A DNA stretch of 64,000 nt from a virus: positions 124,001 to 188,000 of IMG/VR virus record IMGVR_UViG_3300030041_000009. One strand, written 5' to 3'. A model generated the notes under the pieces. That model did no database searches and had not been told where the DNA came from. It worked only from the letters and a program-made list of their open reading frames with translations. Numbering within the stretch: position 1 is the first letter of the stretch; each line of letters starts with the position of its first letter. Made by a program: the position numbers and the translations under genes. Shown piece after piece: positions 1 to 64,000 of the stretch.

Positions 1-2
1 AT

Positions 3-137
3 TTTTATTATTATTATTTATTTGATGATGATGATAATTTAATATTATTTTGTGGTGAAGAAGATTTATATGAATATTTTTATACTAAACAAGAAGAAAG
101 AAAAAGAAAATTAGATAAAATAGAAAATTATGAATAA
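3..137 (+). CDS. 3' part of a small YTKQEER-tail family protein (cut by window edge)
   Basis: An open frame runs in from the left edge and stops with TAA at 135-137. The visible C-terminus reads YEYFYTKQEERKRKLDKI and matches the conserved tail of the next six genes, so this is another member of that tandem family. The next gene starts 8 nt before this one stops. The function is unknown. Confidence 0.75.
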   Translation, partial: FYYYYLFDDDDNLILFCGEEDLYEYFYTKQEERKRKLDKIENYE

Positions 138-396
138 TTTTAATGATGGTGATAAAATATTATGTAAAAAGGATTTAACTTATTATGGTAACCATATTAT
201 AGAAGGTGATTATTATATTTTTCATGATAATATGTTTAGTGGTATTTTTAATGATTTTTACTGCTGTTATATAAGTGAATCTAATAATATATTTTCATAT
301 TATTTAACTGAACATGATTTAGTTGGTCATTTTTTTATGAAAAATGAGATTAGAAAATTAAAATTAGAAAAACTTTATGAAGAAACAGAATATTAA
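130..396 (+). CDS. Small YTKQEER-tail family protein
   Basis: This 88-residue protein belongs to a tandem paralog array. It starts NFNDGDKILCKKDL, has a variable Tyr-rich middle with a YYIFHDN strand, and ends in a basic helix (IRKLKLEKLYEETEY). The GDKILCKK stretch followed by beta-rich sequence suggests a small SH3-like barrel, which is inference. Its 3' end overlaps the next gene by 20 nt in another frame. No known family or function was recognised. Confidence 0.8.
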   Translation: MNNFNDGDKILCKKDLTYYGNHIIEGDYYIFHDNMFSGIFNDFYCCYISESNNIFSYYLTEHDLVGHFFMKNEIRKLKLEKLYEETEY

Positions 397-628
397 TGTA
401 GGAGATAGATTATTATGTAAAGAGGAGATTGATAAAATATTTATTAAAGATAAATATTATTATGTAGATGATATTAAAAATTTTTCAACTGATTATAGTG
501 AATATTTTTATGATTTAAGATCAGAATTCAATACAATATTACCATTTTTTAGTGAATCATATTTACATCAGTATTTTTATACTAAACAAGAAGAAAGAAA
601 AATCAAATTAGAAAAACTTTATGAATAA
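377..628 (+). CDS. Small YTKQEER-tail family protein
   Basis: This 83-residue member of the array has NVGDRLLCKEE at the N-terminus, KYYYVDDI in the core, and the tail FYTKQEERKIKLEKLYE. The start codon lies inside the last 20 nt of the preceding gene. That overlap is repeated at several junctions of the array and supports this start. The function is unknown. Confidence 0.8.
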   Translation: MKKQNINVGDRLLCKEEIDKIFIKDKYYYVDDIKNFSTDYSEYFYDLRSEFNTILPFFSESYLHQYFYTKQEERKIKLEKLYE

Positions 629-887
629 TTTTAATGAAGGTGATAAAATATTATGTAAAAAAGATTTAATAGCTAATTATAGTACACATTTTATAGAATG
701 TAAATATTATATTTATCATAAAATTCTGAATGATTCATTTAAAGGTTTTGCCTGCTGTATATTTAATGAATCTAATGGAATATATCCATATTTTTTAAAT
801 AAAAATGAATTACTAAATCATTTTTATACTAAACAAGAAGAGAGAAAAATTAAATTAGAAAAACTTTATGAAGAATCAGAATCTTAA
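621..887 (+). CDS. Small YTKQEER-tail family protein
   Basis: This 88-residue array member is closest to the gene at 130: both begin MNNFN.GDKILCKKDL and share a CC.FNESN.I.PY segment. The tail is FYTKQEERKIKLEKLYEESES. It overlaps the upstream gene by 8 nt and the downstream gene by 20 nt. The function is unknown. Confidence 0.8.
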   Translation: MNNFNEGDKILCKKDLIANYSTHFIECKYYIYHKILNDSFKGFACCIFNESNGIYPYFLNKNELLNHFYTKQEERKIKLEKLYEESES

Positions 888-1140
888 TGTAGGTGATAAG
901 TTATTGTGTAAAAAAAATTTAAATGAATTATATGCAAGTTTTAATAAAAATAAATATTATATTGTTTATGATATTAAATTATTTGACAATAATACTGATT
1001 ATTGTTATTATATAGAATTTGATAAAAAAAAATATTATTCTTTTAGATATAGCGTTAGATTTTTTTATGAACATTTTTATACTAAACAAGAGGAGAGAAA
1101 AATAAAATTAGAAAAACTTTATGAAGAAACAGGATATTAA
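868..1140 (+). CDS. Small YTKQEER-tail family protein
   Basis: This 90-residue array member has an NVGDKLLCKKNL start, a NKNKYYIVYDI strand, a Tyr-rich middle and an FYTKQEERKIKLEKLYE tail. It overlaps both neighbours by 20 nt. The ends are nearly identical to those of its neighbours while the middle differs, the pattern expected for seam-mediated duplication and exchange. Confidence 0.8.
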   Translation: MKNQNLNVGDKLLCKKNLNELYASFNKNKYYIVYDIKLFDNNTDYCYYIEFDKKKYYSFRYSVRFFYEHFYTKQEERKIKLEKLYEETGY

Positions 1141-1387
1141 TGATGAAGATAAATTATTATGTAAAAAAAATCTTCTAGTTGGAGCAAATAAATATTTATA
1201 TGTTGATAATTATTATATTGTTATGGTAGTATACGGTCCTTATGAATATTGTTATTATTTTAATGATGAAAATGATAGAATATTACCATTTTCATTTAGC
1301 ATAAAAGAGATGTCTGAACATTTTTATACTAAACAAGAAGAAAGAAAAATTAAATTAGAAAAAATTTATGAAGAATCAGAATCTTAA
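1121..1387 (+). CDS. Small YTKQEER-tail family protein
   Basis: This 88-residue array member begins with a slightly diverged NDEDKLLCKKNL. It has a DNYYIVMVVYG core and the tail FYTKQEERKIKLEKIYEESES. It overlaps both neighbours by 20 nt. No function can be assigned. Confidence 0.8.
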   Translation: MKKQDINDEDKLLCKKNLLVGANKYLYVDNYYIVMVVYGPYEYCYYFNDENDRILPFSFSIKEMSEHFYTKQEERKIKLEKIYEESES

Positions 1388-1631
1388 TGTAGGAGATAAG
1401 TTATTATGTAAAAAAGATTTAACAACATCATATTCAATATATCATAAAGATAGATATTATATTGTTCATTTTATTATTAATTATGATGATGATTATCAGT
1501 ATTTGATATCTGATGATAAAAATGCTTATTCATCTTTTAAACGTGATGAAGAATATTTATATACTTATTTTTATAGAAAAAATGAGATTAGAAAAATTAA
1601 ATTGAAAAAATTGAATAATATTTTTAATTAA
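1368..1631 (+). CDS. Last gene of the YTKQEER-tail array
   Basis: This 87-residue final member has NVGDKLLCKKDL, RYYIVHFI and a decayed tail YFYRKNEIRKIKLKKLNNIFN. The stop is followed by a gap containing the promoter of the CRISPR-Cas operon, so the array ends here. The function is unknown. Confidence 0.8.
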   Translation: MKNQNLNVGDKLLCKKDLTTSYSIYHKDRYYIVHFIINYDDDYQYLISDDKNAYSSFKRDEEYLYTYFYRKNEIRKIKLKKLNNIFN

Positions 1632-1656
1632 ATTAGGTTATACCAAATATTTACTT

Positions 1657-1664
1657 TACTTTTG
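1657..1664 (+). promoter_or_regulatory. Bacteroidota-type -7 box of the cas operon
   Basis: TACTTTTG fits the TAnnTTTG consensus and lies 33 nt before the first cas gene. No clear upstream TTTG box is visible, so the assignment is moderate. Confidence 0.5.
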
Positions 1665-1696
1665 TACTTTATAAAAACAATTTAAAATTATTTAAT

Positions 1697-2770
1697 ATGA
1701 AAAAAGTAAAGAACATTTTATTTAAAATGGAATTAGAAGGTAATGGTGTTGTTAACTGTGATAGTAATGGACAAAAATGGATATGGAATGAAATTAGTGG
1801 TGGAAAGTATGAAACTGATAATAATTTAATATTTGCAAAAAAAAATATATATCAGAAAAGTAATGGTGAATATGATTATAAAATAAAAATTTCTAGTAAT
1901 TGTTTAAGACATAATATTTTTATTGATGATATTCCATTTCAATCTCCAAATATATTGCATAATAATTATTTACTTGTGTCAATGTTGGCTTCTCCTGCAA
2001 TTATAAATAGAGGTCATTTATTTGCATTGAATGAAGATGAGATTGATAAAACAATTAGAAGAAAAAGTGTTTTATGTATAATTGACGCTGAACAAACAAA
2101 TAATTGTAAATCAAAAATAGAACTTATGACAGTTAGTGGTGAAAAAATAAGTGATACTTCATTATTTAACAAAGAAACTGTAGGAGATATAACATATGAG
2201 ACTGATGGTAATATTGATTTAATGCAAATGCAATTTATTAGTTGTTCTAAAAATTTAGATCGATTAGCATTCAATCCAGATTTATTTCCTTTATATTCAG
2301 AATTATTGAAAAAAAGATTACCATCATTTAATTCGGAATTAAAATATTATAGGATTACAAATAGTGTTGTTGAATTACCAGAATATGGTTTTTTATTATC
2401 CAATACAGATGTTGTTGAACTAACAAAAAATCTATTATATAAAATGCTAAAAATGAATATTTATAAATCTGGATCTAGTGTTGTTACGTCTAAACTTAAA
2501 ATTAAATTAGTATATGACGTATTTAATGATAAAAAAAATAATTCTGATGGATGGATTGAATTAACAAAAGATGTTATAGATAATTTAAATTTTGAAAATG
2601 AAAATTTTTATACTGAATATGATTTTGAAAATGCAAAAACTTTAGATATAGAATTGTCAGATAAGAGATCTATTATAATTAAAAAAAGAATAGATGCTAA
2701 ATTGAAAGCTAAAGATGATAAAAAAGAAAAAAAAGAAGCTAAATTAAAATCTCAAAAAGAAGCTAAATAA
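1697..2770 (+). CDS. cas7: Cas7-like CRISPR backbone protein
   Basis: This 357-residue protein is the first gene of the CRISPR locus. Seen: a KISSNCLRHNIF segment around residues 75-86, resembling the SSN.[IL]R motif of Cas7-group RAMP proteins; a LASPAIINRGHLFA stretch; and a Lys-rich charged tail from about residue 330. Cas7 proteins polymerise along the crRNA to form the backbone of class 1 effectors. Position supports the role: it heads a set followed by Cas5-like and Cas6 genes. The motif recalls the Cas7 of large-subunit-less type I variants or type IV Csf2, so the subtype is uncertain. Confidence 0.6.
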   Translation: MKKVKNILFKMELEGNGVVNCDSNGQKWIWNEISGGKYETDNNLIFAKKNIYQKSNGEYDYKIKISSNCLRHNIFIDDIPFQSPNILHNNYLLVSMLASPAIINRGHLFALNEDEIDKTIRRKSVLCIIDAEQTNNCKSKIELMTVSGEKISDTSLFNKETVGDITYETDGNIDLMQMQFISCSKNLDRLAFNPDLFPLYSELLKKRLPSFNSELKYYRITNSVVELPEYGFLLSNTDVVELTKNLLYKMLKMNIYKSGSSVVTSKLKIKLVYDVFNDKKNNSDGWIELTKDVIDNLNFENENFYTEYDFENAKTLDIELSDKRSIIIKKRIDAKLKAKDDKKEKKEAKLKSQKEAK

Positions 2771-2780
2771 TTCTAATAAT

Positions 2781-3680
2781 ATGGAATATTTTTTAAAATT
2801 GTCATTTAAAGATGCTGGATTTTTTGAAAAAGCAACTAATAATCAAAAACCTAGTATAAGTGTTCATCAAATAAGTAACATGCTGCATGTTTTAATGGGT
2901 GAACGTCCAAGTCCAACATATAGAGATACATTAATTAAACCTATATCAGATATATTTAATATAGCTAATTTAGCTTATATAAAAATAGATACAACAAGAT
3001 TTTTAAATAAATCTAGTGGTAAAATGTGTTATATGAATGAGTTTATACAAACAAATAAATTTGCTTATGATAGCTATAGAGATAAAAAAAGAAGTTTTAT
3101 TTATTGGGAAAATCTAGAATGTTATTTAACTACTGATCTATTTATAGAAATGATTAATTTATTTAATAATATATTAGGTTATGATGTTAAATCAAAACCT
3201 GCAATGTATATAATAAAAGAGATTATTACATATTATAGTAGTTCTAAATTAGTTATAGATATTAATAATGAAATAAAAAATAATAGCAAAATAAAATTTG
3301 CAAATTTCATTAAACAATATAATGATAATTCTGATTTTACAATTTTTTGTAAAAAATTAGTTAAAAATAATAAAACTCCAATTGCAAATCTTCTTATTGG
3401 TATTGTAAATCAATCAGCAATAACAATTGGTCAAAATCCAAAAACTACATTAACAAATATTAGAGGAATTGATAATATTACAAAAATTAGTGGTTCTATA
3501 ATAATTCCTTTAACATCAGAATATGTTGACAAAATTAAAAATTCAAAAGGTTGTGCAACGTTATTAGATGGAGGATTTGTTTGGATAGAAGATTTGATAA
3601 ATGAAGATGAAATGATTGAAAATGATTTAGATAGTTATATTAATATTAATAAATTAGAAGAATATGAGAATAAAAATTGA
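2781..3680 (+). CDS. cas5: Cas5-like CRISPR effector subunit
   Basis: This 299-residue protein starts 10 nt after the Cas7-like gene. The N-terminus (LSFKDAGFF, then PSISVHQISNMLHVLMG around residues 24-40) matches the usual Cas5 pattern, a first RAMP strand followed by a helix that begins after a Ser/Pro segment. Cas5 caps the crRNA 5' handle. In systems lacking Cas8 it may also help read the PAM; that is inference here. A divergent small Cas8 cannot be excluded. It overlaps the next gene by 17 nt. Confidence 0.5.
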   Translation: MEYFLKLSFKDAGFFEKATNNQKPSISVHQISNMLHVLMGERPSPTYRDTLIKPISDIFNIANLAYIKIDTTRFLNKSSGKMCYMNEFIQTNKFAYDSYRDKKRSFIYWENLECYLTTDLFIEMINLFNNILGYDVKSKPAMYIIKEIITYYSSSKLVIDINNEIKNNSKIKFANFIKQYNDNSDFTIFCKKLVKNNKTPIANLLIGIVNQSAITIGQNPKTTLTNIRGIDNITKISGSIIIPLTSEYVDKIKNSKGCATLLDGGFVWIEDLINEDEMIENDLDSYININKLEEYENKN

Positions 3681-4368
3681 ATTTACAGAAAATAAAACAT
3701 TGGTACCGATTAAGAATCAATCATATATTAATTATTATATACACAAATGTCTTGGAGTTAATAATAAATATCATGATTCTAAAAATGATTACTCTATATC
3801 ATCTTTATATGGTGGAAACCTAACTGAAGATAAGTTACATTTATCATTTAAGAATGGAGGAATTATTGTAGTAACTTCAAAAAATGAAGAATTTTTGAAT
3901 GATTTAATAAGTGGAGTGATGTCTAATCAAGATTTAAATTGGGGAATGAAATTTAATAAAATTAATTTTATCTTTGAAAAATTTATAAATGGATGGAATC
4001 ATTTCGCAACATTATCTCCATTTATTATTAGAAAGCATATTAATAAAAAGAAATATACTTATTCAACTTTAAATGATTCTGATTTCGTATATATTGTAAA
4101 AAACCATATTATAAAAAAATTGAGTAAAATTTATAACGGTATTAATTTAAAAGATTTTGATGTTAAAATAATAAATCATCCTTCACATAAAGTAAAGAAA
4201 ATAATGGTTAAAAATGTCAAAAATGAAGCTAATCAATGTCACATTAGTATATTTTGTTCATCTGATGTGGCAGAAAAAATTTATAATTTAGGTATAGGAC
4301 AATCAACTGGTTCTGGATTTGGTACAATTTATAAAACAGAAAATAAAGATAAATATAAATTAGTATGA
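3664..4368 (+). CDS. cas6: Cas6 pre-crRNA endoribonuclease
   Basis: This 234-residue protein has the C-terminal Gly-rich loop GIGQSTGSGFGTIY (about residues 211-224), the hallmark of Cas6 RAMP nucleases. The length is typical. Cas6 cuts within the CRISPR repeat and leaves the 8-nt 5' handle, predicted here to be GTCTCAAC. It lies directly upstream of the array and is translationally coupled to the Cas5-like gene by overlap. I did not assign a catalytic His with confidence. Confidence 0.85.
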   Translation: MRIKIEFTENKTLVPIKNQSYINYYIHKCLGVNNKYHDSKNDYSISSLYGGNLTEDKLHLSFKNGGIIVVTSKNEEFLNDLISGVMSNQDLNWGMKFNKINFIFEKFINGWNHFATLSPFIIRKHINKKKYTYSTLNDSDFVYIVKNHIIKKLSKIYNGINLKDFDVKIINHPSHKVKKIMVKNVKNEANQCHISIFCSSDVAEKIYNLGIGQSTGSGFGTIYKTENKDKYKLV

Positions 4369-4469
4369 TAAAAATGAATAAATATAATGATATACGTATA
4401 TTAATAACTCATTTTTATTTATTAATATATACTATAAATAACTCAATATCAATTAATTATAAATATCCT
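4369..4469 (+). promoter_or_regulatory. CRISPR leader
   Basis: This AT-rich 101-bp stretch separates Cas6 from the first repeat. It contains AATAACTCA twice. Repeats are perfect on this side and degenerate at the far side, which places the leader here. No TAnnTTTG box is obvious. Confidence 0.55.
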
Positions 4470-6877
4470 GATATTATTTATATAAATCCGTAAGGGAGTC
4501 TCAACCAATGAATTGATGTCTATCCTGTTCTGCTAGATATTATTTATATAAATCCGTAAGGGAGTCTCAACTCTAGCTGTTCAATCTCTTTAAATAGATT
4601 TGATATTATTTATATAAATCCGTAAGGGAGTCTCAACATAGTGCAATTACTTATTCTAACATAACAGGATATTATTTATATAAATCCGTAAGGGAGTCTC
4701 AACAAATAAAATGATTGACTTTCAATTATATCAGATATTATTTATATAAATCCGTAAGGGAGTCTCAACATATGTTATATATATGTATTTAATTTGTCGA
4801 TATTATTTATATAAATCCGTAAGGGAGTCTCAACGAGCGTCAGTCAATGTTGAATTCGCTTTTGATATTATTTATATAAATCCGTAAGGGAGTCTCAACA
4901 CATATTGCTTATTTACATTAAATACGCTAGATATTATTTATATAAATCCGTAAGGGAGTCTCAACTATAGTCAATTAAGAAAAGAGTTAATCGGTGATAT
5001 TATTTATATAAATCCGTAAGGGAGTCTCAACACATATTGCTTATTAGAATCAAATACGCTAGATATTATTTATATAAATCCGTAAGGGAGTCTCAACATA
5101 TTTCTACAAATCATTCAAAGAAGAAATGATATTATTTATATAAATCCGTAAGGGAGTCTCAACAAGTGTAGCCAGAAAAAATGGGAAAAGTGCGATATTA
5201 TTTATATAAATCCGTAAGGGAGTCTCAACGAACCCTATTAATGACATTTTTAGTGCAATGATATTATTTATATAAATCCGTAAGGGAGTCTCAACAAAGC
5301 AGAGCAGGAAAAGAAGTGATTATATGATATTATTTATATAAATCCGTAAGGGAGTCTCAACAGTTGATGAAAAAAATAGGGAGGTTATAGGATATTATTT
5401 ATATAAATCCGTAAGGGAGTCTCAACAATGAATTAAAGGCAACCGAAGTTCTTGATGATATTATTTATATAAATCCGTAAGGGAGTCTCAACGAATTACT
5501 ACGTAAAACAAAAAGTGATTCAGATATTATTTATATAAATCCGTAAGGGAGTCTCAACTTATCATATTTAATAAATATAGTAATATAAGATATTATTTAT
5601 ATAAATCCGTAAGGGAGTCTCAACAAAGGAAGTGATATTATTTCAAATACAAAAGATATTATTTATATAAATCCGTAAGGGAGTCTCAACGAAGGTGGTG
5701 CCAGCACATCTATTAATAAGATATTATTTATATAAATCCGTAAGGGAGTCTTAACAAGGTATCAATTCTTTTTCTTAATTGGTAAGATATTATTTATATA
5801 AATCCGTAAGGGAGTCTCAACCCTGATTTTCTTGTAAAGATTTTCAAATAAGATATTATTTATATAAATCCGTAAGGGAGTCTCAACGGTGATTATACAG
5901 ATTTAGAATTAGAATTAGATATTATTTATATAAATCCGTAAGGGAGTCTCAACAGAGAAACAGTTTTAGTTTTAGGTACAACAGATATTATTTATATAAA
6001 TCCGTAAGGGAGTCTCAACATTGATTGATATTCAGTTATAAAATAATTTGATATTATTTATATAAATCCGTAAGGGAGTCTCAACGGTGTAACTCCAATT
6101 TTCACAGATGATTTTGATATTATTTATATAAATCCGTAAGGGAATCTCAACTTCTTACCAGTTGAATATTCAGAGTATTTAGATATTATTTATATAAATC
6201 CGTAAGGGAATCTCAACTATAGAAAAGGAGGGAAGACACTTGTTAAAGATATTATTTATATAAATCCGTAATGGAGTCTCAACAATGAATTACAACGGTG
6301 AATTCTGTATGCAGATATTATTTATATAAATCCGTAAAGGAGTCTTAACAGTTTATGATTTGCAGCATATTCAGATAATGATATTATTTATATAAATCCG
6401 TAAGGGAGTCTCAACAAATCAAATGATCATTTAGATGACAGTTTAGATATTATTTATATAAATCCGTAATGGAGTCTCAACATATATAGAAGAAAAACAA
6501 ATGACAAATATTGATATTATTTATATAAATCTGTAAGGGAGTCTCAACAATAAATCTCTTTCTATTGTTTCTATAGTTGATATTATTTATATAAATCCGT
6601 AAGGGAGTCTCAACTAAAGAAGAAAAAATAATTCTGAATGATAAGATATTATTTATATAAATCCGTAAGGGAATCTCAACTTCTCTTTCTATTTTTGAAA
6701 AAAATGATAAGATATTATTTATATAAATCCGTAAGGGAGTCTCAACATGATTTAGAATTTATTACATTAAGTGAAGATATTATTTATATAAATCCGTAAG
6801 GGAGTCTCAACGACGAACAAGGTCGCACAGAAGTCGAATTCGATATTATTTATATAAATCCGTAAGGGAATCTCAAC
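4470..6877 (+). CRISPR. CRISPR array, 37 repeats of 36 bp and 36 spacers
   Basis: The repeat begins GATATTATTTATATAAAT and ends GGGAGTCTCAAC. Spacers are 29-31 bp and all look different except for one near-duplicate pair (4900-4929 and 5033-5062). Variant repeats cluster at the distal end: GGGAATC from 6116, 6182, 6645 and 6842; AATGGAG from 6248 and 6446; AAAGGAGTCTTAAC from 6314; ATCTGTAAG from 6513. Leader-end repeats are uniform, consistent with acquisition at the left end. Confidence 0.98.
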
Positions 6878-6906
6878 AAAATAGTGACACTATTTAAATA
6901 TGTGTT

Positions 6907-6930
6907 TATTATATTTATATAAATCAGTAA
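6907..6930 (+). repeat. Decayed terminal CRISPR repeat
   Basis: About 30 bp after the last good repeat, TATTATATTTATATAAAT followed by CAGTAA resembles the first 24 bases of the CRISPR repeat. The intervening 29 bp would be a fossil spacer. This fits an old, degenerating trailer end. Confidence 0.65.
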
Positions 6931-6996
6931 TTAAATTTATGATTTATATTATAAATAATTAAAAAATTATTTTTATTCACAATTAAAATAAAAAAT

Positions 6997-9294
6997 ATGA
7001 AATTAGAAGAAATTGTATCAAATAGTAGTGGAATATCATTAATAACTCATTCAAAAGCAGTTAAAAAAATAGGAATGATGTTATCAAAAAAGTTATCATT
7101 AAATGAAGACCTTGAAAAACAAATTTCAATAGCTTGTTTATTGCATGATTTAGGTAAATGTAATTTAGATTTTCAAAATTATATAAAATCAAAAAGTAAA
7201 ACAATTTCTTTTATTAATTCTCCAATATTTCATCATGAAATAAGTTGGGCATTTGTGTCATGTATTTTAAATAATGATGAATATAGATATTCTTTAGATT
7301 CAATATATTGGCATCATTCTAAACCAAAAATAAATTATATAAGTAATGATAATATATCATTAATTTTAAGTGATATGTGTGATGATGATAAAAAAAATAT
7401 TTTATCAATGTATAATTTTTTAATGAATGAAAATATATTATTTGAAGATATAAATTTTGAAAAATCTATCAATACTCCATTATATTATTTAAATGAACCA
7501 AATAGTTTAACAAATTCTAAAAATTCATTAGTAAGATCTTGTGTTATAACTGCTGATAGACTTGTATCAGCATCAGATCAAGAAAAAATATTGTATGATG
7601 ATGATTATTGTGAAGAATTAATAAACAATTTATCATATAAAGATACTAAAGTATATAGCAAACCTATTAATTATGATTCTATTCGTTTTGATTCTCAAGT
7701 TGATTACGCAAATCAATCATTAAATAATCGAACTACAATAATGAAAGCCCCAGCCGGTTTTGGTAAAACATTATTGGGGTTATTATGGTCATTAAAATCT
7801 AATAAAAAATTAATATGGGTATGCCCTAGAAATATTATTGCTGAAAATGTATATAATTCTGTTTTACAAGAATTAAAAAATATATCAGTTGAATTATCAG
7901 TTGAGTTATATTTAACAGGTAATAGACAGAAAACAAATAATGAAAACACTAAAGAATTTACATCTGATATTATAATAACTAATATAGATAATTATTTATC
8001 TCCTAATGTGAATAATTCTATTAGAAATAGATTATTTGTTATTAATTATTGTGATGTGATTTTTGATGAATATCATGAATTAATTAAAGATGATGCACTA
8101 TTTGCATGTTTTATTAATATCATGAAATCTAGACATATGTTAACAAATAGTCACACATTATTATTAAGTGCTACACAAACTATAATGGAATATTTATGGG
8201 ATGGAACAAATATAGATAAAAAAACTAAAATTTTACCAAATAAAAATTCTCATTATACATCTGCACATAATGGTAAATATTTGATTAATTATATTGATGA
8301 TATTGATACAATAACTAATGAAAAAGATTCAGTTGTTATTATGAATTCTATTTCAAATTCTCAAAGATTATATTGTTATAAAAAAGGCGATATTTTAATA
8401 CATAGTAGATATATAGATTCTGATAAAGAAAAAATAATGAATAAAATTATTCATTTATATGGCAAAGAAAATAAAAATATTTTGAATAAAGATAGTATTA
8501 TATCAGCACCTATTTTACAAGCATCTATGGATATATCATTTTTAAATTTAACAGATAGTGTGATGTCTCCAGAAACTACTTTACAAAGAATAGGTCGATG
8601 TGATAGGTGGGGACATTTTTATTATAAAAAAAATAAAACTCCAAAAATAAATTTATTTTTTAATGAAAATAAAAGTGAATTTAGAAACTCAGAAAACACT
8701 AGTATATCAAATCAATATGATTTAGAATTAAATAAATTATGGATTTCATTTATTAAAAAACATATTATTAACGGAAATTTATATTCAATAAATGAATTAT
8801 ATGAATATTATAATATGTTTAATAATGAAAATAATGAAAATTTAAAAAAGTTTATCACATCTAAACTAAAAACAAGTTTATTAAATTTATGTAAAATTGA
8901 ACCGTATAAGATGATGGAGAAATCTAAAAACAATACAATTAAAAATAATAATACTAAATTAAGAAGTGGAGGAGATATATATTGTATATATAAATATGCA
9001 AAAAAAAGACAAATGACGGACTCATTTAGTGTAGATTTTAATCGAGATATTAAAAAATCTGAACCAATAACAGGTTTAGATAGTAAAATTAAGAGAATAA
9101 TAAAGAATATTATAAAAATTAAGGATGATAGATTTTTTTATAATAAATATTCGTTATTTAAAAATAATCAATATACTTTACCTATACTTAAAGATTATGC
9201 CAGGAAAAAAGAAACCCCATATATTGCATTTGATAAAGTTTATTGTGAAAAATTAGGATTAGTAAAAAATGATATTTACGATAATTTAATATAA
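6997..9294 (+). CDS. cas3: Cas3 HD nuclease-helicase
   Basis: This 765-residue protein has an N-terminal HD domain: H18, the LLHDLGK motif at 48-54, HHE near 84 and WHH near 108. A SF2 helicase follows, with Walker A APAGFGKT (about 251-258), motif II DEYH (about 356), motif III LSATQT (about 390) and motif VI QRIGRCDR (about 530). Cas3 unwinds and degrades the DNA strand exposed by Cascade, so this makes the system DNA-targeting. It lies directly downstream of the array on the same strand. The nuclease and ATPase residues look intact. Confidence 0.92.
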   Translation: MKLEEIVSNSSGISLITHSKAVKKIGMMLSKKLSLNEDLEKQISIACLLHDLGKCNLDFQNYIKSKSKTISFINSPIFHHEISWAFVSCILNNDEYRYSLDSIYWHHSKPKINYISNDNISLILSDMCDDDKKNILSMYNFLMNENILFEDINFEKSINTPLYYLNEPNSLTNSKNSLVRSCVITADRLVSASDQEKILYDDDYCEELINNLSYKDTKVYSKPINYDSIRFDSQVDYANQSLNNRTTIMKAPAGFGKTLLGLLWSLKSNKKLIWVCPRNIIAENVYNSVLQELKNISVELSVELYLTGNRQKTNNENTKEFTSDIIITNIDNYLSPNVNNSIRNRLFVINYCDVIFDEYHELIKDDALFACFINIMKSRHMLTNSHTLLLSATQTIMEYLWDGTNIDKKTKILPNKNSHYTSAHNGKYLINYIDDIDTITNEKDSVVIMNSISNSQRLYCYKKGDILIHSRYIDSDKEKIMNKIIHLYGKENKNILNKDSIISAPILQASMDISFLNLTDSVMSPETTLQRIGRCDRWGHFYYKKNKTPKINLFFNENKSEFRNSENTSISNQYDLELNKLWISFIKKHIINGNLYSINELYEYYNMFNNENNENLKKFITSKLKTSLLNLCKIEPYKMMEKSKNNTIKNNNTKLRSGGDIYCIYKYAKKRQMTDSFSVDFNRDIKKSEPITGLDSKIKRIIKNIIKIKDDRFFYNKYSLFKNNQYTLPILKDYARKKETPYIAFDKVYCEKLGLVKNDIYDNLI

Positions 9295-9303
9295 TTAAAT
9301 TTT

Positions 9304-9335
9304 AAAAAAGAAGGTTAAAAATACTTTCTTTTTTT
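9304..9335 (+). terminator. Rho-independent terminator after cas3
   Basis: An A6GAAGG arm pairs imperfectly with CTTTCTTTTTTT and ends in a T run, 10 nt after the cas3 stop codon. Confidence 0.6.
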
Positions 9336-9356
9336 GTTTGTTTCAAATATTATCCT

Positions 9357-9364
9357 TATATTTG
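9357..9364 (+). promoter_or_regulatory. Bacteroidota-type promoter for the SF2 helicase gene
   Basis: TATATTTG matches TAnnTTTG and is 23 nt before the ATG at 9387. TTTG motifs near 9334-9342 could serve as the upstream box. Confidence 0.6.
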
Positions 9365-9386
9365 TCTGTAATTAAAATATATAACC

Positions 9387-11339
9387 ATGGTAAATAATAA
9401 CATTATTAGTGTTAAAGCTAAAAGAAATTTAATTAATGGTCAACTTACTAAAAATAATAAACCATACGTAAGAAAATTTGATTTTAGTCGTTATAGCAAT
9501 GATCAATTAGTTGATGCTTTATATAGTAAGAAATGGAATACTAATCGAAAAAAAGCACTTATTGCAATTAATAAATTAATAGATATTAGAATTAAAAATG
9601 ATAAATGTACTAAATATGATATTGAAAATCTAAAAGATATTGTATATAATAAAAAACACCAATTAATAAAATCTGCTAATAGTAATAGTAAAACAACTAC
9701 CACCACCACAACTATTCCAGCAAATACTAATTTAGCTCATAGTATAAAATTTCGTATTAATAAATTGATTTCTGAAATATATCGTCTAACTGGCATCAAA
9801 TTAGAAAAATTAAATAGAACTGATAATATTAATGATAAATCACACGTATTTGATGATCAGATTTTTGCATCATTAAGTTGCATATATAATATGTTATCAT
9901 CAAAACTTAATTCAAAACATAGTAGGTATAATATGTTAACTGCAGAAACTCAAGCAGGTAAAACTGGTGTTGTACGTAATATAATATATTTATTAGAAAC
10001 TTATCAAGAATTAAGAGAATATCTAAATTTGAAATTTAGAAGTAGTGTATTAATAACTCCAATGTGTGATAATTCAAATAAAGAACAATTAAAAACTGAC
10101 ATATCTCATGGAGAGTGTCGGCAAGATGATCAAAAAATATTAAAGAGGAATGGTATTATGCATAATCCAGATTTAATTCGTTGGTCAAGAAAAAATAAAG
10201 TAGGTGATTTAAATAATTGTATTATATTTATTGATGAAGCTCATTTAGCATCAAATGTTGATAGTGCTATGAATAGTTATCTTCAAAAAAATGGTATAAA
10301 TTTAAATGGTTCAACTGATTTATCAAAAAAAAATATTTTCTTATTTTCTATATCAGCAACTCCGTATGAAGAACATGTTGGTAATATTTTATATAAAAGA
10401 AAGAACACTATTGAATTATCTCACGGACCTAATTACAAAGGCTTAGAATATTTTTTAAAAAATAATTTTTTAAGAGAATCATTTGATTTATCAACAACAG
10501 AAGGTGAAAAACATTTTATAAATGAAGCAGAAAGCTTTAATAATAAAATAGGATATTATATTGTTAGAATAAATAAAAATACAAATACAAATAATCTAAT
10601 ACCTGATGGATTTAAAACTTTGACATATTATGAGAAAGATAAAGAAGTTATTAATGATGTATTAAAAAATGCACCAGATGCTCCTACCATAATATTTATT
10701 AAGGAGAAAATGAAGCAATCATATCAATTAGAGAAAGAAAATATTGTAATGTTATTTGATAGAACTACAGTTAATGATTCTACATATAGAACAAGTTTTA
10801 TTGTTCAAAGTTTTGCAGGTAGATCATGTGGATATCATAATTATAATTTTATAATTTATACAGAAATAAAACACATCAAACTTCATCTTTCATATTTAAA
10901 AAATAAATATAATGTTCCTCCATGTAAACATGTAATTAAGAAAAATAAATTTAATTTTAAAAATGGTATAAAAGAACAAGCTTCATCATATAGTGATCAA
11001 AATGATTCATCACATACAAATGATTTTTCATTAAAAATTGTACATAATACACCGAATGAAGGTTATATAGAATTAAATAATAATATCATAACAATATATT
11101 TAGATAAAGATAAAAATTTAGTATTATCTAAAAAATCAAAAGTAGAAACAAATTTTCTTGCATCATATATTGAAGATTATGTTGTTATTTCTGATATTAA
11201 AACTCCTTGTGCAAATTTAATTGATGTAAAAAATGCATTAACATATTACTGTCAACTTATATCATCAAAAATAACAATAAATGATATTAAAACTAAAAAT
11301 GGTAAAAAATTTATTGATTTATTAGAATTTGAATTTTAA
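9387..11339 (+). CDS. SF2 helicase-like ATPase
   Basis: This 650-residue protein has Walker A AETQAGKTG (about 184-192), DEAH box IFIDEAHLAS (about 279-288), motif III SISATPYE (about 320) and a motif VI-like SFAGRSCGY (about 475). The N-terminal 110 residues are basic and lead into a poly-Thr linker (KTTTTTTTIP, about 105-115). The family resembles phage or restriction-type SF2 ATPases, but no exact match is recognised. It follows cas3 with its own promoter and terminator, so a role in the CRISPR pathway is possible but not shown. Confidence 0.75.
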   Translation: MVNNNIISVKAKRNLINGQLTKNNKPYVRKFDFSRYSNDQLVDALYSKKWNTNRKKALIAINKLIDIRIKNDKCTKYDIENLKDIVYNKKHQLIKSANSNSKTTTTTTTIPANTNLAHSIKFRINKLISEIYRLTGIKLEKLNRTDNINDKSHVFDDQIFASLSCIYNMLSSKLNSKHSRYNMLTAETQAGKTGVVRNIIYLLETYQELREYLNLKFRSSVLITPMCDNSNKEQLKTDISHGECRQDDQKILKRNGIMHNPDLIRWSRKNKVGDLNNCIIFIDEAHLASNVDSAMNSYLQKNGINLNGSTDLSKKNIFLFSISATPYEEHVGNILYKRKNTIELSHGPNYKGLEYFLKNNFLRESFDLSTTEGEKHFINEAESFNNKIGYYIVRINKNTNTNNLIPDGFKTLTYYEKDKEVINDVLKNAPDAPTIIFIKEKMKQSYQLEKENIVMLFDRTTVNDSTYRTSFIVQSFAGRSCGYHNYNFIIYTEIKHIKLHLSYLKNKYNVPPCKHVIKKNKFNFKNGIKEQASSYSDQNDSSHTNDFSLKIVHNTPNEGYIELNNNIITIYLDKDKNLVLSKKSKVETNFLASYIEDYVVISDIKTPCANLIDVKNALTYYCQLISSKITINDIKTKNGKKFIDLLEFEF

Positions 11340-11346
11340 TAAATTA

Positions 11347-11376
11347 TAAAAAAAGAAGATTATATCTTCTTTTTTT
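11347..11376 (+). terminator. Rho-independent terminator
   Basis: An AAAAAAGAAGAT arm pairs with ATCTTCTTTTTTT, 8 nt after the helicase stop codon. Confidence 0.8.
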
Positions 11377-11397
11377 GCGTAATTAAATAATTTATAG

Positions 11398-11405
11398 TAC
11401 CTTTG
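11398..11405 (+). promoter_or_regulatory. Bacteroidota-type promoter
   Basis: TACCTTTG matches TAnnTTTG, and a TTG-containing stretch lies about 20 nt upstream. It would transcribe the genes at 11476 and 11934. Confidence 0.65.
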
Positions 11406-11475
11406 TACTTTAAATATATAATTAATATTTTAATCAAGTAAAATATTAATATATATGAATAAATAAATTTTAGAT

Positions 11476-11931
11476 ATGTACATATATAATTATGAATTAT
11501 TTAAAGAAGCAAGATTTTCAGATGTATATAAAAATATAGATTCTGAAATTTCCTATAATAATTCAAGTGATTATTCTGATGAATTTATAAAATATAAAAC
11601 AATTTCAGCAAGAATAAATAATAAAAAAATTAGAATATCTATTTTATGGAATGATTCTTTATTACATGATTTGAAAGGTAGAATAGAAAAAAGAACTAAT
11701 TTAAAAAGTATTAAAGAATTAAATAAATTAATTGGAGATGGAATAGAAGAATTATATACTACACATTTAATAGGAGCTATGATGAATGGTAAATATTCAT
11801 TATGGTTTTCTGAATATAATTTTTCCGTTGTTGTAATCAAAAATGATAATACAATAAAAATAATTACTATTTTACCAGGAATTAATACCAATAATGTTAT
11901 AAAAACAATAGAATTAAAATCAACTATATAA
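11476..11931 (+). CDS. Uncharacterised 151-residue protein
   Basis: A mixed alpha/beta protein with hydrophobic strands near the C-terminus (FSVVVIKNDN, IKIITILPG). No family was recognised. A dedicated promoter and a second small gene 2 nt downstream suggest a two-gene operon. The small two-gene layout recalls toxin-antitoxin pairs, but nothing in the sequence proves that. Confidence 0.75.
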   Translation: MYIYNYELFKEARFSDVYKNIDSEISYNNSSDYSDEFIKYKTISARINNKKIRISILWNDSLLHDLKGRIEKRTNLKSIKELNKLIGDGIEELYTTHLIGAMMNGKYSLWFSEYNFSVVVIKNDNTIKIITILPGINTNNVIKTIELKSTI

Positions 11932-11933
11932 TT

Positions 11934-12185
11934 ATGAATATATTAGAATCAAAAGAAAAATTAAGAAAATATTGTGAAAATGTTTATTATTTTAATGATG
12001 ATAAAAAATGGTGTTTTTTTTATGATGAAAATGAAAATGATACGGAATCAATTTCAATTCAAAATAAAGTAAAGAAGTTAATAGAATCATTAAATAGTGG
12101 AGATTTGAAATACTTAGATATGGATATAGAAAATGATTTATATGACATGCTAAGTGATGATATTGAATGCTTGAGTTCTAATTAA
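11934..12185 (+). CDS. Small acidic protein, partner of the gene at 11476
   Basis: An 83-residue, strongly acidic protein with a helical C-terminal half. It begins 2 nt after the preceding stop, so the two are probably co-transcribed. No family was recognised. Confidence 0.7.
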   Translation: MNILESKEKLRKYCENVYYFNDDKKWCFFYDENENDTESISIQNKVKKLIESLNSGDLKYLDMDIENDLYDMLSDDIECLSSN

Positions 12186-12222
12186 TTATTAACTACAATT
12201 AACCAAAAAAATCTATTTTTTA

Positions 12223-12254
12223 TTTGTCCAATTAAATGTTTTTTTATATCTTTG
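12223..12254 (+). promoter_or_regulatory. Consensus Bacteroidota promoter (TTTG, 20-nt spacer, TATCTTTG)
   Basis: TTTG at 12223-12226 and TATCTTTG at 12247-12254 form a textbook Bacteroidota pair. The expected transcript start is near 12261 and the next ATG is at 12286. Confidence 0.8.
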
Positions 12255-12285
12255 CATATAAAAATATTAATAAAAACATTTAAAC

Positions 12286-13044
12286 ATGGAAAAAACACAA
12301 ATTGAACAAAGAGTTGAACACGTAGCAGGTTCAAAGATTAAAACTAGATGGACAAAAAATGATGTCATTATAGCTTTTTTATATACTAAATTTACATTAA
12401 GAAAGGTTGGAGTAACTGATGATGATACTCAACTTGAAAGTTTTGTTAATGAATATATTGGTTCAATTGCGAATTCAATAAAAATGGAAGCATTAAATAT
12501 AAAATATGCATTGTGCATAAAACATAACGAAAAAGTAGAAGGATTAGCACATTATTCAAAAATACAAGAAGAAGTTGTAAATGAATATGATAAATGTGAT
12601 GAAAATGAATTAGCAGAAATTGTAAACTTAATATTAGATAATATGACCGAAGAAGAAAAAAAGATTAATTTATCAATTGCAGAAGGTATAAATGCAGAAC
12701 TTAATGCAGAAAAAGAAAAACATAGGTTAGAAGTTCTTGCAAAAAAAGAAGAGAAAAAAAGAAAAGCTCTTGTTAAGAAAGCTCAGAAAGAAAAATATGC
12801 TAAATTATCAGGAGATTGTAAACCAATGACATTTAAACAAATGAATCCTTCAAAAGTAGCATATGTTCAAACTGTTGTTAATAATGTATTTGCTAGTATC
12901 GGAGATGTTCTTGATCATAAAGCATATGGTAAAGGCGCAGTAAAAGAAATAGATGGTAATAGACTTACTATAAATTTTCGTGATAGTAAAATAGGCAGTA
13001 AGGTTATGTTATTTGATGAAAAGTTTTTTATTTTTTCAGAATAA
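12286..13044 (+). CDS. Phage protein with UvrD-C/Tudor-like tail, paralog 1
   Basis: This 252-residue protein has three parts. An N-terminal domain (about 15-85) carries KTRWTKNDVIIAFLYTKF and FVNEYIGS..NSIKMEALNIKYAL. A charged coiled linker spans about 140-185. The C-terminal domain (about 205-250) reads GDVLDHKAYGKGAVKEI and resembles the small SH3/Tudor-like module at the end of UvrD/PcrA helicases that binds RNA polymerase. The whole layout recurs at 15541. RNA polymerase binding is inference. It has its own strong promoter and a terminator after the stop codon. Confidence 0.7.
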   Translation: MEKTQIEQRVEHVAGSKIKTRWTKNDVIIAFLYTKFTLRKVGVTDDDTQLESFVNEYIGSIANSIKMEALNIKYALCIKHNEKVEGLAHYSKIQEEVVNEYDKCDENELAEIVNLILDNMTEEEKKINLSIAEGINAELNAEKEKHRLEVLAKKEEKKRKALVKKAQKEKYAKLSGDCKPMTFKQMNPSKVAYVQTVVNNVFASIGDVLDHKAYGKGAVKEIDGNRLTINFRDSKIGSKVMLFDEKFFIFSE

Positions 13045-13073
13045 TTATTATTTATAATCGTTATATTAATATA

Positions 13074-13102
13074 AAAAGAGAAGATTTATTCTTCTCTTTT
13101 TT
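13074..13102 (+). terminator. Rho-independent terminator
   Basis: AAAGAGAAGA pairs with TCTTCTCTTT across a short loop and is followed by a T run, about 30 nt after the preceding stop. Confidence 0.8.
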
Positions 13103-13150
13103 GTTATACAAATTTTTTTGATTATCTTTATAAGATAATAAATAAATAAT

Positions 13151-13504
13151 ATGAAAAAAATGTATATGATTTTTATTTCTGTGTGTGTAATATTTATGCT
13201 ATGCTTATGTAAGAATGATAAAAATAAAATAGAAAAATCTATTATAGTTTCTCTAAAATCTCAAATTAATGAGTATAATAATGGTAATTTGAATATAATA
13301 AATTATGAAAATGTGAAACATTCAAAAGTAAATGATAGCATAAGATATTATATTTTAAATTATAATAGTGTTGATATATATGGATTTAAAGATGAAACTC
13401 ATACTGAAGGATATTTTAATATGAAAACTGGTGAAGATGTAACTGATGTCGAAAAAAATACAGATAATGAAACTAATAGATTTATAAATACTGAAATATA
13501 TTAA
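13151..13504 (+). CDS. Small putative lipoprotein
   Basis: 117 residues. The N-terminus is a short basic start followed by a hydrophobic stretch (IFISVCVIFMLCLC), like a signal peptide with lipobox-type cysteines near positions 18-20. The rest is polar. A near-consensus box (TATCTTTA) lies about 20 nt upstream. Phage lipoproteins sometimes block superinfection, but the function here is unknown. Confidence 0.65.
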   Translation: MKKMYMIFISVCVIFMLCLCKNDKNKIEKSIIVSLKSQINEYNNGNLNIINYENVKHSKVNDSIRYYILNYNSVDIYGFKDETHTEGYFNMKTGEDVTDVEKNTDNETNRFINTEIY

Positions 13505-13519
13505 TATGATATTAAAAAA

Positions 13520-13888
13520 GTGTTGAAAAAAAATTTAAATAAAGATGAGAAAGAAATATATGATCTTGTTAAACGATTAAAATATGGTAGAATATCAGCA
13601 TTCACAACTAGAAATAAAAATAAAACAGAATTGATTGATTGGAGAATTTATCGTGATATCATAAATTCTGTAGTAATTGAAACTTGTTGTGGACGTTCGT
13701 GTATAAATAATAAACGTATATATTATGATATTAAATTTGTGTCTGAATATGATAATTATGGTAGTAAATTTTCAAATTTTGATATGATGTTAATTTATAT
13801 ATTAAATTGGTACAATGGGTGCATTGATGAATATATAACAATAATATCACGTAAGAAAAAATTAATTGAAATTGAAAAAGTAGAATAA
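13520..13888 (+). CDS. Uncharacterised 122-residue protein
   Basis: The frame opens with GTG at 13520, 15 nt after the preceding stop; the ATG at 13506 reaches a stop after six codons. It is basic, with CCGRSCIN in the middle. No family was recognised. The start choice is uncertain. Confidence 0.6.
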   Translation: MLKKNLNKDEKEIYDLVKRLKYGRISAFTTRNKNKTELIDWRIYRDIINSVVIETCCGRSCINNKRIYYDIKFVSEYDNYGSKFSNFDMMLIYILNWYNGCIDEYITIISRKKKLIEIEKVE

Positions 13889-13932
13889 TCATTATTATAG
13901 TTTTTTTATATATACTGTAAAAAATCAAATAT

Positions 13933-14175
13933 ATGAAATTATTTAATTGGTTTAAGAAAAAACCTATTCACATTGAATGTGATCAATATGAATATTGTCC
14001 GACATATTTAGCATATTTAGGTAAATATGGAAAAGATTCAGATGAAATTAAATTGTGTAAAAATTCAGAATCTAAATATTGTACTAAATATCATCTTATT
14101 AATCAAACTAAATGGATTGATATGACTGAAGAAGAAAGAATGAAATTGATTAAAGATGTTATAAATAAAATTTAA
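13933..14175 (+). CDS. Small Cys-containing protein
   Basis: 80 residues with an amphipathic start MKLFNWFKKKP and spaced cysteines (CDQYEYC, KLCKNSESKYC) that could bind metal. It ends in convergent 4-nt overlap with the minus-strand gene at 14172. The function is unknown. Confidence 0.65.
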   Translation: MKLFNWFKKKPIHIECDQYEYCPTYLAYLGKYGKDSDEIKLCKNSESKYCTKYHLINQTKWIDMTEEERMKLIKDVINKI

Positions 14176-14426
14176 TAATCTAAATCATTTGAATTTAATT
14201 TATCTATTTTGTCTTTTCTATCTTTTAATAAGAAATAATTATATTCATCTACAAATAATCTACAAGAATTATTATAGTCAACAATTTCATTAAAATATGG
14301 ACTATTTATATTATCACATGTTGTATGCTGATTATCTTGTTGATTACATTCTTTTAATATATCATCAAGAAATATTGATGTTTCTGAGTATTTTGAATAC
14401 ATGCAATTTAAACAATTATCATTCAT
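14172..14426 (-). CDS. Small Cys-containing protein
   Basis: 84 residues beginning NDNCLNCMYSK, with a CxxC motif and further cysteines. It is convergent with 13933, so the two Cys-rich genes face each other. The function is unknown. Confidence 0.65.
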   Translation of the reverse strand: MNDNCLNCMYSKYSETSIFLDDILKECNQQDNQHTTCDNINSPYFNEIVDYNNSCRLFVDEYNYFLLKDRKDKIDKLNSNDLDY

Positions 14427-14428
14427 AT

Positions 14429-15190
14429 TTAAAATTTTCTTTCACGTTCCATTCTTTTTAAAGTATCATATGGAGTTTCACCTTTTTTCATTTTATAATT
14501 ACAGCCAGTTGTACCACCTTTCCAGGTACCTTTCCTTTCACCTATATCATCACTAAATTCTATTTCAATGTCTTTACTTATTAATCTAGGAAACTTCAAC
14601 CAAGTGAACCATTTCCATCTCCATTCACGTTCTTGTACTCTAATTGTTGCTAAACAATTTTGTTCATCATCATATTTTGTGTTATATGTATACGGATATG
14701 TTTCTGAAAAAATAATATCTTTCCATTTGTTTTTATTCCAAAACTCCATATTTCTATTTTTCTTTGTTTCATTAATCCAAGTATCATTTTTAGCAAGGCA
14801 ACTTGTTCTTATCCATTCCCAATTCCAAGGTAAATAAAAAACTTTGTGTTTCATTCCACAACTAAACCATATTTTTCTTTCAAGAATATATACTCCATAT
14901 GTTGGCGCAGTACATTGATCGTAAAGAACCTTATCAAATTTTTTCTTTATTTTTATATTTTTATTAGATAAAATAGAAATTTTATCTTTTCTTTTTTCTT
15001 TAATATTTTTTTCAACTTCAACTTTTTTATAATGCTTCCAAGGTAAATATAAAAATAATTTACCCCAAATAAAATATATTTGAAGTATTGGCTTTGTATC
15101 ATAATATCCTGCTAAATGATATTGTATACTAAATCCACTCCACTCTGGAGTAAATTCAAAATATTTATTTTTAATTTCTTTTTTACTCAT
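14429..15190 (-). CDS. Conserved-looking Trp-rich phage protein
   Basis: 253 residues from the ATG at 15190; a TTG 6 nt upstream is the other possible start. It is very rich in Trp and aromatic residues: LFLYLPWKH, VFYLPWNWEWIRTSC, REWRWKWFTWLKFPR. The tail is GTWKGGTTGCNYKMKKGE followed by an amphipathic helix. I recall such proteins as common hypothetical proteins of large phages, without known function. It overlaps the upstream gene by 8 nt. Confidence 0.75.
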   Translation of the reverse strand: MSKKEIKNKYFEFTPEWSGFSIQYHLAGYYDTKPILQIYFIWGKLFLYLPWKHYKKVEVEKNIKEKRKDKISILSNKNIKIKKKFDKVLYDQCTAPTYGVYILERKIWFSCGMKHKVFYLPWNWEWIRTSCLAKNDTWINETKKNRNMEFWNKNKWKDIIFSETYPYTYNTKYDDEQNCLATIRVQEREWRWKWFTWLKFPRLISKDIEIEFSDDIGERKGTWKGGTTGCNYKMKKGETPYDTLKRMERERKF

Positions 15191-15470
15191 TATCAAGTTT
15201 TATTAATTTTAGTACTCTATTTACGACTATTATATTATTTGGTAATTTCATATTATATAATTTAGTTAAAGTTTCTTGTTTAAATTTAAATCCGTGGTGA
15301 TAAATATCAAATGAAATTTTTGCAAATTCATCACCTGCATTTATCCAATCTGTCCATTCTTCACCTGAATTATTAAGTCCGTAAGATATACATTGTCTAT
15401 ATAAATTTCTTAATGCTGTGCTATTTTTAAGATATTTAGCAAGCTCAGTTTCTTTTTCGTCGTATTCCAT
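15183..15470 (-). CDS. Uncharacterised 95-residue protein
   Basis: Mostly helical and acidic at the N-terminus, with SYGLNNSGEEWTDWINAGDEF in the middle. It is first in a three-gene minus-strand run with 14429 and 14172. No family was recognised. Confidence 0.7.
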   Translation of the reverse strand: MEYDEKETELAKYLKNSTALRNLYRQCISYGLNNSGEEWTDWINAGDEFAKISFDIYHHGFKFKQETLTKLYNMKLPNNIIVVNRVLKLIKLDNE

Positions 15471-15540
15471 TTTTTATATTAGTATAAAATATTTATTATG
15501 TTTTCAAAAAAATATATATACTAAAAAATAATAGTTAAAT

Positions 15541-16290
15541 ATGAGAAACTTGATAAGTTTTCAAAAAATGTTTGAATATGCCACAGGTGAAAAAATAAAA
15601 ACCAGATGGACAGAAAATGATGTAATTATAGCATTATATTATGAAAAATTTGGATTTAGTAAACTTGGTATTAAAGATGATAAAATTGAAAAATTTGTAA
15701 ATGAATATATTGGTTCAAATGAATCATCATTAAAAATGGAAGCATTGAACATAAGATATGCATTAGGATTAAAATATAATGAAGAACCAGAAGGATTATC
15801 TAGATTTTCAAAATTACATGTGAAAGTTATAAATGAATACGATAGTTTTTCTGAACCAGAATTAAGAGAAGTTGTAGAGAATATTATAGATAATACAACT
15901 GAATCTCAAATATTTAAGAATGTATCACAAGCAGAAAATCAAAGAAAAGAAGTTCTTAAAAGAAGAGAATCTAAAAGAAAGGCAAAAGAAATGAATCCAG
16001 GTAGAAGAATAGGAAGACCAAGTTCTAGTGATATAGAAATAAAAAATATACCAGTAGATGATTCAACTGATTCATATGGTAGACCAATATCAAAACTTAA
16101 TGATATAAAATCAGATGAACAATCATTTGTTCAAGTTGGTGATATTCTTAATCATAAAAAATTTGGTAGAGGAGATGTGATATCTGTTAATGGAAATTTA
16201 ATTGAAATAGATTTCTTTGAAAATGAATTAGGTACAAAAAAACTTATATTTAAACCTGAATTGTTCAACTGGACTCCTGATTTATTTTAA
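15541..16290 (+). CDS. Phage protein with UvrD-C/Tudor-like tail, paralog 2
   Basis: This 249-residue protein is paralogous to 12286. It shares KTRWTENDVIIALYYEKF, FVNEYIGSNESSLKMEALNIRYAL and the C-terminal GDILNHKKFGRGDVISV module (about 200-245). The linker differs and contains an RKAKEMNPGRRIGRPSS segment with an AT-hook-like GRP core. The tail recalls the RNA-polymerase-binding module of UvrD/PcrA. A role in DNA or RNA polymerase binding is inferred only. Confidence 0.7.
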   Translation: MRNLISFQKMFEYATGEKIKTRWTENDVIIALYYEKFGFSKLGIKDDKIEKFVNEYIGSNESSLKMEALNIRYALGLKYNEEPEGLSRFSKLHVKVINEYDSFSEPELREVVENIIDNTTESQIFKNVSQAENQRKEVLKRRESKRKAKEMNPGRRIGRPSSSDIEIKNIPVDDSTDSYGRPISKLNDIKSDEQSFVQVGDILNHKKFGRGDVISVNGNLIEIDFFENELGTKKLIFKPELFNWTPDLF

Positions 16291-16346
16291 AATGAACCTT
16301 TATAAATAACTATATAAATAAAAATTCAAAAAACAAAAGAATTATT

Positions 16347-17681
16347 ATGACACAAATAATCAAATTAAACAACCAACCTGATGACTTAATAAGTCAATTA
16401 AAAGATAAAGAATTATTAATATATGAAGATATTCAAGGATCTCAAGTATTTGTACAATGGGACGGAAATAAATTCTCAATAAGACCAAAATCAATTAATA
16501 ATACAGATCTAAATTTTGTAGATTTAGCTATACAAAAATATTATAATTTCGTATTTCAATATTTTTACACATTACCGGATTTTGTAACTAATTTATTATC
16601 AAAAACTTGGTGGTTTTGTTTTGAATATTTTCCAGATAATCAGCCAGGTAATATTGAATATAAGAAAATTCCGAAGAATAATTTAATATTAACGTGTATA
16701 GTTAAAGGTACAAAATATAAATATAATTACAATGAGATATTAGAATATGCTAAATTATTCAACGTAGATGCATTACCAGTGATATTTAAAGGTAAATTGA
16801 ATGATAAGCAGTTAGAGGTAATTAACTTGTTCTTACATACATCAAAAGAAGATTTAGATTATGTATATGGAGAATCTAATTTTGCATATTTTTTTTATAA
16901 GATATTAAATCCTCAATTAAACAATTCATTTTTAATGGATAGTTTCAATGATAATTTAGAAAAGATAATAGTTAGAATAAACGGAGATGATGAATTTTCA
17001 TTTGAGATATTAAATCCGTCGTATGAAAAAATGAATCTTGATAGTAGAACAGATTATTTAGAGAATTATTCGTTAATATTATTAAATTTCTTAGAATTTT
17101 TACAACTTATTAGTTTTGATAAAATAAAACTAAAAGAGATTACAAAAGAAGAATTATATATTGAATTAATTTCAGCAATATTTAATGATTATGTTGAGAA
17201 TATTACTAAAGAAATAAAAGATTGGAATTTATCAATACCTACATTTTTTTCAGAGGATAAATTTAAAATCAATACATTTTTATTGAAGAATGATAAAACA
17301 ATTGATTATATAAAATCTGATGATAAAATTGAGTATATTTTTAAACTTATATTGAGTTCATTTAATAAAAAATTAAAGAAGCCTATTGGCATTTTTAACG
17401 AAAAAACTTTAGAAATGTTTAATAGAGAAGTAGATAAAATTTCTATTTATTTGGATAATATGCTGAAAGTGAATCGTGAATATTTATTGAGAAATAATGA
17501 TTTATTGAATTTTAAAGATTATTTTAATGTTAATTTTAATACTGATTCAGAAAAAAATATTTATCCTGACGTAAAAAAATTAGGAGCAGAAATACCTTCA
17601 GGTGGAGAAAAAAAGAAAGAAAATCCTAAAGAAGAATTAAAAGGAGGTAAACCTTTTGATATAAAAAAAGGTAAATTTTAA
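16347..17681 (+). CDS. Degenerate nucleotidyltransferase/ligase-like protein
   Basis: 444 residues. The N-terminus (YEDIQGSQVFVQWDGNKFSIRPKS, about 25-50) resembles motif I of the ATP-ligase fold, but the catalytic KxDG position reads DIQG. Later FCFEYFPDNQP and PKNNLILTC resemble motif III and IV regions. The C-terminus (from about 415) is a Lys/Gly-rich tail. If the fold is right, this is a ligase-like pseudoenzyme, perhaps an RNA-end binder; the assignment is tentative. The next gene starts immediately after its stop. Confidence 0.5.
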   Translation: MTQIIKLNNQPDDLISQLKDKELLIYEDIQGSQVFVQWDGNKFSIRPKSINNTDLNFVDLAIQKYYNFVFQYFYTLPDFVTNLLSKTWWFCFEYFPDNQPGNIEYKKIPKNNLILTCIVKGTKYKYNYNEILEYAKLFNVDALPVIFKGKLNDKQLEVINLFLHTSKEDLDYVYGESNFAYFFYKILNPQLNNSFLMDSFNDNLEKIIVRINGDDEFSFEILNPSYEKMNLDSRTDYLENYSLILLNFLEFLQLISFDKIKLKEITKEELYIELISAIFNDYVENITKEIKDWNLSIPTFFSEDKFKINTFLLKNDKTIDYIKSDDKIEYIFKLILSSFNKKLKKPIGIFNEKTLEMFNREVDKISIYLDNMLKVNREYLLRNNDLLNFKDYFNVNFNTDSEKNIYPDVKKLGAEIPSGGEKKKENPKEELKGGKPFDIKKGKF

Positions 17682-18278
17682 ATGATAAAAACTAAGAGCA
17701 TAATAGTAACTAATGAAACATATAAAAAATATATCAGTAAATATAATACTGATAGAATAGATAGGTTTTTGAAAATTTATACATTTGAAAAATTTAATGA
17801 AAATATTATAATTGAATCATTTGATAAATTATATACAAATACTAAATATAGAGTTGAAAAGTTTAAATTTGATAAACAATATACAAATTATATACCTTCT
17901 AATGGATATAAAATATATTTTTTAACAAATTCTAACACTGAATATAGAATAGATTTAATTCCTATAAAAAATTACAATAAAGATATATCATCAGATTTTG
18001 TTTGGTATATATCTTTTACATTAAGTAAATATGATATTGATGATATAAATTATGAAGAATTAACTGGATTAAATGAAGAAAAAGAAGTTCTGCTTAGAAT
18101 TAGTGATATATTAAATAATTTTACAGTTGATAAAATATTTATAATAGGTAATACTTTTTTAGAAAAAAAGATATTATTATATAAAAAATTTATGATTTAT
18201 GTTTTTCCTAATTATAATATAAAAATTGACTATTGTAAAGGATTTATAGATAATAAAGGATTATATATTTGGAAATAA
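17682..18278 (+). CDS. Uncharacterised 198-residue phage protein
   Basis: It begins directly after the stop of 16347, so it is probably co-translated. A central stretch reads SDFVWYISFTLSKYD and then YEELTGLNEEKEVLLRISDIL. No named family was recognised. Pairing with the ligase-like protein suggests a shared function. Confidence 0.7.
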   Translation: MIKTKSIIVTNETYKKYISKYNTDRIDRFLKIYTFEKFNENIIIESFDKLYTNTKYRVEKFKFDKQYTNYIPSNGYKIYFLTNSNTEYRIDLIPIKNYNKDISSDFVWYISFTLSKYDIDDINYEELTGLNEEKEVLLRISDILNNFTVDKIFIIGNTFLEKKILLYKKFMIYVFPNYNIKIDYCKGFIDNKGLYIWK

Positions 18279-18344
18279 ATATAATTATTTTGATTAAATT
18301 TTAAACTTATTCAAATTATTATAATATAAAAAAGAAAAAAGATT

Positions 18345-18896
18345 ATGGGAATATTTCAAATTTTGACTATTGTTTTTGGTGTGTTAGCACTTATTTTTGG
18401 AATTGGTTGGTATAAAAATAATTCTAAAACAATTATTACTAATGCAGATAATGTCGTAAAAGACGTTGATAATGTAAAAGATTCAGTTGTTACTAAAGTC
18501 GATGATATCGTTAAAGATGTTATTGATGTAAAAGATTCAATTGTTACTAAAGTTGATGAAATTAAAGATTCAATTGTAACAGATGTTGATAATGTTAAAA
18601 AGACATTTGTCACAGAAGTTGCTAATGTTGAAGATATTGTTTCTAAAATTGAGAAAATTATTTTAGATTTTAAAGAAAAATCAAAAAATTCAATTGTTAC
18701 TACCGTTGATGACGTTAAAACTTTTGTTGCTAATATTGAAAAAATTATATCTGATGTTAAATCAGATGCAGAAAAAACTACAACAGAAGAGCCTGTTAAA
18801 GTAGTAGACGCTTTAATAACAGATGCTACAACAGTACCTGTTAAAGTAGTAGAAACTGTAACAGATACTACAACAGTACCTGTGAAAGCTGTATAA
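18345..18896 (+). CDS. Membrane-anchored repeat protein
   Basis: 183 residues. Residues 4-22 are one transmembrane segment (ILTIVFGVLALIFGIGW). Residues 35-95 consist of about four 14-15-residue repeats of the type DNVKDSVVTKVDDIV, giving a long amphipathic helix. The C-terminus has TTVPVKVVE repeats. It is likely a membrane protein with an extended helical domain; the role is unknown. A terminator follows. Confidence 0.75.
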   Translation: MGIFQILTIVFGVLALIFGIGWYKNNSKTIITNADNVVKDVDNVKDSVVTKVDDIVKDVIDVKDSIVTKVDEIKDSIVTDVDNVKKTFVTEVANVEDIVSKIEKIILDFKEKSKNSIVTTVDDVKTFVANIEKIISDVKSDAEKTTTEEPVKVVDALITDATTVPVKVVETVTDTTTVPVKAV

Positions 18897-18937
18897 TTGT
18901 AATATATACAACTATTACTAAGTAAAAAATTAGATTA

Positions 18938-18972
18938 ATTAAAAAGCTACTAAAAATTTAGTAGCTTTTTTT
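18938..18972 (+). terminator. Rho-independent terminator (bidirectional)
   Basis: AAAAAGCTACTAAA pairs with TTTAGTAGCTTTTT, with T and A runs on both sides. It separates convergent genes. Confidence 0.85.
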
Positions 18973-19303
18973 ATAAATTAAATTTGTTTGATGCTAATAT
19001 AATTTCTGATTTAAAATCATTAGCTAAGCATTGATTTAAAATTATATTATGTTTTATGTCTTTAACGTCAATCCACCAATCCCCTTTATATTTTTCTGTT
19101 ACATATTGATGATCAATTATAAATGGATTTCCTTCATCATCAAAATTTTCCTCATATATTTTTAATACTAAATATTTTTTACCTTCTTTTGGTTCAGTAC
19201 TATTATAATTTTTCCTTTTTTCACCGTGAATGCATATTACTTCATCACCTACTGAAAAATATATATCGTCATTTTCTTCAAATATTTTAAAATTTGTTAT
19301 CAT
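18971..19303 (-). CDS. Tag-1 protein with SH3-like core
   Basis: 110 residues. N-tag ITNFKIFEE, core VGDEVICIHGE...KKYLVLKIYEE, C-tag ASNKFNL. The GDEV start and beta-rich core suggest an SH3-like barrel. It overlaps the gene at 19300 by 4 nt through the tag seam. The function is unknown. Confidence 0.8.
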   Translation of the reverse strand: MITNFKIFEENDDIYFSVGDEVICIHGEKRKNYNSTEPKEGKKYLVLKIYEENFDDEGNPFIIDHQYVTEKYKGDWWIDVKDIKHNIILNQCLANDFKSEIILASNKFNL

Positions 19304-19791
19304 ATGTTAAATTTGTTTGCTGATTTATTTAATTTAAATTCTTCAAATTCTTCTGGAGTTAATACACCAGATGTTTGGAATATTACAAATCCGTTATTTT
19401 TTAATTCTTCTGTGAAATTTTTAATAGCATAATCAGCATAATAAAAAATTTCTGAGTAATCTTCATTACCTTCGTCAGTTAATTCACCAGAATCATCAAT
19501 ATAATATCCTATTGTAATACAAGGAGCTTCCATCATAATACCAATATCAGAAATATTATAAATATATAATAATTCAGAGTTTGAAGATATATTTTCAAAA
19601 TAATCAAAAAAATCTGCTTCCTTTATATCAATATCTTCTTCAACTTTTTCTTTTCCTTCTTCAGTTAATGATATTTTAAGATTCCCATTTTCTAATCTTT
19701 CTAATGTTAAATAATTACCACTGCGTAACTCACGTGTATCATGAGATATCATAGTCTCATTTAGAGTAAATATATTAAATTTTGTTATCAT
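19300..19791 (-). CDS. Tag-1 protein
   Basis: 163 residues from the ATG at 19791. That start is chosen because it restores the N-tag (MITKFNIFTLNE) and lies 2 nt after the upstream KFNI stop; a longer frame exists. The core is acidic, and the C-tag is KSANKFNI. The function is unknown. Confidence 0.8.
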   Translation of the reverse strand: MITKFNIFTLNETMISHDTRELRSGNYLTLERLENGNLKISLTEEGKEKVEEDIDIKEADFFDYFENISSNSELLYIYNISDIGIMMEAPCITIGYYIDDSGELTDEGNEDYSEIFYYADYAIKNFTEELKNNGFVIFQTSGVLTPEEFEEFKLNKSANKFNI

Positions 19792-19792
19792 A

Positions 19793-20233
19793 TTATATGT
19801 TAAATTTATTTGTTGTTTTATATATTTCAATTCCTCCAACTTCATTAATACTATTTAATAATTCTGCTATATTTTCTGTGTCACCAACATATCCAGGATT
19901 AGAATTTTCATCTAAATTGTTAATTGGAAATCCTTCAATATATAATTCATCTTCTAATCCAGAACTTTCCATACTCCAAATTTTATATGTTTTCCCAAAT
20001 ATACTAACTATAGCATAAGCACCTTGATATAAATCGTGTCCTCTAATATCTTTTATTTTTAATATAGTATCATTATCTAAATTTGAAATTATATAATCTA
20101 ATCTTTCTTCTAAATACCTAATTAAACTTGCTTCTTCACTATCATCATCAGGATTATCTTTAACATAGTTCCAATTTACATCTCTACTCCATTCTCCTGT
20201 TTCGTATATTTTAAATGTTTTTAAATGTTTCAT
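19793..20233 (-). CDS. Tag-1 protein
   Basis: 146 residues. N-tag MKHLKTFKIYE, C-tag KTTNKFNI. The middle contains IKDIRGHDLYQGAYAIVSIFGKTYKIW, a likely beta-rich fold. It is first in a three-gene tagged run read leftward. The function is unknown. Confidence 0.8.
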   Translation of the reverse strand: MKHLKTFKIYETGEWSRDVNWNYVKDNPDDDSEEASLIRYLEERLDYIISNLDNDTILKIKDIRGHDLYQGAYAIVSIFGKTYKIWSMESSGLEDELYIEGFPINNLDENSNPGYVGDTENIAELLNSINEVGGIEIYKTTNKFNI

Positions 20234-20263
20234 AAAAATATTTTTTATTTATATATAAAAAAC

Positions 20264-20294
20264 TTGCACAATAAAAATATTTATATTATCTTTG
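20264..20294 (+). promoter_or_regulatory. Promoter of structured RNA copy A
   Basis: TTG at 20264 and TATCTTTG at 20287-20294, 20 nt apart, match the Bacteroidota consensus. No ORF follows, so the product is probably an RNA. Confidence 0.75.
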
Positions 20295-20299
20295 TATTT

Positions 20300-20425
20300 G
20301 ATTTTAATATCTATTTGTTGTGAAGCAAGAGATATTTAATTTTTAATTTTATTAGTTATATTGTTTTATAAAAAACTCTCTTGCTGTTTATCAGTAAGAG
20401 AGTTTAATAAAATTAAAATATTAAA
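20300..20425 (+). ncRNA. Candidate structured RNA, copy A
   Basis: No ORF is present. A 5' hairpin (ATATCT ... AGATAT) encloses an inner TTTGTT/AGCAAG stem closed by a GTGA tetraloop. A 3' hairpin, CTCTCTTGCTG with CAGTAAGAGAG, is flanked by AATTTTATTA and TAATAAAATT, which can close it as an outer stem. The same layout recurs at 20506-20635 with compensatory changes, so structure is conserved. The function is unknown; an sRNA or a leader RNA are both possible. Confidence 0.65.
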
Positions 20426-20469
20426 AGACATCAATATATAATATTTTTATAAATAAAATCATTTTCCTA

Positions 20470-20500
20470 TTGTAGGAATAAAATATTTTACTTATCTTTG
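20470..20500 (+). promoter_or_regulatory. Promoter of structured RNA copy B
   Basis: TTG at 20470 and TATCTTTG at 20493-20500 give the same 20-nt spacing as copy A. It probably also transcribes the gene at 20646, the Gln-rich leader and the tRNAs. Confidence 0.75.
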
Positions 20501-20505
20501 GATTT

Positions 20506-20635
20506 CTTTTTACATCTACAATTTGCTGTGAAGCAAAAGATGTTTCTTTTTGTTAAATTTTGTTAGTTGTATTACTTAGTTTTTAGAAAGACTTCCTTAC
20601 TGATATATTCAGTAAGGAAGTTTAATAAATTAAAA
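20506..20635 (+). ncRNA. Candidate structured RNA, copy B
   Basis: The 5' hairpin ACATCT ... AGATGT encloses a perfect TTTGCT-GTGA-AGCAAA stem-loop. The 3' hairpin is ACTTCCTTACTGA with TTCAGTAAGGAAGT. Relative to copy A, T-A becomes C-G in the outer 5' stem, and two adjacent pairs in the 3' hairpin swap C-G for T-A and T-A for C-G. It ends 10 nt before an ATG, so it could act as the 5' leader of the gene at 20646. Confidence 0.65.
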
Positions 20636-20645
20636 AATTAAAAAT

Positions 20646-20849
20646 ATGAAAGAATTAATAGATGATACTCAGGTTCCAGATAGAGGATATTATTATTTAT
20701 TAGATTGGAATGAAGCCGATAGATGGGAAACTATGCTAAGATTATTTGATAAAAAAAGATTATGTGATTTGGAATTACATGAATATATTCAATTATTCGA
20801 AATTGCAACAAAAAAAGATTTAGAAAATTTAAAAATAGAAAAAACTTAA
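20646..20849 (+). CDS. Small uncharacterised protein downstream of the structured RNA
   Basis: 67 residues with PDRGYYYLLDWNEADRWETML and an amphipathic C-terminal helix. It lies between structured RNA copy B and the Gln-rich leader ORF on the same strand, probably in one transcript. No family was recognised. Confidence 0.65.
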   Translation: MKELIDDTQVPDRGYYYLLDWNEADRWETMLRLFDKKRLCDLELHEYIQLFEIATKKDLENLKIEKT

Positions 20850-20895
20850 TAAAATTATATTACTATATACATTACAAACAAAAATTAAAATTCTT

Positions 20896-20949
20896 ATGAA
20901 TAATAATATTTCAAACATGATTCAGCAACAACAACAAACTTACGTTTGA
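20896..20949 (+). CDS. 17-residue leader peptide with five consecutive Gln codons
   Basis: The ORF reads MNNNISNMIQQQQQTYV. The Gln run is CAG CAA CAA CAA CAA (20923-20937). The TGA stop (20947-20949) overlaps the first arm of the following hairpin. Two tRNA genes with Gln anticodons (TTG for CAA and CTG for CAG) lie about 95 nt downstream. The layout is that of an attenuation leader peptide whose translation rate reports Gln-tRNA charging. Translation is not proven. Confidence 0.6.
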   Translation: MNNNISNMIQQQQQTYV

Positions 20950-21033
20950 TTGGGTTAGAGTCATGTCTGTTTTTTACCCAATCCTGAAATGGTTTGGGTT
21001 TTTTTGTGCCCAACATTTTATGTTGGGTTTTTT
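20947..21033 (+). promoter_or_regulatory. Predicted Gln-responsive transcription attenuator
   Basis: Five complementary segments occur in order: 1 GATTGGGT (20948-20955), 2 ACCCAATCC (20976-20984), 3 GGTTTGGGT (20991-20999), 4 CCCAACAT (21009-21016), 5 ATGTTGGG (21020-21027). 1:2 pair over 8 bp. 2:3 form a hairpin followed by T7, and 4:5 a hairpin followed by T6; both look like intrinsic terminators. 3:4 can pair over 5 bp. A ribosome at the leader stop would cover segment 1 and allow 2:3 termination. A ribosome stalled at Gln codons would leave 1 free, giving 1:2, then 3:4, and readthrough to the tRNAs. Confidence 0.6.
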
Positions 21034-21043
21034 GTTAATATAC

Positions 21044-21129
21044 TGCCTTGTGATGGAATTGGCTAAACATTTCAGTCTTTGAAACTGATGCTCATTGTGA
21101 GCTTGTGGGTTCGAACCCCACCAAGGCGA
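21044..21129 (+). tRNA. Class II tRNA with anticodon TTG (Gln codon CAA)
   Basis: Acceptor 21044-21050 pairs with 21122-21128 (a U-G pair at position 1, then six Watson-Crick pairs). D stem ATG/CAT (21053-21055, 21068-21070) with GG in the loop. Anticodon stem TCAGT/ACTGA with loop CTTTGAA. Long variable arm GCTCA-TTG-TGAGC (21090-21102). T arm GTGGG-TTCGAAC-CCCAC. Discriminator A; CCA not encoded. The anticodon 21079-21081 is TTG. A long variable arm is typical of Leu, Ser and Tyr tRNAs, not Gln, so the charging identity is open. Confidence 0.85.
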
Positions 21130-21135
21130 CAATAT

Positions 21136-21206
21136 TCTTTCTTGATGTAATGATAGCATATCATTTTCTGACAATGAATGACTAAGTTCAAATCTTAGAG
21201 AAAGAA
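21136..21206 (+). tRNA. tRNA-Gln, anticodon CTG
   Basis: Acceptor TCTTTCT (21136-21142) pairs with AGAAAGA (21199-21205). The D stem is ATGT/GCAT. The anticodon stem is TCATT/AATGA with loop TTCTGAC, giving CTG at 21168-21170. The variable loop has 4 nt and the T arm is CTAAG-TTCAAAT-CTTAG. Discriminator A; CCA not encoded. The D loop lacks the usual GG, so some divergence is evident. It lies 6 nt after the class II tRNA. Confidence 0.8.
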
Positions 21207-21207
21207 C

Positions 21208-21244
21208 AAAAAAATCCTGAAATTTAAATTTCAGGATTTTTTTT
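21208..21244 (+). terminator. Rho-independent terminator after the tRNAs (bidirectional)
   Basis: AATCCTGAAATTT pairs with AAATTTCAGGATT, flanked by A and T runs. On the minus strand it covers the end of the gene at 21224. The 11-mer AATCCTGAAAT also occurs in segment 2 of the attenuator (20980-20990). Confidence 0.85.
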
Positions 21245-21502
21245 ATAATCATTATAGAATTTAAGATATTCTTCATCTGTTTGTTTATTAAATTTCATTT
21301 GGTACATTAGAATTTGTCCTAATTCAGCTCCAGATAATTCACCTGAATCAAATCCAAGTTCTTTTATAATTTGGAAGATAGTTTTATTTTTCATATCTTC
21401 TTTACTTGTAGTTCTAAATTTAAACTCTAATTCAATTGCTAATTTTTTAATTTTTTCAGGAATGTTATATTCGAAAAATTCATAAGTTTTAATAAATTTC
21501 AT
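21224..21502 (-). CDS. Tag-1-like protein (N-tag only)
   Basis: 92 residues beginning MKFIKTYEFFEYNIPEKIKK, a typical N-tag, but lacking the KFN[IL] ending; it stops with NDYKKNPEI inside the terminator hairpin. The C-terminus may have been lost when the tRNA block was placed next to it. It is helical with unknown function. Confidence 0.7.
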   Translation of the reverse strand: MKFIKTYEFFEYNIPEKIKKLAIELEFKFRTTSKEDMKNKTIFQIIKELGFDSGELSGAELGQILMYQMKFNKQTDEEYLKFYNDYKKNPEI

Positions 21503-21608
21503 GCTTTATTTTTTTTATGTTATATATAAAAAATAAGTACTAAGTTTTTTATCTTCACAGATATACTAACTTAGTACTTATTCAACAAACATTATTATGA
21601 TATAGAAA

Positions 21609-22319
21609 TTATGTGGTTTTGCTATATTTATCAATTATGCTTTTTATATTAAGGTTAAAAAATTTTTCAGAAAATTCTTCAATATTACTATATTTTTTTA
21701 ATCTATTTAATATCATTTGCTTAATATCTATTTTTAAAGTGTCAGAATTTTCTATTTTATTAATATCTGATAATGACATTGTTAACGATTTTAAAAAAAT
21801 ATTAAGTTTTTCTATTTCTGAATAACTTTCAAAATCATTTGGAGTACGAGATATTTTTATAATATTTCCGTTTATTTGATTTAATTTTAATTCTCTTTGC
21901 TCTCTTATACTAACTTCACAAAAATTATATGTTGATAATTTATTTTTTATTCCTTTAACTTTTATATAATCATTAGAATATTGTTTTTCTACGTAGTATA
22001 TTTCATTTTCTTTAATTAATTTTGAGCTATATCTACTTCTAATATATTGTCCAACATAATTAATATTATAACTATCTAAATATTTATCAGTAATACGAAA
22101 CAATTCATGATTAATTAATAATTCATCATTTTCTAATTTGAATTTTTCTGCAGAATAAGTACTCAATCCTTTTATAACAACACGCTTATTTGTTTCATTA
22201 TCATATTGATATAAATTAATAGCATAATATATTCCACCTTTTATTAAATTTATTGCATCTTTTGTATCAATACAAATTACTTTAATTGGAGAATTTATTA
22301 ATTTTATTTGATCATTCAT
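21609..22319 (-). CDS. Uncharacterised 236-residue protein
   Basis: A Lys/Asn/Ile-rich protein with a predicted beta-rich N-terminal half (IKVICIDTKDAINLIKGGIYYAINLY) and a helical C-terminal half. No family was recognised. It overlaps the upstream gene by 1 nt, so the minus-strand genes from 23731 down to here are probably one operon. Confidence 0.7.
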   Translation of the reverse strand: MNDQIKLINSPIKVICIDTKDAINLIKGGIYYAINLYQYDNETNKRVVIKGLSTYSAEKFKLENDELLINHELFRITDKYLDSYNINYVGQYIRSRYSSKLIKENEIYYVEKQYSNDYIKVKGIKNKLSTYNFCEVSIREQRELKLNQINGNIIKISRTPNDFESYSEIEKLNIFLKSLTMSLSDINKIENSDTLKIDIKQMILNRLKKYSNIEEFSEKFFNLNIKSIIDKYSKTT

Positions 22320-22525
22320 TATTTTAAATATTTAAGTCCACCTACTGTACCTTCATATAATCCTGCTAAATAGCATTGTATCATATCTTCTGTCATTGGT
22401 ACTTGAGTAGAATATTTAATATTATTTTCAATCATTACAATTCCAGTGTTATAAGTAATTATTATATTTAGAGTTGGTATTACTTTCTTTATTTCACGAT
22501 AAATTGCTTCAGATTCTATATTCAT
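22319..22525 (-). CDS. Small uncharacterised protein
   Basis: 68 residues: an N-terminal helix, then TLNIIITYNTGIVMIENN, then a C-terminal segment with QCYLAGLYEGTVGGLKYLK. No family was recognised. It is tightly packed in the minus-strand operon. Confidence 0.65.
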   Translation of the reverse strand: MNIESEAIYREIKKVIPTLNIIITYNTGIVMIENNIKYSTQVPMTEDMIQCYLAGLYEGTVGGLKYLK

Positions 22526-22531
22526 AATTTA

Positions 22532-22963
22532 TTAAAATATTTGTTTATATAAATTTGTAAGTAATACTATATCAGGTATTTTATAGAATAATAAATTTAT
22601 TAGTATTATAGTTAATATTAATATTGATAAAACTGAGTCAATTATTAAAATTAATTTTCTTATATTTATATTTTTTAAATATTTAAAAGAAAATGTTTTT
22701 ATAAATGACATTAATATTAAAATAAAGAACAATTCAAAATTTATTGTAAATATTCCTATCAGTGTTATAATTGAATAAATAATATCAGCAAGTGCTATTT
22801 TAGAAAATAACGATAACATATTAGAATTCAATTTTTTTTGTATATTTTTACCATAATAAACTGAAATTGTGGTAATTCTATAAAATAGATTAGCTCTGAA
22901 CAGTTTATGAATTTCAAATGAAAGAAATATTCCAATAAATAAAATAAAAATTAAATTTAGCAT
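22532..22963 (-). CDS. Multi-pass membrane protein
   Basis: 143 residues with about four hydrophobic segments (for example LIFILFIGIFLSFEI, IIYSIITLIGIFTI, LFFILILMSFI, SVLSILILTIILINLLF). It is an integral membrane protein of unknown role. Its ATG lies within the last 7 nt of the small ORF at 22957. Confidence 0.75.
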   Translation of the reverse strand: MLNLIFILFIGIFLSFEIHKLFRANLFYRITTISVYYGKNIQKKLNSNMLSLFSKIALADIIYSIITLIGIFTINFELFFILILMSFIKTFSFKYLKNINIRKLILIIDSVLSILILTIILINLLFYKIPDIVLLTNLYKQIF

Positions 22964-23127
22964 AAGTTTTTTCCGTTAAATGGTTCAATATTTGGTCCAG
23001 TACTAATTCCACGTTCTAATATTGTTCCCATGTATTTATATTTATTATCATGAAGCATAATATTAAAATCTTTCTCTGATGCACACCAAATTAAGGTTTC
23101 TCCGTATAAAAAAAAGTAGTAATTCAT
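22957..23127 (-). CDS. Small 56-residue protein
   Basis: The frame begins MNYYFFLYGETLIWCASEKD and ends PNIEPFNGKNLC. It fills the gap between 23129 and 22963 and overlaps the downstream membrane protein by 7 nt, like its neighbours. No family was recognised. Confidence 0.65.
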   Translation of the reverse strand: MNYYFFLYGETLIWCASEKDFNIMLHDNKYKYMGTILERGISTGPNIEPFNGKNLC

Positions 23128-23128
23128 A

Positions 23129-23731
23129 TTATTGATTTAATTTGTTAATTTTTCTTTTTCTTAATTCTTGTAATGTATCTAATTTAACTTCAACAGAATA
23201 ATCCATTGTAGATTTAGTAATAGATGAGTCTACTGTATAATTACTTTTATCTTTTTGATTTTTCCAGAATTCGTATCTTATAACTTGTAAAATATCATAA
23301 GCTTCTCTACATGTTTCATCAGTTTGTGGATTATAAATTCCAAAATCTCCATTATAAAAAGTGATATCTCCCGTAATTAAATATTTAATTTCTTTTAATT
23401 TTTTATCAATTTCATCACGAGTAAATTGCAATTTTGACCAATCTGGCGACATTTTTATATTTTTAATGTCATTCCAAGTTCTTATTTCATTTCCATTACC
23501 CCAACTACCTTCTGTTTTTATAAAATCTTCACCTATTTCAACTATTTTTCCTCTCATAGTATCATCACCAACTTCAAGAGTTTTTTTAACTGTAAATTGA
23601 TCAGTTATACATTTATCAATAGTTGGATGTGATACAATTTCATTTAGTTGTAAAATTCCAATTCTTGAATATAAATCTAAAGCCCTTTGAATTAAAGTAA
23701 GCTGTTTATTTGTTAATTTTATAGTTGCCAT
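23129..23731 (-). CDS. Conserved phage protein (RALDLYSRIGI family)
   Basis: 200 residues with LTNKQLTLIQRALDLYSRIGILQLNEI at the N-terminus, MRGKIVEIGEDFIKTEGSWGNGNEIRTWNDI in the middle and TCREAYDILQVIRYEFW near 150. I recall this set of motifs from hypothetical proteins of many large phages; no function is established that I know of. The C-terminus LQELRKRKINKLNQ matches tag 2. Confidence 0.75.
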   Translation of the reverse strand: MATIKLTNKQLTLIQRALDLYSRIGILQLNEIVSHPTIDKCITDQFTVKKTLEVGDDTMRGKIVEIGEDFIKTEGSWGNGNEIRTWNDIKNIKMSPDWSKLQFTRDEIDKKLKEIKYLITGDITFYNGDFGIYNPQTDETCREAYDILQVIRYEFWKNQKDKSNYTVDSSITKSTMDYSVEVKLDTLQELRKRKINKLNQ

Positions 23732-23734
23732 ATA

Positions 23735-24097
23735 TTATTTAGAGTAAACTAAAAAAGGAAGTTTTTTATCTTGATAAGGAGAATGAGTAAATCTGAATCT
23801 TGGATCAATTTTTGCTTCTTCTATTGTGATATAGAAAAAATGGTTAGAATCTAAATTATTCCAATTATTAAATTCTTCTTCAGTTTTAAATTCTGGCTCC
23901 ATTCCACCATGAAATTCATCTGCGAGAGCATTTTTAATTGCAATAAAATAATCTTCAGGAATAGGATTAATTTTTTCTACGCCTGATCTGTCTAATACTG
24001 TGGCTATAACACCTGTCATTTGATTAAAATAAATGTATTTGCTTTTTGATACTTCATCAAGTGCAATAGCACTAACTTTTTCAAAACTTACTTTCAT
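23735..24097 (-). CDS. Uncharacterised 120-residue protein
   Basis: An acidic alpha/beta protein with YIYFNQMTGVIATVLDRSG and a C-terminal FRFTHSPYQDKKLPFLVYSK. It starts 12 nt after the stop of 24110 and ends 3 nt before 23731. No family was recognised. Confidence 0.7.
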   Translation of the reverse strand: MKVSFEKVSAIALDEVSKSKYIYFNQMTGVIATVLDRSGVEKINPIPEDYFIAIKNALADEFHGGMEPEFKTEEEFNNWNNLDSNHFFYITIEEAKIDPRFRFTHSPYQDKKLPFLVYSK

Positions 24098-24109
24098 GAT
24101 TTTAATAAT

Positions 24110-24379
24110 TTAGTTGATTAAACATTTATTGTTATATATAGTATCAATATCAATATTTCTTATTTTTATGAAAGATTTAATTATATTAATTCCTCCTGAT
24201 GAAACTTCTATTTTATCAGAAATACGGATCAGAAGATATGTATTTTCAAATCCAATATTGAATTTAATTAAGTCATATGATTTTTGTTCATATATAACAG
24301 ATTCTTTCAATTCTTTTAAAAGACTTGTTTTCTGTTCTGATAAATCAATTACTTGTTGTATTTTATCTTCTGTTTTCAT
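24110..24379 (-). CDS. Small uncharacterised protein
   Basis: 89 residues with an N-terminal coiled helix (IDLSEQKTSLLKELKESV), then FENTYLLIRISDKIEV. It is the first gene behind a minus-strand promoter box. No family was recognised. Confidence 0.7.
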   Translation of the reverse strand: MKTEDKIQQVIDLSEQKTSLLKELKESVIYEQKSYDLIKFNIGFENTYLLIRISDKIEVSSGGINIIKSFIKIRNIDIDTIYNNKCLIN

Positions 24380-24383
24380 AGTA

Positions 24384-24391
24384 CAAAGATA
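24384..24391 (-). promoter_or_regulatory. Minus-strand Bacteroidota promoter box
   Basis: CAAAGATA on the plus strand reads TATCTTTG on the minus strand, just upstream of the ATG at 24379. The distance is short, implying a nearly leaderless transcript. Confidence 0.55.
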
Positions 24392-24409
24392 ATAATAAAT
24401 ATTGGCATA

Positions 24410-24446
24410 CTAAAAAAGTTAATCAAAAATGATTAACTTTTATTCT
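24410..24446 (-). terminator. Rho-independent terminator
   Basis: AAAAGTTAATC pairs with GATTAACTTTT around an AAAAAT loop. It lies just after the stop of the minus-strand gene at 24462 and would end that transcript. Confidence 0.75.
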
Positions 24447-24461
24447 TTTTTAACAATTTAA

Positions 24462-25196
24462 TTACTGAGAATATATTTTATCATATAAAATGCCTATTAT
24501 ATCAATTAATTTTTTAAATTTTCCTTCATTTCTTAATTTTTTGAATACTAAATTTTCAATTGAAAATTCTCCACTTTCTGATAATCCATCTTTTCTAGAT
24601 TTCATTATCTTAGTTTTTAATTCTTTTGCTTTGTTATAATATTGCTCAGAATCATAAGGATCTAAATTTTGTTTTGATAATTTTTCAAATTCATTAATAT
24701 CTGATGCTCTTAGTTCATATTTAGAATTAACTTCTTTATTGTCTACATTTGGCTGACTATAAGATGGCTCTTTTAACCATATATGATTCATTAATGAATA
24801 ACTACCTGATGATATATTTTCTTCATTTACATCTTGTACATATAACTCAACATCATGTTCTTTTATAATAATGTTATGTCTTATGTTCCACATGAATCTT
24901 TGCCCATCAAATGCTTTTTTAACTAATTCAACATTATCATCTACTTCAGAAAAATCAATTATAATATGTACGTCTAAATCTGATAATTTTGTATAATTAA
25001 AATTGGTAATTGATCCTGTTAATATAATATCTTTTATTTCTGCTTCTACATCTAACTCTTTATAAAAATCTCTTGCAATTCTTAATAATTTTTCTTCGAT
25101 TCTTGGTATAATTACTTTATTTTCCCAAATATCAGGGCAAAGTAATTTTTTATATGATATTTTTCTTTCTGTTATGAAGTTATTATAGCTTTTCAT
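24462..25196 (-). CDS. Pol-beta-fold nucleotidyltransferase-like protein
   Basis: 244 residues. The central motif LTGSITNFNYTKLSDLDVHI (about 64-83) has the GS...D.D signature of the nucleotidyltransferase superfamily, and DVELYVQDV (about 115-123) could provide the third acidic residue. The substrate is unknown. The N-terminus MKSYNNFITERKI resembles the N-tag and T4 head-targeting sequences, but there is no KFN tail. It has its own terminator. Confidence 0.7.
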   Translation of the reverse strand: MKSYNNFITERKISYKKLLCPDIWENKVIIPRIEEKLLRIARDFYKELDVEAEIKDIILTGSITNFNYTKLSDLDVHIIIDFSEVDDNVELVKKAFDGQRFMWNIRHNIIIKEHDVELYVQDVNEENISSGSYSLMNHIWLKEPSYSQPNVDNKEVNSKYELRASDINEFEKLSKQNLDPYDSEQYYNKAKELKTKIMKSRKDGLSESGEFSIENLVFKKLRNEGKFKKLIDIIGILYDKIYSQ

Positions 25197-25204
25197 TAAG
25201 TATC

Positions 25205-25240
25205 TAATATTTTTTTGTATATATAAAATATTAGATATTT
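25205..25240. terminator. Hairpin between 24462 and 25247
   Basis: ATCTAATATTTT pairs with AAAATATTAGAT and is followed by a T-rich run on the plus strand and an A/T-rich run on the other. It is probably a terminator for the minus-strand gene at 25247, but it is AT-only and weak. Confidence 0.5.
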
Positions 25241-25246
25241 TATTTT

Positions 25247-25555
25247 TTAATAAAATAATGAATTATAATAATTCCAAAATGTAGTACTATCACGTGCTAA
25301 TATTTCCATGCATACTTCCCATGCATAATGTTCATCATCATCATTTCGATCACCATTTTCTTTTGATGTTTCAAATTGATCTGATGCTAATTTGTATAAT
25401 TTATCAAAAAAATTACATTTTTCTAAATCTGTAAATTCAGATAAATTTTTGATTGCTACTTCTTTATTTTTTAATTCAGCTTTTAGCTCTAATTGTTCAA
25501 GTTCTTTTTTCTTGAGTTCAATTTCTTCTTTAATTTTTTCAATTTCTGTTTTCAT
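25247..25555 (-). CDS. Small coiled-coil protein
   Basis: 102 residues. Residues 1-40 form a charged heptad-like helix (EIEKIKEEIELKKKELEQLE). The rest is acidic with DRNDDDEHYAWEVCMEIL. A structural or scaffolding role is possible; no family was recognised. Confidence 0.7.
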   Translation of the reverse strand: MKTEIEKIKEEIELKKKELEQLELKAELKNKEVAIKNLSEFTDLEKCNFFDKLYKLASDQFETSKENGDRNDDDEHYAWEVCMEILARDSTTFWNYYNSLFY

Positions 25556-25567
25556 TTTTTATTATTT

Positions 25568-25897
25568 TTAAAATGGTAATTCTTTAAATCTAGAATGTTT
25601 ATAAACTTCATCATCAGTCCAAATTTTATAATCATATTCTGGTATTAATTCTAATGATTTTATTTTCATATTTCTTTGAAGTTTAATATTAATAGGTTTA
25701 ATATTTGAAAATTGAAAATCAGAAAGATTTAAATTAATCCATCCTCTATCAGTTAACTTATACTCCCTAAAATTTGTTCTATCTTTATTATATAATGTTG
25801 ACCAATTATTAATTTCAAATGTTCTTGTTGAACATTGAATTATCGCATTTTTACATGATTCTTTAAGTCGTATTACTAATGTTTTAATATTCATCAT
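25568..25897 (-). CDS. Uncharacterised 109-residue protein
   Basis: The start is taken at ATG 25897 (MMNIKTLVIRLKE), which overlaps the end of the membrane protein at 25884 by 14 nt; a longer frame to 25951 lies wholly inside that gene. It contains STRTFEINNWSTLYNKDRTNFREYKLTDRGWI. No family was recognised. Confidence 0.65.
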   Translation of the reverse strand: MMNIKTLVIRLKESCKNAIIQCSTRTFEINNWSTLYNKDRTNFREYKLTDRGWINLNLSDFQFSNIKPINIKLQRNMKIKSLELIPEYDYKIWTDDEVYKHSRFKELPF

Positions 25898-26060
25898 ATA
25901 ATGTTTCTCCGTGTATAATTGATTTTGATATTTCGAACCAAAAAAAATCAATAATTAAACCAAATAGGAATCCAAATATCAATCCAACATAAGAAAATAC
26001 TAATAATCCTAATATAGCAAAAATAATAGGATATGCAATTAAAATTAATATTTTTTTCAT
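25884..26060 (-). CDS. Small membrane protein
   Basis: 58 residues from ATG 26060: MKKILILIAYPIIFAILGLL, then VGLIFGFLFGLIIDFFWF, giving two transmembrane helices with a short polar tail. The start is supported by a minus-strand promoter box at 26097-26104. The function is unknown. Confidence 0.7.
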   Translation of the reverse strand: MKKILILIAYPIIFAILGLLVFSYVGLIFGFLFGLIIDFFWFEISKSIIHGETLYDEY

Positions 26061-26096
26061 GATATTTTTATTGAATAGGTTATATAATATTTTCAA

Positions 26097-26104
26097 CAAA
26101 GATA
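26097..26104 (-). promoter_or_regulatory. Minus-strand Bacteroidota promoter box
   Basis: CAAAGATA reads TATCTTTG on the minus strand, about 37 nt upstream of the ATG at 26060. It would drive the minus-strand operon to the left. Confidence 0.65.
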
Positions 26105-26156
26105 ATACATTATTTTGAAATAAAAAAATGATATAATGATTTTTATATATAATAAT

Positions 26157-26486
26157 ATGAAATATTTAAAATATTATGAAAATATAGAAGATAATTTAGA
26201 AGTTGGTGATTATGTATTAATTAAAATTAATATACTTCCTTATACTCAAAAACAAATAGATACAGAGAATTTTATAAATAATACTATTGGTAAAATAATT
26301 GATATTATTACTGACCGTAATGATGTTGTTGTGTTATATGAAAATGTGCCTGAAACTATTAAATCTTATTTTAATATTAATAATGGATTAGATATTCGAA
26401 CTTTTGATATTAATAGAATAGTTGAGCATGGTAAAACAAAAGAGCAATTAGAATTAAAATTACAAGCAAATAAATTTAATTTATGA
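26157..26486 (+). CDS. Tag-1 protein, GDYVL subfamily
   Basis: 109 residues from ATG 26157, chosen because it gives the N-tag MKYLKYYENIED. The core LEVGDYVLIKIN...NNTIGKIIDII...VLYENVPETI is shared with genes at 31699, 45455, 45784, 46550, 47303, 63044 and 63352 and probably forms an SH3-like barrel. It ends KTKEQLELKLQANKFNL. The TGA overlaps the next ATG. Confidence 0.85.
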   Translation: MKYLKYYENIEDNLEVGDYVLIKINILPYTQKQIDTENFINNTIGKIIDIITDRNDVVVLYENVPETIKSYFNINNGLDIRTFDINRIVEHGKTKEQLELKLQANKFNL

Positions 26487-26995
26487 AATACGTAAAAACA
26501 TTTGAAGAAAGAAAATCATCTGATTATAATAATCAATATTTAACAAAAGAAGAAGAATCTTTACTTTCAGTGTTTATCACTGATTATATAAAAAGATTAA
26601 ATATTTTAGATAAAATTGATGATTTAACATTAACAGAACTTGAATCAGATAGGTTTCAACATAGAACAATTTTCAATAATCTTATTGGAATAAATAATTC
26701 ATATACTGATACTAATAGTTTTTATAAAAATATAGACAAATTTATTAAAGAAAAAAACATTAATTCTTCTAGTTTAATTAATCGTAAATCTATATTTAAA
26801 ATAGAAGATAATATTTATAAATATTATAAACCTGAATTTACTAATAAATTAGACAATAAAATAATTGAATTATTATCAAATATTCCGAATTTAGAAATAA
26901 TTAAAAAATATTACAACGAATATTCTTATTATTTTACATCTAAAGTAAAAAATGCATTTTCATATATATTTAATACTGATAAATTTAATATATAA
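26483..26995 (+). CDS. Tag-1 protein
   Basis: 170 residues. N-tag MKYVKTFEERKS, helical core, C-tag NTDKFNI. It is joined to the preceding gene by the conserved ATGA seam. No family was recognised in the core. Confidence 0.8.
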   Translation: MKYVKTFEERKSSDYNNQYLTKEEESLLSVFITDYIKRLNILDKIDDLTLTELESDRFQHRTIFNNLIGINNSYTDTNSFYKNIDKFIKEKNINSSSLINRKSIFKIEDNIYKYYKPEFTNKLDNKIIELLSNIPNLEIIKKYYNEYSYYFTSKVKNAFSYIFNTDKFNI

Positions 26996-27067
26996 TGTAA
27001 ATAAAAAAGAATAAATAAAAATTATATATAGAATAAATAATAAATAAAAAATAAAAAAATAAATTAT

Positions 27068-27541
27068 ATGAAAAAACTTAAAGATTTTGGTTCATTTATA
27101 ACTGAAAAAGTAAAAACTAATAACGAAGAAAATAACTTAAATGAAAATATATGGTCTGAATTATTTTCTAATGCAGCATCATTAGGTGCTCTTGAACAAG
27201 TGTATTATTGGGCTGGAATAGCAATTGATGCATTAGCAGTAGGAGCAATTGGAACAGGTATCGTTAAAGTTACAACAAGTGGAGTTTTAGAATTATTAAA
27301 AAATAATAAATTAGGAGAGCGTGGTAAAGAATTCGCTGAAAAAGTCATAGAATTGGGCAAAAAAGGAGCAGAATTATTTAAAACTAAGCAAAAAGACGAA
27401 TCTTTTCCTGAACAAGTTAATAGTGAATTTAGTAAATATCAAGATGTTATTGGACAATTAAATAATGGTGAATTAGGTGAAGAAGGTGTAAATCTTGCTA
27501 AAAAAGTAACTAATGCTAAAGAAGCCGCTGAAGAAGTTTAA
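27068..27541 (+). CDS. Putative internal head or membrane-active protein
   Basis: 157 residues. MKKLKDFGSFITEKVK resembles T4-type head-targeting N-termini. A hydrophobic Gly/Ala-rich stretch (YYWAGIAIDALAVGAIGTGIV, about 47-67) may insert in a membrane. The rest is helical with EFAEKVIELGKKGAELF. It lacks the KFN tail. A packaged or injected protein is an inference from the N-terminus. A terminator follows. Confidence 0.65.
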   Translation: MKKLKDFGSFITEKVKTNNEENNLNENIWSELFSNAASLGALEQVYYWAGIAIDALAVGAIGTGIVKVTTSGVLELLKNNKLGERGKEFAEKVIELGKKGAELFKTKQKDESFPEQVNSEFSKYQDVIGQLNNGELGEEGVNLAKKVTNAKEAAEEV

Positions 27542-27561
27542 ATATTAAAATGTATTATAAA

Positions 27562-27596
27562 ATAAAAAGTCATTCTTTAAAAAGAATGACTTTTTG
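27562..27596 (+). terminator. Rho-independent terminator
   Basis: AAAAAGTCATTCTT pairs with AAGAATGACTTTTT, 20 nt after the stop of 27541. Confidence 0.9.
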
Positions 27597-27656
27597 CTTT
27601 TATGGCTTTCATTTATATTTTTATCTATATTTTTCGATTATATATCTTATATTTTG

Positions 27657-27689
27657 TTATATCGGCGGTGAATTGCAACTATCTTTCAT
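27657..27689 (-). CDS. Possible 10-residue micropeptide, copy 1
   Basis: Inside direct repeat copy 1 the minus strand reads ATG, then KDSCNSPPI, then TAA. It lies downstream of a minus-strand promoter box (27834). The near-identical copy 2 encodes EDSCNSPPIQ. The repeat could equally be an RNA or protein-binding element. Confidence 0.35.
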   Translation of the reverse strand: MKDSCNSPPI

Positions 27690-27692
27690 ATT
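27661..27692. repeat. 32-bp direct repeat, copy 1
   Basis: ATCGGCGGTGAATTGCAACT followed by ATCTTTCATATT. The core is about half G+C in an otherwise AT-only 350-bp stretch. Copy 2 is at 27759-27790 with one mismatch. Confidence 0.9.
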
Positions 27693-27751
27693 ATTATATT
27701 ATTTATATTTTATCTAATTTATTTATATTTTATCTATTATATTTTTATCTA

Positions 27752-27787
27752 TTATTGTATCGGCGGTGAATTGCAACTATCTTCCAT
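27752..27787 (-). CDS. Possible 11-residue micropeptide, copy 2
   Basis: The minus strand reads ATG, then EDSCNSPPIQ, then TAA, about 40 nt after the expected start of a transcript from the box at 27834. See copy 1. Translation is unproven. Confidence 0.35.
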   Translation of the reverse strand: MEDSCNSPPIQ

Positions 27788-27790
27788 ATT
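27759..27790. repeat. 32-bp direct repeat, copy 2
   Basis: Identical to copy 1 (27661-27692) except for one T to C change. The two start 98 bp apart, separated by A/T-rich TTTATCTAT repeats. Confidence 0.9.
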
Positions 27791-27833
27791 AAATATTTTT
27801 TTAAAGTAAATATATTAAGTTTTAATTACAGTA

Positions 27834-27841
27834 CAAAGATA
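27834..27841 (-). promoter_or_regulatory. Minus-strand promoter box upstream of the GC-rich repeats
   Basis: CAAAGATA reads TATCTTTG on the minus strand. Transcription would run leftward through both repeats to the bidirectional hairpin at 27562-27596, giving an RNA of about 240-260 nt with no long ORF. Confidence 0.6.
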
Positions 27842-27906
27842 TAGTTTTTTAATGATATATGAAAATTAAATGATATTTTTATTGAACATTTAATATTTTT
27901 TAATAT

Positions 27907-28245
27907 TTATTTATTTTTTTTGTATTTATCAGGATATTTTTTTTTATCATTAGCAATATATTCAAATAATTCTTTAATTTTTGAAATGTCTTTTTTTGAC
28001 TTTTTTATTTTAATGTATTCAATTTTTCCTATTTCGTTTGTTTTTGAATTATCATCAATTAACTCCATTGCAATAGATAAACAAAATAAATGAAAATCTC
28101 TCAAATCTTCGTTTATATTTTCAGTAGTAATTTTCCAATTATATTTTATATAATCTGTTTGAATTTTATTTCTATTAATCTTATTAAGTTTAATTTTTCT
28201 AATAATATTAATAGGAGGATTTACTTGATTTATAGTTATTTTCAT
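27907..28245 (-). CDS. Uncharacterised 112-residue protein
   Basis: A basic protein rich in Ile/Lys/Asn, beginning KITINQVNPPINIIRKIKLN. It overlaps the upstream gene by 4 nt. No family was recognised. Confidence 0.65.
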   Translation of the reverse strand: MKITINQVNPPINIIRKIKLNKINRNKIQTDYIKYNWKITTENINEDLRDFHLFCLSIAMELIDDNSKTNEIGKIEYIKIKKSKKDISKIKELFEYIANDKKKYPDKYKKNK

Positions 28246-28676
28246 AATTCAATTGAGTTTAATTCTCCAATTTTTAACATTCTAATTAATGATTTAGAAT
28301 CTTTAAATGAATATGTAGAATATTTTACATTTTTATTTATAAACATTTTATTCGAAGTAAAATAAGATATTCCTGAACAACTAACATGAATTTTAGTACC
28401 ACATTTTTTTTGTATTGAAAAAAATCCTTGTTCTTTAAAATAATTATCTTCTGGATTTGAAAATATACATTTTTTATATAATGTAAAATTCTCATTTTTG
28501 AATTTTTGTTGCCAAGATATATAAATTTCATCTTCTTGATTATTAAAATTTATAATATCTAATAATGATTTCATTTTTGAATCTGCCGTAATAATTAAAT
28601 CAAATCCATGTTCAGATTGATTAATCATTTTAAAGAAATCTTTGTCTTTTTGATTGATAGTTATAAATCTTTTCAT
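28242..28676 (-). CDS. Uncharacterised 144-residue protein
   Basis: The start is taken at ATG 28676 (MKRFITINQKDKDFF), since a near-consensus minus-strand box (TATCTTTA) lies just upstream, within the longer frame. The middle has KKCIFSNPEDNYFKEQGFFSIQKKCG. No family was recognised. Confidence 0.7.
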   Translation of the reverse strand: MKRFITINQKDKDFFKMINQSEHGFDLIITADSKMKSLLDIINFNNQEDEIYISWQQKFKNENFTLYKKCIFSNPEDNYFKEQGFFSIQKKCGTKIHVSCSGISYFTSNKMFINKNVKYSTYSFKDSKSLIRMLKIGELNSIEL

Positions 28677-28747
28677 TGTGATATATTTTAAATTTTGTGT
28701 AAAGATAATATATTTTTTCAAATATACAAAATAAAATGATTTTTTAT

Positions 28748-28933
28748 TTATATCGCTATAATTGGGGTTATTAATATTGCATATGATAATACTGTTAATA
28801 TAAGTATTGATATTATTATTATTCCAAATATTTCATATATTGGTGATTTATTACCATATTTTATGTTTAATGAAACTAAAGTCATCATTATTACTAAATA
28901 TAAAATATTTAATATAAATATAAATGTATCCAT
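28748..28933 (-). CDS. Small two-helix membrane protein
   Basis: 61 residues: MDTFIFILNILYLVIMMTLV, a short loop, then a second helix IFGIIIISILILTVLSYAIL. The function is unknown. Confidence 0.65.
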   Translation of the reverse strand: MDTFIFILNILYLVIMMTLVSLNIKYGNKSPIYEIFGIIIISILILTVLSYAILITPIIAI

Positions 28934-29073
28934 TATTATTAATTGTTTTTAATTCGTATATTATTTATAATTAAAAGTTTATATTTTGTTATAAATATTT
29001 ATTTTAAAAATAAAAATAATATAAGAAAACAAACACTCATAAATCTTATATATGAAAGAAAAAATAACGTTCA

Positions 29074-30258
29074 GTGGTTTCAAAATCTAGTGATTATATT
29101 TGGCAATTTGTTTCAAAGGACTTAAATTATTTAACTCAGCAAAAAAAATTAGAATATAAAGGTATAAATTTGAAATGTTCGTACCTTATTAATATAGTAC
29201 ATGAACTTATTATCAAATATTATTTCAGTAACAATACAGATTCTAAATTTAAATTATCATCAATAATATTAAAAAAACGATATGGAGAATATTATAATTA
29301 TTATATAAATTATTTATGTGAGCAAGGTTTCATGACTATGATATCTAATTATTGTGTAGGTAAAAAAACTAAGACATATAAATTGTGTATTGATTATACT
29401 TATGATGTATTAAGATGGAAAAATTACGATAATATGTTATTGAAAAAAATCAATAATAGGTATGAGACATCTATTACAGAGATGAGTTTTAGCTCTATCC
29501 AAGTAGATATTAGAGCAAGGTTAATAGAATCATTAAACAAGATAGATATTGATTATGAAGGAGCTTTAAAACTACTTGATTGTAGACGAAAAAGTGGTGA
29601 AATGTGTGAGCCTAAATATCAAAAAAATTTAATATCAATTGAAAATATAAATTCCAAAAGTATTTATTTTAATTTTGATGATTATGGTAGATTCCATACA
29701 AATTTTACAATTCTTAAAAAAGAAATTCGTAATCAATATTTAAGTATTAATAATGAGAATCTTTCAGAAATTGATATTAATAATTCTCAGCCATTATTTT
29801 TTGCTGTTCTATTAAAAAAAGAATTGTCATATATAAATGGTGATACTAAAAGATATTTTGAATTAGTAAAAGAAGGATTAATATATGAAGATATTATTAA
29901 AAATTCAAAATTAAAAGAAAGATATGAAGCTAAAGAACTTATTTATAAAGTTCTGTTCGGTAATAATTTAAAAACAAATAAGAAATTAAATAGAATATTT
30001 CAAAATTTGTATCCATCTGTTTATGAGTACATTTTAGAATTTAAAGATAAAAGAAATAATTATAAAGAATTATCACATGAACTTCAGAAAATGGAGAGTG
30101 ATTTTATATTTAATACTGTTATAAAAGAAATTTATGATACCTATCCAGATATAATATTATTTACTGTACATGATTCAATTGTATGTTCTAAATCTAATTA
30201 CGATAAAGTTAAAATCATATTTGATAAACATTTTAAAGAATTGATTAAAAATTTATAA
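29074..30258 (+). CDS. Minimal polymerase-palm protein (family A DNA polymerase or single-subunit RNA polymerase-like)
   Basis: 394 residues; start GTG 29074, since no ATG lies near the frame opening. Three motifs are spaced as in family A and T7-type polymerases: A, EIDINNSQPLFFAVLL (about 231-246); B, KELIYKVLFGNN (about 288-299); C, FTVHDSIVC (about 363-371). The HDS triad is closer to single-subunit RNA polymerases than to the HDE of DNA polymerase I. No exonuclease domain is seen. A primase or accessory polymerase role is inference. A terminator follows. Confidence 0.6.
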   Translation: MVSKSSDYIWQFVSKDLNYLTQQKKLEYKGINLKCSYLINIVHELIIKYYFSNNTDSKFKLSSIILKKRYGEYYNYYINYLCEQGFMTMISNYCVGKKTKTYKLCIDYTYDVLRWKNYDNMLLKKINNRYETSITEMSFSSIQVDIRARLIESLNKIDIDYEGALKLLDCRRKSGEMCEPKYQKNLISIENINSKSIYFNFDDYGRFHTNFTILKKEIRNQYLSINNENLSEIDINNSQPLFFAVLLKKELSYINGDTKRYFELVKEGLIYEDIIKNSKLKERYEAKELIYKVLFGNNLKTNKKLNRIFQNLYPSVYEYILEFKDKRNNYKELSHELQKMESDFIFNTVIKEIYDTYPDIILFTVHDSIVCSKSNYDKVKIIFDKHFKELIKNL

Positions 30259-30262
30259 TTAC

Positions 30263-30290
30263 TATTCAAAAAATGAATAGTTTTTTATTA
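30263..30290 (+). terminator. Rho-independent terminator
   Basis: ACTATTCA pairs with TGAATAGT, followed by T6, directly after the palm-protein stop. Confidence 0.8.
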
Positions 30291-30324
30291 TTCAGTGTTT
30301 CATAAATATTTTAAATATTTCATA

Positions 30325-30702
30325 TTATACGTTAAATTTGCTTGCTGTATTTTTTAATTCCCAATCTTTTATCCAGTCATTAAGTTCAACTTTTTCATTC
30401 AATTCACAATAAATTAAATATACTCTCATTCTATGATTTTTACTACAAAAAATTTCATATAAATCATTAAGATTATCAGCAGTACTAAATTCTATTAATA
30501 TCTTGCTACAATATTCTGAATTATATTTTTCAGCATATTCATCATAAATTAAATTTTTAAGATAAATAAATCCTTGATATTCATTATCACAAAGATAAAC
30601 ATCTGGATTATTGTCATCTTCATCAATATAACTTATAATTGTGCAATAATTATTCCATTTTTCTTTGCTTGCTTCTTCAAATATTTTAGTATATTTTTCC
30701 AT
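30325..30702 (-). CDS. Tag-1 protein
   Basis: 125 residues. The N-tag is MEKYTKIFEEAS, a variant, and the C-tag is KNTASKFNV, also a variant. The core is acidic, with Tyr- and Cys-containing strands. No family was recognised. It begins 2 nt after the stop of 30705. Confidence 0.75.
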   Translation of the reverse strand: MEKYTKIFEEASKEKWNNYCTIISYIDEDDNNPDVYLCDNEYQGFIYLKNLIYDEYAEKYNSEYCSKILIEFSTADNLNDLYEIFCSKNHRMRVYLIYCELNEKVELNDWIKDWELKNTASKFNV

Positions 30703-30704
30703 AT

Positions 30705-31157
30705 TTATATGTTAAATTTTGAAGCATTTTTTCTCATATCAATTGCATCTTTATAAACTTTTTTACCATATTCATCAGCTCCGTAACTTTTATTTTTATT
30801 TATCATTTTTAATAGCCAAGGCTTCATATCACCGTCAGATTTACCTTCAATATCCGTTCTCATTTCTTTTGGTAACCATATATGATATATTTTACTATCA
30901 ATTTGAAATTTTTCTCTCATTTCTAATCCATGAATTGAAAATAATCCATGATAATCAGGAGTAATTCTAATCATATTTTCGATTTCTAATTCTTTTTTAT
31001 ATAATCCTCCTTTAGTTTCTTTAAATGTATCTTTTGCAAGAAAAATATAAAAATCATTGTCTTCACTTTTTGGATTTCTACTCATCAAATCTGCTAATAA
31101 ATCAACTTTTTCTTGTTCTTTTTCTGTTAATGACTCAAATGCTTTAACGTGTTTCAT
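30705..31157 (-). CDS. Tag-1 protein
   Basis: 150 residues. N-tag MKHVKAFESLTE, C-tag KNASKFNI. The core includes YHGLFSIHGLEMREKFQIDSKIYHIWLPKEM. No family was recognised. Confidence 0.8.
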   Translation of the reverse strand: MKHVKAFESLTEKEQEKVDLLADLMSRNPKSEDNDFYIFLAKDTFKETKGGLYKKELEIENMIRITPDYHGLFSIHGLEMREKFQIDSKIYHIWLPKEMRTDIEGKSDGDMKPWLLKMINKNKSYGADEYGKKVYKDAIDMRKNASKFNI

Positions 31158-31171
31158 ATTTTTATTTATTT

Positions 31172-31702
31172 TTATATGTTAAATTTTTTTGCTGTAATAA
31201 ATCGTATAACATTTTCATCATCAATAGTATCAATAATTTCTTTTCTAAATTCTTTTGTTGAAATATCCAAGAAATCTTGACCTTTATCATTAGTTAAATA
31301 TATATTAGAACCTAATTTAATTAATGTTTCAACTGCTAATATTTTATTATTCATAGAAGCTAACATTAACGCTGTTAATCCTTTATAATTTTCATTTATA
31401 TATTCTTCATCTCCAAATTCTATTAATGTTTCAATTATATCAATTTTTCCAATATAAGATGCAATCATTAATAATGTCCAATTTGCATTATCGATATCTG
31501 GAATTATATCTAATGTACGTTTAATATCATAAGATACTCCAAAAATTATACCATTAAGTTTATAAATTCTATCATTTATATTTATCTTGTTTTTATCTAA
31601 TAGCTTCTTCATTTTTAATGAATTATCTTCAATAATAATATCAAGTACATCGTTTCGACGTTTTCCTTCTATTATATTTTCAAAGGTTTTTACGTATTTC
31701 AT
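31172..31702 (-). CDS. Tag-1 ankyrin-repeat protein
   Basis: 176 residues. N-tag MKYVKTFENIIE, C-tag TAKKFNI. Three ankyrin-like repeats occupy about residues 70-160 (NANWTLLMIASYIGKIDIIETLIE, then KGLTALMLASMNNKILAVETLIKLGSNIYLTNDKGQDFLDI). Ankyrin repeats bind proteins; the target is unknown. It overlaps 31699 by the ATGA seam. Other tagged ankyrin genes are at 60460 and 60930. Confidence 0.85.
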   Translation of the reverse strand: MKYVKTFENIIEGKRRNDVLDIIIEDNSLKMKKLLDKNKININDRIYKLNGIIFGVSYDIKRTLDIIPDIDNANWTLLMIASYIGKIDIIETLIEFGDEEYINENYKGLTALMLASMNNKILAVETLIKLGSNIYLTNDKGQDFLDISTKEFRKEIIDTIDDENVIRFITAKKFNI

Positions 31703-32043
31703 AAATTAAATTTATTTGCTTGTAATTTTAATTCTAATTCTTCAATTGTTTTACCATGTTCAACTATTCTATTATATCTAACATTTTTTATTATTTTACC
31801 ATTTTCTTCTATAAACCATATCTTACGTATACGTTCTGGAACATTATTATATTCTATTGTTATATTATTATATAACTTATTAGGACTAAATATTTCTATA
31901 ACTTTACCAATATTATTATTTATAAATTTCATAAATTCTTTTGAACCAACAACTGTAGAATTATAATTAATATTTATTAAAACATAATCTCCTACTTTTA
32001 TATCATCATTACTAATATTTTCAAATTCTTTAATATATTTCAT
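31699..32043 (-). CDS. Tag-1 protein, GDYVL subfamily
   Basis: 114 residues. N-tag MKYIKEFENISN, core IKVGDYVLININ...NNNIGKVIEIF...IEYNNVPERI, end KTIEELELKLQANKFNL. Very close to 26157 in layout. SH3-like fold inferred; function unknown. Confidence 0.85.
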   Translation of the reverse strand: MKYIKEFENISNDDIKVGDYVLININYNSTVVGSKEFMKFINNNIGKVIEIFSPNKLYNNITIEYNNVPERIRKIWFIEENGKIIKNVRYNRIVEHGKTIEELELKLQANKFNL

Positions 32044-32044
32044 T

Positions 32045-32905
32045 TTATAGTTTCATCAGTTTTTTACAGTAAAGATAATATAAAAAAGCGGTAAATACCT
32101 TATCTCTGGTATAATTTTCTATCATAATAGGAATATTTAAATATTCTTTATATTTATCTGACATTTCATCTTCAAATGTGACAATATATTCATCAAAAAT
32201 TGTCAGGCTGTTATTCATAATTATCTCATTATAAAGTTTATATGGATCTTTATCTTTTGATTTTTGTTTAAATTCATCTACATTTTTTGCTCTTTCTACA
32301 TTTAGAAATAAAATTTCACGAATTTCTTTATCACTTATATTAAATTGCACATTTTTTAAATGATTTACAATAATATCTGATACTATATTAGCTTTTTTAC
32401 CGTACATATTTTTAACAATTCTTGTAAAGTTTTCAGCAAAATCTCTTTTGAATTGATTTGTAACCTCATCAAATTCAACTTCAGATTTTTTTAATTTTCG
32501 TTCAGATGAATATTCAGGTAACCAACCTCCTGATACTATAACATATGATTTACATCCTCTTTTAATTTTACTTAAAATATCAGATATTGTTGTTTTTACT
32601 CTATCTACTTTTCCCCAATCTTCATTTCCAAAATCATCTTTTTCAATTAACTTAAATGTTTCTATATAATATTCTGATTCATAAGAGAATGAAACAAATA
32701 TATTATTTTTACAAATTGAAACTATTAGATTATTAGTAGGTTCTGTTAAATATTTTATAATATCTTTTTTTACTTTTAATAATTTCCATTCTGCATCACT
32801 TGATATTTCATAATTTTTCTGCATACTTTTCATAACAGAATATGGCACTCCTATATTAATAAGGGATGTTTTTTCAAAAATTTTATATGTTTTTATATGT
32901 ATCAT
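32045..32905 (-). CDS. Tag-1-like protein (N-tag only), 286 residues
   Basis: Begins MIHIKTYKIFEKTSL but ends CKKLMKL rather than KFN[IL]. The middle has CKSYVIVSGGWLPEYSSERKLKKSEVEFDEV and a helical C-terminal half. No family was recognised. It is joined to the upstream tagged gene (32902) by a 4-nt overlap. Confidence 0.75.
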   Translation of the reverse strand: MIHIKTYKIFEKTSLINIGVPYSVMKSMQKNYEISSDAEWKLLKVKKDIIKYLTEPTNNLIVSICKNNIFVSFSYESEYYIETFKLIEKDDFGNEDWGKVDRVKTTISDILSKIKRGCKSYVIVSGGWLPEYSSERKLKKSEVEFDEVTNQFKRDFAENFTRIVKNMYGKKANIVSDIIVNHLKNVQFNISDKEIREILFLNVERAKNVDEFKQKSKDKDPYKLYNEIIMNNSLTIFDEYIVTFEDEMSDKYKEYLNIPIMIENYTRDKVFTAFLYYLYCKKLMKL

Positions 32906-33171
32906 ATGTTAAATTTATTTGCTGATTGTTCTAATTCATATTGTATTTTTTCTTCTGGCGTTGCTAATCTAAATCTATTATCATTCCAATCATAATTAAT
33001 ATTATAAAAATTGTATTGTGTAACACCACTCCTATATGTTATAATATTTTCAATTTTGTAAAATTTGCCATATTCTAATAACTCTTCAGTATCTGAATGA
33101 TCTATACATTTAACCACATCTCCTATTTTTATTTGTTCATTATTTTCAAATAATTTGAAATTAGTTATCAT
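32902..33171 (-). CDS. Tag-1 protein, GDVVK subfamily
   Basis: 89 residues. N-tag MITNFKLFENNE, core IKIGDVVKCIDH...GKFYKIENIITY, C-tag EQSANKFNI. A short beta-rich SH3-like core is inferred. It heads the minus-strand tagged run 33171-30325. Confidence 0.8.
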   Translation of the reverse strand: MITNFKLFENNEQIKIGDVVKCIDHSDTEELLEYGKFYKIENIITYRSGVTQYNFYNINYDWNDNRFRLATPEEKIQYELEQSANKFNI

Positions 33172-33284
33172 AAAATATCATTTTTTTATAATTATATATA
33201 TAAAAAAAGAAAATAAAAATATTTATAAAAAAATCAGTTTTTTTATTTAATATATAATAGAAATTAAAAAATAAATTAAAAAAT

Positions 33285-33638
33285 ATGAAACAAACAAAAA
33301 TTATAGACGGAGCATTTTATAGCTATCAACCAACTGGTAATACAGCTCCTTACGGTGAAGGATATTCATTTCACGTAGACGATTCAGCAATTTTATCTTA
33401 TCCAGGATTTACAATTACTGGAATTAGAACAATTACAGATAATTTTATTACAGGTACTACAATTCCTGTTGATAACGATGTTTATGTTGATTATACTTAT
33501 TTATCTGGCGTTACTGTTGTATCAGGAACAATTAGTATTTATGCATATCCAACTACAACTACAACTACAACTAATGCTCCTACAACTACAACAACTACAA
33601 CTCATGCTCCTACAACTACAACAACTACAACAGCATAA
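33285..33638 (+). CDS. Structural protein with Thr-rich tail
   Basis: 117 residues. A beta-rich domain (about 1-90) is followed by TTTTTTTNAP and TTTTTTTHAP repeats encoded by ACA/ACT codons. Similar poly-Thr linkers occur in the large protein at 35242. They are typical of surface or tail proteins of Bacteroidota phages. The exact virion location is unknown. Confidence 0.7.
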   Translation: MKQTKIIDGAFYSYQPTGNTAPYGEGYSFHVDDSAILSYPGFTITGIRTITDNFITGTTIPVDNDVYVDYTYLSGVTVVSGTISIYAYPTTTTTTTNAPTTTTTTTHAPTTTTTTTA

Positions 33639-33657
33639 TTATTTAATAATTAAGCAA

Positions 33658-33696
33658 AAAAAAATAAGTTACTATTTATAGTAACTTATTTTTTTA
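33658..33696. terminator. Bidirectional terminator
   Basis: AATAAGTTACTAT pairs with ATAGTAACTTATT, flanked by A and T runs, between the convergent genes 33638 and 33715. Confidence 0.9.
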
Positions 33697-33714
33697 ATTT
33701 ATATGTGAGTTTAA

Positions 33715-34689
33715 TTATTCTTCTGATGAATCAATATCAAAAAAATTGTTAGCGTCATCATCGTCATCTCCAAATGCTTCATCATTAATTTTACTAGATT
33801 TTGATTCTTTTGTTGATACATTATCATTAGATGAATTTTCAGCTTCTTTTTTAGCAAAAGATGTTTCATTACCTGAAATAATATCAAGTATTTGAGTTAC
33901 TTTAAATCTATCTTCAGAAGTCCATTCTTTTGGTTGATGATCTTCAAGATCAATTGTACGTTCCTTTAAAAACGTCATTACTTTTTCTTTAACTTTAGGA
34001 TTAGTAATTTTATTTTTTCCTGTTTTTTCATCAACTTCAATTGGAACTTTAACCAAACCTTTTGGAGTCATAATTTTAATAGGAGATACTTCTAAAAAAG
34101 TACTAGAATCATAATTAGGAAATTCTCCTAATTGCTTCATAACCAATTTGAAGTCTTTACCATTTGCCAAATCAAAAACATTACAAGCATCTGATGATAT
34201 ACCATCTTTTTGATCTTTAATTTTTTCTTTGATTTTGTAACCATAAGGATAAATTAAAATTTTGCCTTCTAAATCACGATTTTGTTCATCTTCAATTACT
34301 AAAATATAAGAATAATATTTAGTACTTCTACTAATCAAATCTGCTTTTTCAACATCTGATGCGTTTTTTGAGTTCTTCAACTTCCAGTACATAGTACAAA
34401 TATCACATTTATCTGTGAAATTTTTCATACAATCATAGTAACCTTGAAGTTCTGGATGATTTTTAAAATCAACATAATGCTGATGTTTTTCAATTGCTGA
34501 TAATGATACTTTACCATCTTTTGTAAGATTTGGTAAAAATCTAATAGTAGAAACATAACCTTTCTTTTTGTCTGTAATTTTAGGACGATAAATACCATCT
34601 AAACTACCACCTTTTTTTTCTAGAAAATCTAGAGTTTCGCTTTGTGCGTCAATTGCGTCGAATAAATCGACATTTTCAAATTCTTTCAT
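33715..34689 (-). CDS. gp32: gp32-like single-stranded DNA-binding protein
   Basis: 324 residues, slightly longer than T4 gp32. A zinc site occurs as HPELQGYYDC (His and Cys) followed by DKCDICTMYW (two Cys), spaced much as in the T4 gp32 zinc module. The C-terminus is acidic (EAFGDDDDDANNFFDIDSSEE, about 303-324), as in gp32, where it recruits replication partners. The N-terminus is short and acidic. It binds ssDNA during replication and recombination. This gene is the best marker for a T4-like replication system here. Confidence 0.85.
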   Translation of the reverse strand: MKEFENVDLFDAIDAQSETLDFLEKKGGSLDGIYRPKITDKKKGYVSTIRFLPNLTKDGKVSLSAIEKHQHYVDFKNHPELQGYYDCMKNFTDKCDICTMYWKLKNSKNASDVEKADLISRSTKYYSYILVIEDEQNRDLEGKILIYPYGYKIKEKIKDQKDGISSDACNVFDLANGKDFKLVMKQLGEFPNYDSSTFLEVSPIKIMTPKGLVKVPIEVDEKTGKNKITNPKVKEKVMTFLKERTIDLEDHQPKEWTSEDRFKVTQILDIISGNETSFAKKEAENSSNDNVSTKESKSSKINDEAFGDDDDDANNFFDIDSSEE

Positions 34690-34810
34690 GCCTTTAATTT
34701 TTTTTTATAGCCTTTTAGCTTTAAATGTTTCAATTTTTTTAATTCCTGCAACATTTATAATTTATATATGAGAATATATAAAAAGTTTTATTTAATTTCA
34801 AAAAATATAA

Positions 34811-35167
34811 TTATTCTGATAAAATATTCATATTAACATCTTTTTTATAAATATCTTCATATTTATATCCAAGTGTATCTAGTTTATTAGATAACATATT
34901 TTTTAAATTGTATAAATTAAATACCCAAAAGTTTGAATAAAAAGAATCATATTCATCAAAATTAAATATATCTACATTTTCAATTTCTTTTAATGTTTGA
35001 TTTAAAAATTCGATACAAAACTCGTCATATGAATATTGATATTTAATACCATTATCAGATAATTCTTTATTAATAATATTGACAGTATTTTTATAAGAGT
35101 TATGTTCTTCAACAAATGAGTTTATTAACGCTTCTTTTATAACTTTTTTTCTTTCATTTATTCTCAT
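34811..35167 (-). CDS. Uncharacterised 118-residue protein
   Basis: An all-helical protein beginning MRINERKKVIKEALINSFVEE, with aromatic Tyr/Phe clusters. It is separated from gp32 by about 120 AT-rich bases with no evident signal. No family was recognised. Confidence 0.65.
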   Translation of the reverse strand: MRINERKKVIKEALINSFVEEHNSYKNTVNIINKELSDNGIKYQYSYDEFCIEFLNQTLKEIENVDIFNFDEYDSFYSNFWVFNLYNLKNMLSNKLDTLGYKYEDIYKKDVNMNILSE

Positions 35168-35241
35168 ATTAGTATATATAAATATTTTTATTTATAAGTT
35201 ATATTTTTTTATATATAATAATGAAAAAATTAATAAATTAA

Positions 35242-37107
35242 ATGAACGTAACTCAAGGGGGTTTTAAAAATACTAATATCTATGGAATGACATTTATAGA
35301 TAAATATGCAGGAATAAAAACTATTATTACAAGTGAAGGATATAATTCACAATTTTTAAGTAATATTAATACAAATACATCTCAAACATCTACTATAATA
35401 TCAGATGATACTACATATTATAATATAGTTGAAAGTTGTACATTAACAAATTGTAATATTGAAACTGGTAGATTTATTAATTGTAATATAAATGGTAATA
35501 CTAATAAATCTAATTATATAAAAAATGGATATTTTAGTGGTTGTACATTTTTAAATTATACTATAGATGATGGTAAGTTTATTGATTGTATTTTAGATGA
35601 TACTAATTATTTTAATAATGGATTTTGGAATAATATAAATTCAGATATTAAATGGACTCAACCATGGACTAGTGGAATTTGGAATAGTGGAGTATTTGAT
35701 AATCCATATGGATGGTATGGTGGTACATTTAATGGAGGAACATTTCAAAATACTTTTTGGTCTGGTGGAACAGCTAATGGAGGAACATTTAACGGTATTA
35801 TATGGAGTGATGGTTTAGTTCGTTATGCTGATTTTATTGATTGTACATTTGAAGATGGAGTTTTTAATGATGGTACATTTACTGATGGTTCATTTAATGG
35901 AGGATATTTTAATGGTGGCGCTATGACGAATTCAAATATTTCTGGTGATACTACAAATGTAGTCATTAATAATGGTACAATTTTTAATTGTAATATTGAT
36001 GGAAATGTAGATATTAATGGCGGATATATTGAAAATGATTCAGATACTTATACTATATATAATGCAAATATATATAATGCAAATATATCAAATTTAAATA
36101 TTATTGGAGGTAGTTTTTATAATGGTAAATATAATAATGTAAATTTTTATGGTGGAGATATATATAATGGATTTTATGTTAATATAAAATCTTTAAGTTT
36201 TAATATGCTAAGTGAAGATGGTAATATATTAATTATGGAAGATAATAATATTGAAACGATGGAAAGTATGAATAATTCATTAGGATTAAAAATTCATAAT
36301 GGAATTTTTAAAAATAGTAATTTTACATATGCAAATATTAAAAATGGTAATTTTACTAATTGTTATTCAAATAATTGTATTTTTGATTATAGTGTATATA
36401 GTGATGGTAATATGCTTGATTGCGTTTGGAATGACGGTTATTGGAATGATGGAACATTTATATCAACTTTAATAAATTCTGGTATATCTAATTCATTATC
36501 TATATCTGTAATATATCCTATAACTGGAACAACCACAACTACTACAACTTATACTACAACTACTACAACTTATATTCCAATTACAACAACTACAACTACT
36601 ACATCAGAAGGATTTAATATAACTGGAATTTATTATAATTCATTAGAAAATAATCTTAATATTTATTTTAATGGATGTCCATCTGGAGCAAATAATATCA
36701 TAATTTATGAATATTCTACAGGTTCAACATCTGATAAGCAATTAGCTGGAAATACTATCTCTCCAAGACAATTTAGTTTGGTTGGAGTTCCTAGTACAGG
36801 ATTAACATTTATATTATTAGCAACAGGTATAGGTAGTATGATTCCTGTATATTCGAATTCATACTTTTATGATAATTCTTCATATATTCCTCCAACTACA
36901 ACAACTACAACCACAGTAATTCAAATGATACAATATATTGTCACCAATAATAGTCCAAATAATACTTATGTATATTGGACAAATTATACACATCAAACTC
37001 AAAGTCAATTTTTAGAGAAACTAGGTACATTAACACTTTGCTCTTATACATATCCAACAGGTAATTATATAACAATTGTAGTCGATGGATATTGTGGAAT
37101 AGTTTAA
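35242..37107 (+). CDS. Beta-solenoid adhesin or tail-fibre-like protein
   Basis: 621 residues. From about 60 to 420 the sequence repeats short units of the type GGTFNGGTF and DGTFTDGSFNGGYF, with F/W every 5-10 residues, typical of a beta-solenoid. Two Thr-rich linkers (about 430-455 and 552-560) separate C-terminal beta-sandwich-like domains. It is probably a virion surface fibre or host-binding protein. The next gene (37146) carries a shorter version of the same units. Confidence 0.75.
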   Translation: MNVTQGGFKNTNIYGMTFIDKYAGIKTIITSEGYNSQFLSNINTNTSQTSTIISDDTTYYNIVESCTLTNCNIETGRFINCNINGNTNKSNYIKNGYFSGCTFLNYTIDDGKFIDCILDDTNYFNNGFWNNINSDIKWTQPWTSGIWNSGVFDNPYGWYGGTFNGGTFQNTFWSGGTANGGTFNGIIWSDGLVRYADFIDCTFEDGVFNDGTFTDGSFNGGYFNGGAMTNSNISGDTTNVVINNGTIFNCNIDGNVDINGGYIENDSDTYTIYNANIYNANISNLNIIGGSFYNGKYNNVNFYGGDIYNGFYVNIKSLSFNMLSEDGNILIMEDNNIETMESMNNSLGLKIHNGIFKNSNFTYANIKNGNFTNCYSNNCIFDYSVYSDGNMLDCVWNDGYWNDGTFISTLINSGISNSLSISVIYPITGTTTTTTTYTTTTTTYIPITTTTTTTSEGFNITGIYYNSLENNLNIYFNGCPSGANNIIIYEYSTGSTSDKQLAGNTISPRQFSLVGVPSTGLTFILLATGIGSMIPVYSNSYFYDNSSYIPPTTTTTTTVIQMIQYIVTNNSPNNTYVYWTNYTHQTQSQFLEKLGTLTLCSYTYPTGNYITIVVDGYCGIV

Positions 37108-37145
37108 TGTTGATATAATAAAAATAAAAATAAAAATAAAAATAA

Positions 37146-37508
37146 ATGTCAGAAATAATAATAGATAGATTACCATCAGGTAATATTGATATTGGTCAAC
37201 CAGTAACATTTTTTATAGTTAGTGGATATACTGCATATTCAACTTATCAATGGTATTTAGTATCAGGTAGTACAACGACTTTAATAAGTACTAATAGTGG
37301 ATGTACTGTAATATTTAGTGATATCGGAGATTTTTCAATATCATTAGATGTATCTAATTATCCTGAATCTTGGACTGGCGGTAATTTTTATGGTGGAACA
37401 TTTGAAGGATTTTTTGGAGGAGGAACATTTAATTATGGTACATTAAATGGCTATGATATCAATCAAATAAATATAAATAAAAAAACTTTTATTGAAAAAC
37501 TCATTTAA
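37146..37508 (+). CDS. Small Ig-like plus solenoid structural protein
   Basis: 120 residues. An N-terminal Ig/PKD-like domain (FFIVSGYTAYSTYQWYLVSGSTT) is followed by the solenoid motif WTGGNFYGGTFEGFFGGGTF. It looks like a partial copy or accessory of 35242 and lies 39 nt downstream, so it is probably a structural partner. Confidence 0.7.
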   Translation: MSEIIIDRLPSGNIDIGQPVTFFIVSGYTAYSTYQWYLVSGSTTTLISTNSGCTVIFSDIGDFSISLDVSNYPESWTGGNFYGGTFEGFFGGGTFNYGTLNGYDINQININKKTFIEKLI

Positions 37509-37553
37509 ATTAAACTTATCTGTTTTTTAATAATAAAAAAATAAAAAATAAAT

Positions 37554-38360
37554 ATGGAAAATTTTTTAACTTTTATAAAAAAATATTACCCTTTGTTATT
37601 TTTTGTTGTTATCATTTTGTTATCAATATTTCTTTTTAAGACTTGCTCAAATCTTAAAAATGAAAAAGCAAACGCAGAATTTCAACAAAAATTATATACT
37701 CAAAATGTTAAAGCAATGACTGATAGTATTACAAAAGTATTTAATACTAAATTAAATGCTTATGAATTTACTAAAGATAATTTAGTTTTAAATAAATTAT
37801 CTGATTTAGAACAATATAATAAATCATTATCAAATGAATTAAAAAATGTTAAAGGAGATGTTTTATCTGCAATACAAACTAATGTTGAAGGTAATCTTGG
37901 TGGTATACAAGGATCTAACAATTTAGCTGTTTTAGATAGTACAACAAATCATTATGGATTGAAGTTTTCAACTAATTATGTTGATAGTGGATTTCAGCAA
38001 AAAATTGTTGGTATGAGCAAATTTTATGCTATTCCAAATGAAGATACCAAGAAATGGACATTAAAACCTGATGTTACTGTTCTTGATACTAATTTAACTA
38101 GTATTAGTGTAACTTATGGATTTAAAGATTTGAAAAATAAATATCAAGTATTTGCAATATCTAAATCTCCAAATATTAAAATAACTGATTTAACTGGAGG
38201 ATATTTTATTGATAAACAAATTCAAGCTCCAATTAAAGCAAAAAAATGGGGATTTGGTCCTTATGTAGGATTTGGATTGAATACTTTACCTAATTTAGGT
38301 AATCCACAATTTGGATGGAGTATAGGATTTGGTATACAATATAGTATATTTCAATGGTAA
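37554..38360 (+). CDS. Membrane-anchored coiled-coil protein with beta-barrel-like C-terminus (possible spanin)
   Basis: 268 residues. A transmembrane helix (LLFFVVIILLSIFLFKTC, about 14-31) precedes a coiled region (about 35-95) and a beta-rich C-terminus ending WGFGPYVGFG...GWSIGFGIQYSIFQW. The final alternating pattern with a terminal Trp resembles an outer-membrane insertion signal. A protein spanning from inner to outer membrane would fit a spanin; this is inference only. Confidence 0.55.
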   Translation: MENFLTFIKKYYPLLFFVVIILLSIFLFKTCSNLKNEKANAEFQQKLYTQNVKAMTDSITKVFNTKLNAYEFTKDNLVLNKLSDLEQYNKSLSNELKNVKGDVLSAIQTNVEGNLGGIQGSNNLAVLDSTTNHYGLKFSTNYVDSGFQQKIVGMSKFYAIPNEDTKKWTLKPDVTVLDTNLTSISVTYGFKDLKNKYQVFAISKSPNIKITDLTGGYFIDKQIQAPIKAKKWGFGPYVGFGLNTLPNLGNPQFGWSIGFGIQYSIFQW

Positions 38361-38662
38361 CTAATGATTTGTGTAGTACTATATGGAGAGATATTAAAGA
38401 TTTTGTAAATTCACATGAAAAATTCACAAGAAAAGATTTATATAAAAATGGTTTTTATACTACTGGAGAAAATTATATATTACTAATGAAACATGTTGGA
38501 TTTATAAATAAAGTTGGTATTGCGAAATATGAAAGAATAATTAAAATACCTGAATCATTATCATCAACTAAATTATATAATTTAGTTAAAAATAAATCAG
38601 AAGGATTAAAATATATGAGAAAATATAAGTTAGAAAATATAAAAAATCTTTACAAATTGTAA
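38354..38662 (+). CDS. Tag-2 protein with winged-helix-like core
   Basis: 102 residues, overlapping the previous gene by 7 nt. The core (RDIKDFVNSHEKFTRKDLYKNG...YILLMKHVGFINKV) could be a winged helix. The C-terminus MRKYKLENIKNLYKL matches tag 2. The function is unknown. Confidence 0.65.
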   Translation: MVTNDLCSTIWRDIKDFVNSHEKFTRKDLYKNGFYTTGENYILLMKHVGFINKVGIAKYERIIKIPESLSSTKLYNLVKNKSEGLKYMRKYKLENIKNLYKL

Positions 38663-38673
38663 AGATTTTTTTT
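38641..38673. terminator. Bidirectional terminator
   Basis: AAAATCTTTACAA pairs with TTGTAAAGATTTT, with a T8 run, between convergent genes at 38662 and 38677. Confidence 0.9.
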
Positions 38674-38676
38674 GAA

Positions 38677-39981
38677 TTATATAACAATCATTCTTATATT
38701 ATTAGTACTAGAAATAGATCCCATATAACAACTTATTATATCATTATTAGCTATTTCACCTGGAACAGAAATAAATATATTACTATTTGTACCGACAGGT
38801 GTATTATGTATATACCATTGAAATGTTGGATTTGAATAACATTGAATATTTGCGTAAAATGTAACACTATCACTACTATTTATAGTATATTTATCTGCGG
38901 TAATTTCAAATATTGGTTGTAATATATTAATATAAATAACATTACTGGTATATCCAGTTAAAACATCAATAAAATCATTATCTATAATTGTACAATAAAT
39001 CATATCATTGTTATTAAAATTATTATATGAAAAATTACTATTATTAGATCCAACTGGTATATTAATTCCAGTTCTTGTTATAAACCATTTATAATTAATA
39101 TTTTGTGAATATCCTAAATTTGTTGATGTAAAGTTAATAATATTAGTTGAACATGTAGAAATAATATTTGTACCAAAATTAGGTTGTATATTAATAGATG
39201 ATATAGTTATACTATTATTACCTTCAATCATTGAAATATTTTGAGTTACTTTCTCATCTAAATTGATATGCACATTAATAGTATTTATTATAAATCCAGG
39301 AGAATAACATTTTATTAAATTATCTCCTGATGCCGCATTTATGATATAATATCCATTTGAATCTGTTGTATGTATTATTTTTGTTCCTGATACTGTAATT
39401 AATGCTCCTGATATCGGTATATTTCCTATACTAATAATACCACTAATTGTAGCAAATCCAGCATTAAGAATACTACAGTTATAAAATACAACTCCATCAG
39501 ATACAGAGTTATATAAATATCCACCTCTACATGATATTTTACTGATTTGTTGATTTGCTAATGAATAACCAATCGGTATATCATTATAATGTCTATTTAT
39601 TACTATTTCATTTTTAAATTGATTAACGTATAATATTTTATATCCTAAATAAAATCTATTACTTCCCTCATCAGGTATAGAAGGATTTTCAAGATTAAAT
39701 ATATTTGGCTCTGTATTTGTTGAAGTATAAGTAATATATGCAGTGTCACCAACTATAAAATTACTTTGAACTTCGGTATAAAGTTTTATATAACCATTCC
39801 AATTAGAATAAATTTCTAATATATTAACAGCATTTTTAACATTAATATAATCATTAGTTTTTTGAGTCACTTGGGATTTTATTAAATTCATATTACCATT
39901 CAATGATGATGATACATTTGATGATGATACTCCAGATGTATTTATTGTTACTCTATTTGCTGCTATTTTTATTGTTGGCAC
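38677..39981 (-). CDS. Multi-domain structural protein (carboxypeptidase-regulatory-like and Ig-like domains)
   Basis: 434 residues. The N-terminal part is a beta-rich virion-type domain. Around 178-235, ISIGNIPISGALITVSGTKIIHTTDSNGYYIIN matches the carboxypeptidase-regulatory-like (CnaB-type) fold. Two Ig/PKD-like domains follow (NYKWFITRTGINIPVG and PTFQWYIHNTPVG). It is probably a capsid- or tail-surface protein. It is convergent with 38662. Confidence 0.75.
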   Translation of the reverse strand: MPTIKIAANRVTINTSGVSSSNVSSSLNGNMNLIKSQVTQKTNDYINVKNAVNILEIYSNWNGYIKLYTEVQSNFIVGDTAYITYTSTNTEPNIFNLENPSIPDEGSNRFYLGYKILYVNQFKNEIVINRHYNDIPIGYSLANQQISKISCRGGYLYNSVSDGVVFYNCSILNAGFATISGIISIGNIPISGALITVSGTKIIHTTDSNGYYIINAASGDNLIKCYSPGFIINTINVHINLDEKVTQNISMIEGNNSITISSINIQPNFGTNIISTCSTNIINFTSTNLGYSQNINYKWFITRTGINIPVGSNNSNFSYNNFNNNDMIYCTIIDNDFIDVLTGYTSNVIYINILQPIFEITADKYTINSSDSVTFYANIQCYSNPTFQWYIHNTPVGTNSNIFISVPGEIANNDIISCYMGSISSTNNIRMIVI

Positions 39982-40139
39982 GATATAAAATATTATTTTT
40001 CTTATATATAAAAAATATTAATTTCAAATAATAATATCTATATTTATTTGGTAGGTAATTTATAAATAGTTATATTTGGATAACTAATAATTTTGAACAT
40101 CGTGATAAATATCAAAAATATTATGATAAATCAATTATA

Positions 40140-40181
40140 ATGTTAAGAGAAGAAAAACTTAAAAAACTCAGTAAAATTTAA
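40140..40181 (+). pseudogene. Relic carrying a tag-2 C-terminus
   Basis: A 13-codon frame encodes MLREEKLKKLSKI, a clean tag-2 ending. The frame stays open upstream to about 40059 (FEHRDKYQKYYDKS) but has no ATG. It is probably the 3' remnant of a tag-2 gene, kept because its end overlaps the terminator hairpin. Confidence 0.55.
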
Positions 40182-40200
40182 TTTTTACTGAGTTTTTTAA
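40161..40200. terminator. Bidirectional terminator
   Basis: AAAAAACTCAGTAAA pairs with TTTACTGAGTTTTTT. It ends the minus-strand methylase operon and any plus-strand transcript. Confidence 0.9.
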
Positions 40201-41018
40201 TAATTCATTATTATTATTTCTTTTGAATTTTTTGTATTTTTATTTCTAGCAACTTTTTCATAGTCGAAATCTAAAATTTTATATCTATAGCCATCAGATA
40301 TTAGATCATCTATAAGTTTAGATCTTTTGCCATTTTTATGCTCGCCTACAACTCCAGACATCATAAAAGAACATCCTTTTTTATCTAACTCTTTACAATA
40401 ATCATATAATTTATTACCATCACTATTAGAAAAATAATTATTATATCCAGCTTCAGTTTCTAAATATGGTGGATCTAAATATACCATACAAGGTTTTAAT
40501 ATTTTAACATCAGAAAAATGTTTTGATGAAAATAATATTTTATCTTTATATGGTTGAATATAATCAATAAATAAATCTAATTTTTTTTGTGTACTATTTG
40601 AAAAATTTCTACGACCAAAAGTCTGATTATATTCAAATTTTTTATTAAATCTCATCATATTATTAGTTGAGCATAACATCAAAGCATATAAACCTTCTGG
40701 TGTATTATTTTCATTGTATTCTTTTCTTAATTTATTAAATCCGTCTTGATCATCTTTTTCTACACATAAATTTTTAACTTTATTTATGAACATTTCAGAA
40801 TTATAAATTGTTTCTTTATGTATATCGATTAAATCTTTTATAATGTCATTAAGTAATACTTTTTTATATTTATCAACAACATTAAATCCTACAACTCCGC
40901 TACCTGCAAACAAATCTATAAAATAATCTTTTTCATAATCCATCTCTATTAATATTGGATCTAAAATTTTATATTTAGATCCAGTGAAATTTAGTGCTGT
41001 GTTTATATAATTACTCAT
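40197..41018 (-). CDS. Dam-like DNA adenine methyltransferase (D12 class)
   Basis: 273 residues. FTGSKYKILDPI (about 11-22) is the SAM-binding motif X region, DLFAGSGVVGFN (about 34-45) is motif I and YLDPPYLETEAGY (about 180) is the catalytic DPPY motif IV. The order is that of Dam/T4 Dam alpha-class N6-adenine methyltransferases. The target site cannot be read from sequence. It probably protects phage DNA from host nucleases. It overlaps 41011 by 8 nt. Confidence 0.9.
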   Translation of the reverse strand: MSNYINTALNFTGSKYKILDPILIEMDYEKDYFIDLFAGSGVVGFNVVDKYKKVLLNDIIKDLIDIHKETIYNSEMFINKVKNLCVEKDDQDGFNKLRKEYNENNTPEGLYALMLCSTNNMMRFNKKFEYNQTFGRRNFSNSTQKKLDLFIDYIQPYKDKILFSSKHFSDVKILKPCMVYLDPPYLETEAGYNNYFSNSDGNKLYDYCKELDKKGCSFMMSGVVGEHKNGKRSKLIDDLISDGYRYKILDFDYEKVARNKNTKNSKEIIIMNY

Positions 41019-41274
41019 TATTAGATATTTCTTTTAATCTTTTTAATCTTTTATTTCGTATGAAAGCTGTTATATTTTTTTCTTCAATAACTTTAACTTC
41101 AGACCAGCAATTTGAGCACATATAATCACCTTCTAATTCATAACAACTATTATAAATTTTATTGCATTCTTTGCAATAATAGACATTATTTTCTTTTATT
41201 TCTCCAAACATTCTATGCATATTCATTAGTTTTTTATGATGTGCTGTTATTAGTTTTTCATGATGTGCTGTCAT
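41011..41274 (-). CDS. Small zinc-ribbon tag-2 protein
   Basis: 87 residues. YYCKECNKIY and MCSNCWSE give a CxxC-CxxC zinc ribbon. The tail FIRNKRLKRLKEISNNE is tag 2. The start may be later (MNMHRMF): the first residues MTAHHEKLITAHHKKL come from a tandem DNA duplication around 41230-41285. It is coupled to the methyltransferase gene. Confidence 0.65.
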   Translation of the reverse strand: MTAHHEKLITAHHKKLMNMHRMFGEIKENNVYYCKECNKIYNSCYELEGDYMCSNCWSEVKVIEEKNITAFIRNKRLKRLKEISNNE

Positions 41275-41281
41275 TAGTTTT

Positions 41282-41482
41282 TCATGATATATTATTATCT
41301 AAACTTCTAATATTTAATAATTTATTTTTTCTTTCTTTTTTCAGAAATGTATTTTTTATTGATAATGCTGTTTTAGGATTGACTATAATATAAGAAGAAT
41401 CATTAGAAATCATTATTTTATTATCTTCCATATATAAATCGCAATATATGATAATTCCAGGTAAAGTAAAAAAATTATACAT
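41282..41482 (-). CDS. Small tag-2 protein
   Basis: 66 residues. MYNFFTLPGIIIYCDLYMEDNK, then SSYIIVNPKTALSIKN, then KERKNKLLNIRSLDNNIS, a tag-2-type end. The function is unknown. Confidence 0.6.
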   Translation of the reverse strand: MYNFFTLPGIIIYCDLYMEDNKIMISNDSSYIIVNPKTALSIKNTFLKKERKNKLLNIRSLDNNIS

Positions 41483-41508
41483 TATTGAATTTTATTTTTT
41501 TGAATATA

Positions 41509-41832
41509 TTAATCTTTCATAAAAAATAAATTATATTCGCCTGCTATATCTGTTAATCTTTTATTAATATCATCAACTACATCATCATATTTATCAATCG
41601 TATTTTTATTATCCATAAAATATACTTCCCATAACCAGCCTCTTAATTCTTGTAAATTATCAAAAGTTTCAATAAATTCTGTAACCCTATTTGAATCATC
41701 TAAATATACTTCAATTAGCAAATTAGAATACGGTTCAATACAAACTACAGAATCTATTTCAATATAGTTATCATTTTTATATACTTCAATATCTACAATA
41801 GTCATTTTTTTATATTTTAATCTAAAATTCAT
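41509..41832 (-). CDS. Uncharacterised 107-residue protein
   Basis: An acidic protein with MTIVDIEVYKNDNYIEIDSVV and RGWLWEVYFMDNKNTIDKYDDV. No tag and no family recognised. It is part of the minus-strand block 44796-40197. Confidence 0.65.
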   Translation of the reverse strand: MNFRLKYKKMTIVDIEVYKNDNYIEIDSVVCIEPYSNLLIEVYLDDSNRVTEFIETFDNLQELRGWLWEVYFMDNKNTIDKYDDVVDDINKRLTDIAGEYNLFFMKD

Positions 41833-41857
41833 TTTATATTTTCTTTTTTATTTATAT

Positions 41858-42226
41858 TCAATTATTACAAATTTGTTTTAATTTTTCCAATTTTTCTTTC
41901 CGTTTTAAGATATTATAATCTATAAATTTATACATATTCCAATCAGGATAATCATTATAATCACTATAATTTCTACAATAAAATCTAAATTCAGTATAAT
42001 TATCATATCTTTCAACATCAATTAACGCAATTGTTTCTTTTTTATTTAATCCTTTTTGGAAATTTTTTAAAATATATTCTCTATTTTCAAAAAATCTATC
42101 ATGTTCAGATAAGGTTTTAGAAAAATCTATTTCTTTTGTTGCCATGTCAATAAAATCTAAAAAATTATTATATTTTTTACATATAATTGCAATATAATTA
42201 TATTGTAATGCTAGTTCTTTAATCAT
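41858..42226 (-). CDS. Small tag-2 protein
   Basis: 122 residues. The core has KKETIALIDVERYDNYTEFRFYCRNY, and the C-terminus ILKRKEKLEKLKQICNN is tag 2. It overlaps the methyltransferase at 42219 by 8 nt, so the two are translationally coupled. The function is unknown. Confidence 0.65.
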   Translation of the reverse strand: MIKELALQYNYIAIICKKYNNFLDFIDMATKEIDFSKTLSEHDRFFENREYILKNFQKGLNKKETIALIDVERYDNYTEFRFYCRNYSDYNDYPDWNMYKFIDYNILKRKEKLEKLKQICNN

Positions 42227-42986
42227 ATTTTACATTTATTTTAGAATCATTATAAAATTTTTCAACTCTTTCACTACCAATAAAATCACATTTTTTATTA
42301 ATACATCCTTTTGCTGTTGTTCCGATGCCCATAAAAGGATCATAAATTAAAGAATTTTCAGGAAAATATATATTTATTAATTTTTCTACAAATTCACTTG
42401 AGTATGATGCTTTAAGTTCAGATTTAAATCCGTCATTATTTTTTGCTTCAATAAGATTAGTATAATTTTTATAAAATTTCTGGCCAGTTCTTTCATTTAT
42501 CGAACTTACTTCTTTATTAGCTTTAAATGTATTTAAATAATCTTTATGTACAATTATATAAACCAATTCACATAGTCTTGTTACTTTGTTTGGACTTGTT
42601 TGAAATGGACTGGCTGAGTTCTTTTTCCATATTACAATATCTGTAAGTGTTAGATTAGTTTCTTCATTAATCTTATTTAAAAGAAGAGTTGGTAAAATAG
42701 GGTTATCTCCTGAATATGACATATTATAACAAATTACTCCATCATATTTAAGTATTCTATCAAATTCTTTAAATTCATTTAATCTTATTTTTAAATATTC
42801 TTTAATAGTAAGATTATCAATATTATTTTCATATAAATTGAAATCATCTTGATCTTTTCGTCTATGATTAGGATTTTTGCCTAAATTATAAGGCGGACTG
42901 CATATAATTCCATTTAAAAATTGATTAGACATTCTGTTCATAGTGATCAAATTATCCTCATTATATATTTTATTTATTTCTATCAT
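42219..42986 (-). CDS. DNA methyltransferase with SPPY motif (N4-cytosine or N6-adenine)
   Basis: 255 residues. The catalytic motif IICSPPYNLG (about 27-36) comes first and the SAM motif YDPFMGIGTTAKG (about 219-231) comes last: the beta-class order. SPPYN is common in N4-cytosine and some N6-adenine enzymes. FKEFDRILKYDGVICYNMSY is the usual following segment. No restriction enzyme gene is next to it, so it is an orphan, probably anti-restriction. The recognition site is unknown. Confidence 0.88.
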   Translation of the reverse strand: MIEINKIYNEDNLITMNRMSNQFLNGIICSPPYNLGKNPNHRRKDQDDFNLYENNIDNLTIKEYLKIRLNEFKEFDRILKYDGVICYNMSYSGDNPILPTLLLNKINEETNLTLTDIVIWKKNSASPFQTSPNKVTRLCELVYIIVHKDYLNTFKANKEVSSINERTGQKFYKNYTNLIEAKNNDGFKSELKASYSSEFVEKLINIYFPENSLIYDPFMGIGTTAKGCINKKCDFIGSERVEKFYNDSKINVKYD

Positions 42987-43257
42987 TTATCTTTTTTAAT
43001 TTTTTTAATTTTTTCAAGCGTATAGTTTTAATATTATCAATTTTATATTCAGAATTATAATCCCAATTAGTATACGATAATAATATTCCAAATAAATGAA
43101 TATTTAAATCAAAACATATATCTTTTATATTTCCTTTTTTAGCACCATTTGTATAACATTTGAATTTGAAAAAATATTTTATATGAAAATTTATAGTTAT
43201 AGATTTACTACAATATATTTTTTTACTTCCTATTTTTTTATAAAACCATATTGTCAT
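42970..43257 (-). CDS. Small basic protein, possible tag-2
   Basis: 95 residues with a Cys-containing N-terminal half (IYCSKS, KCYTNGAKKG, DICFD) and a tail IRLKKLKKLKKINDRNK close to tag 2. It overlaps both neighbours (17 and 20 nt), as in the array at 1-1631. The function is unknown. Confidence 0.6.
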   Translation of the reverse strand: MTIWFYKKIGSKKIYCSKSITINFHIKYFFKFKCYTNGAKKGNIKDICFDLNIHLFGILLSYTNWDYNSEYKIDNIKTIRLKKLKKLKKINDRNK

Positions 43258-43702
43258 TTAATTTAATTATTTTTTTCTTTCTGATAATTTTTTTACATAA
43301 TTCAATTTCATTCAAAAATATTTTATCTGGATTATTTATATCTCCATAGTATGAAGCAATATTTTTATCATTGATATAAATATACATAAATAGTGCATTA
43401 ACGTGAGTATAATCAAGTTCGAGTTTTAATATATCCTTATTATATAATGTGATATCATATTCAAAACTATCTTTTTTCTTAATTAATAAATAATTATATT
43501 TTTTACCAACCACAACAATATTATCATAATTTTCTGTAATAAAATAATTTTCACGTTTAGTTCTACATTTAGAATTTGTATATATTCTAAAGGTATAGCC
43601 AGTACCATTTTTAATATAAGATTCATAAATAAAATATTCTATATTTTCTATTTTGATTGAATATTTATTTTCTACAATTTCAAGTTTAAAATCTTTAATC
43701 AT
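43238..43702 (-). CDS. Uncharacterised 154-residue protein
   Basis: Beta-rich, with FYITNSKCRTKR-like surroundings and repeated VVGKKYNYLLIKKKDSFEYDITLYN strands. The tail ELCKKIIRKKKIIKLNDNMVL is a weak tag-2 match. It overlaps the next gene by 20 nt. No family was recognised. Confidence 0.6.
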   Translation of the reverse strand: MIKDFKLEIVENKYSIKIENIEYFIYESYIKNGTGYTFRIYTNSKCRTKRENYFITENYDNIVVVGKKYNYLLIKKKDSFEYDITLYNKDILKLELDYTHVNALFMYIYINDKNIASYYGDINNPDKIFLNEIELCKKIIRKKKIIKLNDNMVL

Positions 43703-44549
43703 TTATGCTATCATTTATTTTTTTAATTTTTTCACGTCGATAATATGATATGTCTTTTGTATCTATTACTAAAAATTGATTTTCTGCAGAACCACCAATA
43801 GTTTCAATTGAATAATACATTTCATATGTTATATTATATGGAGTTTCAATTTTGTTAAATATTATATTTTTATTATTATCTGAATATATAAAGCAATGAA
43901 CTCCATTATTATCTATTGAATTTTTTCTACCTAGAATAATATAATTTTCTTTAATTGAATTAACTATTTCATATTTAATATTATTTATATCATAAATATA
44001 TTTGTTTATACAATTATGAGTTTTATAATTTGAAATATAAAAATTAGGATGACCATATCTACCTTTTGTTGTTATATAATTACTAGCACTTATAATTCTA
44101 GAACAAATATTATTTTTTATTTTTTTTTGTTTATCATTAGGTAATTCTTGATTATATTTTTTTTCTATTTTATCTATAATAATATCAAAGTAATCATCAT
44201 TTTTTGAATCTAATTTTAAATTTTCTCTATTTTTATTACCTAATTCTAAAATTATAGGTATAAATTTATTTTTTAGTTCATTAATTATACCAGATTTTAA
44301 ATATTTAGTTATTTGTTCTTCATTATATTTTTTATTTATATCAAATGTTAATTTTATAAGATTTATAGTTTTACTACAAAGATTTACACTTAGATTTGGA
44401 TATGACATCCTAGTTAAACTAGCTGGAGTAGTCATAGGATTTACATAATTTTGCATATCTATATAATTAATCTCGCATTTTAAATTATTTACAGGAGATA
44501 TAGAGAATAAATCATTATCTAGTTCTGATATATTAATTATTGGATTCAT
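43695..44549 (-). CDS. Uncharacterised 284-residue protein
   Basis: The N-terminal half is polar; the middle has SRIISASNYITTKGRYGHPNFYIS. The C-terminus is beta-rich, and the tail YYRREKIKKINDSIND resembles tag 2. No family was recognised. It overlaps its neighbours by 8 and 17 nt, consistent with one coupled operon. Confidence 0.65.
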   Translation of the reverse strand: MNPIINISELDNDLFSISPVNNLKCEINYIDMQNYVNPMTTPASLTRMSYPNLSVNLCSKTINLIKLTFDINKKYNEEQITKYLKSGIINELKNKFIPIILELGNKNRENLKLDSKNDDYFDIIIDKIEKKYNQELPNDKQKKIKNNICSRIISASNYITTKGRYGHPNFYISNYKTHNCINKYIYDINNIKYEIVNSIKENYIILGRKNSIDNNGVHCFIYSDNNKNIIFNKIETPYNITYEMYYSIETIGGSAENQFLVIDTKDISYYRREKIKKINDSIND

Positions 44550-44796
44550 AGTATTGGTTTAATATTTTTAATTTATATTTTCTAAATATTTTATTATGTG
44601 TTAATATAGATAATAAATATTCGGCATATAAAAATACTGTAGAATCATAATTATTTTTATTAGAAATTATATTATTAATATATTTTAATGCTTCATTATA
44701 TTTAGATTCTGAAAAATTTATAAATTTAGATTCTATTGCATCACTAAAATATTCAGCATATTTTTCTAATTTTTGAACTACATTATTATCTTTCAT
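44533..44796 (-). CDS. Small tag-2-like protein
   Basis: 87 residues, helical (KLEKYAEYFSDAIESKF), ending HNKIFRKYKLKILNQYYESNN, a tag-2-type tail. It is first in the minus-strand block. The function is unknown. Confidence 0.65.
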   Translation of the reverse strand: MKDNNVVQKLEKYAEYFSDAIESKFINFSESKYNEALKYINNIISNKNNYDSTVFLYAEYLLSILTHNKIFRKYKLKILNQYYESNN

Positions 44797-44873
44797 TTTT
44801 ATAAATTATTTTTTATTTTTATAGATAAAAAAAAGCTTTTAGTTTTTTAATATATAAAGAAAAAAGAATATTA

Positions 44874-45455
44874 ATGGAAAAATTTACACAAATAAAAGAC
44901 ATACCAGTTATACCAGATGAAGAAGTATTATTTAATGGTAAATATTTAGATATGATTCAATATAAAGAAAATGAAATACTAAAAGGTCATGATTGTGTTG
45001 CTATATTACCATATTTCAGAGATGAGGCAACATTTCTTATGAGATTAGAATATCTTACAGCATATCAACATAAAAATAGAGAAATACCAAATCTTAGAAA
45101 TGTAACTAATTATTTAACCGTAATTACAGGAAGTATAGAAAAAAATGAAACTCCAGAACAAACAATAAGAAGAGAATTATATGAAGAAGGTGGTATAGTT
45201 TTAAATAATTTATATCCATTTGATATTGAAGGACCTTTTTTTACAGATAAATATAGTACTAATCAAGTATATCTTTGTTTTTTAGAGCTACCAGTAAATA
45301 CTTATCGTCAAATGAAACCACCTACTGATGGATCAAAAAATGAAAAATTATCTAAATGTATACGAGTTTCTATTGCTGATGTTAATCAAATAGTAAATAA
45401 TGACTTAATTACTAAATGTTTAATAACAAAATTACTAAAAAGAATTGAATCATAA
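44874..45455 (+). CDS. Nudix hydrolase
   Basis: 193 residues. A complete Nudix box occurs at about 86-108: GSIEKNETPEQTIR followed by RELYEEGGI, matching GX5EX7REUXEEXGU. Nudix enzymes cleave nucleoside diphosphates linked to another moiety; T4-like phages carry several. The substrate here is unknown. Its stop (TAA) overlaps the ATG of the first tagged cassette by 1 nt, so it may be the promoter-proximal gene of the run to 48898. Confidence 0.9.
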   Translation: MEKFTQIKDIPVIPDEEVLFNGKYLDMIQYKENEILKGHDCVAILPYFRDEATFLMRLEYLTAYQHKNREIPNLRNVTNYLTVITGSIEKNETPEQTIRRELYEEGGIVLNNLYPFDIEGPFFTDKYSTNQVYLCFLELPVNTYRQMKPPTDGSKNEKLSKCIRVSIADVNQIVNNDLITKCLITKLLKRIES

Positions 45456-45787
45456 TGAAGCATTTGAAATTATATGAGGAGTATGAAGATTCAAATGAGC
45501 CAGAAGTTGGTGATTATATATTAGCAAAATGGAAAAACGCTGATGATGATCATCCTGCGAATATTTTTGTAACAAATAATATAGGGCAATTAATTAAAAT
45601 AGAAAAAGATATGTATAATATTGTTACATATTTAGTAAAATATAATAATATACCAAAAGAAATAGATATATATAAATCTATGAATAATGATACTTCGTTT
45701 AGATTTAAAAAAGAAGATTTAATAAAATATTCAAAAAATAAAGAATATTTAGAAATGATATTACAAACAAATAAATTTAACATATGA
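45455..45787 (+). CDS. Tag-1 protein, GDYVL subfamily
   Basis: 110 residues. N-tag MKHLKLYEEYED, core VGDYILAKWKN...NNIGQLIKI...VKYNNIPKEI, end NKEYLEMILQTNKFNI. First cassette after the Nudix gene. SH3-like fold inferred. Confidence 0.85.
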   Translation: MKHLKLYEEYEDSNEPEVGDYILAKWKNADDDHPANIFVTNNIGQLIKIEKDMYNIVTYLVKYNNIPKEIDIYKSMNNDTSFRFKKEDLIKYSKNKEYLEMILQTNKFNI

Positions 45788-46119
45788 AATATATAAAAGA
45801 ATACGAAAAATTGAATGTAAATGAACCAGAAGTTGGTGATTATGTAATAGGATATAGTAATCTTGAATTTTTTACTGAAGTTAACGATTTTACTAAAAAT
45901 AATATTGGTAAACTAATTGAAATATTAGAGAGTAAATATGATGATATTGATGATTCTTATTTGATAGAATATTATCATATACCAGATGAATTAAGTTTTT
46001 TTAAATTTGCTGAATATGGAGATAATATATTAGCATTAAATAAAGAAGATATAAAATATTGGTCTAAAAATAAAAAAGAATTAAAACTTATATTACAATC
46101 AAATAAATTTAACATATGA
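45784..46119 (+). CDS. Tag-1 protein, GDYVL subfamily
   Basis: 111 residues. N-tag MKYIKEYEKLNV, core VGDYVIGYSN...NNIGKLIEILE, IEYYHIPDEL, end NKKELKLILQSNKFNI. The ATGA seam joins both neighbours. Confidence 0.85.
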   Translation: MKYIKEYEKLNVNEPEVGDYVIGYSNLEFFTEVNDFTKNNIGKLIEILESKYDDIDDSYLIEYYHIPDELSFFKFAEYGDNILALNKEDIKYWSKNKKELKLILQSNKFNI

Positions 46120-46553
46120 AACATATTAAAGAATATACCATATTTGAAGGAGAATATTATACAGACGATGATATTAAACGTATGAAAGATAATTTACCTA
46201 AATTTGCAAAATATATTAGGAAAATTATCATGAATTTTGGTTATGAGTGCGTTAATTTTAGTGAAGACGAAGATATTCAATTCTCATTTTATTTAAAGAA
46301 TACTGAAAAAGTGTTATTTTCTATAATGACGGGAAATGATGAATACTTTGTTTTAGATTCATTTAATAATAGTAACGATATTATTATTTCATCTATACCT
46401 GAATATATGAAAACAATAAAAGGAATAAGATTTAATAAAAAAGTAAGTGATGAATATGAATTTTATATTGAAGGAAATGTTAATGATATTATTAATCAAA
46501 TAGATAATGAAAAAATAAAATTGTTCGCAATTACAAATAAATTTAACATATGA
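46116..46553 (+). CDS. Tag-1 protein
   Basis: 145 residues. N-tag MKHIKEYTIFEG, C-tag ITNKFNI. The core (ISSIPEYMKTIKGIRFNKKV..., then EGNVNDIINQIDNEK) is homologous to the frameshifted gene at 46894 and weakly to 56004, defining a third tagged subfamily. The function is unknown. Confidence 0.85.
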   Translation: MKHIKEYTIFEGEYYTDDDIKRMKDNLPKFAKYIRKIIMNFGYECVNFSEDEDIQFSFYLKNTEKVLFSIMTGNDEYFVLDSFNNSNDIIISSIPEYMKTIKGIRFNKKVSDEYEFYIEGNVNDIINQIDNEKIKLFAITNKFNI

Positions 46554-46897
46554 AATATATAAAAACATTTGAAACTAGTAATAAAAGACTCAATTTAGGA
46601 GACTATGTTATATGCAAGGAAATTCCTGATATGTTTGATAAAGAAAATTATAAAGATATTATTGAATTTGAAAAAAATAATATAGGTAAATATGTAAAAT
46701 ATATTCCTGATAATGGAAAATTCAAATATGCTATTTATTATGATGATTTACCTCAAAAATTTAAAGATAAATTTTTTATGAAAGAAGGCGATATAGATAA
46801 ATATTGTAGAGTAATGTCTAGAAATGAAATAAATTATAATTCTAAAAATAAAGAAGAGTTAGAAGCAATAATAGCGGCAAAAAAATTTAATATATGA
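46550..46897 (+). CDS. Tag-1 protein, GDYVL subfamily
   Basis: 115 residues. N-tag MKYIKTFETSNK, core LGDYVICKEIP...NNIGKYVKYI...IYYDDLPQKF, end NKEELEAIIAAKKFNI. SH3-like core inferred. Confidence 0.85.
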   Translation: MKYIKTFETSNKRLNLGDYVICKEIPDMFDKENYKDIIEFEKNNIGKYVKYIPDNGKFKYAIYYDDLPQKFKDKFFMKEGDIDKYCRVMSRNEINYNSKNKEELEAIIAAKKFNI

Positions 46898-47306
46898 AAC
46901 ATTTAAAAATATATGAAGACATTAATGAAGTCACTGATATAAAAAAATATTAAGTCATTTAAATAAATTTTTTAGTTTTTATGGAATTAATTATTCAAAT
47001 TATTTTGAAAATAGAACATATGAAACAGAATATTTTATTTCAGATAGAAGATTATTATTTGATATATCAGTAGATAATATTCTTGGTAAACATTTATCTA
47101 TTAGAATAGAGAATAATGAATCATTTTATAAATATATATTAGAATATTTTAAAACTATAAAAGGATTAGAAATTTATTCTGAATATTCAAATAGAATAAA
47201 ATTTGATATAATTGGTAATATAAATGATATTATTGAACAAATAACAAATGATGATTTTGACTCTAAATATGAAATATATAAAATGACAAGTAAATTTAAC
47301 TTATGA
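46894..47306 (+). pseudogene. Tag-1 gene interrupted at an A7 slippery tract
   Basis: The zero frame starts with the N-tag MKHLKIYEDINE and stops after 19 codons at TAA 46951-46953. The remaining frame (-1) runs open to 47306 and ends MTSKFNL. The switch point is ATA AAA AAA TAT, a correctly phased A_AAA_AAA heptamer two codons before the stop. The joined protein (about 137 residues) is homologous to 46116. It could be a programmed -1 frameshift, a frameshift mutation or a homopolymer error. Confidence 0.75.
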
Positions 47307-47632
47307 AATATATTAAAACATTTGAAAATATAAGTAAAAAATTTAAAGTTGGTCAATATGTAATAGTTAAATACATATCATATACTCCACAATTATATGA
47401 TTTTTTAAATAACAATATAGGAAAAATTGTTAGTATAACTGAGCATTTTGAAATACCAAAATATATTATATATAATGTGAAATATGAAAATATTCCAGAT
47501 GATATAAAATGGGCATTTAATGGTAGAAATAAAAATTTATATAAAGCATATTCAAATGAGTTAAAATTAGCAACTGATAAAGAAATAAAAAAATATAAAT
47601 TGAATATTATTGCAAATAAATTTAACATATGA
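47303..47632 (+). CDS. Tag-1 protein, GDYVL-like subfamily
   Basis: 109 residues. N-tag MKYIKTFENISK, core KVGQYVIVKYIS...NNNIGKIVSI...VKYENIPDDI, end LNIIANKFNI. VGQYV replaces the usual VGDYV. Confidence 0.85.
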   Translation: MKYIKTFENISKKFKVGQYVIVKYISYTPQLYDFLNNNIGKIVSITEHFEIPKYIIYNVKYENIPDDIKWAFNGRNKNLYKAYSNELKLATDKEIKKYKLNIIANKFNI

Positions 47633-48027
47633 AATATTTAAAAACATTTGAATCATTAGAAACAAAAATAACTATTGAATTATTTGATTTTTGTGAATTT
47701 TTTGGTATGCATGAAGCTATTAAAAAATTAATAATATTAAAAGATAATTCAAAAGCAGTTGGATTTACTATTAATATTAATACAAATAAACATTATTATA
47801 AAAAATCTGATAATATTGAGATGCTTGAAATAAATATACATAATGATTTTTATATTAATGATGGTGATTCAATTGGATTAAGAATAGGTGATTATGGTTT
47901 TAGTTATGGTTATTTAAGAGCATTAAACGAAAAAGGTTCTCCAGGAATTATTATAAATTTTTACAATGTAGATATTGAAGATGATAATATATTACTTTAT
48001 ATTAAATCTAAAAAATATAATATATGA
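47629..48027 (+). CDS. Tag-1 protein with variant C-tag KYNI
   Basis: 132 residues. N-tag MKYLKTFESLET; ends IKSKKYNI. The core has HEAIKKLIILKDNSKAVGFTINI and a Gly-rich beta segment. No family was recognised. Confidence 0.8.
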   Translation: MKYLKTFESLETKITIELFDFCEFFGMHEAIKKLIILKDNSKAVGFTININTNKHYYKKSDNIEMLEINIHNDFYINDGDSIGLRIGDYGFSYGYLRALNEKGSPGIIINFYNVDIEDDNILLYIKSKKYNI

Positions 48028-48046
48028 TACAAAAAAAATTTAATTT

Positions 48047-48235
48047 ATGAAAAATTTAAAAACATTTGAAGAATATGTTGGTGTTGAATATGTTCCATAT
48101 AAACCACAGCACAAATCATATAAAAATGAAGAGAAAAAGAAAAAGAAAAAGAAAAAAGGTGGAGGTACACTTGAGCCAGTTGATGTAATGCCCAATAAAA
48201 CAAAAGATATGGTATCATTTCAAACAAAATTTTAA
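48047..48235 (+). CDS. Short tag-1 protein with Lys-rich core
   Basis: 62 residues. N-tag MKNLKTFEEYVG. The core is KNEEKKKKKKKKGGGT. The end MVSFQTKF is a truncated C-tag, although the seam to the next gene is still recognisable. It may be a decayed or minimal cassette. Confidence 0.65.
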   Translation: MKNLKTFEEYVGVEYVPYKPQHKSYKNEEKKKKKKKKGGGTLEPVDVMPNKTKDMVSFQTKF

Positions 48236-48238
48236 ATT

Positions 48239-48898
48239 ATGAAATATATAAAAAAATATGAGAGTAACGATGATATTGTATATTCAGTAAATGATATTGT
48301 AATTTGTTCTACAAAATTTGACGCATATCGTGACTATACAGGTAGAATAACTCAGTATGGTGAATTAGAATATGGTAATGAAAAAGAAATTAAATATGGT
48401 AGAGAATATAAAGTTATACAAATATATTGGAGTGGAAGAGGTTATAGGAATGTAACAACTAATTTATTATATAATGCTTATGTAGATGTTCAAGATATTA
48501 AAACAGATGAAATAATAACTATGAAAAATGCATATATGTTTACATTGAAATCTGACTGGAAGATTCCAGATGAACCAATGATAGGAGATTATGTATTATG
48601 CGAAATAAATAGTAATAGATATAGTGATGACGACAATATTTTTGATGAATATATAAATAATAACATTGGAAGAGTTATTAGACAAAACGAGAAAAATACA
48701 TATGTAATTGAATATAGAGATATACCTAAAAAAATGATAGGAGAGATAAATCAGTTTTATAATGATACAAATCCTATTATTAAAAATCTAGGAAAACATG
48801 AATTTAGAATTAAAGATATTAAATTATATTCTAAAAGCAAAAAAGAGGTTGAAGATTATTTAAAGATAAAAAAATCTACCAACAAATTTAATTTATAA
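48239..48898 (+). CDS. Tag-1 protein with two fused cores
   Basis: 219 residues. N-tag MKYIKKYESNDD. The first half (VNDIVICSTKF...GREYKVIQIYWSGRG) resembles the core of 18971. The second half (MIGDYVLCEIN...NNIGRVIRQ...IEYRDIPKKM) is a GDYVL core. It ends KKSTNKFNL. This looks like a fusion of two cassettes that kept only the outer tags. Confidence 0.8.
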   Translation: MKYIKKYESNDDIVYSVNDIVICSTKFDAYRDYTGRITQYGELEYGNEKEIKYGREYKVIQIYWSGRGYRNVTTNLLYNAYVDVQDIKTDEIITMKNAYMFTLKSDWKIPDEPMIGDYVLCEINSNRYSDDDNIFDEYINNNIGRVIRQNEKNTYVIEYRDIPKKMIGEINQFYNDTNPIIKNLGKHEFRIKDIKLYSKSKKEVEDYLKIKKSTNKFNL

Positions 48899-48926
48899 AA
48901 ATCTATAATTTAATTATAGATTTTTT
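48897..48926 (+). terminator. Terminator-like palindrome
   Basis: AAATCTATAATT pairs with AATTATAGATTT, followed by a T run. A second, partly decayed copy lies at 48998-49026 as part of a duplicated segment. Confidence 0.75.
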
Positions 48927-49003
48927 AATTTTAATAACTTATAATTACGAAATTTATTTTTACATTTTTCATAATTTAATTCAACTCCATCTAAATAAAA
49001 ATC
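48914..49003 (-). pseudogene. Duplicated 3' fragment of the gene at 49014
   Basis: The minus strand encodes DFYLDGVELNYEKCKNKF, then RNYKLLKLKNL and a stop. This matches the last 28 residues of 49014 (YYLNGVELSYDTWKNGF, RKYKLLKLKEL). No start codon or upstream part is present. The copy begins and ends at the repeated ATAATTTAATTATAG palindrome. Confidence 0.75.
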
Positions 49004-49013
49004 TATAATTTAA

Positions 49014-49349
49014 TTATAGTTCTTTTAATTTTAATAATTTGTATTTACGAAATCCATTTTTCCAAGTATCATAACTTAATTCAACTCCATTCAAATAATA
49101 TTTTTTATTAATAATTATTTCATTATCTTTTTTATATAATATAGATGGTCCGAAATCATTATGAAATGCATTATTTTTATAATATGATATTTCAATATTA
49201 TTATTTAATTCATGTATTATTTTCACATATTTATATTTTTGTATAAATTTAGTAATAAATTTAACATCATCTTTATCTATAGAATTAAATTTTAATGAAT
49301 GATATTCTATTTCATGCTCTATTACTATATCTGATTTGTGGTTATTCAT
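49014..49349 (-). CDS. Tag-2 protein with MORN-like tail
   Basis: 111 residues. A beta-rich C-terminal half with FHNDFGPSILYKKDNEIIINKKYYLNGVEL resembles MORN-like repeats (H-x-x-x-GP, then YYLNG). It ends GFRKYKLLKLKEL, tag 2. It is coupled by 4 nt to the tag-1 gene 49346, so the two tag classes can share an operon. Confidence 0.7.
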   Translation of the reverse strand: MNNHKSDIVIEHEIEYHSLKFNSIDKDDVKFITKFIQKYKYVKIIHELNNNIEISYYKNNAFHNDFGPSILYKKDNEIIINKKYYLNGVELSYDTWKNGFRKYKLLKLKEL

Positions 49350-49633
49350 AAATTAAATTTATTTACATTTGAATCTAATTCATATTTTTCAATCTCATTA
49401 GTTGTTAATTTTCTTTCAATTTCATCATTCGATACCCAAATTGTTTTGTTATTAGGATCATTACATAAATAATAATAGCCATTAACAGTTGGATCTATTT
49501 TTATTATTTTTGTATATCTTGGAATATTATCAATAAAAATTATTGCTTTTAATTTAACATAATTTCCTATATTATATTTCTGTATATTATCTGACTTTTT
49601 CTCATTCATTTTAAATTTATTAATATGTTTCAT
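49346..49633 (-). CDS. Tag-1 protein, GNYVK subfamily
   Basis: 95 residues. N-tag MKHINKFKMNEK, core IGNYVKLKAIIFID...TIWVSNDEIERKLTTNEIEKYEL, C-tag NVNKFNL. It shares the core with 54841 and, more weakly, 62796 and 55757. SH3-like fold inferred. Confidence 0.8.
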   Translation of the reverse strand: MKHINKFKMNEKKSDNIQKYNIGNYVKLKAIIFIDNIPRYTKIIKIDPTVNGYYYLCNDPNNKTIWVSNDEIERKLTTNEIEKYELDSNVNKFNL

Positions 49634-50172
49634 AAATTGAATTTATTTGCATTAGTCTTTAGTTTATCAATAGTAATAATATTCATACATATTGAATTTT
49701 CGTATTTTAACTCATCTATTCCGACTAATTCAGCAGAAACAAGAGCACTTTCATTAATATATTGAAAGTTTAATCCTTTTATTATACCATGATATTTTAT
49801 ATCAGTCATAAAATCAATTACTCCATCTGATATATATTTACCTATAATTTCTTCTCTTAGAAATTTTGAATAATGCTTATTAGGATTATAAATAGACATA
49901 TAAAAATCATGATATAATTTGTGAATGTTTATAATTATTTCATTATTAGTTTCTTTGAAATTTCTTTCTTTTGTTATTTTTTTAAAATTTTCATATTGTT
50001 CCTTCTCACTAACTTCACTACTAATATGATATACCTCATCATCATCTGGATCTATTGTACCATCTTCAAACCCTGGTACAATTTGAGGCTCGTCCTCTTC
50101 TGTTCTTGGTTCAAACATATCAGGATATTCTCCTCTTAAATCATAATTTTCAAATTTTTTCAAATATTTCAT
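49630..50172 (-). CDS. Tag-1 protein
   Basis: 180 residues. N-tag MKYLKKFENYDL, a long acidic stretch (about 20-50, EEDEPQIVPGFEDGTIDPDDDEV), a helical middle and C-tag KTNANKFNL. No family was recognised. Confidence 0.8.
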   Translation of the reverse strand: MKYLKKFENYDLRGEYPDMFEPRTEEDEPQIVPGFEDGTIDPDDDEVYHISSEVSEKEQYENFKKITKERNFKETNNEIIINIHKLYHDFYMSIYNPNKHYSKFLREEIIGKYISDGVIDFMTDIKYHGIIKGLNFQYINESALVSAELVGIDELKYENSICMNIITIDKLKTNANKFNL

Positions 50173-50179
50173 ACTAATA

Positions 50180-50219
50180 TATATAAAAAAAAGTTAGTAA
50201 AAATTACTAACTTTTTTCT
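50180..50219 (-). terminator. Rho-independent terminator
   Basis: AAAGTTAGTAA pairs with TTACTAACTTT, with flanking A and T runs. It overlaps the end of the minus-strand gene 50207. Confidence 0.8.
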
Positions 50220-50485
50220 AACTCAGATAGTTTTTCTAATTTTTTCTTTCTTTCTTCATTTAAAAAACAAAAATAGTCATAAAAATAATATTCATTATCA
50301 CCTATAAAATCATCAACATATGTCATAGATTTATTTAATCTAAATCTAAATACCAAATGTTCATTATCTTCAATTGATATAAAATCATCTTTATCAAATA
50401 CTGAATAAATGTTATTAATAATATAATATTTATTTTTTTCAAATTGATAAAAATTATTTTTACAATGAGCTTTCATTAATTTCAT
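50207..50485 (-). CDS. Tag-2 protein related to the array at 1-1631
   Basis: 92 residues. FEKNKYYIINNIYSV and the end FCFLNEERKKKLEKLSELEKS match the array family's KYYIV core and EERKIKLEKL tail. The GDKLLCKK segment is replaced by MKAHCKNNFYQ. This is a distant, dispersed member. Confidence 0.75.
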   Translation of the reverse strand: MKLMKAHCKNNFYQFEKNKYYIINNIYSVFDKDDFISIEDNEHLVFRFRLNKSMTYVDDFIGDNEYYFYDYFCFLNEERKKKLEKLSELEKS

Positions 50486-50723
50486 TTATTTTTTCCTTTC
50501 TTAAAAAATTATTTATTCCATAAATTTTATTAATATCTTTTACTGTTAAGCATTTTAATTCTGATTTTTCTTCATCACCCCATTCTTCTACACAAATATA
50601 ATATTTTTCCCAACTAGATTTGAAAATATAAAGTACTAAACTATTATATTTATCAATATACTTATGTAGATTTGATGAATTATCAACCTCATTAAAATTA
50701 TATTTTAAAAATTTTTGACTCAT
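50460..50723 (-). CDS. Small uncharacterised protein
   Basis: 87 residues with DKYNSLVLYIFKSSWEKYYICVEEWG and a tail FLRKEKINEINESSL resembling tag 2. It overlaps the next gene by 26 nt. The function is unknown. Confidence 0.65.
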   Translation of the reverse strand: MSQKFLKYNFNEVDNSSNLHKYIDKYNSLVLYIFKSSWEKYYICVEEWGDEEKSELKCLTVKDINKIYGINNFLRKEKINEINESSL

Positions 50724-51196
50724 TTTTTCTTTTTTTCGTGCCTTTTTGACTTAGATTGATTAAAAATTATGCCATTAATACTAGGTTTTGATTTACTAAA
50801 ATCTAAACTATTTACTGATGTTTTAAAATCTTTTTTTATGTTTTCATTTTTTTCAATTTCAGAACTTTTAATTACTTGTTTAATATTACTAATAAATTCA
50901 AGTTGATTTTCACTTGGTTCAGTACATCCGTCATCAAACATTATATAATTACTATCAACACTTATATATTTTAAATATTCAATCATATCAAATATATATT
51001 TAGATGTTTCACCAAATATTAAATCATTATATTCTGTTATATTCCAAGATTTTGGTTCATAATTTTTAAATTTATCAATATCATCTTCATTTGTTATAAA
51101 TATATTTATCCAATCAACATAATTAATAATCATATCTTTTTGTCTCTTACTTAACGCTTTTTTTGAAACTACAAAACTACTTGGTTCAATTTTCAT
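50720..51196 (-). CDS. Paralog of the SNSSSSSF phage family (N-terminus shortened)
   Basis: 158 residues. It starts KIEPSSFVVSKKALSKRQKDMI, retaining only SSFVV of the family motif, then WNITEYNDLIFGETSKYIFDMIEYLKYISVD, matching 51202. The C-terminus is basic (SKSKRHEKKKK). The function is unknown. Confidence 0.75.
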   Translation of the reverse strand: MKIEPSSFVVSKKALSKRQKDMIINYVDWINIFITNEDDIDKFKNYEPKSWNITEYNDLIFGETSKYIFDMIEYLKYISVDSNYIMFDDGCTEPSENQLEFISNIKQVIKSSEIEKNENIKKDFKTSVNSLDFSKSKPSINGIIFNQSKSKRHEKKKK

Positions 51197-51201
51197 CTAT
51201 T

Positions 51202-51600
51202 TTAATATTTTTTATATTTTAATTTAATAAGTTTTTTTTTACGAAACTTTTTTTTTGACTCAGTTATAAAATCTAATTGACTTTGATATGGCTCGTCATT
51301 ATATCCTTCGTTCCAATTAATTGAATCTGGATCAACTTTTATATAATCTAAAAAATCTTGCATACTAAAATTATCCATTGAAGTTTCACCAAATATAAAA
51401 TCATTATAATCAACTATTCTCCATGGATCAGTATCACAATATTCGAATTTATCTATACATATTTCATCAATAGTTTTAAAAAACTCAACATAACTTTGAT
51501 AATCATAAATCATTTCTTTTTGTTTATTAGTTAAAGAATCTTTAATTACTACAAAACTGCTTGATGATGAGTTACTTACAAATCCATTTCGTATTTTCAT
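51202..51600 (-). CDS. SNSSSSSF-motif phage protein
   Basis: 132 residues beginning KIRNGFVSNSSSSSFVV, an N-terminal motif I recall from many small proteins in large phages and some bacteria; its function is unknown to me. The core WRIVDYNDFIFGETSMDNF is shared with 50720, indicating local duplication. It ends FRKKKLIKLKYKKY, a tag-2-like tail. Confidence 0.8.
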   Translation of the reverse strand: MKIRNGFVSNSSSSSFVVIKDSLTNKQKEMIYDYQSYVEFFKTIDEICIDKFEYCDTDPWRIVDYNDFIFGETSMDNFSMQDFLDYIKVDPDSINWNEGYNDEPYQSQLDFITESKKKFRKKKLIKLKYKKY

Positions 51601-51609
51601 TTGATTTTA

Positions 51610-52185
51610 TTATTTTTTAAACATTATTTCTTCTACCATTTCACATATGATATGTCCAATCATAATATGAGATTCTTGTATTCTTGGTGTATTATCAGAT
51701 GGAACATTAATTGTGTAATTACTTATTCCTTTGAGTTTTCCACCATCTTTACCTGTTAATGCAATAGTTATCATTCCTAATTTATTAGCTTCATAACAAG
51801 CATTAAAAACATTATTAGAGTTACCTGAGGTTGAGATTGCAATTAGAATATCATTTTTTCTACCCATTCCTTTTATTAATCTTGAATATATATTATCAAA
51901 GGAATAATCGTTTGCAACAGCAGTCAAATATGATGTATTTACATGTAATGCTTCAGCAAATAATGGATCTCTATCTATATAAAATCTACCTGATAATTCT
52001 GCAGCAATGTGCTGAGCATCAGCAGCACTTCCACCATTTCCACATAAAAGAACTTTACCGTCATTTTTAAAGCACTTAATCATCAAATTAGTAATATCTT
52101 CTATTGTTTTAATTAAAGTATCATCAGAATAAATTAATTCTTTTACATTTATTGATTCTCTTATTATATTTTTAATTCTTTTCAT
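51610..52185 (-). CDS. gmhA: GmhA-type phosphoheptose isomerase (SIS domain)
   Basis: 191 residues, the usual GmhA length. SIS-domain motifs: LLCGNGGSAADAQHIAAELSGRF (about 46-68), AISTSGNSNNV (about 115-125) and TPRIQESHIMIGHIICE near the C-terminus. GmhA converts sedoheptulose 7-phosphate to D-glycero-D-manno-heptose 7-phosphate, the first step of ADP-heptose synthesis. The catalytic Glu/His region looks intact. No other heptose gene is in the window. It might alter host surface sugars or heptose signalling. Confidence 0.93.
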   Translation of the reverse strand: MKRIKNIIRESINVKELIYSDDTLIKTIEDITNLMIKCFKNDGKVLLCGNGGSAADAQHIAAELSGRFYIDRDPLFAEALHVNTSYLTAVANDYSFDNIYSRLIKGMGRKNDILIAISTSGNSNNVFNACYEANKLGMITIALTGKDGGKLKGISNYTINVPSDNTPRIQESHIMIGHIICEMVEEIMFKK

Positions 52186-52597
52186 TTTTACTCCACATAA
52201 AATTTTGAATTAAATCATAAAAATCATCCAATTCTGATTCTTCTATCTTATCATAATCTAAATTATAAAAATAATCAAATTTTGTTTGAATTTTTTCTTT
52301 TTCAATAATGTTATATGGTGATTCACATCTCCATATAATTTTTTCATCTAAATATTTTAAATAACTATTTATTTTGCTTTTTTTAACTTCTATAGCACAA
52401 TTATCTATTAAGTTTTTTAAATTATCTATTTCATCATCACTAATATTTTCTTCCGTGACATCAAATTTGCCAAATATTGAAGATATATCATTTTTTAAAT
52501 CATTTTCTTCATTTGACCACTCTTCTCTTGATGCATGACTACAATTATCCCAATAATATTTTCGTAATTTTTTTATTTTCTCTTTATTATCTTTCAT
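52172..52597 (-). CDS. Uncharacterised 141-residue helical protein
   Basis: Acidic and helical, with RKYYWDNCSHASREEWSNEENDL at the N-terminus. It overlaps gmhA by 14 nt, so the two are probably coupled. No family was recognised. Confidence 0.7.
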   Translation of the reverse strand: MKDNKEKIKKLRKYYWDNCSHASREEWSNEENDLKNDISSIFGKFDVTEENISDDEIDNLKNLIDNCAIEVKKSKINSYLKYLDEKIIWRCESPYNIIEKEKIQTKFDYFYNLDYDKIEESELDDFYDLIQNFMWSKNEKN

Positions 52598-52605
52598 AAA
52601 AATAA

Positions 52606-52881
52606 TTATTTTTCTTTAATAATCTTTTTAGTAGTTTTTTTCGTTGTTGTTTTCTTTTTCGTTACTTTTTTTTCACTGCCAATATCTTTAACTAAAATAT
52701 AAGGACCTTTGAATGTACTACTTGTATATGCTTTACATTTATCAATTTCTAAATCAATTAAACATTTTTTACAATAATTTGTATAATACTCTCTATTGGG
52801 CACTAATGCAGCAAAAATTTCCTTTGAAGGAAATTCATTTAAACACTCTGAACAGACATATGAATCTTTTTTCTTAGCCAT
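52606..52881 (-). CDS. Small zinc-ribbon protein with Lys-rich tail
   Basis: 91 residues from ATG 52881 (MAKKKDSYVCSEC), preferred over a longer frame because it starts directly at the domain. SYVCSECLNEF and NYCKKCLID give two CxxC pairs. The C-terminus is KKVTKKKTTTKKTTKK. Nucleic-acid binding is inferred. Confidence 0.75.
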   Translation of the reverse strand: MAKKKDSYVCSECLNEFPSKEIFAALVPNREYYTNYCKKCLIDLEIDKCKAYTSSTFKGPYILVKDIGSEKKVTKKKTTTKKTTKKIIKEK

Positions 52882-52984
52882 TTTTATTTTATTTTTATTT
52901 AAGCAAATATATAAATTAATTTGCATACCCACAAATGATTTTATATTTTTTATATATAATAATATAATAAAATAAAGTTTATAT

Positions 52985-53434
52985 ATGAAATATTTAGAAA
53001 GTTATAAAGTAATAGAACCGTCCGATATTAAAGTTGGAGGAGAATATGGTAAATTACCAGGAGTAATTATTAGTGATAAATTTTTTGAAAAAATACCATA
53101 TATTATTAATTTTTTAAATTCAAAAAAAATAAAATTTGAATTATTTACTAATGATATATATTTTTTTATAATATTAAATCATGTTGATGATATTAATTTA
53201 TTACCATATAACTATAATAGTATGGAACATATAATTCCGTTATCGGATGATTATAATAGAGATGATATATTGAGTAAATTACAATTGAATTGGTATAAAA
53301 ATAAATTTCAAAAATATAATCCTGATGTTATATTTAGAGATTTTACAATTAAAACCTCAGACGATATGATAGAATTAAAAGAATATATTAATAACCTTTT
53401 AATTAAAATAAGTGCAAAAAAATTTAATCTATAA
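52985..53434 (+). CDS. Tag-1 protein
   Basis: 149 residues. N-tag MKYLESYKVIEP (variant), C-tag SAKKFNL. The core is beta-rich at the start (IKVGGEYGKLPGVII) and helical later. No family was recognised. Confidence 0.8.
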   Translation: MKYLESYKVIEPSDIKVGGEYGKLPGVIISDKFFEKIPYIINFLNSKKIKFELFTNDIYFFIILNHVDDINLLPYNYNSMEHIIPLSDDYNRDDILSKLQLNWYKNKFQKYNPDVIFRDFTIKTSDDMIELKEYINNLLIKISAKKFNL

Positions 53435-53452
53435 AAAATTATATATATTATT

Positions 53453-54835
53453 ATGAGATATATTAAAAATTATGAATATTTTACTCCAATCAAAATAAAT
53501 AACGAAAAACCTTTCAAAATTGATGATAACATTGCAGATAAGATTGCATATATGCAAGATAGTCTCAAAAAACTTAGAAAGAGAGTTCAAAACGAAAAAG
53601 ATAGAAAAACACAAGCAGAATTAAATAATGAAATAAATATTAAAGTTAAAAAACTTAGTGACTTAACATTTAAACAAACTAAACAAGTTGCATATTTAAA
53701 AAATAATCCAATAACAGAAAGTTCTGATGTTGAAGATAATATAGATAATATACCAAATTTAATAAAAGTATTATCATCAAAGAAATTTAAACCAGAAGAT
53801 ATCAACAAATATATTGGATTCGATGAAGATGAAGCAATAATAAATTCAGAAAAAAATTATCATTATCCATATGAAAAAGAATTTTCATATGATGAGAAAG
53901 GATTCACTTTAATTATTAATATTGAGGTTCTTGAAAATTTACTTGATATCGAAAATGGTTCTATAAGTTCTATTTTACAATTAACTCGAGATAATAATAA
54001 TTATGAATTCTATGTTGATAAAGAAGAATTAGATTATTTGGGTAATTATACAAAAAAAGAAACTAATGATAAAATTATAGAATTATCCAAGTTATTTTAT
54101 TTTGACGATAATATAGATCCTACAGAACAAGGTAAAATAGCAGACTTATTTAAATATTTAGATTTAACTGATGATTTAGAAACATTTGAAAGTGAAATTT
54201 CAATGGCTCATGAACGTGCAGTAGAAATAGCAGCAAAGAAAGCATTAGAAAAAATGCCTTTTAATATTAATGATAATACTAATCATGATAGTGACACAAA
54301 AAAATATCAGATAGAATTGGTTTTTGAGTATAAAACTATGATTAAGTATATGATAAAATATAAATTAAATGTTAAAACTATTAAAGAATTTTTATCTAAT
54401 ATATATGATTCTGATGACTTAAGATATGAAACTATTGAATATGAAGATAGTTATAGTCATCTTAATTTTGATAATTTAAAAAACTCTATTGATGATGTAG
54501 TTAGTAAATATGTAGACAGTCCTGATGATATATTTCCGATTTGGATTAAAACAGATAATTTAGAAATGTTTAAAAAAATGGAAAAAAAATATGCATTTTA
54601 TGATTATGACTATGATATTTGGTTTAAATATTATAGAAAGCATATAAATTTATTAGAAATTGCTAAATTATATAATGGAAAAATATTAGAATGGTTTAAA
54701 ACTTATGAATTTCAAAAATACTTAATTGAAAATGATAATGAAAATTATAAATTAATAATGAAATCAAATATATTGAATCCTGAAATTATAAATGAATATA
54801 GTTATATTGTAAATGTAGATAAATTTAATATGTAA
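53453..54835 (+). CDS. Large tag-1 protein (460 residues)
   Basis: The N-tag is MRYIKNYEYFTP and the C-tag NVDKFNM. A coiled coil occupies about 30-85 (DSLKKLRKRVQNEKDRKTQAEL). The centre is acidic and the C-terminal third is Tyr/Trp-rich and helical. It is the longest tagged gene, showing that core size is not limited. The function is unknown. Confidence 0.8.
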   Translation: MRYIKNYEYFTPIKINNEKPFKIDDNIADKIAYMQDSLKKLRKRVQNEKDRKTQAELNNEINIKVKKLSDLTFKQTKQVAYLKNNPITESSDVEDNIDNIPNLIKVLSSKKFKPEDINKYIGFDEDEAIINSEKNYHYPYEKEFSYDEKGFTLIINIEVLENLLDIENGSISSILQLTRDNNNYEFYVDKEELDYLGNYTKKETNDKIIELSKLFYFDDNIDPTEQGKIADLFKYLDLTDDLETFESEISMAHERAVEIAAKKALEKMPFNINDNTNHDSDTKKYQIELVFEYKTMIKYMIKYKLNVKTIKEFLSNIYDSDDLRYETIEYEDSYSHLNFDNLKNSIDDVVSKYVDSPDDIFPIWIKTDNLEMFKKMEKKYAFYDYDYDIWFKYYRKHINLLEIAKLYNGKILEWFKTYEFQKYLIENDNENYKLIMKSNILNPEIINEYSYIVNVDKFNM

Positions 54836-54840
54836 AAATT

Positions 54841-55203
54841 ATGAAACACTTAAAAATATTTGAAGAATTTGACGATGATGACGAATTATCACCAGTAGGA
54901 CATTATACATCTCAACATGTAGGAGATTATGTAAAATTAGAAGATTATGTAAAATTAGATGATTCTGAAAGTGAATTGAATGTTGTAGGTCCATTTGTTA
55001 AAATTATTGAAGTTAACGATACAGATTTTGATGAAAATGATGATGATATGTATGAGCCAAGATATAAAGTAATATCTATTCATAAAAAGACAAGAGAATT
55101 AAAAGAATTTTGGATAGGTGAAAGTGAGATTGATAGAGATTTAACTTCAAGTGAAATTGAAGAACTTGAACTATTATTAACAGCAAACAAATTTAATATG
55201 TAA
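54841..55203 (+). CDS. Tag-1 protein, GDYVK subfamily
   Basis: 120 residues. N-tag MKHLKIFEEFDDDDE, core VGDYVKLEDYVKL...FVKIIEVND...EFWIGESEIDRDLTSSEIEELEL, C-tag TANKFNM. The N-terminal 14 residues are identical in DNA-level style to 55208, showing seam duplication. Confidence 0.85.
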   Translation: MKHLKIFEEFDDDDELSPVGHYTSQHVGDYVKLEDYVKLDDSESELNVVGPFVKIIEVNDTDFDENDDDMYEPRYKVISIHKKTRELKEFWIGESEIDRDLTSSEIEELELLLTANKFNM

Positions 55204-55207
55204 AACT

Positions 55208-55732
55208 ATGAAACATTTAAAAATATTTGAAGAATTTGACGATGATGAAGATTTCGAAGAATATCATGATATTAATGAATTTGAAAATGATTACGATATA
55301 GATACTGCTGTTGATAGCTATATAACAGCATTAATTTGGACTGAAGAAGGTCATGAAACAGATTATGATCCATGGGAAGGAAAAAATATATATGATATCG
55401 ATGAAAATTCTAAAGATGAGATTGTAAAAGAAGTTGAATGGTTTATTAATTCAGCAGGAGATGTTTTTGAAGATATGACAGATGACCAAATTGGTAATGA
55501 TTTATGGTTGACAAGAAATGGACATGGATCTGGATTTTTTGAAAGAATAAATGATAGTGAAAACTTAACAATCATTACTAAATTATGTGATGTTTTAGGA
55601 AATGTAGATGCTGAAATAGGAGATGATGGTAATATATATCATCATTCAAATGATAAATATAAAACTTTTAATGTAGATGAATATAAAAAGAAAATAGAAT
55701 TTGATAAAACAGTAAATAAATTTAATTTATAA
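55208..55732 (+). CDS. Tag-1 protein with a known phage core (LTRNGHGSGF family)
   Basis: 174 residues. N-tag MKHLKIFEEFDDD, C-tag KTVNKFNL. The core (about 35-150) has SYITALIWTEE, EWFINSAGDVFEDM and DQIGNDLWLTRNGHGSGFFER. This matches a small phage protein family seen widely without tags (there as GHDFWLTRNGHGAGFWD-type sequences). Tags have thus been added to a pre-existing phage protein. Its function is unknown. Confidence 0.85.
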   Translation: MKHLKIFEEFDDDEDFEEYHDINEFENDYDIDTAVDSYITALIWTEEGHETDYDPWEGKNIYDIDENSKDEIVKEVEWFINSAGDVFEDMTDDQIGNDLWLTRNGHGSGFFERINDSENLTIITKLCDVLGNVDAEIGDDGNIYHHSNDKYKTFNVDEYKKKIEFDKTVNKFNL

Positions 55733-55756
55733 CATATTTTAAAAAAATAATATCTT

Positions 55757-56002
55757 ATGAAAAATGCTAAATACATAGAAAAAAATCCTAAATATAAGAA
55801 AGGAGATTTCGTTAAGTTGATTGAGAATAATTTGAAAGTTGAAAATTTAGTACATATTTTAGATGTAAATGATGAGTTAAAATCACCAGATTATTATATT
55901 GAAGCATTTAATATTAAAACTCAAGAAATAGTTAAAATATGGATCGATGAAGAAGAAATAGATAAAAAAACCAATGCAAAAGGAAAAATAAAATTTAAAT
56001 AA
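55757..56002 (+). CDS. GDFVK core protein with decayed tags
   Basis: 81 residues. MKNAKYIEKNPKYKKGDFVKLIENN, then IVKIWIDEEEID, the core seen in 49346 and 54841. The N-terminus is not a standard tag and the end reads KIKFK instead of NKFNL. It looks like a cassette whose tags have eroded. Confidence 0.7.
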   Translation: MKNAKYIEKNPKYKKGDFVKLIENNLKVENLVHILDVNDELKSPDYYIEAFNIKTQEIVKIWIDEEEIDKKTNAKGKIKFK

Positions 56003-56003
56003 A

Positions 56004-56414
56004 TTGAAATATATTAAAAAGTTTGAAAAATCAAATAGTAAAGAGAAAATTCAAGAACTCGCTTATTATATACATAATTTTATAAATAAAAATCAAAATG
56101 AAATTATTTATTCATATGAATATAATTGTGATTATGCGTTTAGTTATAATAAAAATGATATACAAAGAAATTATTTTTTAAATTTAAGATTATCCACAAA
56201 TAATGATTATTTTTTGTTTGATATTAATACTATACTAGATAATCCAGGATGGATAGATTCAGAAATAGAAAAAATATCAAAATTTATAAAATATATAATG
56301 GATAAATATTCAGAATTAGGTAGAATAAAAATCACAGAAATAGATAATATTATAAATGATATATCAAAAGAAAATTACGAAATTTATCTAAATGCATTAA
56401 AATTTAATTTATAA
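56004..56414 (+). CDS. Tag-1 protein with TTG start
   Basis: 136 residues. The seam is intact except that the start is TTG (TTGAAATATATTAAA), giving MKYIKKFEKSNS. C-tag NALKFNL. The core has weak similarity to 46116 and 46894 (SKFIKYIMDKY, IDNIINDISKE). No ATG is available nearby, which supports TTG. Confidence 0.75.
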   Translation: MKYIKKFEKSNSKEKIQELAYYIHNFINKNQNEIIYSYEYNCDYAFSYNKNDIQRNYFLNLRLSTNNDYFLFDINTILDNPGWIDSEIEKISKFIKYIMDKYSELGRIKITEIDNIINDISKENYEIYLNALKFNL

Positions 56415-56446
56415 AAAAAGAGAATCAATTGATTCTCTTTTTTGTT
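56413..56446. terminator. Bidirectional terminator
   Basis: AAAAAAGAGAATCAA pairs with TTGATTCTCTTTTTT, between convergent genes 56414 and 56480. Confidence 0.9.
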
Positions 56447-56479
56447 ATTTAAGGTTCATTAAATCTCACTATTTTATCT

Positions 56480-57088
56480 TTATTTTTGGAAAAGATTATC
56501 CTTTACATTATTTTCGGTATAATAAGTCGTTGCAGCAGAAATATTTGAATATGCTACTATTATTCCGTCATTCGTAGCATCATAATTAAATGAATTGCTT
56601 CTACTCATTCCCATTGATTCTGCGACAAAACATGAATCTTGATTTGCACCTAAATAAATAAATTCAATATTTAAATTTTCTCTCATATCTGTCACCATTA
56701 ATTTAATCATATCACGACTATATATAGTAGAAGAATTTTCTTCTCCGTCTGTTAATATAACAAATAATGTTTTATCACTTCTTTTACTTTTTTTAGTTGA
56801 TCCTAGTTGCTTTATATAATTATCTGAAGCAAATCCTAACGCATCATATAAACTAGTACCACCATTAGCATAATAAGTGTTTTCATTAAGTTCATTTACT
56901 TCTTTAATGTCAACGTTTTTATATGGCATATAAAAACTTGTATCAAAAAACATCAATGAAAAATTTATTTTATTTCCATTTTCCTTTTGTTCCGTTAAGA
57001 ATTTGTTAAATCCTTCTCTCGCTTTTACTATTATCGACCCCATTGAGCCAGACATATCCAATATGCAAACTATATCTACCTTATTCAT
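56480..57088 (-). CDS. von Willebrand factor A domain protein
   Basis: 202 residues, essentially one VWA domain. The MIDAS motif DMSGSMG is at about 12-18, the conserved Thr lies in NGGTSLYDALGFA (about 75-87), and the Asp in LTDGEEN (about 112-118). The metal site looks complete. VWA domains mediate metal-dependent protein binding. It starts 8 nt after the zinc-ribbon gene 57097, so they form a pair. The target is unknown. Confidence 0.9.
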   Translation of the reverse strand: MNKVDIVCILDMSGSMGSIIVKAREGFNKFLTEQKENGNKINFSLMFFDTSFYMPYKNVDIKEVNELNENTYYANGGTSLYDALGFASDNYIKQLGSTKKSKRSDKTLFVILTDGEENSSTIYSRDMIKLMVTDMRENLNIEFIYLGANQDSCFVAESMGMSRSNSFNYDATNDGIIVAYSNISAATTYYTENNVKDNLFQK

Positions 57089-57096
57089 ATTATAAA

Positions 57097-57984
57097 TTAA
57101 ATTTTAGTTCCGCATTTCGGACAGAATTTCCAAGAACTTTTTCTTAAACGATATCCGCACTCATTACAATATTCACGTATCTCATTGATACTCTGAGATT
57201 TAGAAGAATAAGGCATAAGTTTATAAGATATTGAATAGAATGATGTATTTGAAAATTCGACGTTTACATTTTTTAATTTTTGATCTGATAATTCTCCTTT
57301 TTCAACTCTACCAGTTTCAATAGAATTAATATTTAAACTAGATGTAAATGTTGATCCTCCAATATTACTTGATGAATTAAATATATTATTATTTAATGAA
57401 TTGCAACTTTGAGTATAAACACAACTAGTATCTGAATTATATTTAGAATTAGAATTATTAGTATCAAAAAATCCAGAAAAACTTATAGAATTTCCAGTTA
57501 ATGATGTTATTGAAGAATTTCCAAAATAATTTCCATAATATGTTCCAGTGTTATTAAGATTATTATAATTATAAGGCTTAGGTGGAAATTCATAATTTAC
57601 ATTTACTTCATTAGTATTATTACTTCTCCAATATTCTTTATAGAAATTAAAGGTAATTAATCCATTTTTTTCAATCGCTTCTAACGCTTCTTTATTATTA
57701 CCATCAATGTTATAAGTTTCAAATAACATTTTACGTTGTTCATCTAAAAACCGATCTAAAAATACATTTTGACCAGGATTTAAAATTAAATAAGAATCTC
57801 CTTTTTTGATTCCGTTAAATTCGATACTAACTCCAATTTTTTCATTTGTTGGATTGAAAAAATTAAGTTCAAAGTTATCACCATTATTTAAGTAAATAAT
57901 GTTACCTTGATAAATTTTCAATTCGTTTCTTTTGCTAGAAATTTGAACAGAAGGGTTCCTGTCCAACAGTTTGTTGTTTGTCAT
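57097..57984 (-). CDS. Asn/Ser-rich protein with C-terminal zinc ribbon
   Basis: 295 residues. The N-terminal 110 residues are beta-rich (LKIYQGNIIYLNNGDNFELNFFNP). A low-complexity Asn/Ser linker spans about 125-215. The C-terminus YCNECGYRLRK...FCPKCGTKI is a four-Cys zinc ribbon. It is co-transcribed with the VWA gene, and the two may act together. No family was assigned to the N-terminal domain. Confidence 0.75.
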   Translation of the reverse strand: MTNNKLLDRNPSVQISSKRNELKIYQGNIIYLNNGDNFELNFFNPTNEKIGVSIEFNGIKKGDSYLILNPGQNVFLDRFLDEQRKMLFETYNIDGNNKEALEAIEKNGLITFNFYKEYWRSNNTNEVNVNYEFPPKPYNYNNLNNTGTYYGNYFGNSSITSLTGNSISFSGFFDTNNSNSKYNSDTSCVYTQSCNSLNNNIFNSSSNIGGSTFTSSLNINSIETGRVEKGELSDQKLKNVNVEFSNTSFYSISYKLMPYSSKSQSINEIREYCNECGYRLRKSSWKFCPKCGTKI

Positions 57985-58184
57985 AATTTTTTTATTTTTT
58001 TTATTTTTAGTTTGCTAATTCATTCATTGCTTTTCAACAATTCCAAAGTCATAATGACTCTAAACTAACATAACCCAAAAAATGAACCTCGTCACTTTAA
58101 GTGCGACATTATTATATATATTTTTATTGCTGTCCTATTATATTAAATATTATTAATTTTTATATTATATTCAATTTTTATTTG

Positions 58185-58192
58185 TATCTTTG
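58185..58192 (+). promoter_or_regulatory. Bacteroidota promoter box
   Basis: TATCTTTG directly follows a TTTG (58181-58184). It lies 26 nt before the ATG at 58218. The rest of 57985-58184 holds only AT-rich sequence and a small CACTTTAAGTG palindrome near 58098. Confidence 0.7.
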
Positions 58193-58217
58193 CACATTAA
58201 CTTTAAATACTAATAAT

Positions 58218-58487
58218 ATGAATAGATTTTTAAGATATAAAGAAACTAAATTATATAATCATTTGATTAATTCAATAGATTATCATGAAAAAAGACGTCT
58301 TAAACAAAAAAATGAACATGATGCAATTCAAGTAAAATTGAAGAAATATGAGGAAAAACAAATTGAACGTGATAACGTAATATCTGAACCTAAAGATTCT
58401 AAATTGATAAATAATGAAATTGATAAAATTTCAGAAGAAGAATATTATCAAATTTATTTAAAATTAAAAAATAGTTATGAAAAATAA
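58218..58487 (+). CDS. Small charged coiled-coil protein
   Basis: 89 residues from ATG 58218, chosen because it follows the promoter box at the usual distance (a longer frame would cross the box). Sequence YHEKRRLKQKNEHDAIQVKLKKYEEKQ indicates a charged helix. The function is unknown. Confidence 0.7.
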   Translation: MNRFLRYKETKLYNHLINSIDYHEKRRLKQKNEHDAIQVKLKKYEEKQIERDNVISEPKDSKLINNEIDKISEEEYYQIYLKLKNSYEK

Positions 58488-58668
58488 AACAATGTATATT
58501 TTTAGCATTATTATAGGCATGATTATAAGTAAAATTGCTATTTTTATAAATATAAAAGCATATTCTTTTGAATGGTGGAGATTCTGCTTAACATTTGATA
58601 TTATAATAATTGTAAGTTTTTTTTATATAGTTGAATTAATAATAAAAAATAAAAAACCTAAAAAATGA
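58477..58668 (+). CDS. Small two-helix membrane protein
   Basis: 63 residues with helices MYIFSIIIGMIISKIAIFI and FDIIIIVSFFYIVELII, and a basic end. It overlaps the previous gene by 11 nt and the next by 4 nt. The function is unknown. Confidence 0.7.
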   Translation: MKNKTMYIFSIIIGMIISKIAIFINIKAYSFEWWRFCLTFDIIIIVSFFYIVELIIKNKKPKK

Positions 58669-59021
58669 AAGATTTAAAAAATATAACCAAAGAAGAAGTT
58701 GAAATAATATGCGAAATGTACGGTGAGCCATTTATTGATTATCTTGCAGGTGAATGGAATTATGGATTAGCAGTTCAAATTAATACAACATCAACTGCAT
58801 ATAATAATGTGAATGATTCTTATATCACAATATATTATAATGGTATTATTAACTTACATAGAAACAATGGCAATTGGGGCGGAATGATAACTGAAAGTAT
58901 ATCTCCTTTAATAGCAATAGATTATTTGAGAAGTCAAGGTTACGAATTCAAATATGAAATTCCTAAACAATTAGAAAGAAAATTCAAATTAAACGAATTA
59001 AATAAAATATCTAAAATATAA
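58665..59021 (+). CDS. Tag-2 protein
   Basis: 118 residues. The core has EIICEMYGEPFIDYLAGEW and NNVNDSYITIYYNGIINLHRNNGNWGG. The end LERKFKLNELNKISKI is a clear tag 2. It is third in the operon from 58218. The function is unknown. Confidence 0.75.
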   Translation: MKDLKNITKEEVEIICEMYGEPFIDYLAGEWNYGLAVQINTTSTAYNNVNDSYITIYYNGIINLHRNNGNWGGMITESISPLIAIDYLRSQGYEFKYEIPKQLERKFKLNELNKISKI

Positions 59022-59036
59022 TAAACTTATTATTTA

Positions 59037-59075
59037 TTTAAAAAGACTACAGAAATATCTGTAGTCTTTTTTTTT
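59037..59075 (+). terminator. Rho-independent terminator
   Basis: AAAAAGACTACAGA pairs with TCTGTAGTCTTTTT, followed by a T run. Confidence 0.9.
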
Positions 59076-59122
59076 GCCTGTTTTTGACTTTATTATATTT
59101 ATATATACAGATAAAACAATAT

Positions 59123-59266
59123 ATGAAAGTTCAAAAAACATTTACAATAGAAAAAGAAATATCAAAAGAATTTGATAAGATTTCAAAAGAGAAATCAATT
59201 AATAAATCATTATTCATAGAAAATGCTATGAAAGATTTTATTGAAAAAATAATAAATCAAAAATGA
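59123..59266 (+). CDS. Small ribbon-helix-helix-like protein
   Basis: 47 residues from ATG 59123. KVQKTFTIEKEISKEFDKIS...KSLFIENAMKDFI has the strand-helix-helix pattern of ribbon-helix-helix DNA-binding proteins. Its stop overlaps the start of the homing endonuclease (ATGA), so it may regulate that gene; this is inference. Confidence 0.6.
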   Translation: MKVQKTFTIEKEISKEFDKISKEKSINKSLFIENAMKDFIEKIINQK

Positions 59267-60138
59267 TTATTGGTGTATATAAAATAACAAATTTAATAAA
59301 TAATAAATGTTATGTTGGATCATCAATAAATGTTAAAGGAAGATTTACTCAACATAAGAATCAATTAAAAAAGAATAAACATCATTCTATTAAATTACAA
59401 AGAGCTTATGATAAATATGGTATTGAAAATTTTACATATACAATTTTAGAAGAATGTAGTATTAATGAAATTTTAATTAGAGAACAATATTATATTGATT
59501 TTTTTGATTGCTGTAAAAATGGATATAATATTTTACCTAATGCTGGACATAATTTAGGAATGAAACATAGTGACAAAACAAAAGATATATTAAGGCAAAA
59601 AAGTATTGGAAACAAAAGTCACTTTGGTATAAAACAAAGTGAAGAAACAAAAAAAATAATATCAGAAAAATTAAAAGGAATAAATATTTCAGATGAAACT
59701 AAATTAAAAATGAGTAAATCACAAAAAGGTAGAATAACAAGTGATGAAACTAAATTAAAATTAAGTATATTAAATAAAGGTAAAAAAATGAGTGATGAAG
59801 CTAAATTAAAAATAAGCATTTCAAAAAAAGGTAAACAGCAAAGTAAAGAAACTATTGAAAAAAGGGTAAAAAAGAATACTGGTCAAAAAAGAACAGATGA
59901 AGTTAAATTGAAAATGAGTAAAGCTATGATTGGTGTAAAAAAAAGACCTATGACTGAAGAATATAAATTATTAAGATCTAAAAAAGTTGCTCAAATATCA
60001 GAAAGTGGAGAAATAATTAAAGAATTTAATAGTGTAAAAAATTGTGCGTCGTATTTTAATACTAAAACTAATAGAATATGGGAAGTATTATCAGGTAACA
60101 AAAAATCTTATAAAAATAATTATTTCAAATATTTATAA
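59263..60138 (+). CDS. GIY-YIG homing endonuclease with NUMOD3 repeats
   Basis: 291 residues. The GIY-YIG domain begins GVYKITNLINNKCYVGSS (about 3-20), with conserved RFTQHK and E in the REQYYIDFF segment. From about 105 to 235 there are five or more NUMOD3-type helices (SDETKLKMSKSQKG). The end (VAQISESGEIIKEFNSVKNC...) is NUMOD1-like. This is the architecture of phage Seg-type endonucleases, which spread by cutting genomes that lack them. All domains look complete. Confidence 0.93.
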   Translation: MIIGVYKITNLINNKCYVGSSINVKGRFTQHKNQLKKNKHHSIKLQRAYDKYGIENFTYTILEECSINEILIREQYYIDFFDCCKNGYNILPNAGHNLGMKHSDKTKDILRQKSIGNKSHFGIKQSEETKKIISEKLKGINISDETKLKMSKSQKGRITSDETKLKLSILNKGKKMSDEAKLKISISKKGKQQSKETIEKRVKKNTGQKRTDEVKLKMSKAMIGVKKRPMTEEYKLLRSKKVAQISESGEIIKEFNSVKNCASYFNTKTNRIWEVLSGNKKSYKNNYFKYL

Positions 60139-60205
60139 ACTTATTATTTTTTATTACTATATAGAATGTGGAATTTATCCACAATAATAAAAATAATAAT
60201 AAATA

Positions 60206-60406
60206 ATGAGTAAATTAAATGGCACCGTAAAATTTTTCAATTCGGAAAAAGGATATGGGTTCGTAGCCGAAAAAGAAACAGGTAAGGAATATTTTGTTCA
60301 CATCACAAATTTGATAGACAAAATATATGAAAATGACGAAGTCAGTTTTGATCTAGTTGAAGGTAAAAAAGGACTGAATTGTTCTAATGTAGAAGTAATA
60401 AATTAA
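60206..60406 (+). CDS. Cold-shock domain protein
   Basis: 66 residues, full length for CspA-like proteins. LNGTVKFFNSEKGYGFVAEK contains RNP1 (KGYGFV), and EYFVHI is RNP2. It binds single-stranded RNA or DNA and may act as an RNA chaperone for phage transcripts. It stands alone, with a terminator after it. Confidence 0.93.
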   Translation: MSKLNGTVKFFNSEKGYGFVAEKETGKEYFVHITNLIDKIYENDEVSFDLVEGKKGLNCSNVEVIN

Positions 60407-60428
60407 AAATTAATATATTTCTAAAATT

Positions 60429-60464
60429 TAAAAAAGACTCAATTTAATTGAGTCTTTTTTTATA
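60429..60464. terminator. Bidirectional terminator
   Basis: AAAAAGACTCAATT pairs with AATTGAGTCTTTTT, between convergent genes 60406 and 60460. Confidence 0.9.
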
Positions 60465-60933
60465 TGTTGAATTTTTCAGCTTCTTGTTGTAATAAATAAT
60501 CTTCATATTTATCTGGATAATCTTTTTTAATTTTTTCTTTAATTTCAGTAGGTAAATAATCAAAAAAAGTAATTTTAACAATTCTACCTTTAACATTCCA
60601 ATCAGCTCCTGAATCTATTAATAATTTTATAGTATCATAATTTTCGATATAAGGAAACATAAATCTATTAGAGGATGCTAGTAATAATGGTGTATAACCT
60701 TGATTTGTAGTATCTTGGATATTTACATCCGCTCCGTTTTTAATTAATATTTTTAAAATATCAATATTATTAACAGAATATATTAATGAGTTGAAACCAT
60801 CTTTATTGATATAATTAACATCAGCTCCTTGTTTTATTAAACTTTCAACTTTTTTTATATTATTATTTATACAAGAGTCTATTAATTCATTATTTAAATC
60901 TAAATTTTGTTCAAATGTTTTTATATATTTCAT
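60460..60933 (-). CDS. Tag-1 ankyrin-repeat protein
   Basis: 157 residues. N-tag MKYIKTFEQNLD, C-tag EAEKFNI. Three ankyrin repeats lie between about 17 and 125 (KVESLIKQGADVNYINKDGF, DILKILIKNGADVNIQDTT, YTPLLLASSN, TIKLLIDSGADWN). The target is unknown. It overlaps 60930 by the ATGA seam. Confidence 0.9.
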   Translation of the reverse strand: MKYIKTFEQNLDLNNELIDSCINNNIKKVESLIKQGADVNYINKDGFNSLIYSVNNIDILKILIKNGADVNIQDTTNQGYTPLLLASSNRFMFPYIENYDTIKLLIDSGADWNVKGRIVKITFFDYLPTEIKEKIKKDYPDKYEDYLLQQEAEKFNI

Positions 60934-61445
60934 ATATTAAATTTTTCAGAAGTTTTTATCATTAAATATATTTCATATTGTTTATGATATTTCTTTAATA
61001 TATGTCTTTTAAATTCGTTATCTTGTATATGTTCAAGAAAATCTTTTTCACGTCCATAATTTTGTGTTTTATTCCAATCTGCTCCTGCATCAATTAATTT
61101 TTCCATTATAGATTTATAATAATCACTACTACTTCCAGTGCTACCTATTGCTGAGATTATTAATGCTGTATTTCCATTATCATCTTGTAAATCTAAATTC
61201 ACATCTGATTTTATCAATTCATCAAATACTTTTTCATATCTATTAATCATAGAATATATTAAAGCTGTTCTATAACTTAGTTGATCTTGTAAATTTAAAT
61301 CTATTTGTCCAGAATTTATCATATCAATCATTTCAGCTTCTCCTTTTGAACCTAAATCATGCATCTGAACAAGATTCAATAGTTCATAAGTATGGTATTG
61401 TTTCTCATTGAATTTTAATTCCTCATATAATTTCAAATGTTTCAT
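60930..61445 (-). CDS. Tag-1 ankyrin-repeat protein
   Basis: 171 residues from ATG 61445, which gives the N-tag MKHLKLYEELKF; a longer frame adds 17 residues with no tag. C-tag KTSEKFNI. Ankyrin repeats span about 35-130 (TALIYSMINRYEKVFDELIKSD, NTALIISAIGSTGSS, MEKLIDAGADWNKTQNYG). It is a paralog of 60460. Confidence 0.9.
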   Translation of the reverse strand: MKHLKLYEELKFNEKQYHTYELLNLVQMHDLGSKGEAEMIDMINSGQIDLNLQDQLSYRTALIYSMINRYEKVFDELIKSDVNLDLQDDNGNTALIISAIGSTGSSSDYYKSIMEKLIDAGADWNKTQNYGREKDFLEHIQDNEFKRHILKKYHKQYEIYLMIKTSEKFNI

Positions 61446-61504
61446 ATCTTTATATATAAAAAATAACTTATAAATTTTATATATAGATAAAATCAATTAT
61501 TAAT

Positions 61505-61819
61505 ATGAAAATAAAAAAATTTAATGAAAATTCAACTGATAGCATTACAGGAATATTCGCTATTGTTACTATACCAGTTGATAAACGTCATATTCCTTTT
61601 GATGATTTGATTAAAGATAGTTATTATATACAATATGAAAAGGATTATAAAAATGATAAAAAATCGTTAATACAATATACAATTGAGCATATTATTCTTG
61701 AAGAAGGATTATTAAATTTTTCATATAAATTAGTTGATGAATTTGGTAAAGAAATAACAACAGAAGAATTATATAACCGAATTGAACTTAATGATAGTGC
61801 AAATAAATTTAACTTATGA
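61505..61819 (+). CDS. Tag-1 protein
   Basis: 104 residues. Variant N-tag MKIKKFNENST, C-tag DSANKFNL. The core is ITGIFAIVTIPVDKRHIPFDDLIKDSYYI. First cassette of the final tagged run. No family was recognised. Confidence 0.8.
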   Translation: MKIKKFNENSTDSITGIFAIVTIPVDKRHIPFDDLIKDSYYIQYEKDYKNDKKSLIQYTIEHIILEEGLLNFSYKLVDEFGKEITTEELYNRIELNDSANKFNL

Positions 61820-62085
61820 AATACATAAAAACATTTGAATCAAGGAAAAAAGAAAATATGATTAATTTAATAAATTTAGATAATGATTCTAAAATTATAA
61901 AAGTAACTCAAGAAGAACTTGATGCATTAATAGACAATGATTTTACAGTTCTTTATGATAATGAAAGAATTAGATATGATTCAAATCATCTAGATGAATG
62001 GAGATATGATTCAGATGAAGAAGATGATATAAAAAAGTTTTTAAAATCATTTAGAAGGCATGATAGCGTTATATGCTTTGAGTAG
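61816..62085 (+). CDS. First half of a split tagged cassette (N-tag only)
   Basis: 89 residues. N-tag MKYIKTFESRKK, then KIIKVTQEELDALIDNDFTVLYDNERIRYD...DEWRYDSDEEDDI. It ends HDSVICFE without a C-tag. The core is repeated in the next gene, which overlaps it by 26 nt in another frame. This arose by internal duplication. Confidence 0.8.
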   Translation: MKYIKTFESRKKENMINLINLDNDSKIIKVTQEELDALIDNDFTVLYDNERIRYDSNHLDEWRYDSDEEDDIKKFLKSFRRHDSVICFE

Positions 62086-62305
62086 CAAAAAAATAATAAG
62101 AGTTACGAAGGAAGAACTCAATGTATTAATAGGAGAAAAATTTGAAATTCTTTATGATGATGACGAAATAGTTCATGATCCAACTTTACCAAATGAATGG
62201 AGATATGATGATGATGAATATGAAGAAATAACAAGATGGTTAGAATTATATAGAATATTAAAAGATCCTGAACAAGTTAATCAAACAATTAAATTTAACT
62301 TATGA
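62060..62305 (+). CDS. Second half of a split tagged cassette (C-tag only)
   Basis: 81 residues. KKIIRVTKEELNVLIGEKFEILYDDDEIVHD...NEWRYDDDEYEEI parallels 61816. There is no N-tag, and the end is QTIKFNL. Together the two genes carry one N-tag and one C-tag, as a single cassette would. Confidence 0.75.
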   Translation: MIALYALSSKKIIRVTKEELNVLIGEKFEILYDDDEIVHDPTLPNEWRYDDDEYEEITRWLELYRILKDPEQVNQTIKFNL

Positions 62306-62799
62306 AATATATAAAAAGGTTTGAAAGTTTAGATCAAAATGATGCTGAATTTTATTTAGAAGTTACACCAGAAATTGCACTTAGTTTTTGTAATGGTAAG
62401 CCGTTACCTTCTGATGATCCTATACCATTAAATCATCAAATTTTAGAATATGCATTTGGAATGGCTGATGATGTAACAGATAATGATTATATCTCTGCTG
62501 CTATAGATGTTTGCGATTGGTTTGATGGTACTCCAAAATCAATAAAAGATGGAGTAAATGCTATCAATCAATATGAATTTGATTATGTAAGTGAAGGACC
62601 AGATTTTGTATTAGGAGTCAATTACGATGGTGAATCAGCAGAATTTGGAGATATTCATGTATTTTTAAAAGATTATAGAAAAATTGAAGTAGTTTTTGTT
62701 TATGATTGTAAGAAGGAAAAATTTATGACTCCGAAATATTTTAGAAATATTTATAGTATTCCTGGATTATATAATAATATAGATAAATTTAACTTATGA
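62302..62799 (+). CDS. Tag-1 protein
   Basis: 165 residues. N-tag MKYIKRFESLDQ, C-tag NNIDKFNL. The core is acidic, with DYISAAIDVCDWFDGTPKSIKDGVNAINQYEF and a beta-rich end. No family was recognised. Confidence 0.8.
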   Translation: MKYIKRFESLDQNDAEFYLEVTPEIALSFCNGKPLPSDDPIPLNHQILEYAFGMADDVTDNDYISAAIDVCDWFDGTPKSIKDGVNAINQYEFDYVSEGPDFVLGVNYDGESAEFGDIHVFLKDYRKIEVVFVYDCKKEKFMTPKYFRNIYSIPGLYNNIDKFNL

Positions 62800-63047
62800 A
62801 ATATATAAAAAGATTTGAAAAGAAATTATTTAATCCTAACGATTGTAAAGTTGGTGATTATATAAAATATAGACAAAATAACTATACATTTGATGCTAAA
62901 ATAATTAAAAAAGACGAGTCATTTTATTTAGTTCAAAATGAAATATGTAAAATTGGAATTATTAAAGAACAAATTTTAAGATTTTTAACTTCATTAGAAA
63001 TTGAAAATTTTGAATTATTATTAAATACCAATAAATTTAATTTATGA
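62796..63047 (+). CDS. Tag-1 protein, GDYIK subfamily
   Basis: 83 residues. N-tag MKYIKRFEKKLF, core KVGDYIKYRQNNYTFDAKIIKKDESFYLVQNE, C-tag NTNKFNL. It is one of the smallest tagged cassettes. SH3-like fold inferred. Confidence 0.85.
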   Translation: MKYIKRFEKKLFNPNDCKVGDYIKYRQNNYTFDAKIIKKDESFYLVQNEICKIGIIKEQILRFLTSLEIENFELLLNTNKFNL

Positions 63048-63355
63048 AATATATAAAGAAATTTGAAAATAATATTGATTTACCAGAAGTTGGTGATTAT
63101 GTTTTAATGAATAGTTATAGTACTAATAGCGTTATAAATTTTGTAACTAAAAATTTTGGTAGATTAACAGCTGTAGAATTCGATCCAAATTTAAAAAAAT
63201 ATAAATGTAGAGTTAGATATGAAAATATACCAGATAATATAGATTTATTTTTTCATGATGGTACAAGAATTTTTGATATCGAATTATTAGTGGAATATGG
63301 AAAAACAATTGAAGAATTAAAATTGAAATTACAAGCAAATAAATTTAACTTATGA
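63044..63355 (+). CDS. Tag-1 protein, GDYVL subfamily
   Basis: 103 residues. N-tag MKYIKKFENNID, core EVGDYVLMNSY...KNFGRLTAVEF...VRYENIPDNI, end KTIEELKLKLQANKFNL. It has the same layout as 26157 and 31699. Confidence 0.87.
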   Translation: MKYIKKFENNIDLPEVGDYVLMNSYSTNSVINFVTKNFGRLTAVEFDPNLKKYKCRVRYENIPDNIDLFFHDGTRIFDIELLVEYGKTIEELKLKLQANKFNL

Positions 63356-63687
63356 AATATATAAAGAAATTTGAAAATATTAAAGATGAACCAAAAGTAG
63401 GAGATTATGTATTAATGAAATCTTCCATGCAGAATAAAGAAATGACTGATTTTATTGATAATACTATTGGTAAAATTATAAAAATTGAAATAAAATATCA
63501 TTTCAATACAGTAAGTGTTGAATACGAAGATATACCTATGGAGATTGCAAGTTTATTTGGATATGAGAATTATAATCTTAATCATAATATTGGATTTAGA
63601 GAATTTTTATATAGTAGTATTATTGATTATTCTGAAAATAAAGAAGATTTAGAATATAAAATAAAAGCAAAAAATTTTAATCTATGA
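63352..63687 (+). CDS. Tag-1 protein, GDYVL subfamily
   Basis: 111 residues. N-tag MKYIKKFENIKD, core KVGDYVLMKSS...DNTIGKIIKIE...VEYEDIPMEI, end NKEDLEYKIKAKNFNL. Paralog of 63044, joined by the seam. Confidence 0.87.
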   Translation: MKYIKKFENIKDEPKVGDYVLMKSSMQNKEMTDFIDNTIGKIIKIEIKYHFNTVSVEYEDIPMEIASLFGYENYNLNHNIGFREFLYSSIIDYSENKEDLEYKIKAKNFNL

Positions 63688-64000
63688 AATATATAAATAC
63701 ATTTGAAAAATATGGTGATTGGAAATATGAGGATAAATATTGGCAAGTAACATTATTGCAACCATATTTTAGATTGTCTTTAAAAAAGATAGGAGTACCA
63801 GATGATTTAATTGAAGATTGGTGCCTTTGGTATACTAATGAAAATGTTCTTGTATATATTTATAAAGAAAAAGTTAAACAATATAATAGCTTAACAGATG
63901 ATTATGATGAATATTTTGAATGGATTTTAAAATTAGAACCAGATAATAGAGATCATGCATTATTTATGGGAAAGGTTAAACTTCAAGATTTTGAACTGAC
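63684..64000 (+). CDS. Tag-1 protein, cut by the right window edge
   Basis: The first 105 residues are visible: N-tag MKYINTFEKYGD, then a Trp/Tyr-rich acidic core (WKYEDKYWQVTLLQPYF). The frame is still open at 64000. The tagged run therefore continues beyond the window. Confidence 0.8.
   Translation, partial: MKYINTFEKYGDWKYEDKYWQVTLLQPYFRLSLKKIGVPDDLIEDWCLWYTNENVLVYIYKEKVKQYNSLTDDYDEYFEWILKLEPDNRDHALFMGKVKLQDFEL

Follow-up and report, generated by a model that had tools for sequence, protein, structure and literature searches.

In the trp, his, leu, ilv, and thr attenuators, a short leader ORF carrying regulatory codons is followed by mutually exclusive antiterminator and terminator structures, with an intrinsic terminator standing before the regulated genes. 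The phage units described here share this layout, and ribosome stalling is likewise predicted to give readthrough, but their targets are tRNA arrays, their codons match the encoded tRNAs and not a biosynthetic product, a single leader covers up to about 12 amino acids, and several independent leaders occur per genome. T-box riboswitches also sense the state of tRNAs and control transcription of translation-related genes, but they act through direct RNA-tRNA contact and have no leader peptide. Phage tRNAs are reported to counter tRNA-cleaving defenses (van den Berg 2023, PMC10264068; retron evasion, PMC11555353; PARIS, PMC12409363), and those tRNAs share with the present arrays a plausible purpose, the replacement of tRNAs lost to host immunity. 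The arrays reported here appear inducible by their own shortage, whereas van den Berg 2023 (PMC10264068) makes no mention of attenuation, leader, or terminator. Huge phages of the same kind, of the 735-kb class, were described with their tRNA counts and synthetases by Al-Shayeb 2020 (PMC7162821), where leaders, attenuation, and terminators go unmentioned. In open PMC full text, which covers few subscription papers and preprints, no account was found of phage tRNA arrays being attenuated through leader peptides; priority is unproven, and the earlier note on this DNA, made from its letters alone, had likewise known of no described case. On the observed anatomy, amino acid matching, complementarity with alternative pairing, geometry, and conservation of these units, we propose, with a probability of about 0.9, that ribosome-mediated attenuation resembling that of trp and his makes phage tRNA arrays inducible by a shortage of their own tRNAs.

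The window analyzed is a stretch of 64 kb, bases 124001 to 188000 of a 256-kb IMG/VR virus record, a jumbo-phage contig. On its plus strand, a 17-codon leader ORF at 20896-20949 encodes MNNNISNMIQQQQQTYV* (ATG AAT AAT AAT ATT TCA AAC ATG ATT CAG CAA CAA CAA CAA ACT TAC GTT TGA) and has homologous leaders in the contigs G010, G011, G012, and G014. Its regulatory codons are CAG CAA CAA CAA CAA (20923-20937, plus strand); nowhere else in the 256-kb genome, whatever the frame, do five or more CAR codons stand in a row. Five alternating segments follow on the same strand: segment 1 (GATTGGGT, 20948-20955), the 5' strand of the antiterminator, overlapping the stop codon TGA at 20947-20949; segment 2 (ACCCAATC, 20976-20983), which can pair with segment 1 (antiterminator) or segment 3 (terminator); segment 3 (GGTTTGGGT, 20991-20999), which runs into a U-tract to 21005 and belongs to terminator 1; segment 4 (GCCCAACAT, 21008-21016), the 5' half of terminator 2; and segment 5 (ATGTTGGGT, 21020-21028), again followed by a U-tract, with terminator 2 (4:5) spanning 21008-21033. 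In MFE folds without a ribosome, segment 1 is sequestered by a leader helix whose 5' strand is CATGATTC at 20916-20923 and whose 3' strand is GAGTCATG at 20958-20965 (plus strand). Two plus-strand tRNA-Gln genes, with anticodons TTG (21044-21130) and CTG (21136-21207), are called by ARAGORN with the concurrence of the Rfam tRNA model. They are followed by a closing hairpin with A/T runs on its flanks (21208-21243, no strand assigned), which precedes a convergent minus-strand gene at 21224-21502. The ORF with its Gln run, the five segments with two T-run terminators, the stop codon overlap, and both anticodons had been read from the letters by the earlier note, and all are confirmed. Beyond these two genes, the only tRNA that ARAGORN reports in the 256-kb genome has a CTA anticodon. 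Terminator-like sites number 3 in 2.5 kb, compared with 0.2 +/- 0.5 in shuffled sequence. A T-box riboswitch was considered and rejected, as the Rfam hits listed for 20000-22000 at E <= 5 include no T-box.

The RNA of 20897-21040 folds with z = -4.1. With a ribosome footprint imposed from the A-site codon to +12, P(1:2) was 0.77-0.80 for simulated stalls at Gln codon 10, 12, or 14, against a P(2:3) of 0.14-0.18; in an RNA ending just past terminator 1, P(1:2) fell to 0.00 and P(2:3) rose to ~0.84 when the ribosome was placed at the stop codon or left out. The predicted front edge lies no further than 20947 for any of the five Gln codons in the A site, and for the last of them it is at 20947, one base short of segment 1, while at the stop codon it reaches 20959 and covers segment 1 fully. 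The claim that a terminating ribosome would hide segment 1 and a Gln stall would leave it free is supported by footprint folding. With the ribosome stalled, 3:4 is favored (0.73) as long as segment 5 has yet to be transcribed; in the full-length RNA at equilibrium, 4:5 is favored (P 0.73-0.88) even with 1:2 formed. As modeled, the first switch (1:2 versus 2:3) is well supported and the second (3:4 versus 4:5) is only kinetically plausible, so the earlier proposal of alternating pairs is supported for the former, whereas 3:4 would prevail only until segment 5 emerges.

According to this model, RNA polymerase would transcribe the leader while a ribosome reads the short ORF. When Gln-tRNA is plentiful, the ribosome would reach the stop codon and mask segment 1, 2:3 and then 4:5 would form, and the tRNAs would remain unmade. 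When Gln-tRNA is short, the ribosome would stall on CAG or CAA and leave segment 1 free to pair with segment 2, which would preclude 2:3 and let transcription proceed into the tRNA-Gln genes. An untranslated leader would also terminate, because the upstream helix hides segment 1. Leader translation, stalling at hungry codons, and increased readthrough upon stalling would together render the unit self-limiting: a lack of the array's own products would lead to its transcription. The element in the window would be the one-amino-acid case of a design in which the leader of each giant-phage array is written in the codons that its tRNAs read.

Relatives of the element are consistent with this reading. 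The Gln leader, the alternating segments, and two to four tRNA-Gln genes are kept in four diverged lineages, and the relatives that retain the tRNAs have lost neither the Gln run nor the segments. Among the diverged phages recovered by a pattern scan of viral contigs, G010 (330 kb) carries four tRNA-Gln; in G009, G012, and G013, ARAGORN finds two, and two further Gln-anticodon tRNAs are recognizable by eye in the same array; and G011 (308 kb) has three, separate from the genome's 37 other tRNAs. In G014, the leader MKNLSNMVQQQQM is followed by a single terminator, a small protein gene, and then three tRNA-Gln; this contig came from a second CAR-run scan with CAG at the end, whose other returns were mostly coding repeats. 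The segment 1-2-3 pattern alone, with codons ignored, occurs at 14 loci in 2.9 million viral contigs, 12 of which are the Gln-leader/tRNA-Gln element, while in 84,980 prokaryote genomes its 8 matches include none with a tRNA behind, i.e., no cellular homologue by this pattern. The leader-hairpin-tRNA arrangement that the earlier note proposed to look for in related phages is found, and terminator 4:5 displays compensatory changes (CAACAT/ATGTTG, CAACTT/AAGTTG, CAAAT/ATTTG); the core 1:2:3 pairing, by contrast, is nearly invariant in the Gln family, so that covariation tells little there. The helix hiding segment 1 is also retained, with U-G changed to U-A. Separate Gln leaders stand immediately 5' of tRNA-Gln arrays in LR745206 and LR756502 (QQIQQQQ and QQQQQQQ). 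Near-identical bog contigs (L002-L008) are 100% identical over the element where covered and thus add no evolutionary information, and a blastn comparison with named phages and plasmids gave no useful match for the region. As a separate observation, the four tRNA-Gln of G010 (217514-217848; L187/L059) are all different, and the copies within this one array are strongly divergent in sequence, as might be expected under nuclease evasion.

Leaders for other amino acids in other phages lend further support to the Gln attenuator reading. In G010, G011, and G014, other tRNA clusters also lie behind a short ORF and a terminator, with the ORF made of the cluster's amino acids, and related huge phages with such units range from 308 to 735 kb and include Prevotella Lak phages. 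In all, leader/terminator/tRNA units were observed in G010, G011, G014, G016, G020, LR756500-502, LR756504, LR745206, Lak-A2, and Lak-B4. A 1060-residue protein of G000 shows 29-40% identity to proteins of unannotated 462-735-kb huge phages and ~26% to those of Prevotella Lak phages. The leader LSLCLSLSLSL precedes Leu/Ser/Cys tRNAs, and KKQQYKQYQPQYK precedes Tyr/Gln/Lys tRNAs. G011 has MRNVSKHSKSFKSFWSHRSG.. before Lys, Phe, Ser, Trp, and His tRNAs, and G014 has MRNYCYILEM..CDYRNININDEDTMRTG before Glu, Tyr, Asp, Cys, Met, Ile, Asn, and Arg tRNAs. Further huge-phage leaders are MLFNSNISVKFTPAPAVAFRRGTGTGTGTC.. before Arg/Thr/Val/Ala/Gly/Pro tRNAs, MNNILHINLLNSLCLLGIKLIG, with all six Leu codons present, before five tRNA-Leu, MKTVNTNIAIVEIAVIGGAEEGV.. 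before Glu/Ala/Ile/Val/Gly tRNAs, MKTIAMIIRMRIIR.. before Arg/Ile/Met tRNAs, and MKTINVNIAPVNPQPQDQDP.. before Pro/Asp tRNAs, the last followed by a second leader, MTTTQQIQQQQINQTD, and then Gln. Lak-A2 and Lak-B4 share ..HPVCGMVHMFPCGGGRPM.. before His/Pro/Arg/Cys/Met tRNAs (plus Gly in B4). Some tRNA arrays (PAU, L263) have no such leader.

The matching was quantified with a rule blind to amino acids: wherever a strong terminator precedes a tRNA, the longest ORF that starts with ATG, has 12-60 codons, and ends close to that terminator is chosen as the leader. Over 40 units, the mean match z was 3.31, compared with 0.01 +/- 0.26 when arrays were permuted among leaders (0 of 20,000 permutations; ~12 SD), a control for composition and not for the rule's limits, which were fixed after the first leaders had been seen. 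With 22 nonredundant units, one per leader family and with failures kept, z was 3.42 against 0.02 +/- 0.31 (again 0 of 20,000). The rule missed the window's own leader, where tandem terminators exceed its stop-to-stem limit, and chose wrong ORFs at G010 and L080. In 35 of 36 leaders, the 5' arm of the terminator finds a better partner near the 3' end of the ORF than in dinucleotide shuffles (p <= 0.05), with a mean z of -3.5. Array-matched codons make up 488 of 744 (66%) where a stall would free segment 1 but 139 of 457 (30%) later, with a Fisher p of 9e-33 that treats as independent codons which, inside one leader, are not, and in a count that merges the amino acids of adjacent arrays for a few units. 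The choice of Ile codon (ATA or ATT/ATC) tracks the tRNA-Ile anticodon (p = 0.005), and no significant relation was found between Arg codon choice and anticodon (p = 0.25).

Eleven tRNA-rich phages, chosen as outgroup controls and put through the same rule, yielded three positives. T4, T5, XacN1, RaK2, LP65, A511, and Aeh1 have no leader-terminator-tRNA unit under this rule, and KVP40 has one uninformative ORF, ahead of tRNAs for nearly all amino acids. In Bacillus phage G, MMKCSWFEFDTDFTDVFYCEYTFYSLYTF.. precedes Cys, Asp, Phe, Tyr, Glu, Thr, Ser, and Trp tRNAs (binomial p 2e-6), with a weak antiterminator (p = 0.058). Agrobacterium phage Atu_ph07 displays a leader match (p 0.002) and an 8-pair antiterminator (p 0.052). 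Caulobacter phage CcrColossus carries ..YRNNVRQIRVRQFN.. before Val, Ile, Gln, Asn, and Arg tRNAs (p 1e-4), with a perfect 11-pair antiterminator duplex, and its element has homologues in 46 Caulobacter and Brevundimonas phage records. Within this family, phiCbK and CcrKarma have arrays that begin with tRNA-Phe, with no tRNA-Asn in the stretch examined, and the leader RQFVRQIQVV, and Kikimora and Bajun have tRNA-Asn, lack tRNA-Phe, and carry the leader RQNVQNIRVV. Judged from these sequences, the Phe/Asn exchange in leader and array is a natural swap experiment favoring the attenuation model.

What such attenuators would be for is a separate matter. They might sense amino acid starvation, the phage tRNAs being a by-product of a low-amino-acid response, and such leaders classically report charged tRNA in amino acid operons (PMC1183508). 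Since leaders sense charged tRNA, starvation and tRNA loss would look the same to them. We nevertheless consider this unlikely: an amino acid shortage cannot be relieved by tRNAs, the genes under control here, and leaders combine up to 8-12 unrelated amino acids, per array and not per biosynthetic pathway. As the regulated products are tRNAs, loss of tRNA is the sensible trigger, and the purpose is probably, if more speculatively, the replacement of host tRNAs destroyed or inactivated during infection.

The polarity of the response could also be the reverse, with stalling causing termination and smooth translation readthrough, or the leader could act via Rho or mRNA stability. Placed at the stop codon, a ribosome would mask segment 1 fully in 13 of the 40 units (including the Gln leaders tested, which like the window's fit classical masking), partially in 12, and not at all in 15; in these 15, segment 1 lies upstream of the parked ribosome, so termination under plenty would need timing or extra leader structure. 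This leaves such schemes some room, but the intrinsic terminators are strong, and both the location of matched codons with respect to segment 1 and the folding under ribosome footprints fit a stall that gives readthrough, and we regard these schemes as improbable. Very little can be said for the hairpins being ordinary terminators or insulators of the upstream operon, with incidental small ORFs and tRNAs that have their own promoter: terminators are common between phage operons, and a same-strand gene (20646-20849) ends 46 nt 5' of the leader, but leaders match arrays far past permutation, antiterminator segments are present in 35 of 36 leaders, and the terminator-to-first-tRNA gap is at most 25 nt in 16 of 38 units (minimum 6), which leaves little space for a private promoter. 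Equally far-fetched are leader peptides that act as functional small proteins whose translation merely requires those tRNAs, since their sequence varies with array content and between phages, their codon runs are of low complexity, and their composition changes at the antiterminator boundary, even though leaders of one clade have some N-terminal residues in common and that of phage G is annotated as gp86. This gp86 (NC_023719 58381-58515), listed as a hypothetical protein, appears to be the leader peptide of the phage G tRNA array.

The role of phage tRNAs is a long-standing question. Arrays that look inducible by a lack of their own tRNAs point to a shortage arising during infection, not to constant codon compensation; Gln accounts for only 2.3% of codons in the window's genome, and relatives carry up to four tRNA-Gln under the Gln leader. 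We tentatively suggest, at a little short of even odds, that giant phages whose hosts are unrelated (Bacteroidota, Caulobacter/Brevundimonas, Agrobacterium, and Bacillus) carry multiplexed tRNA-shortage sensors that would detect, codon by codon, tRNAs destroyed by defenses and switch on replacements. The design looks like a general, and apparently undescribed, viral way to restock missing tRNAs, and would extend leader-peptide attenuation to a new target class. Cultured phages such as phiCbK, CcrColossus, and phage G now allow a direct test of what these tRNAs are for, and the leader's sequence signature lets tRNA arrays be grouped by trigger.

Several other features were observed. In the window's genome, the tRNA with the amber-suppressor anticodon CTA (L019:960-1031, minus strand; see also L260:1400-1888) has upstream of it a peptidyl-tRNA-hydrolase-like ORF (~L019:1380-1054, minus strand) with a QGAHAS motif, a single in-frame TAG (LLDHK*VQTW), and a terminator-like hairpin across its stop codon; the TAG is kept in the relative G013. 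With a TAG lying ahead of the tRNA that reads it, a stop codon would here take the self-sensing role that sense codons have in the leaders. CTA tRNAs recur in these huge phages, at times paired (L242, L258, L270, and G011 101083-101154). Recoding of TAG was rejected: TAG readthrough does not raise coding density, and TAG ends 16 of 357 ORFs. At 20300-20640, the window contains two similar noncoding units, in both of which a GTGAAGCAA(A/G)AGAT motif lies ahead of a hairpin (CTCTCTTGCTG..CAGTAAGAGAG and CTTCCTTACTG..CAGTAAGGAAG); there is also a weak, subthreshold Rfam match to Lacto-rpoB. Finally, positions 6997-9294 encode a Cas3-like phage protein with HD, DEAD helicase, and Cas3 C-terminal domains.
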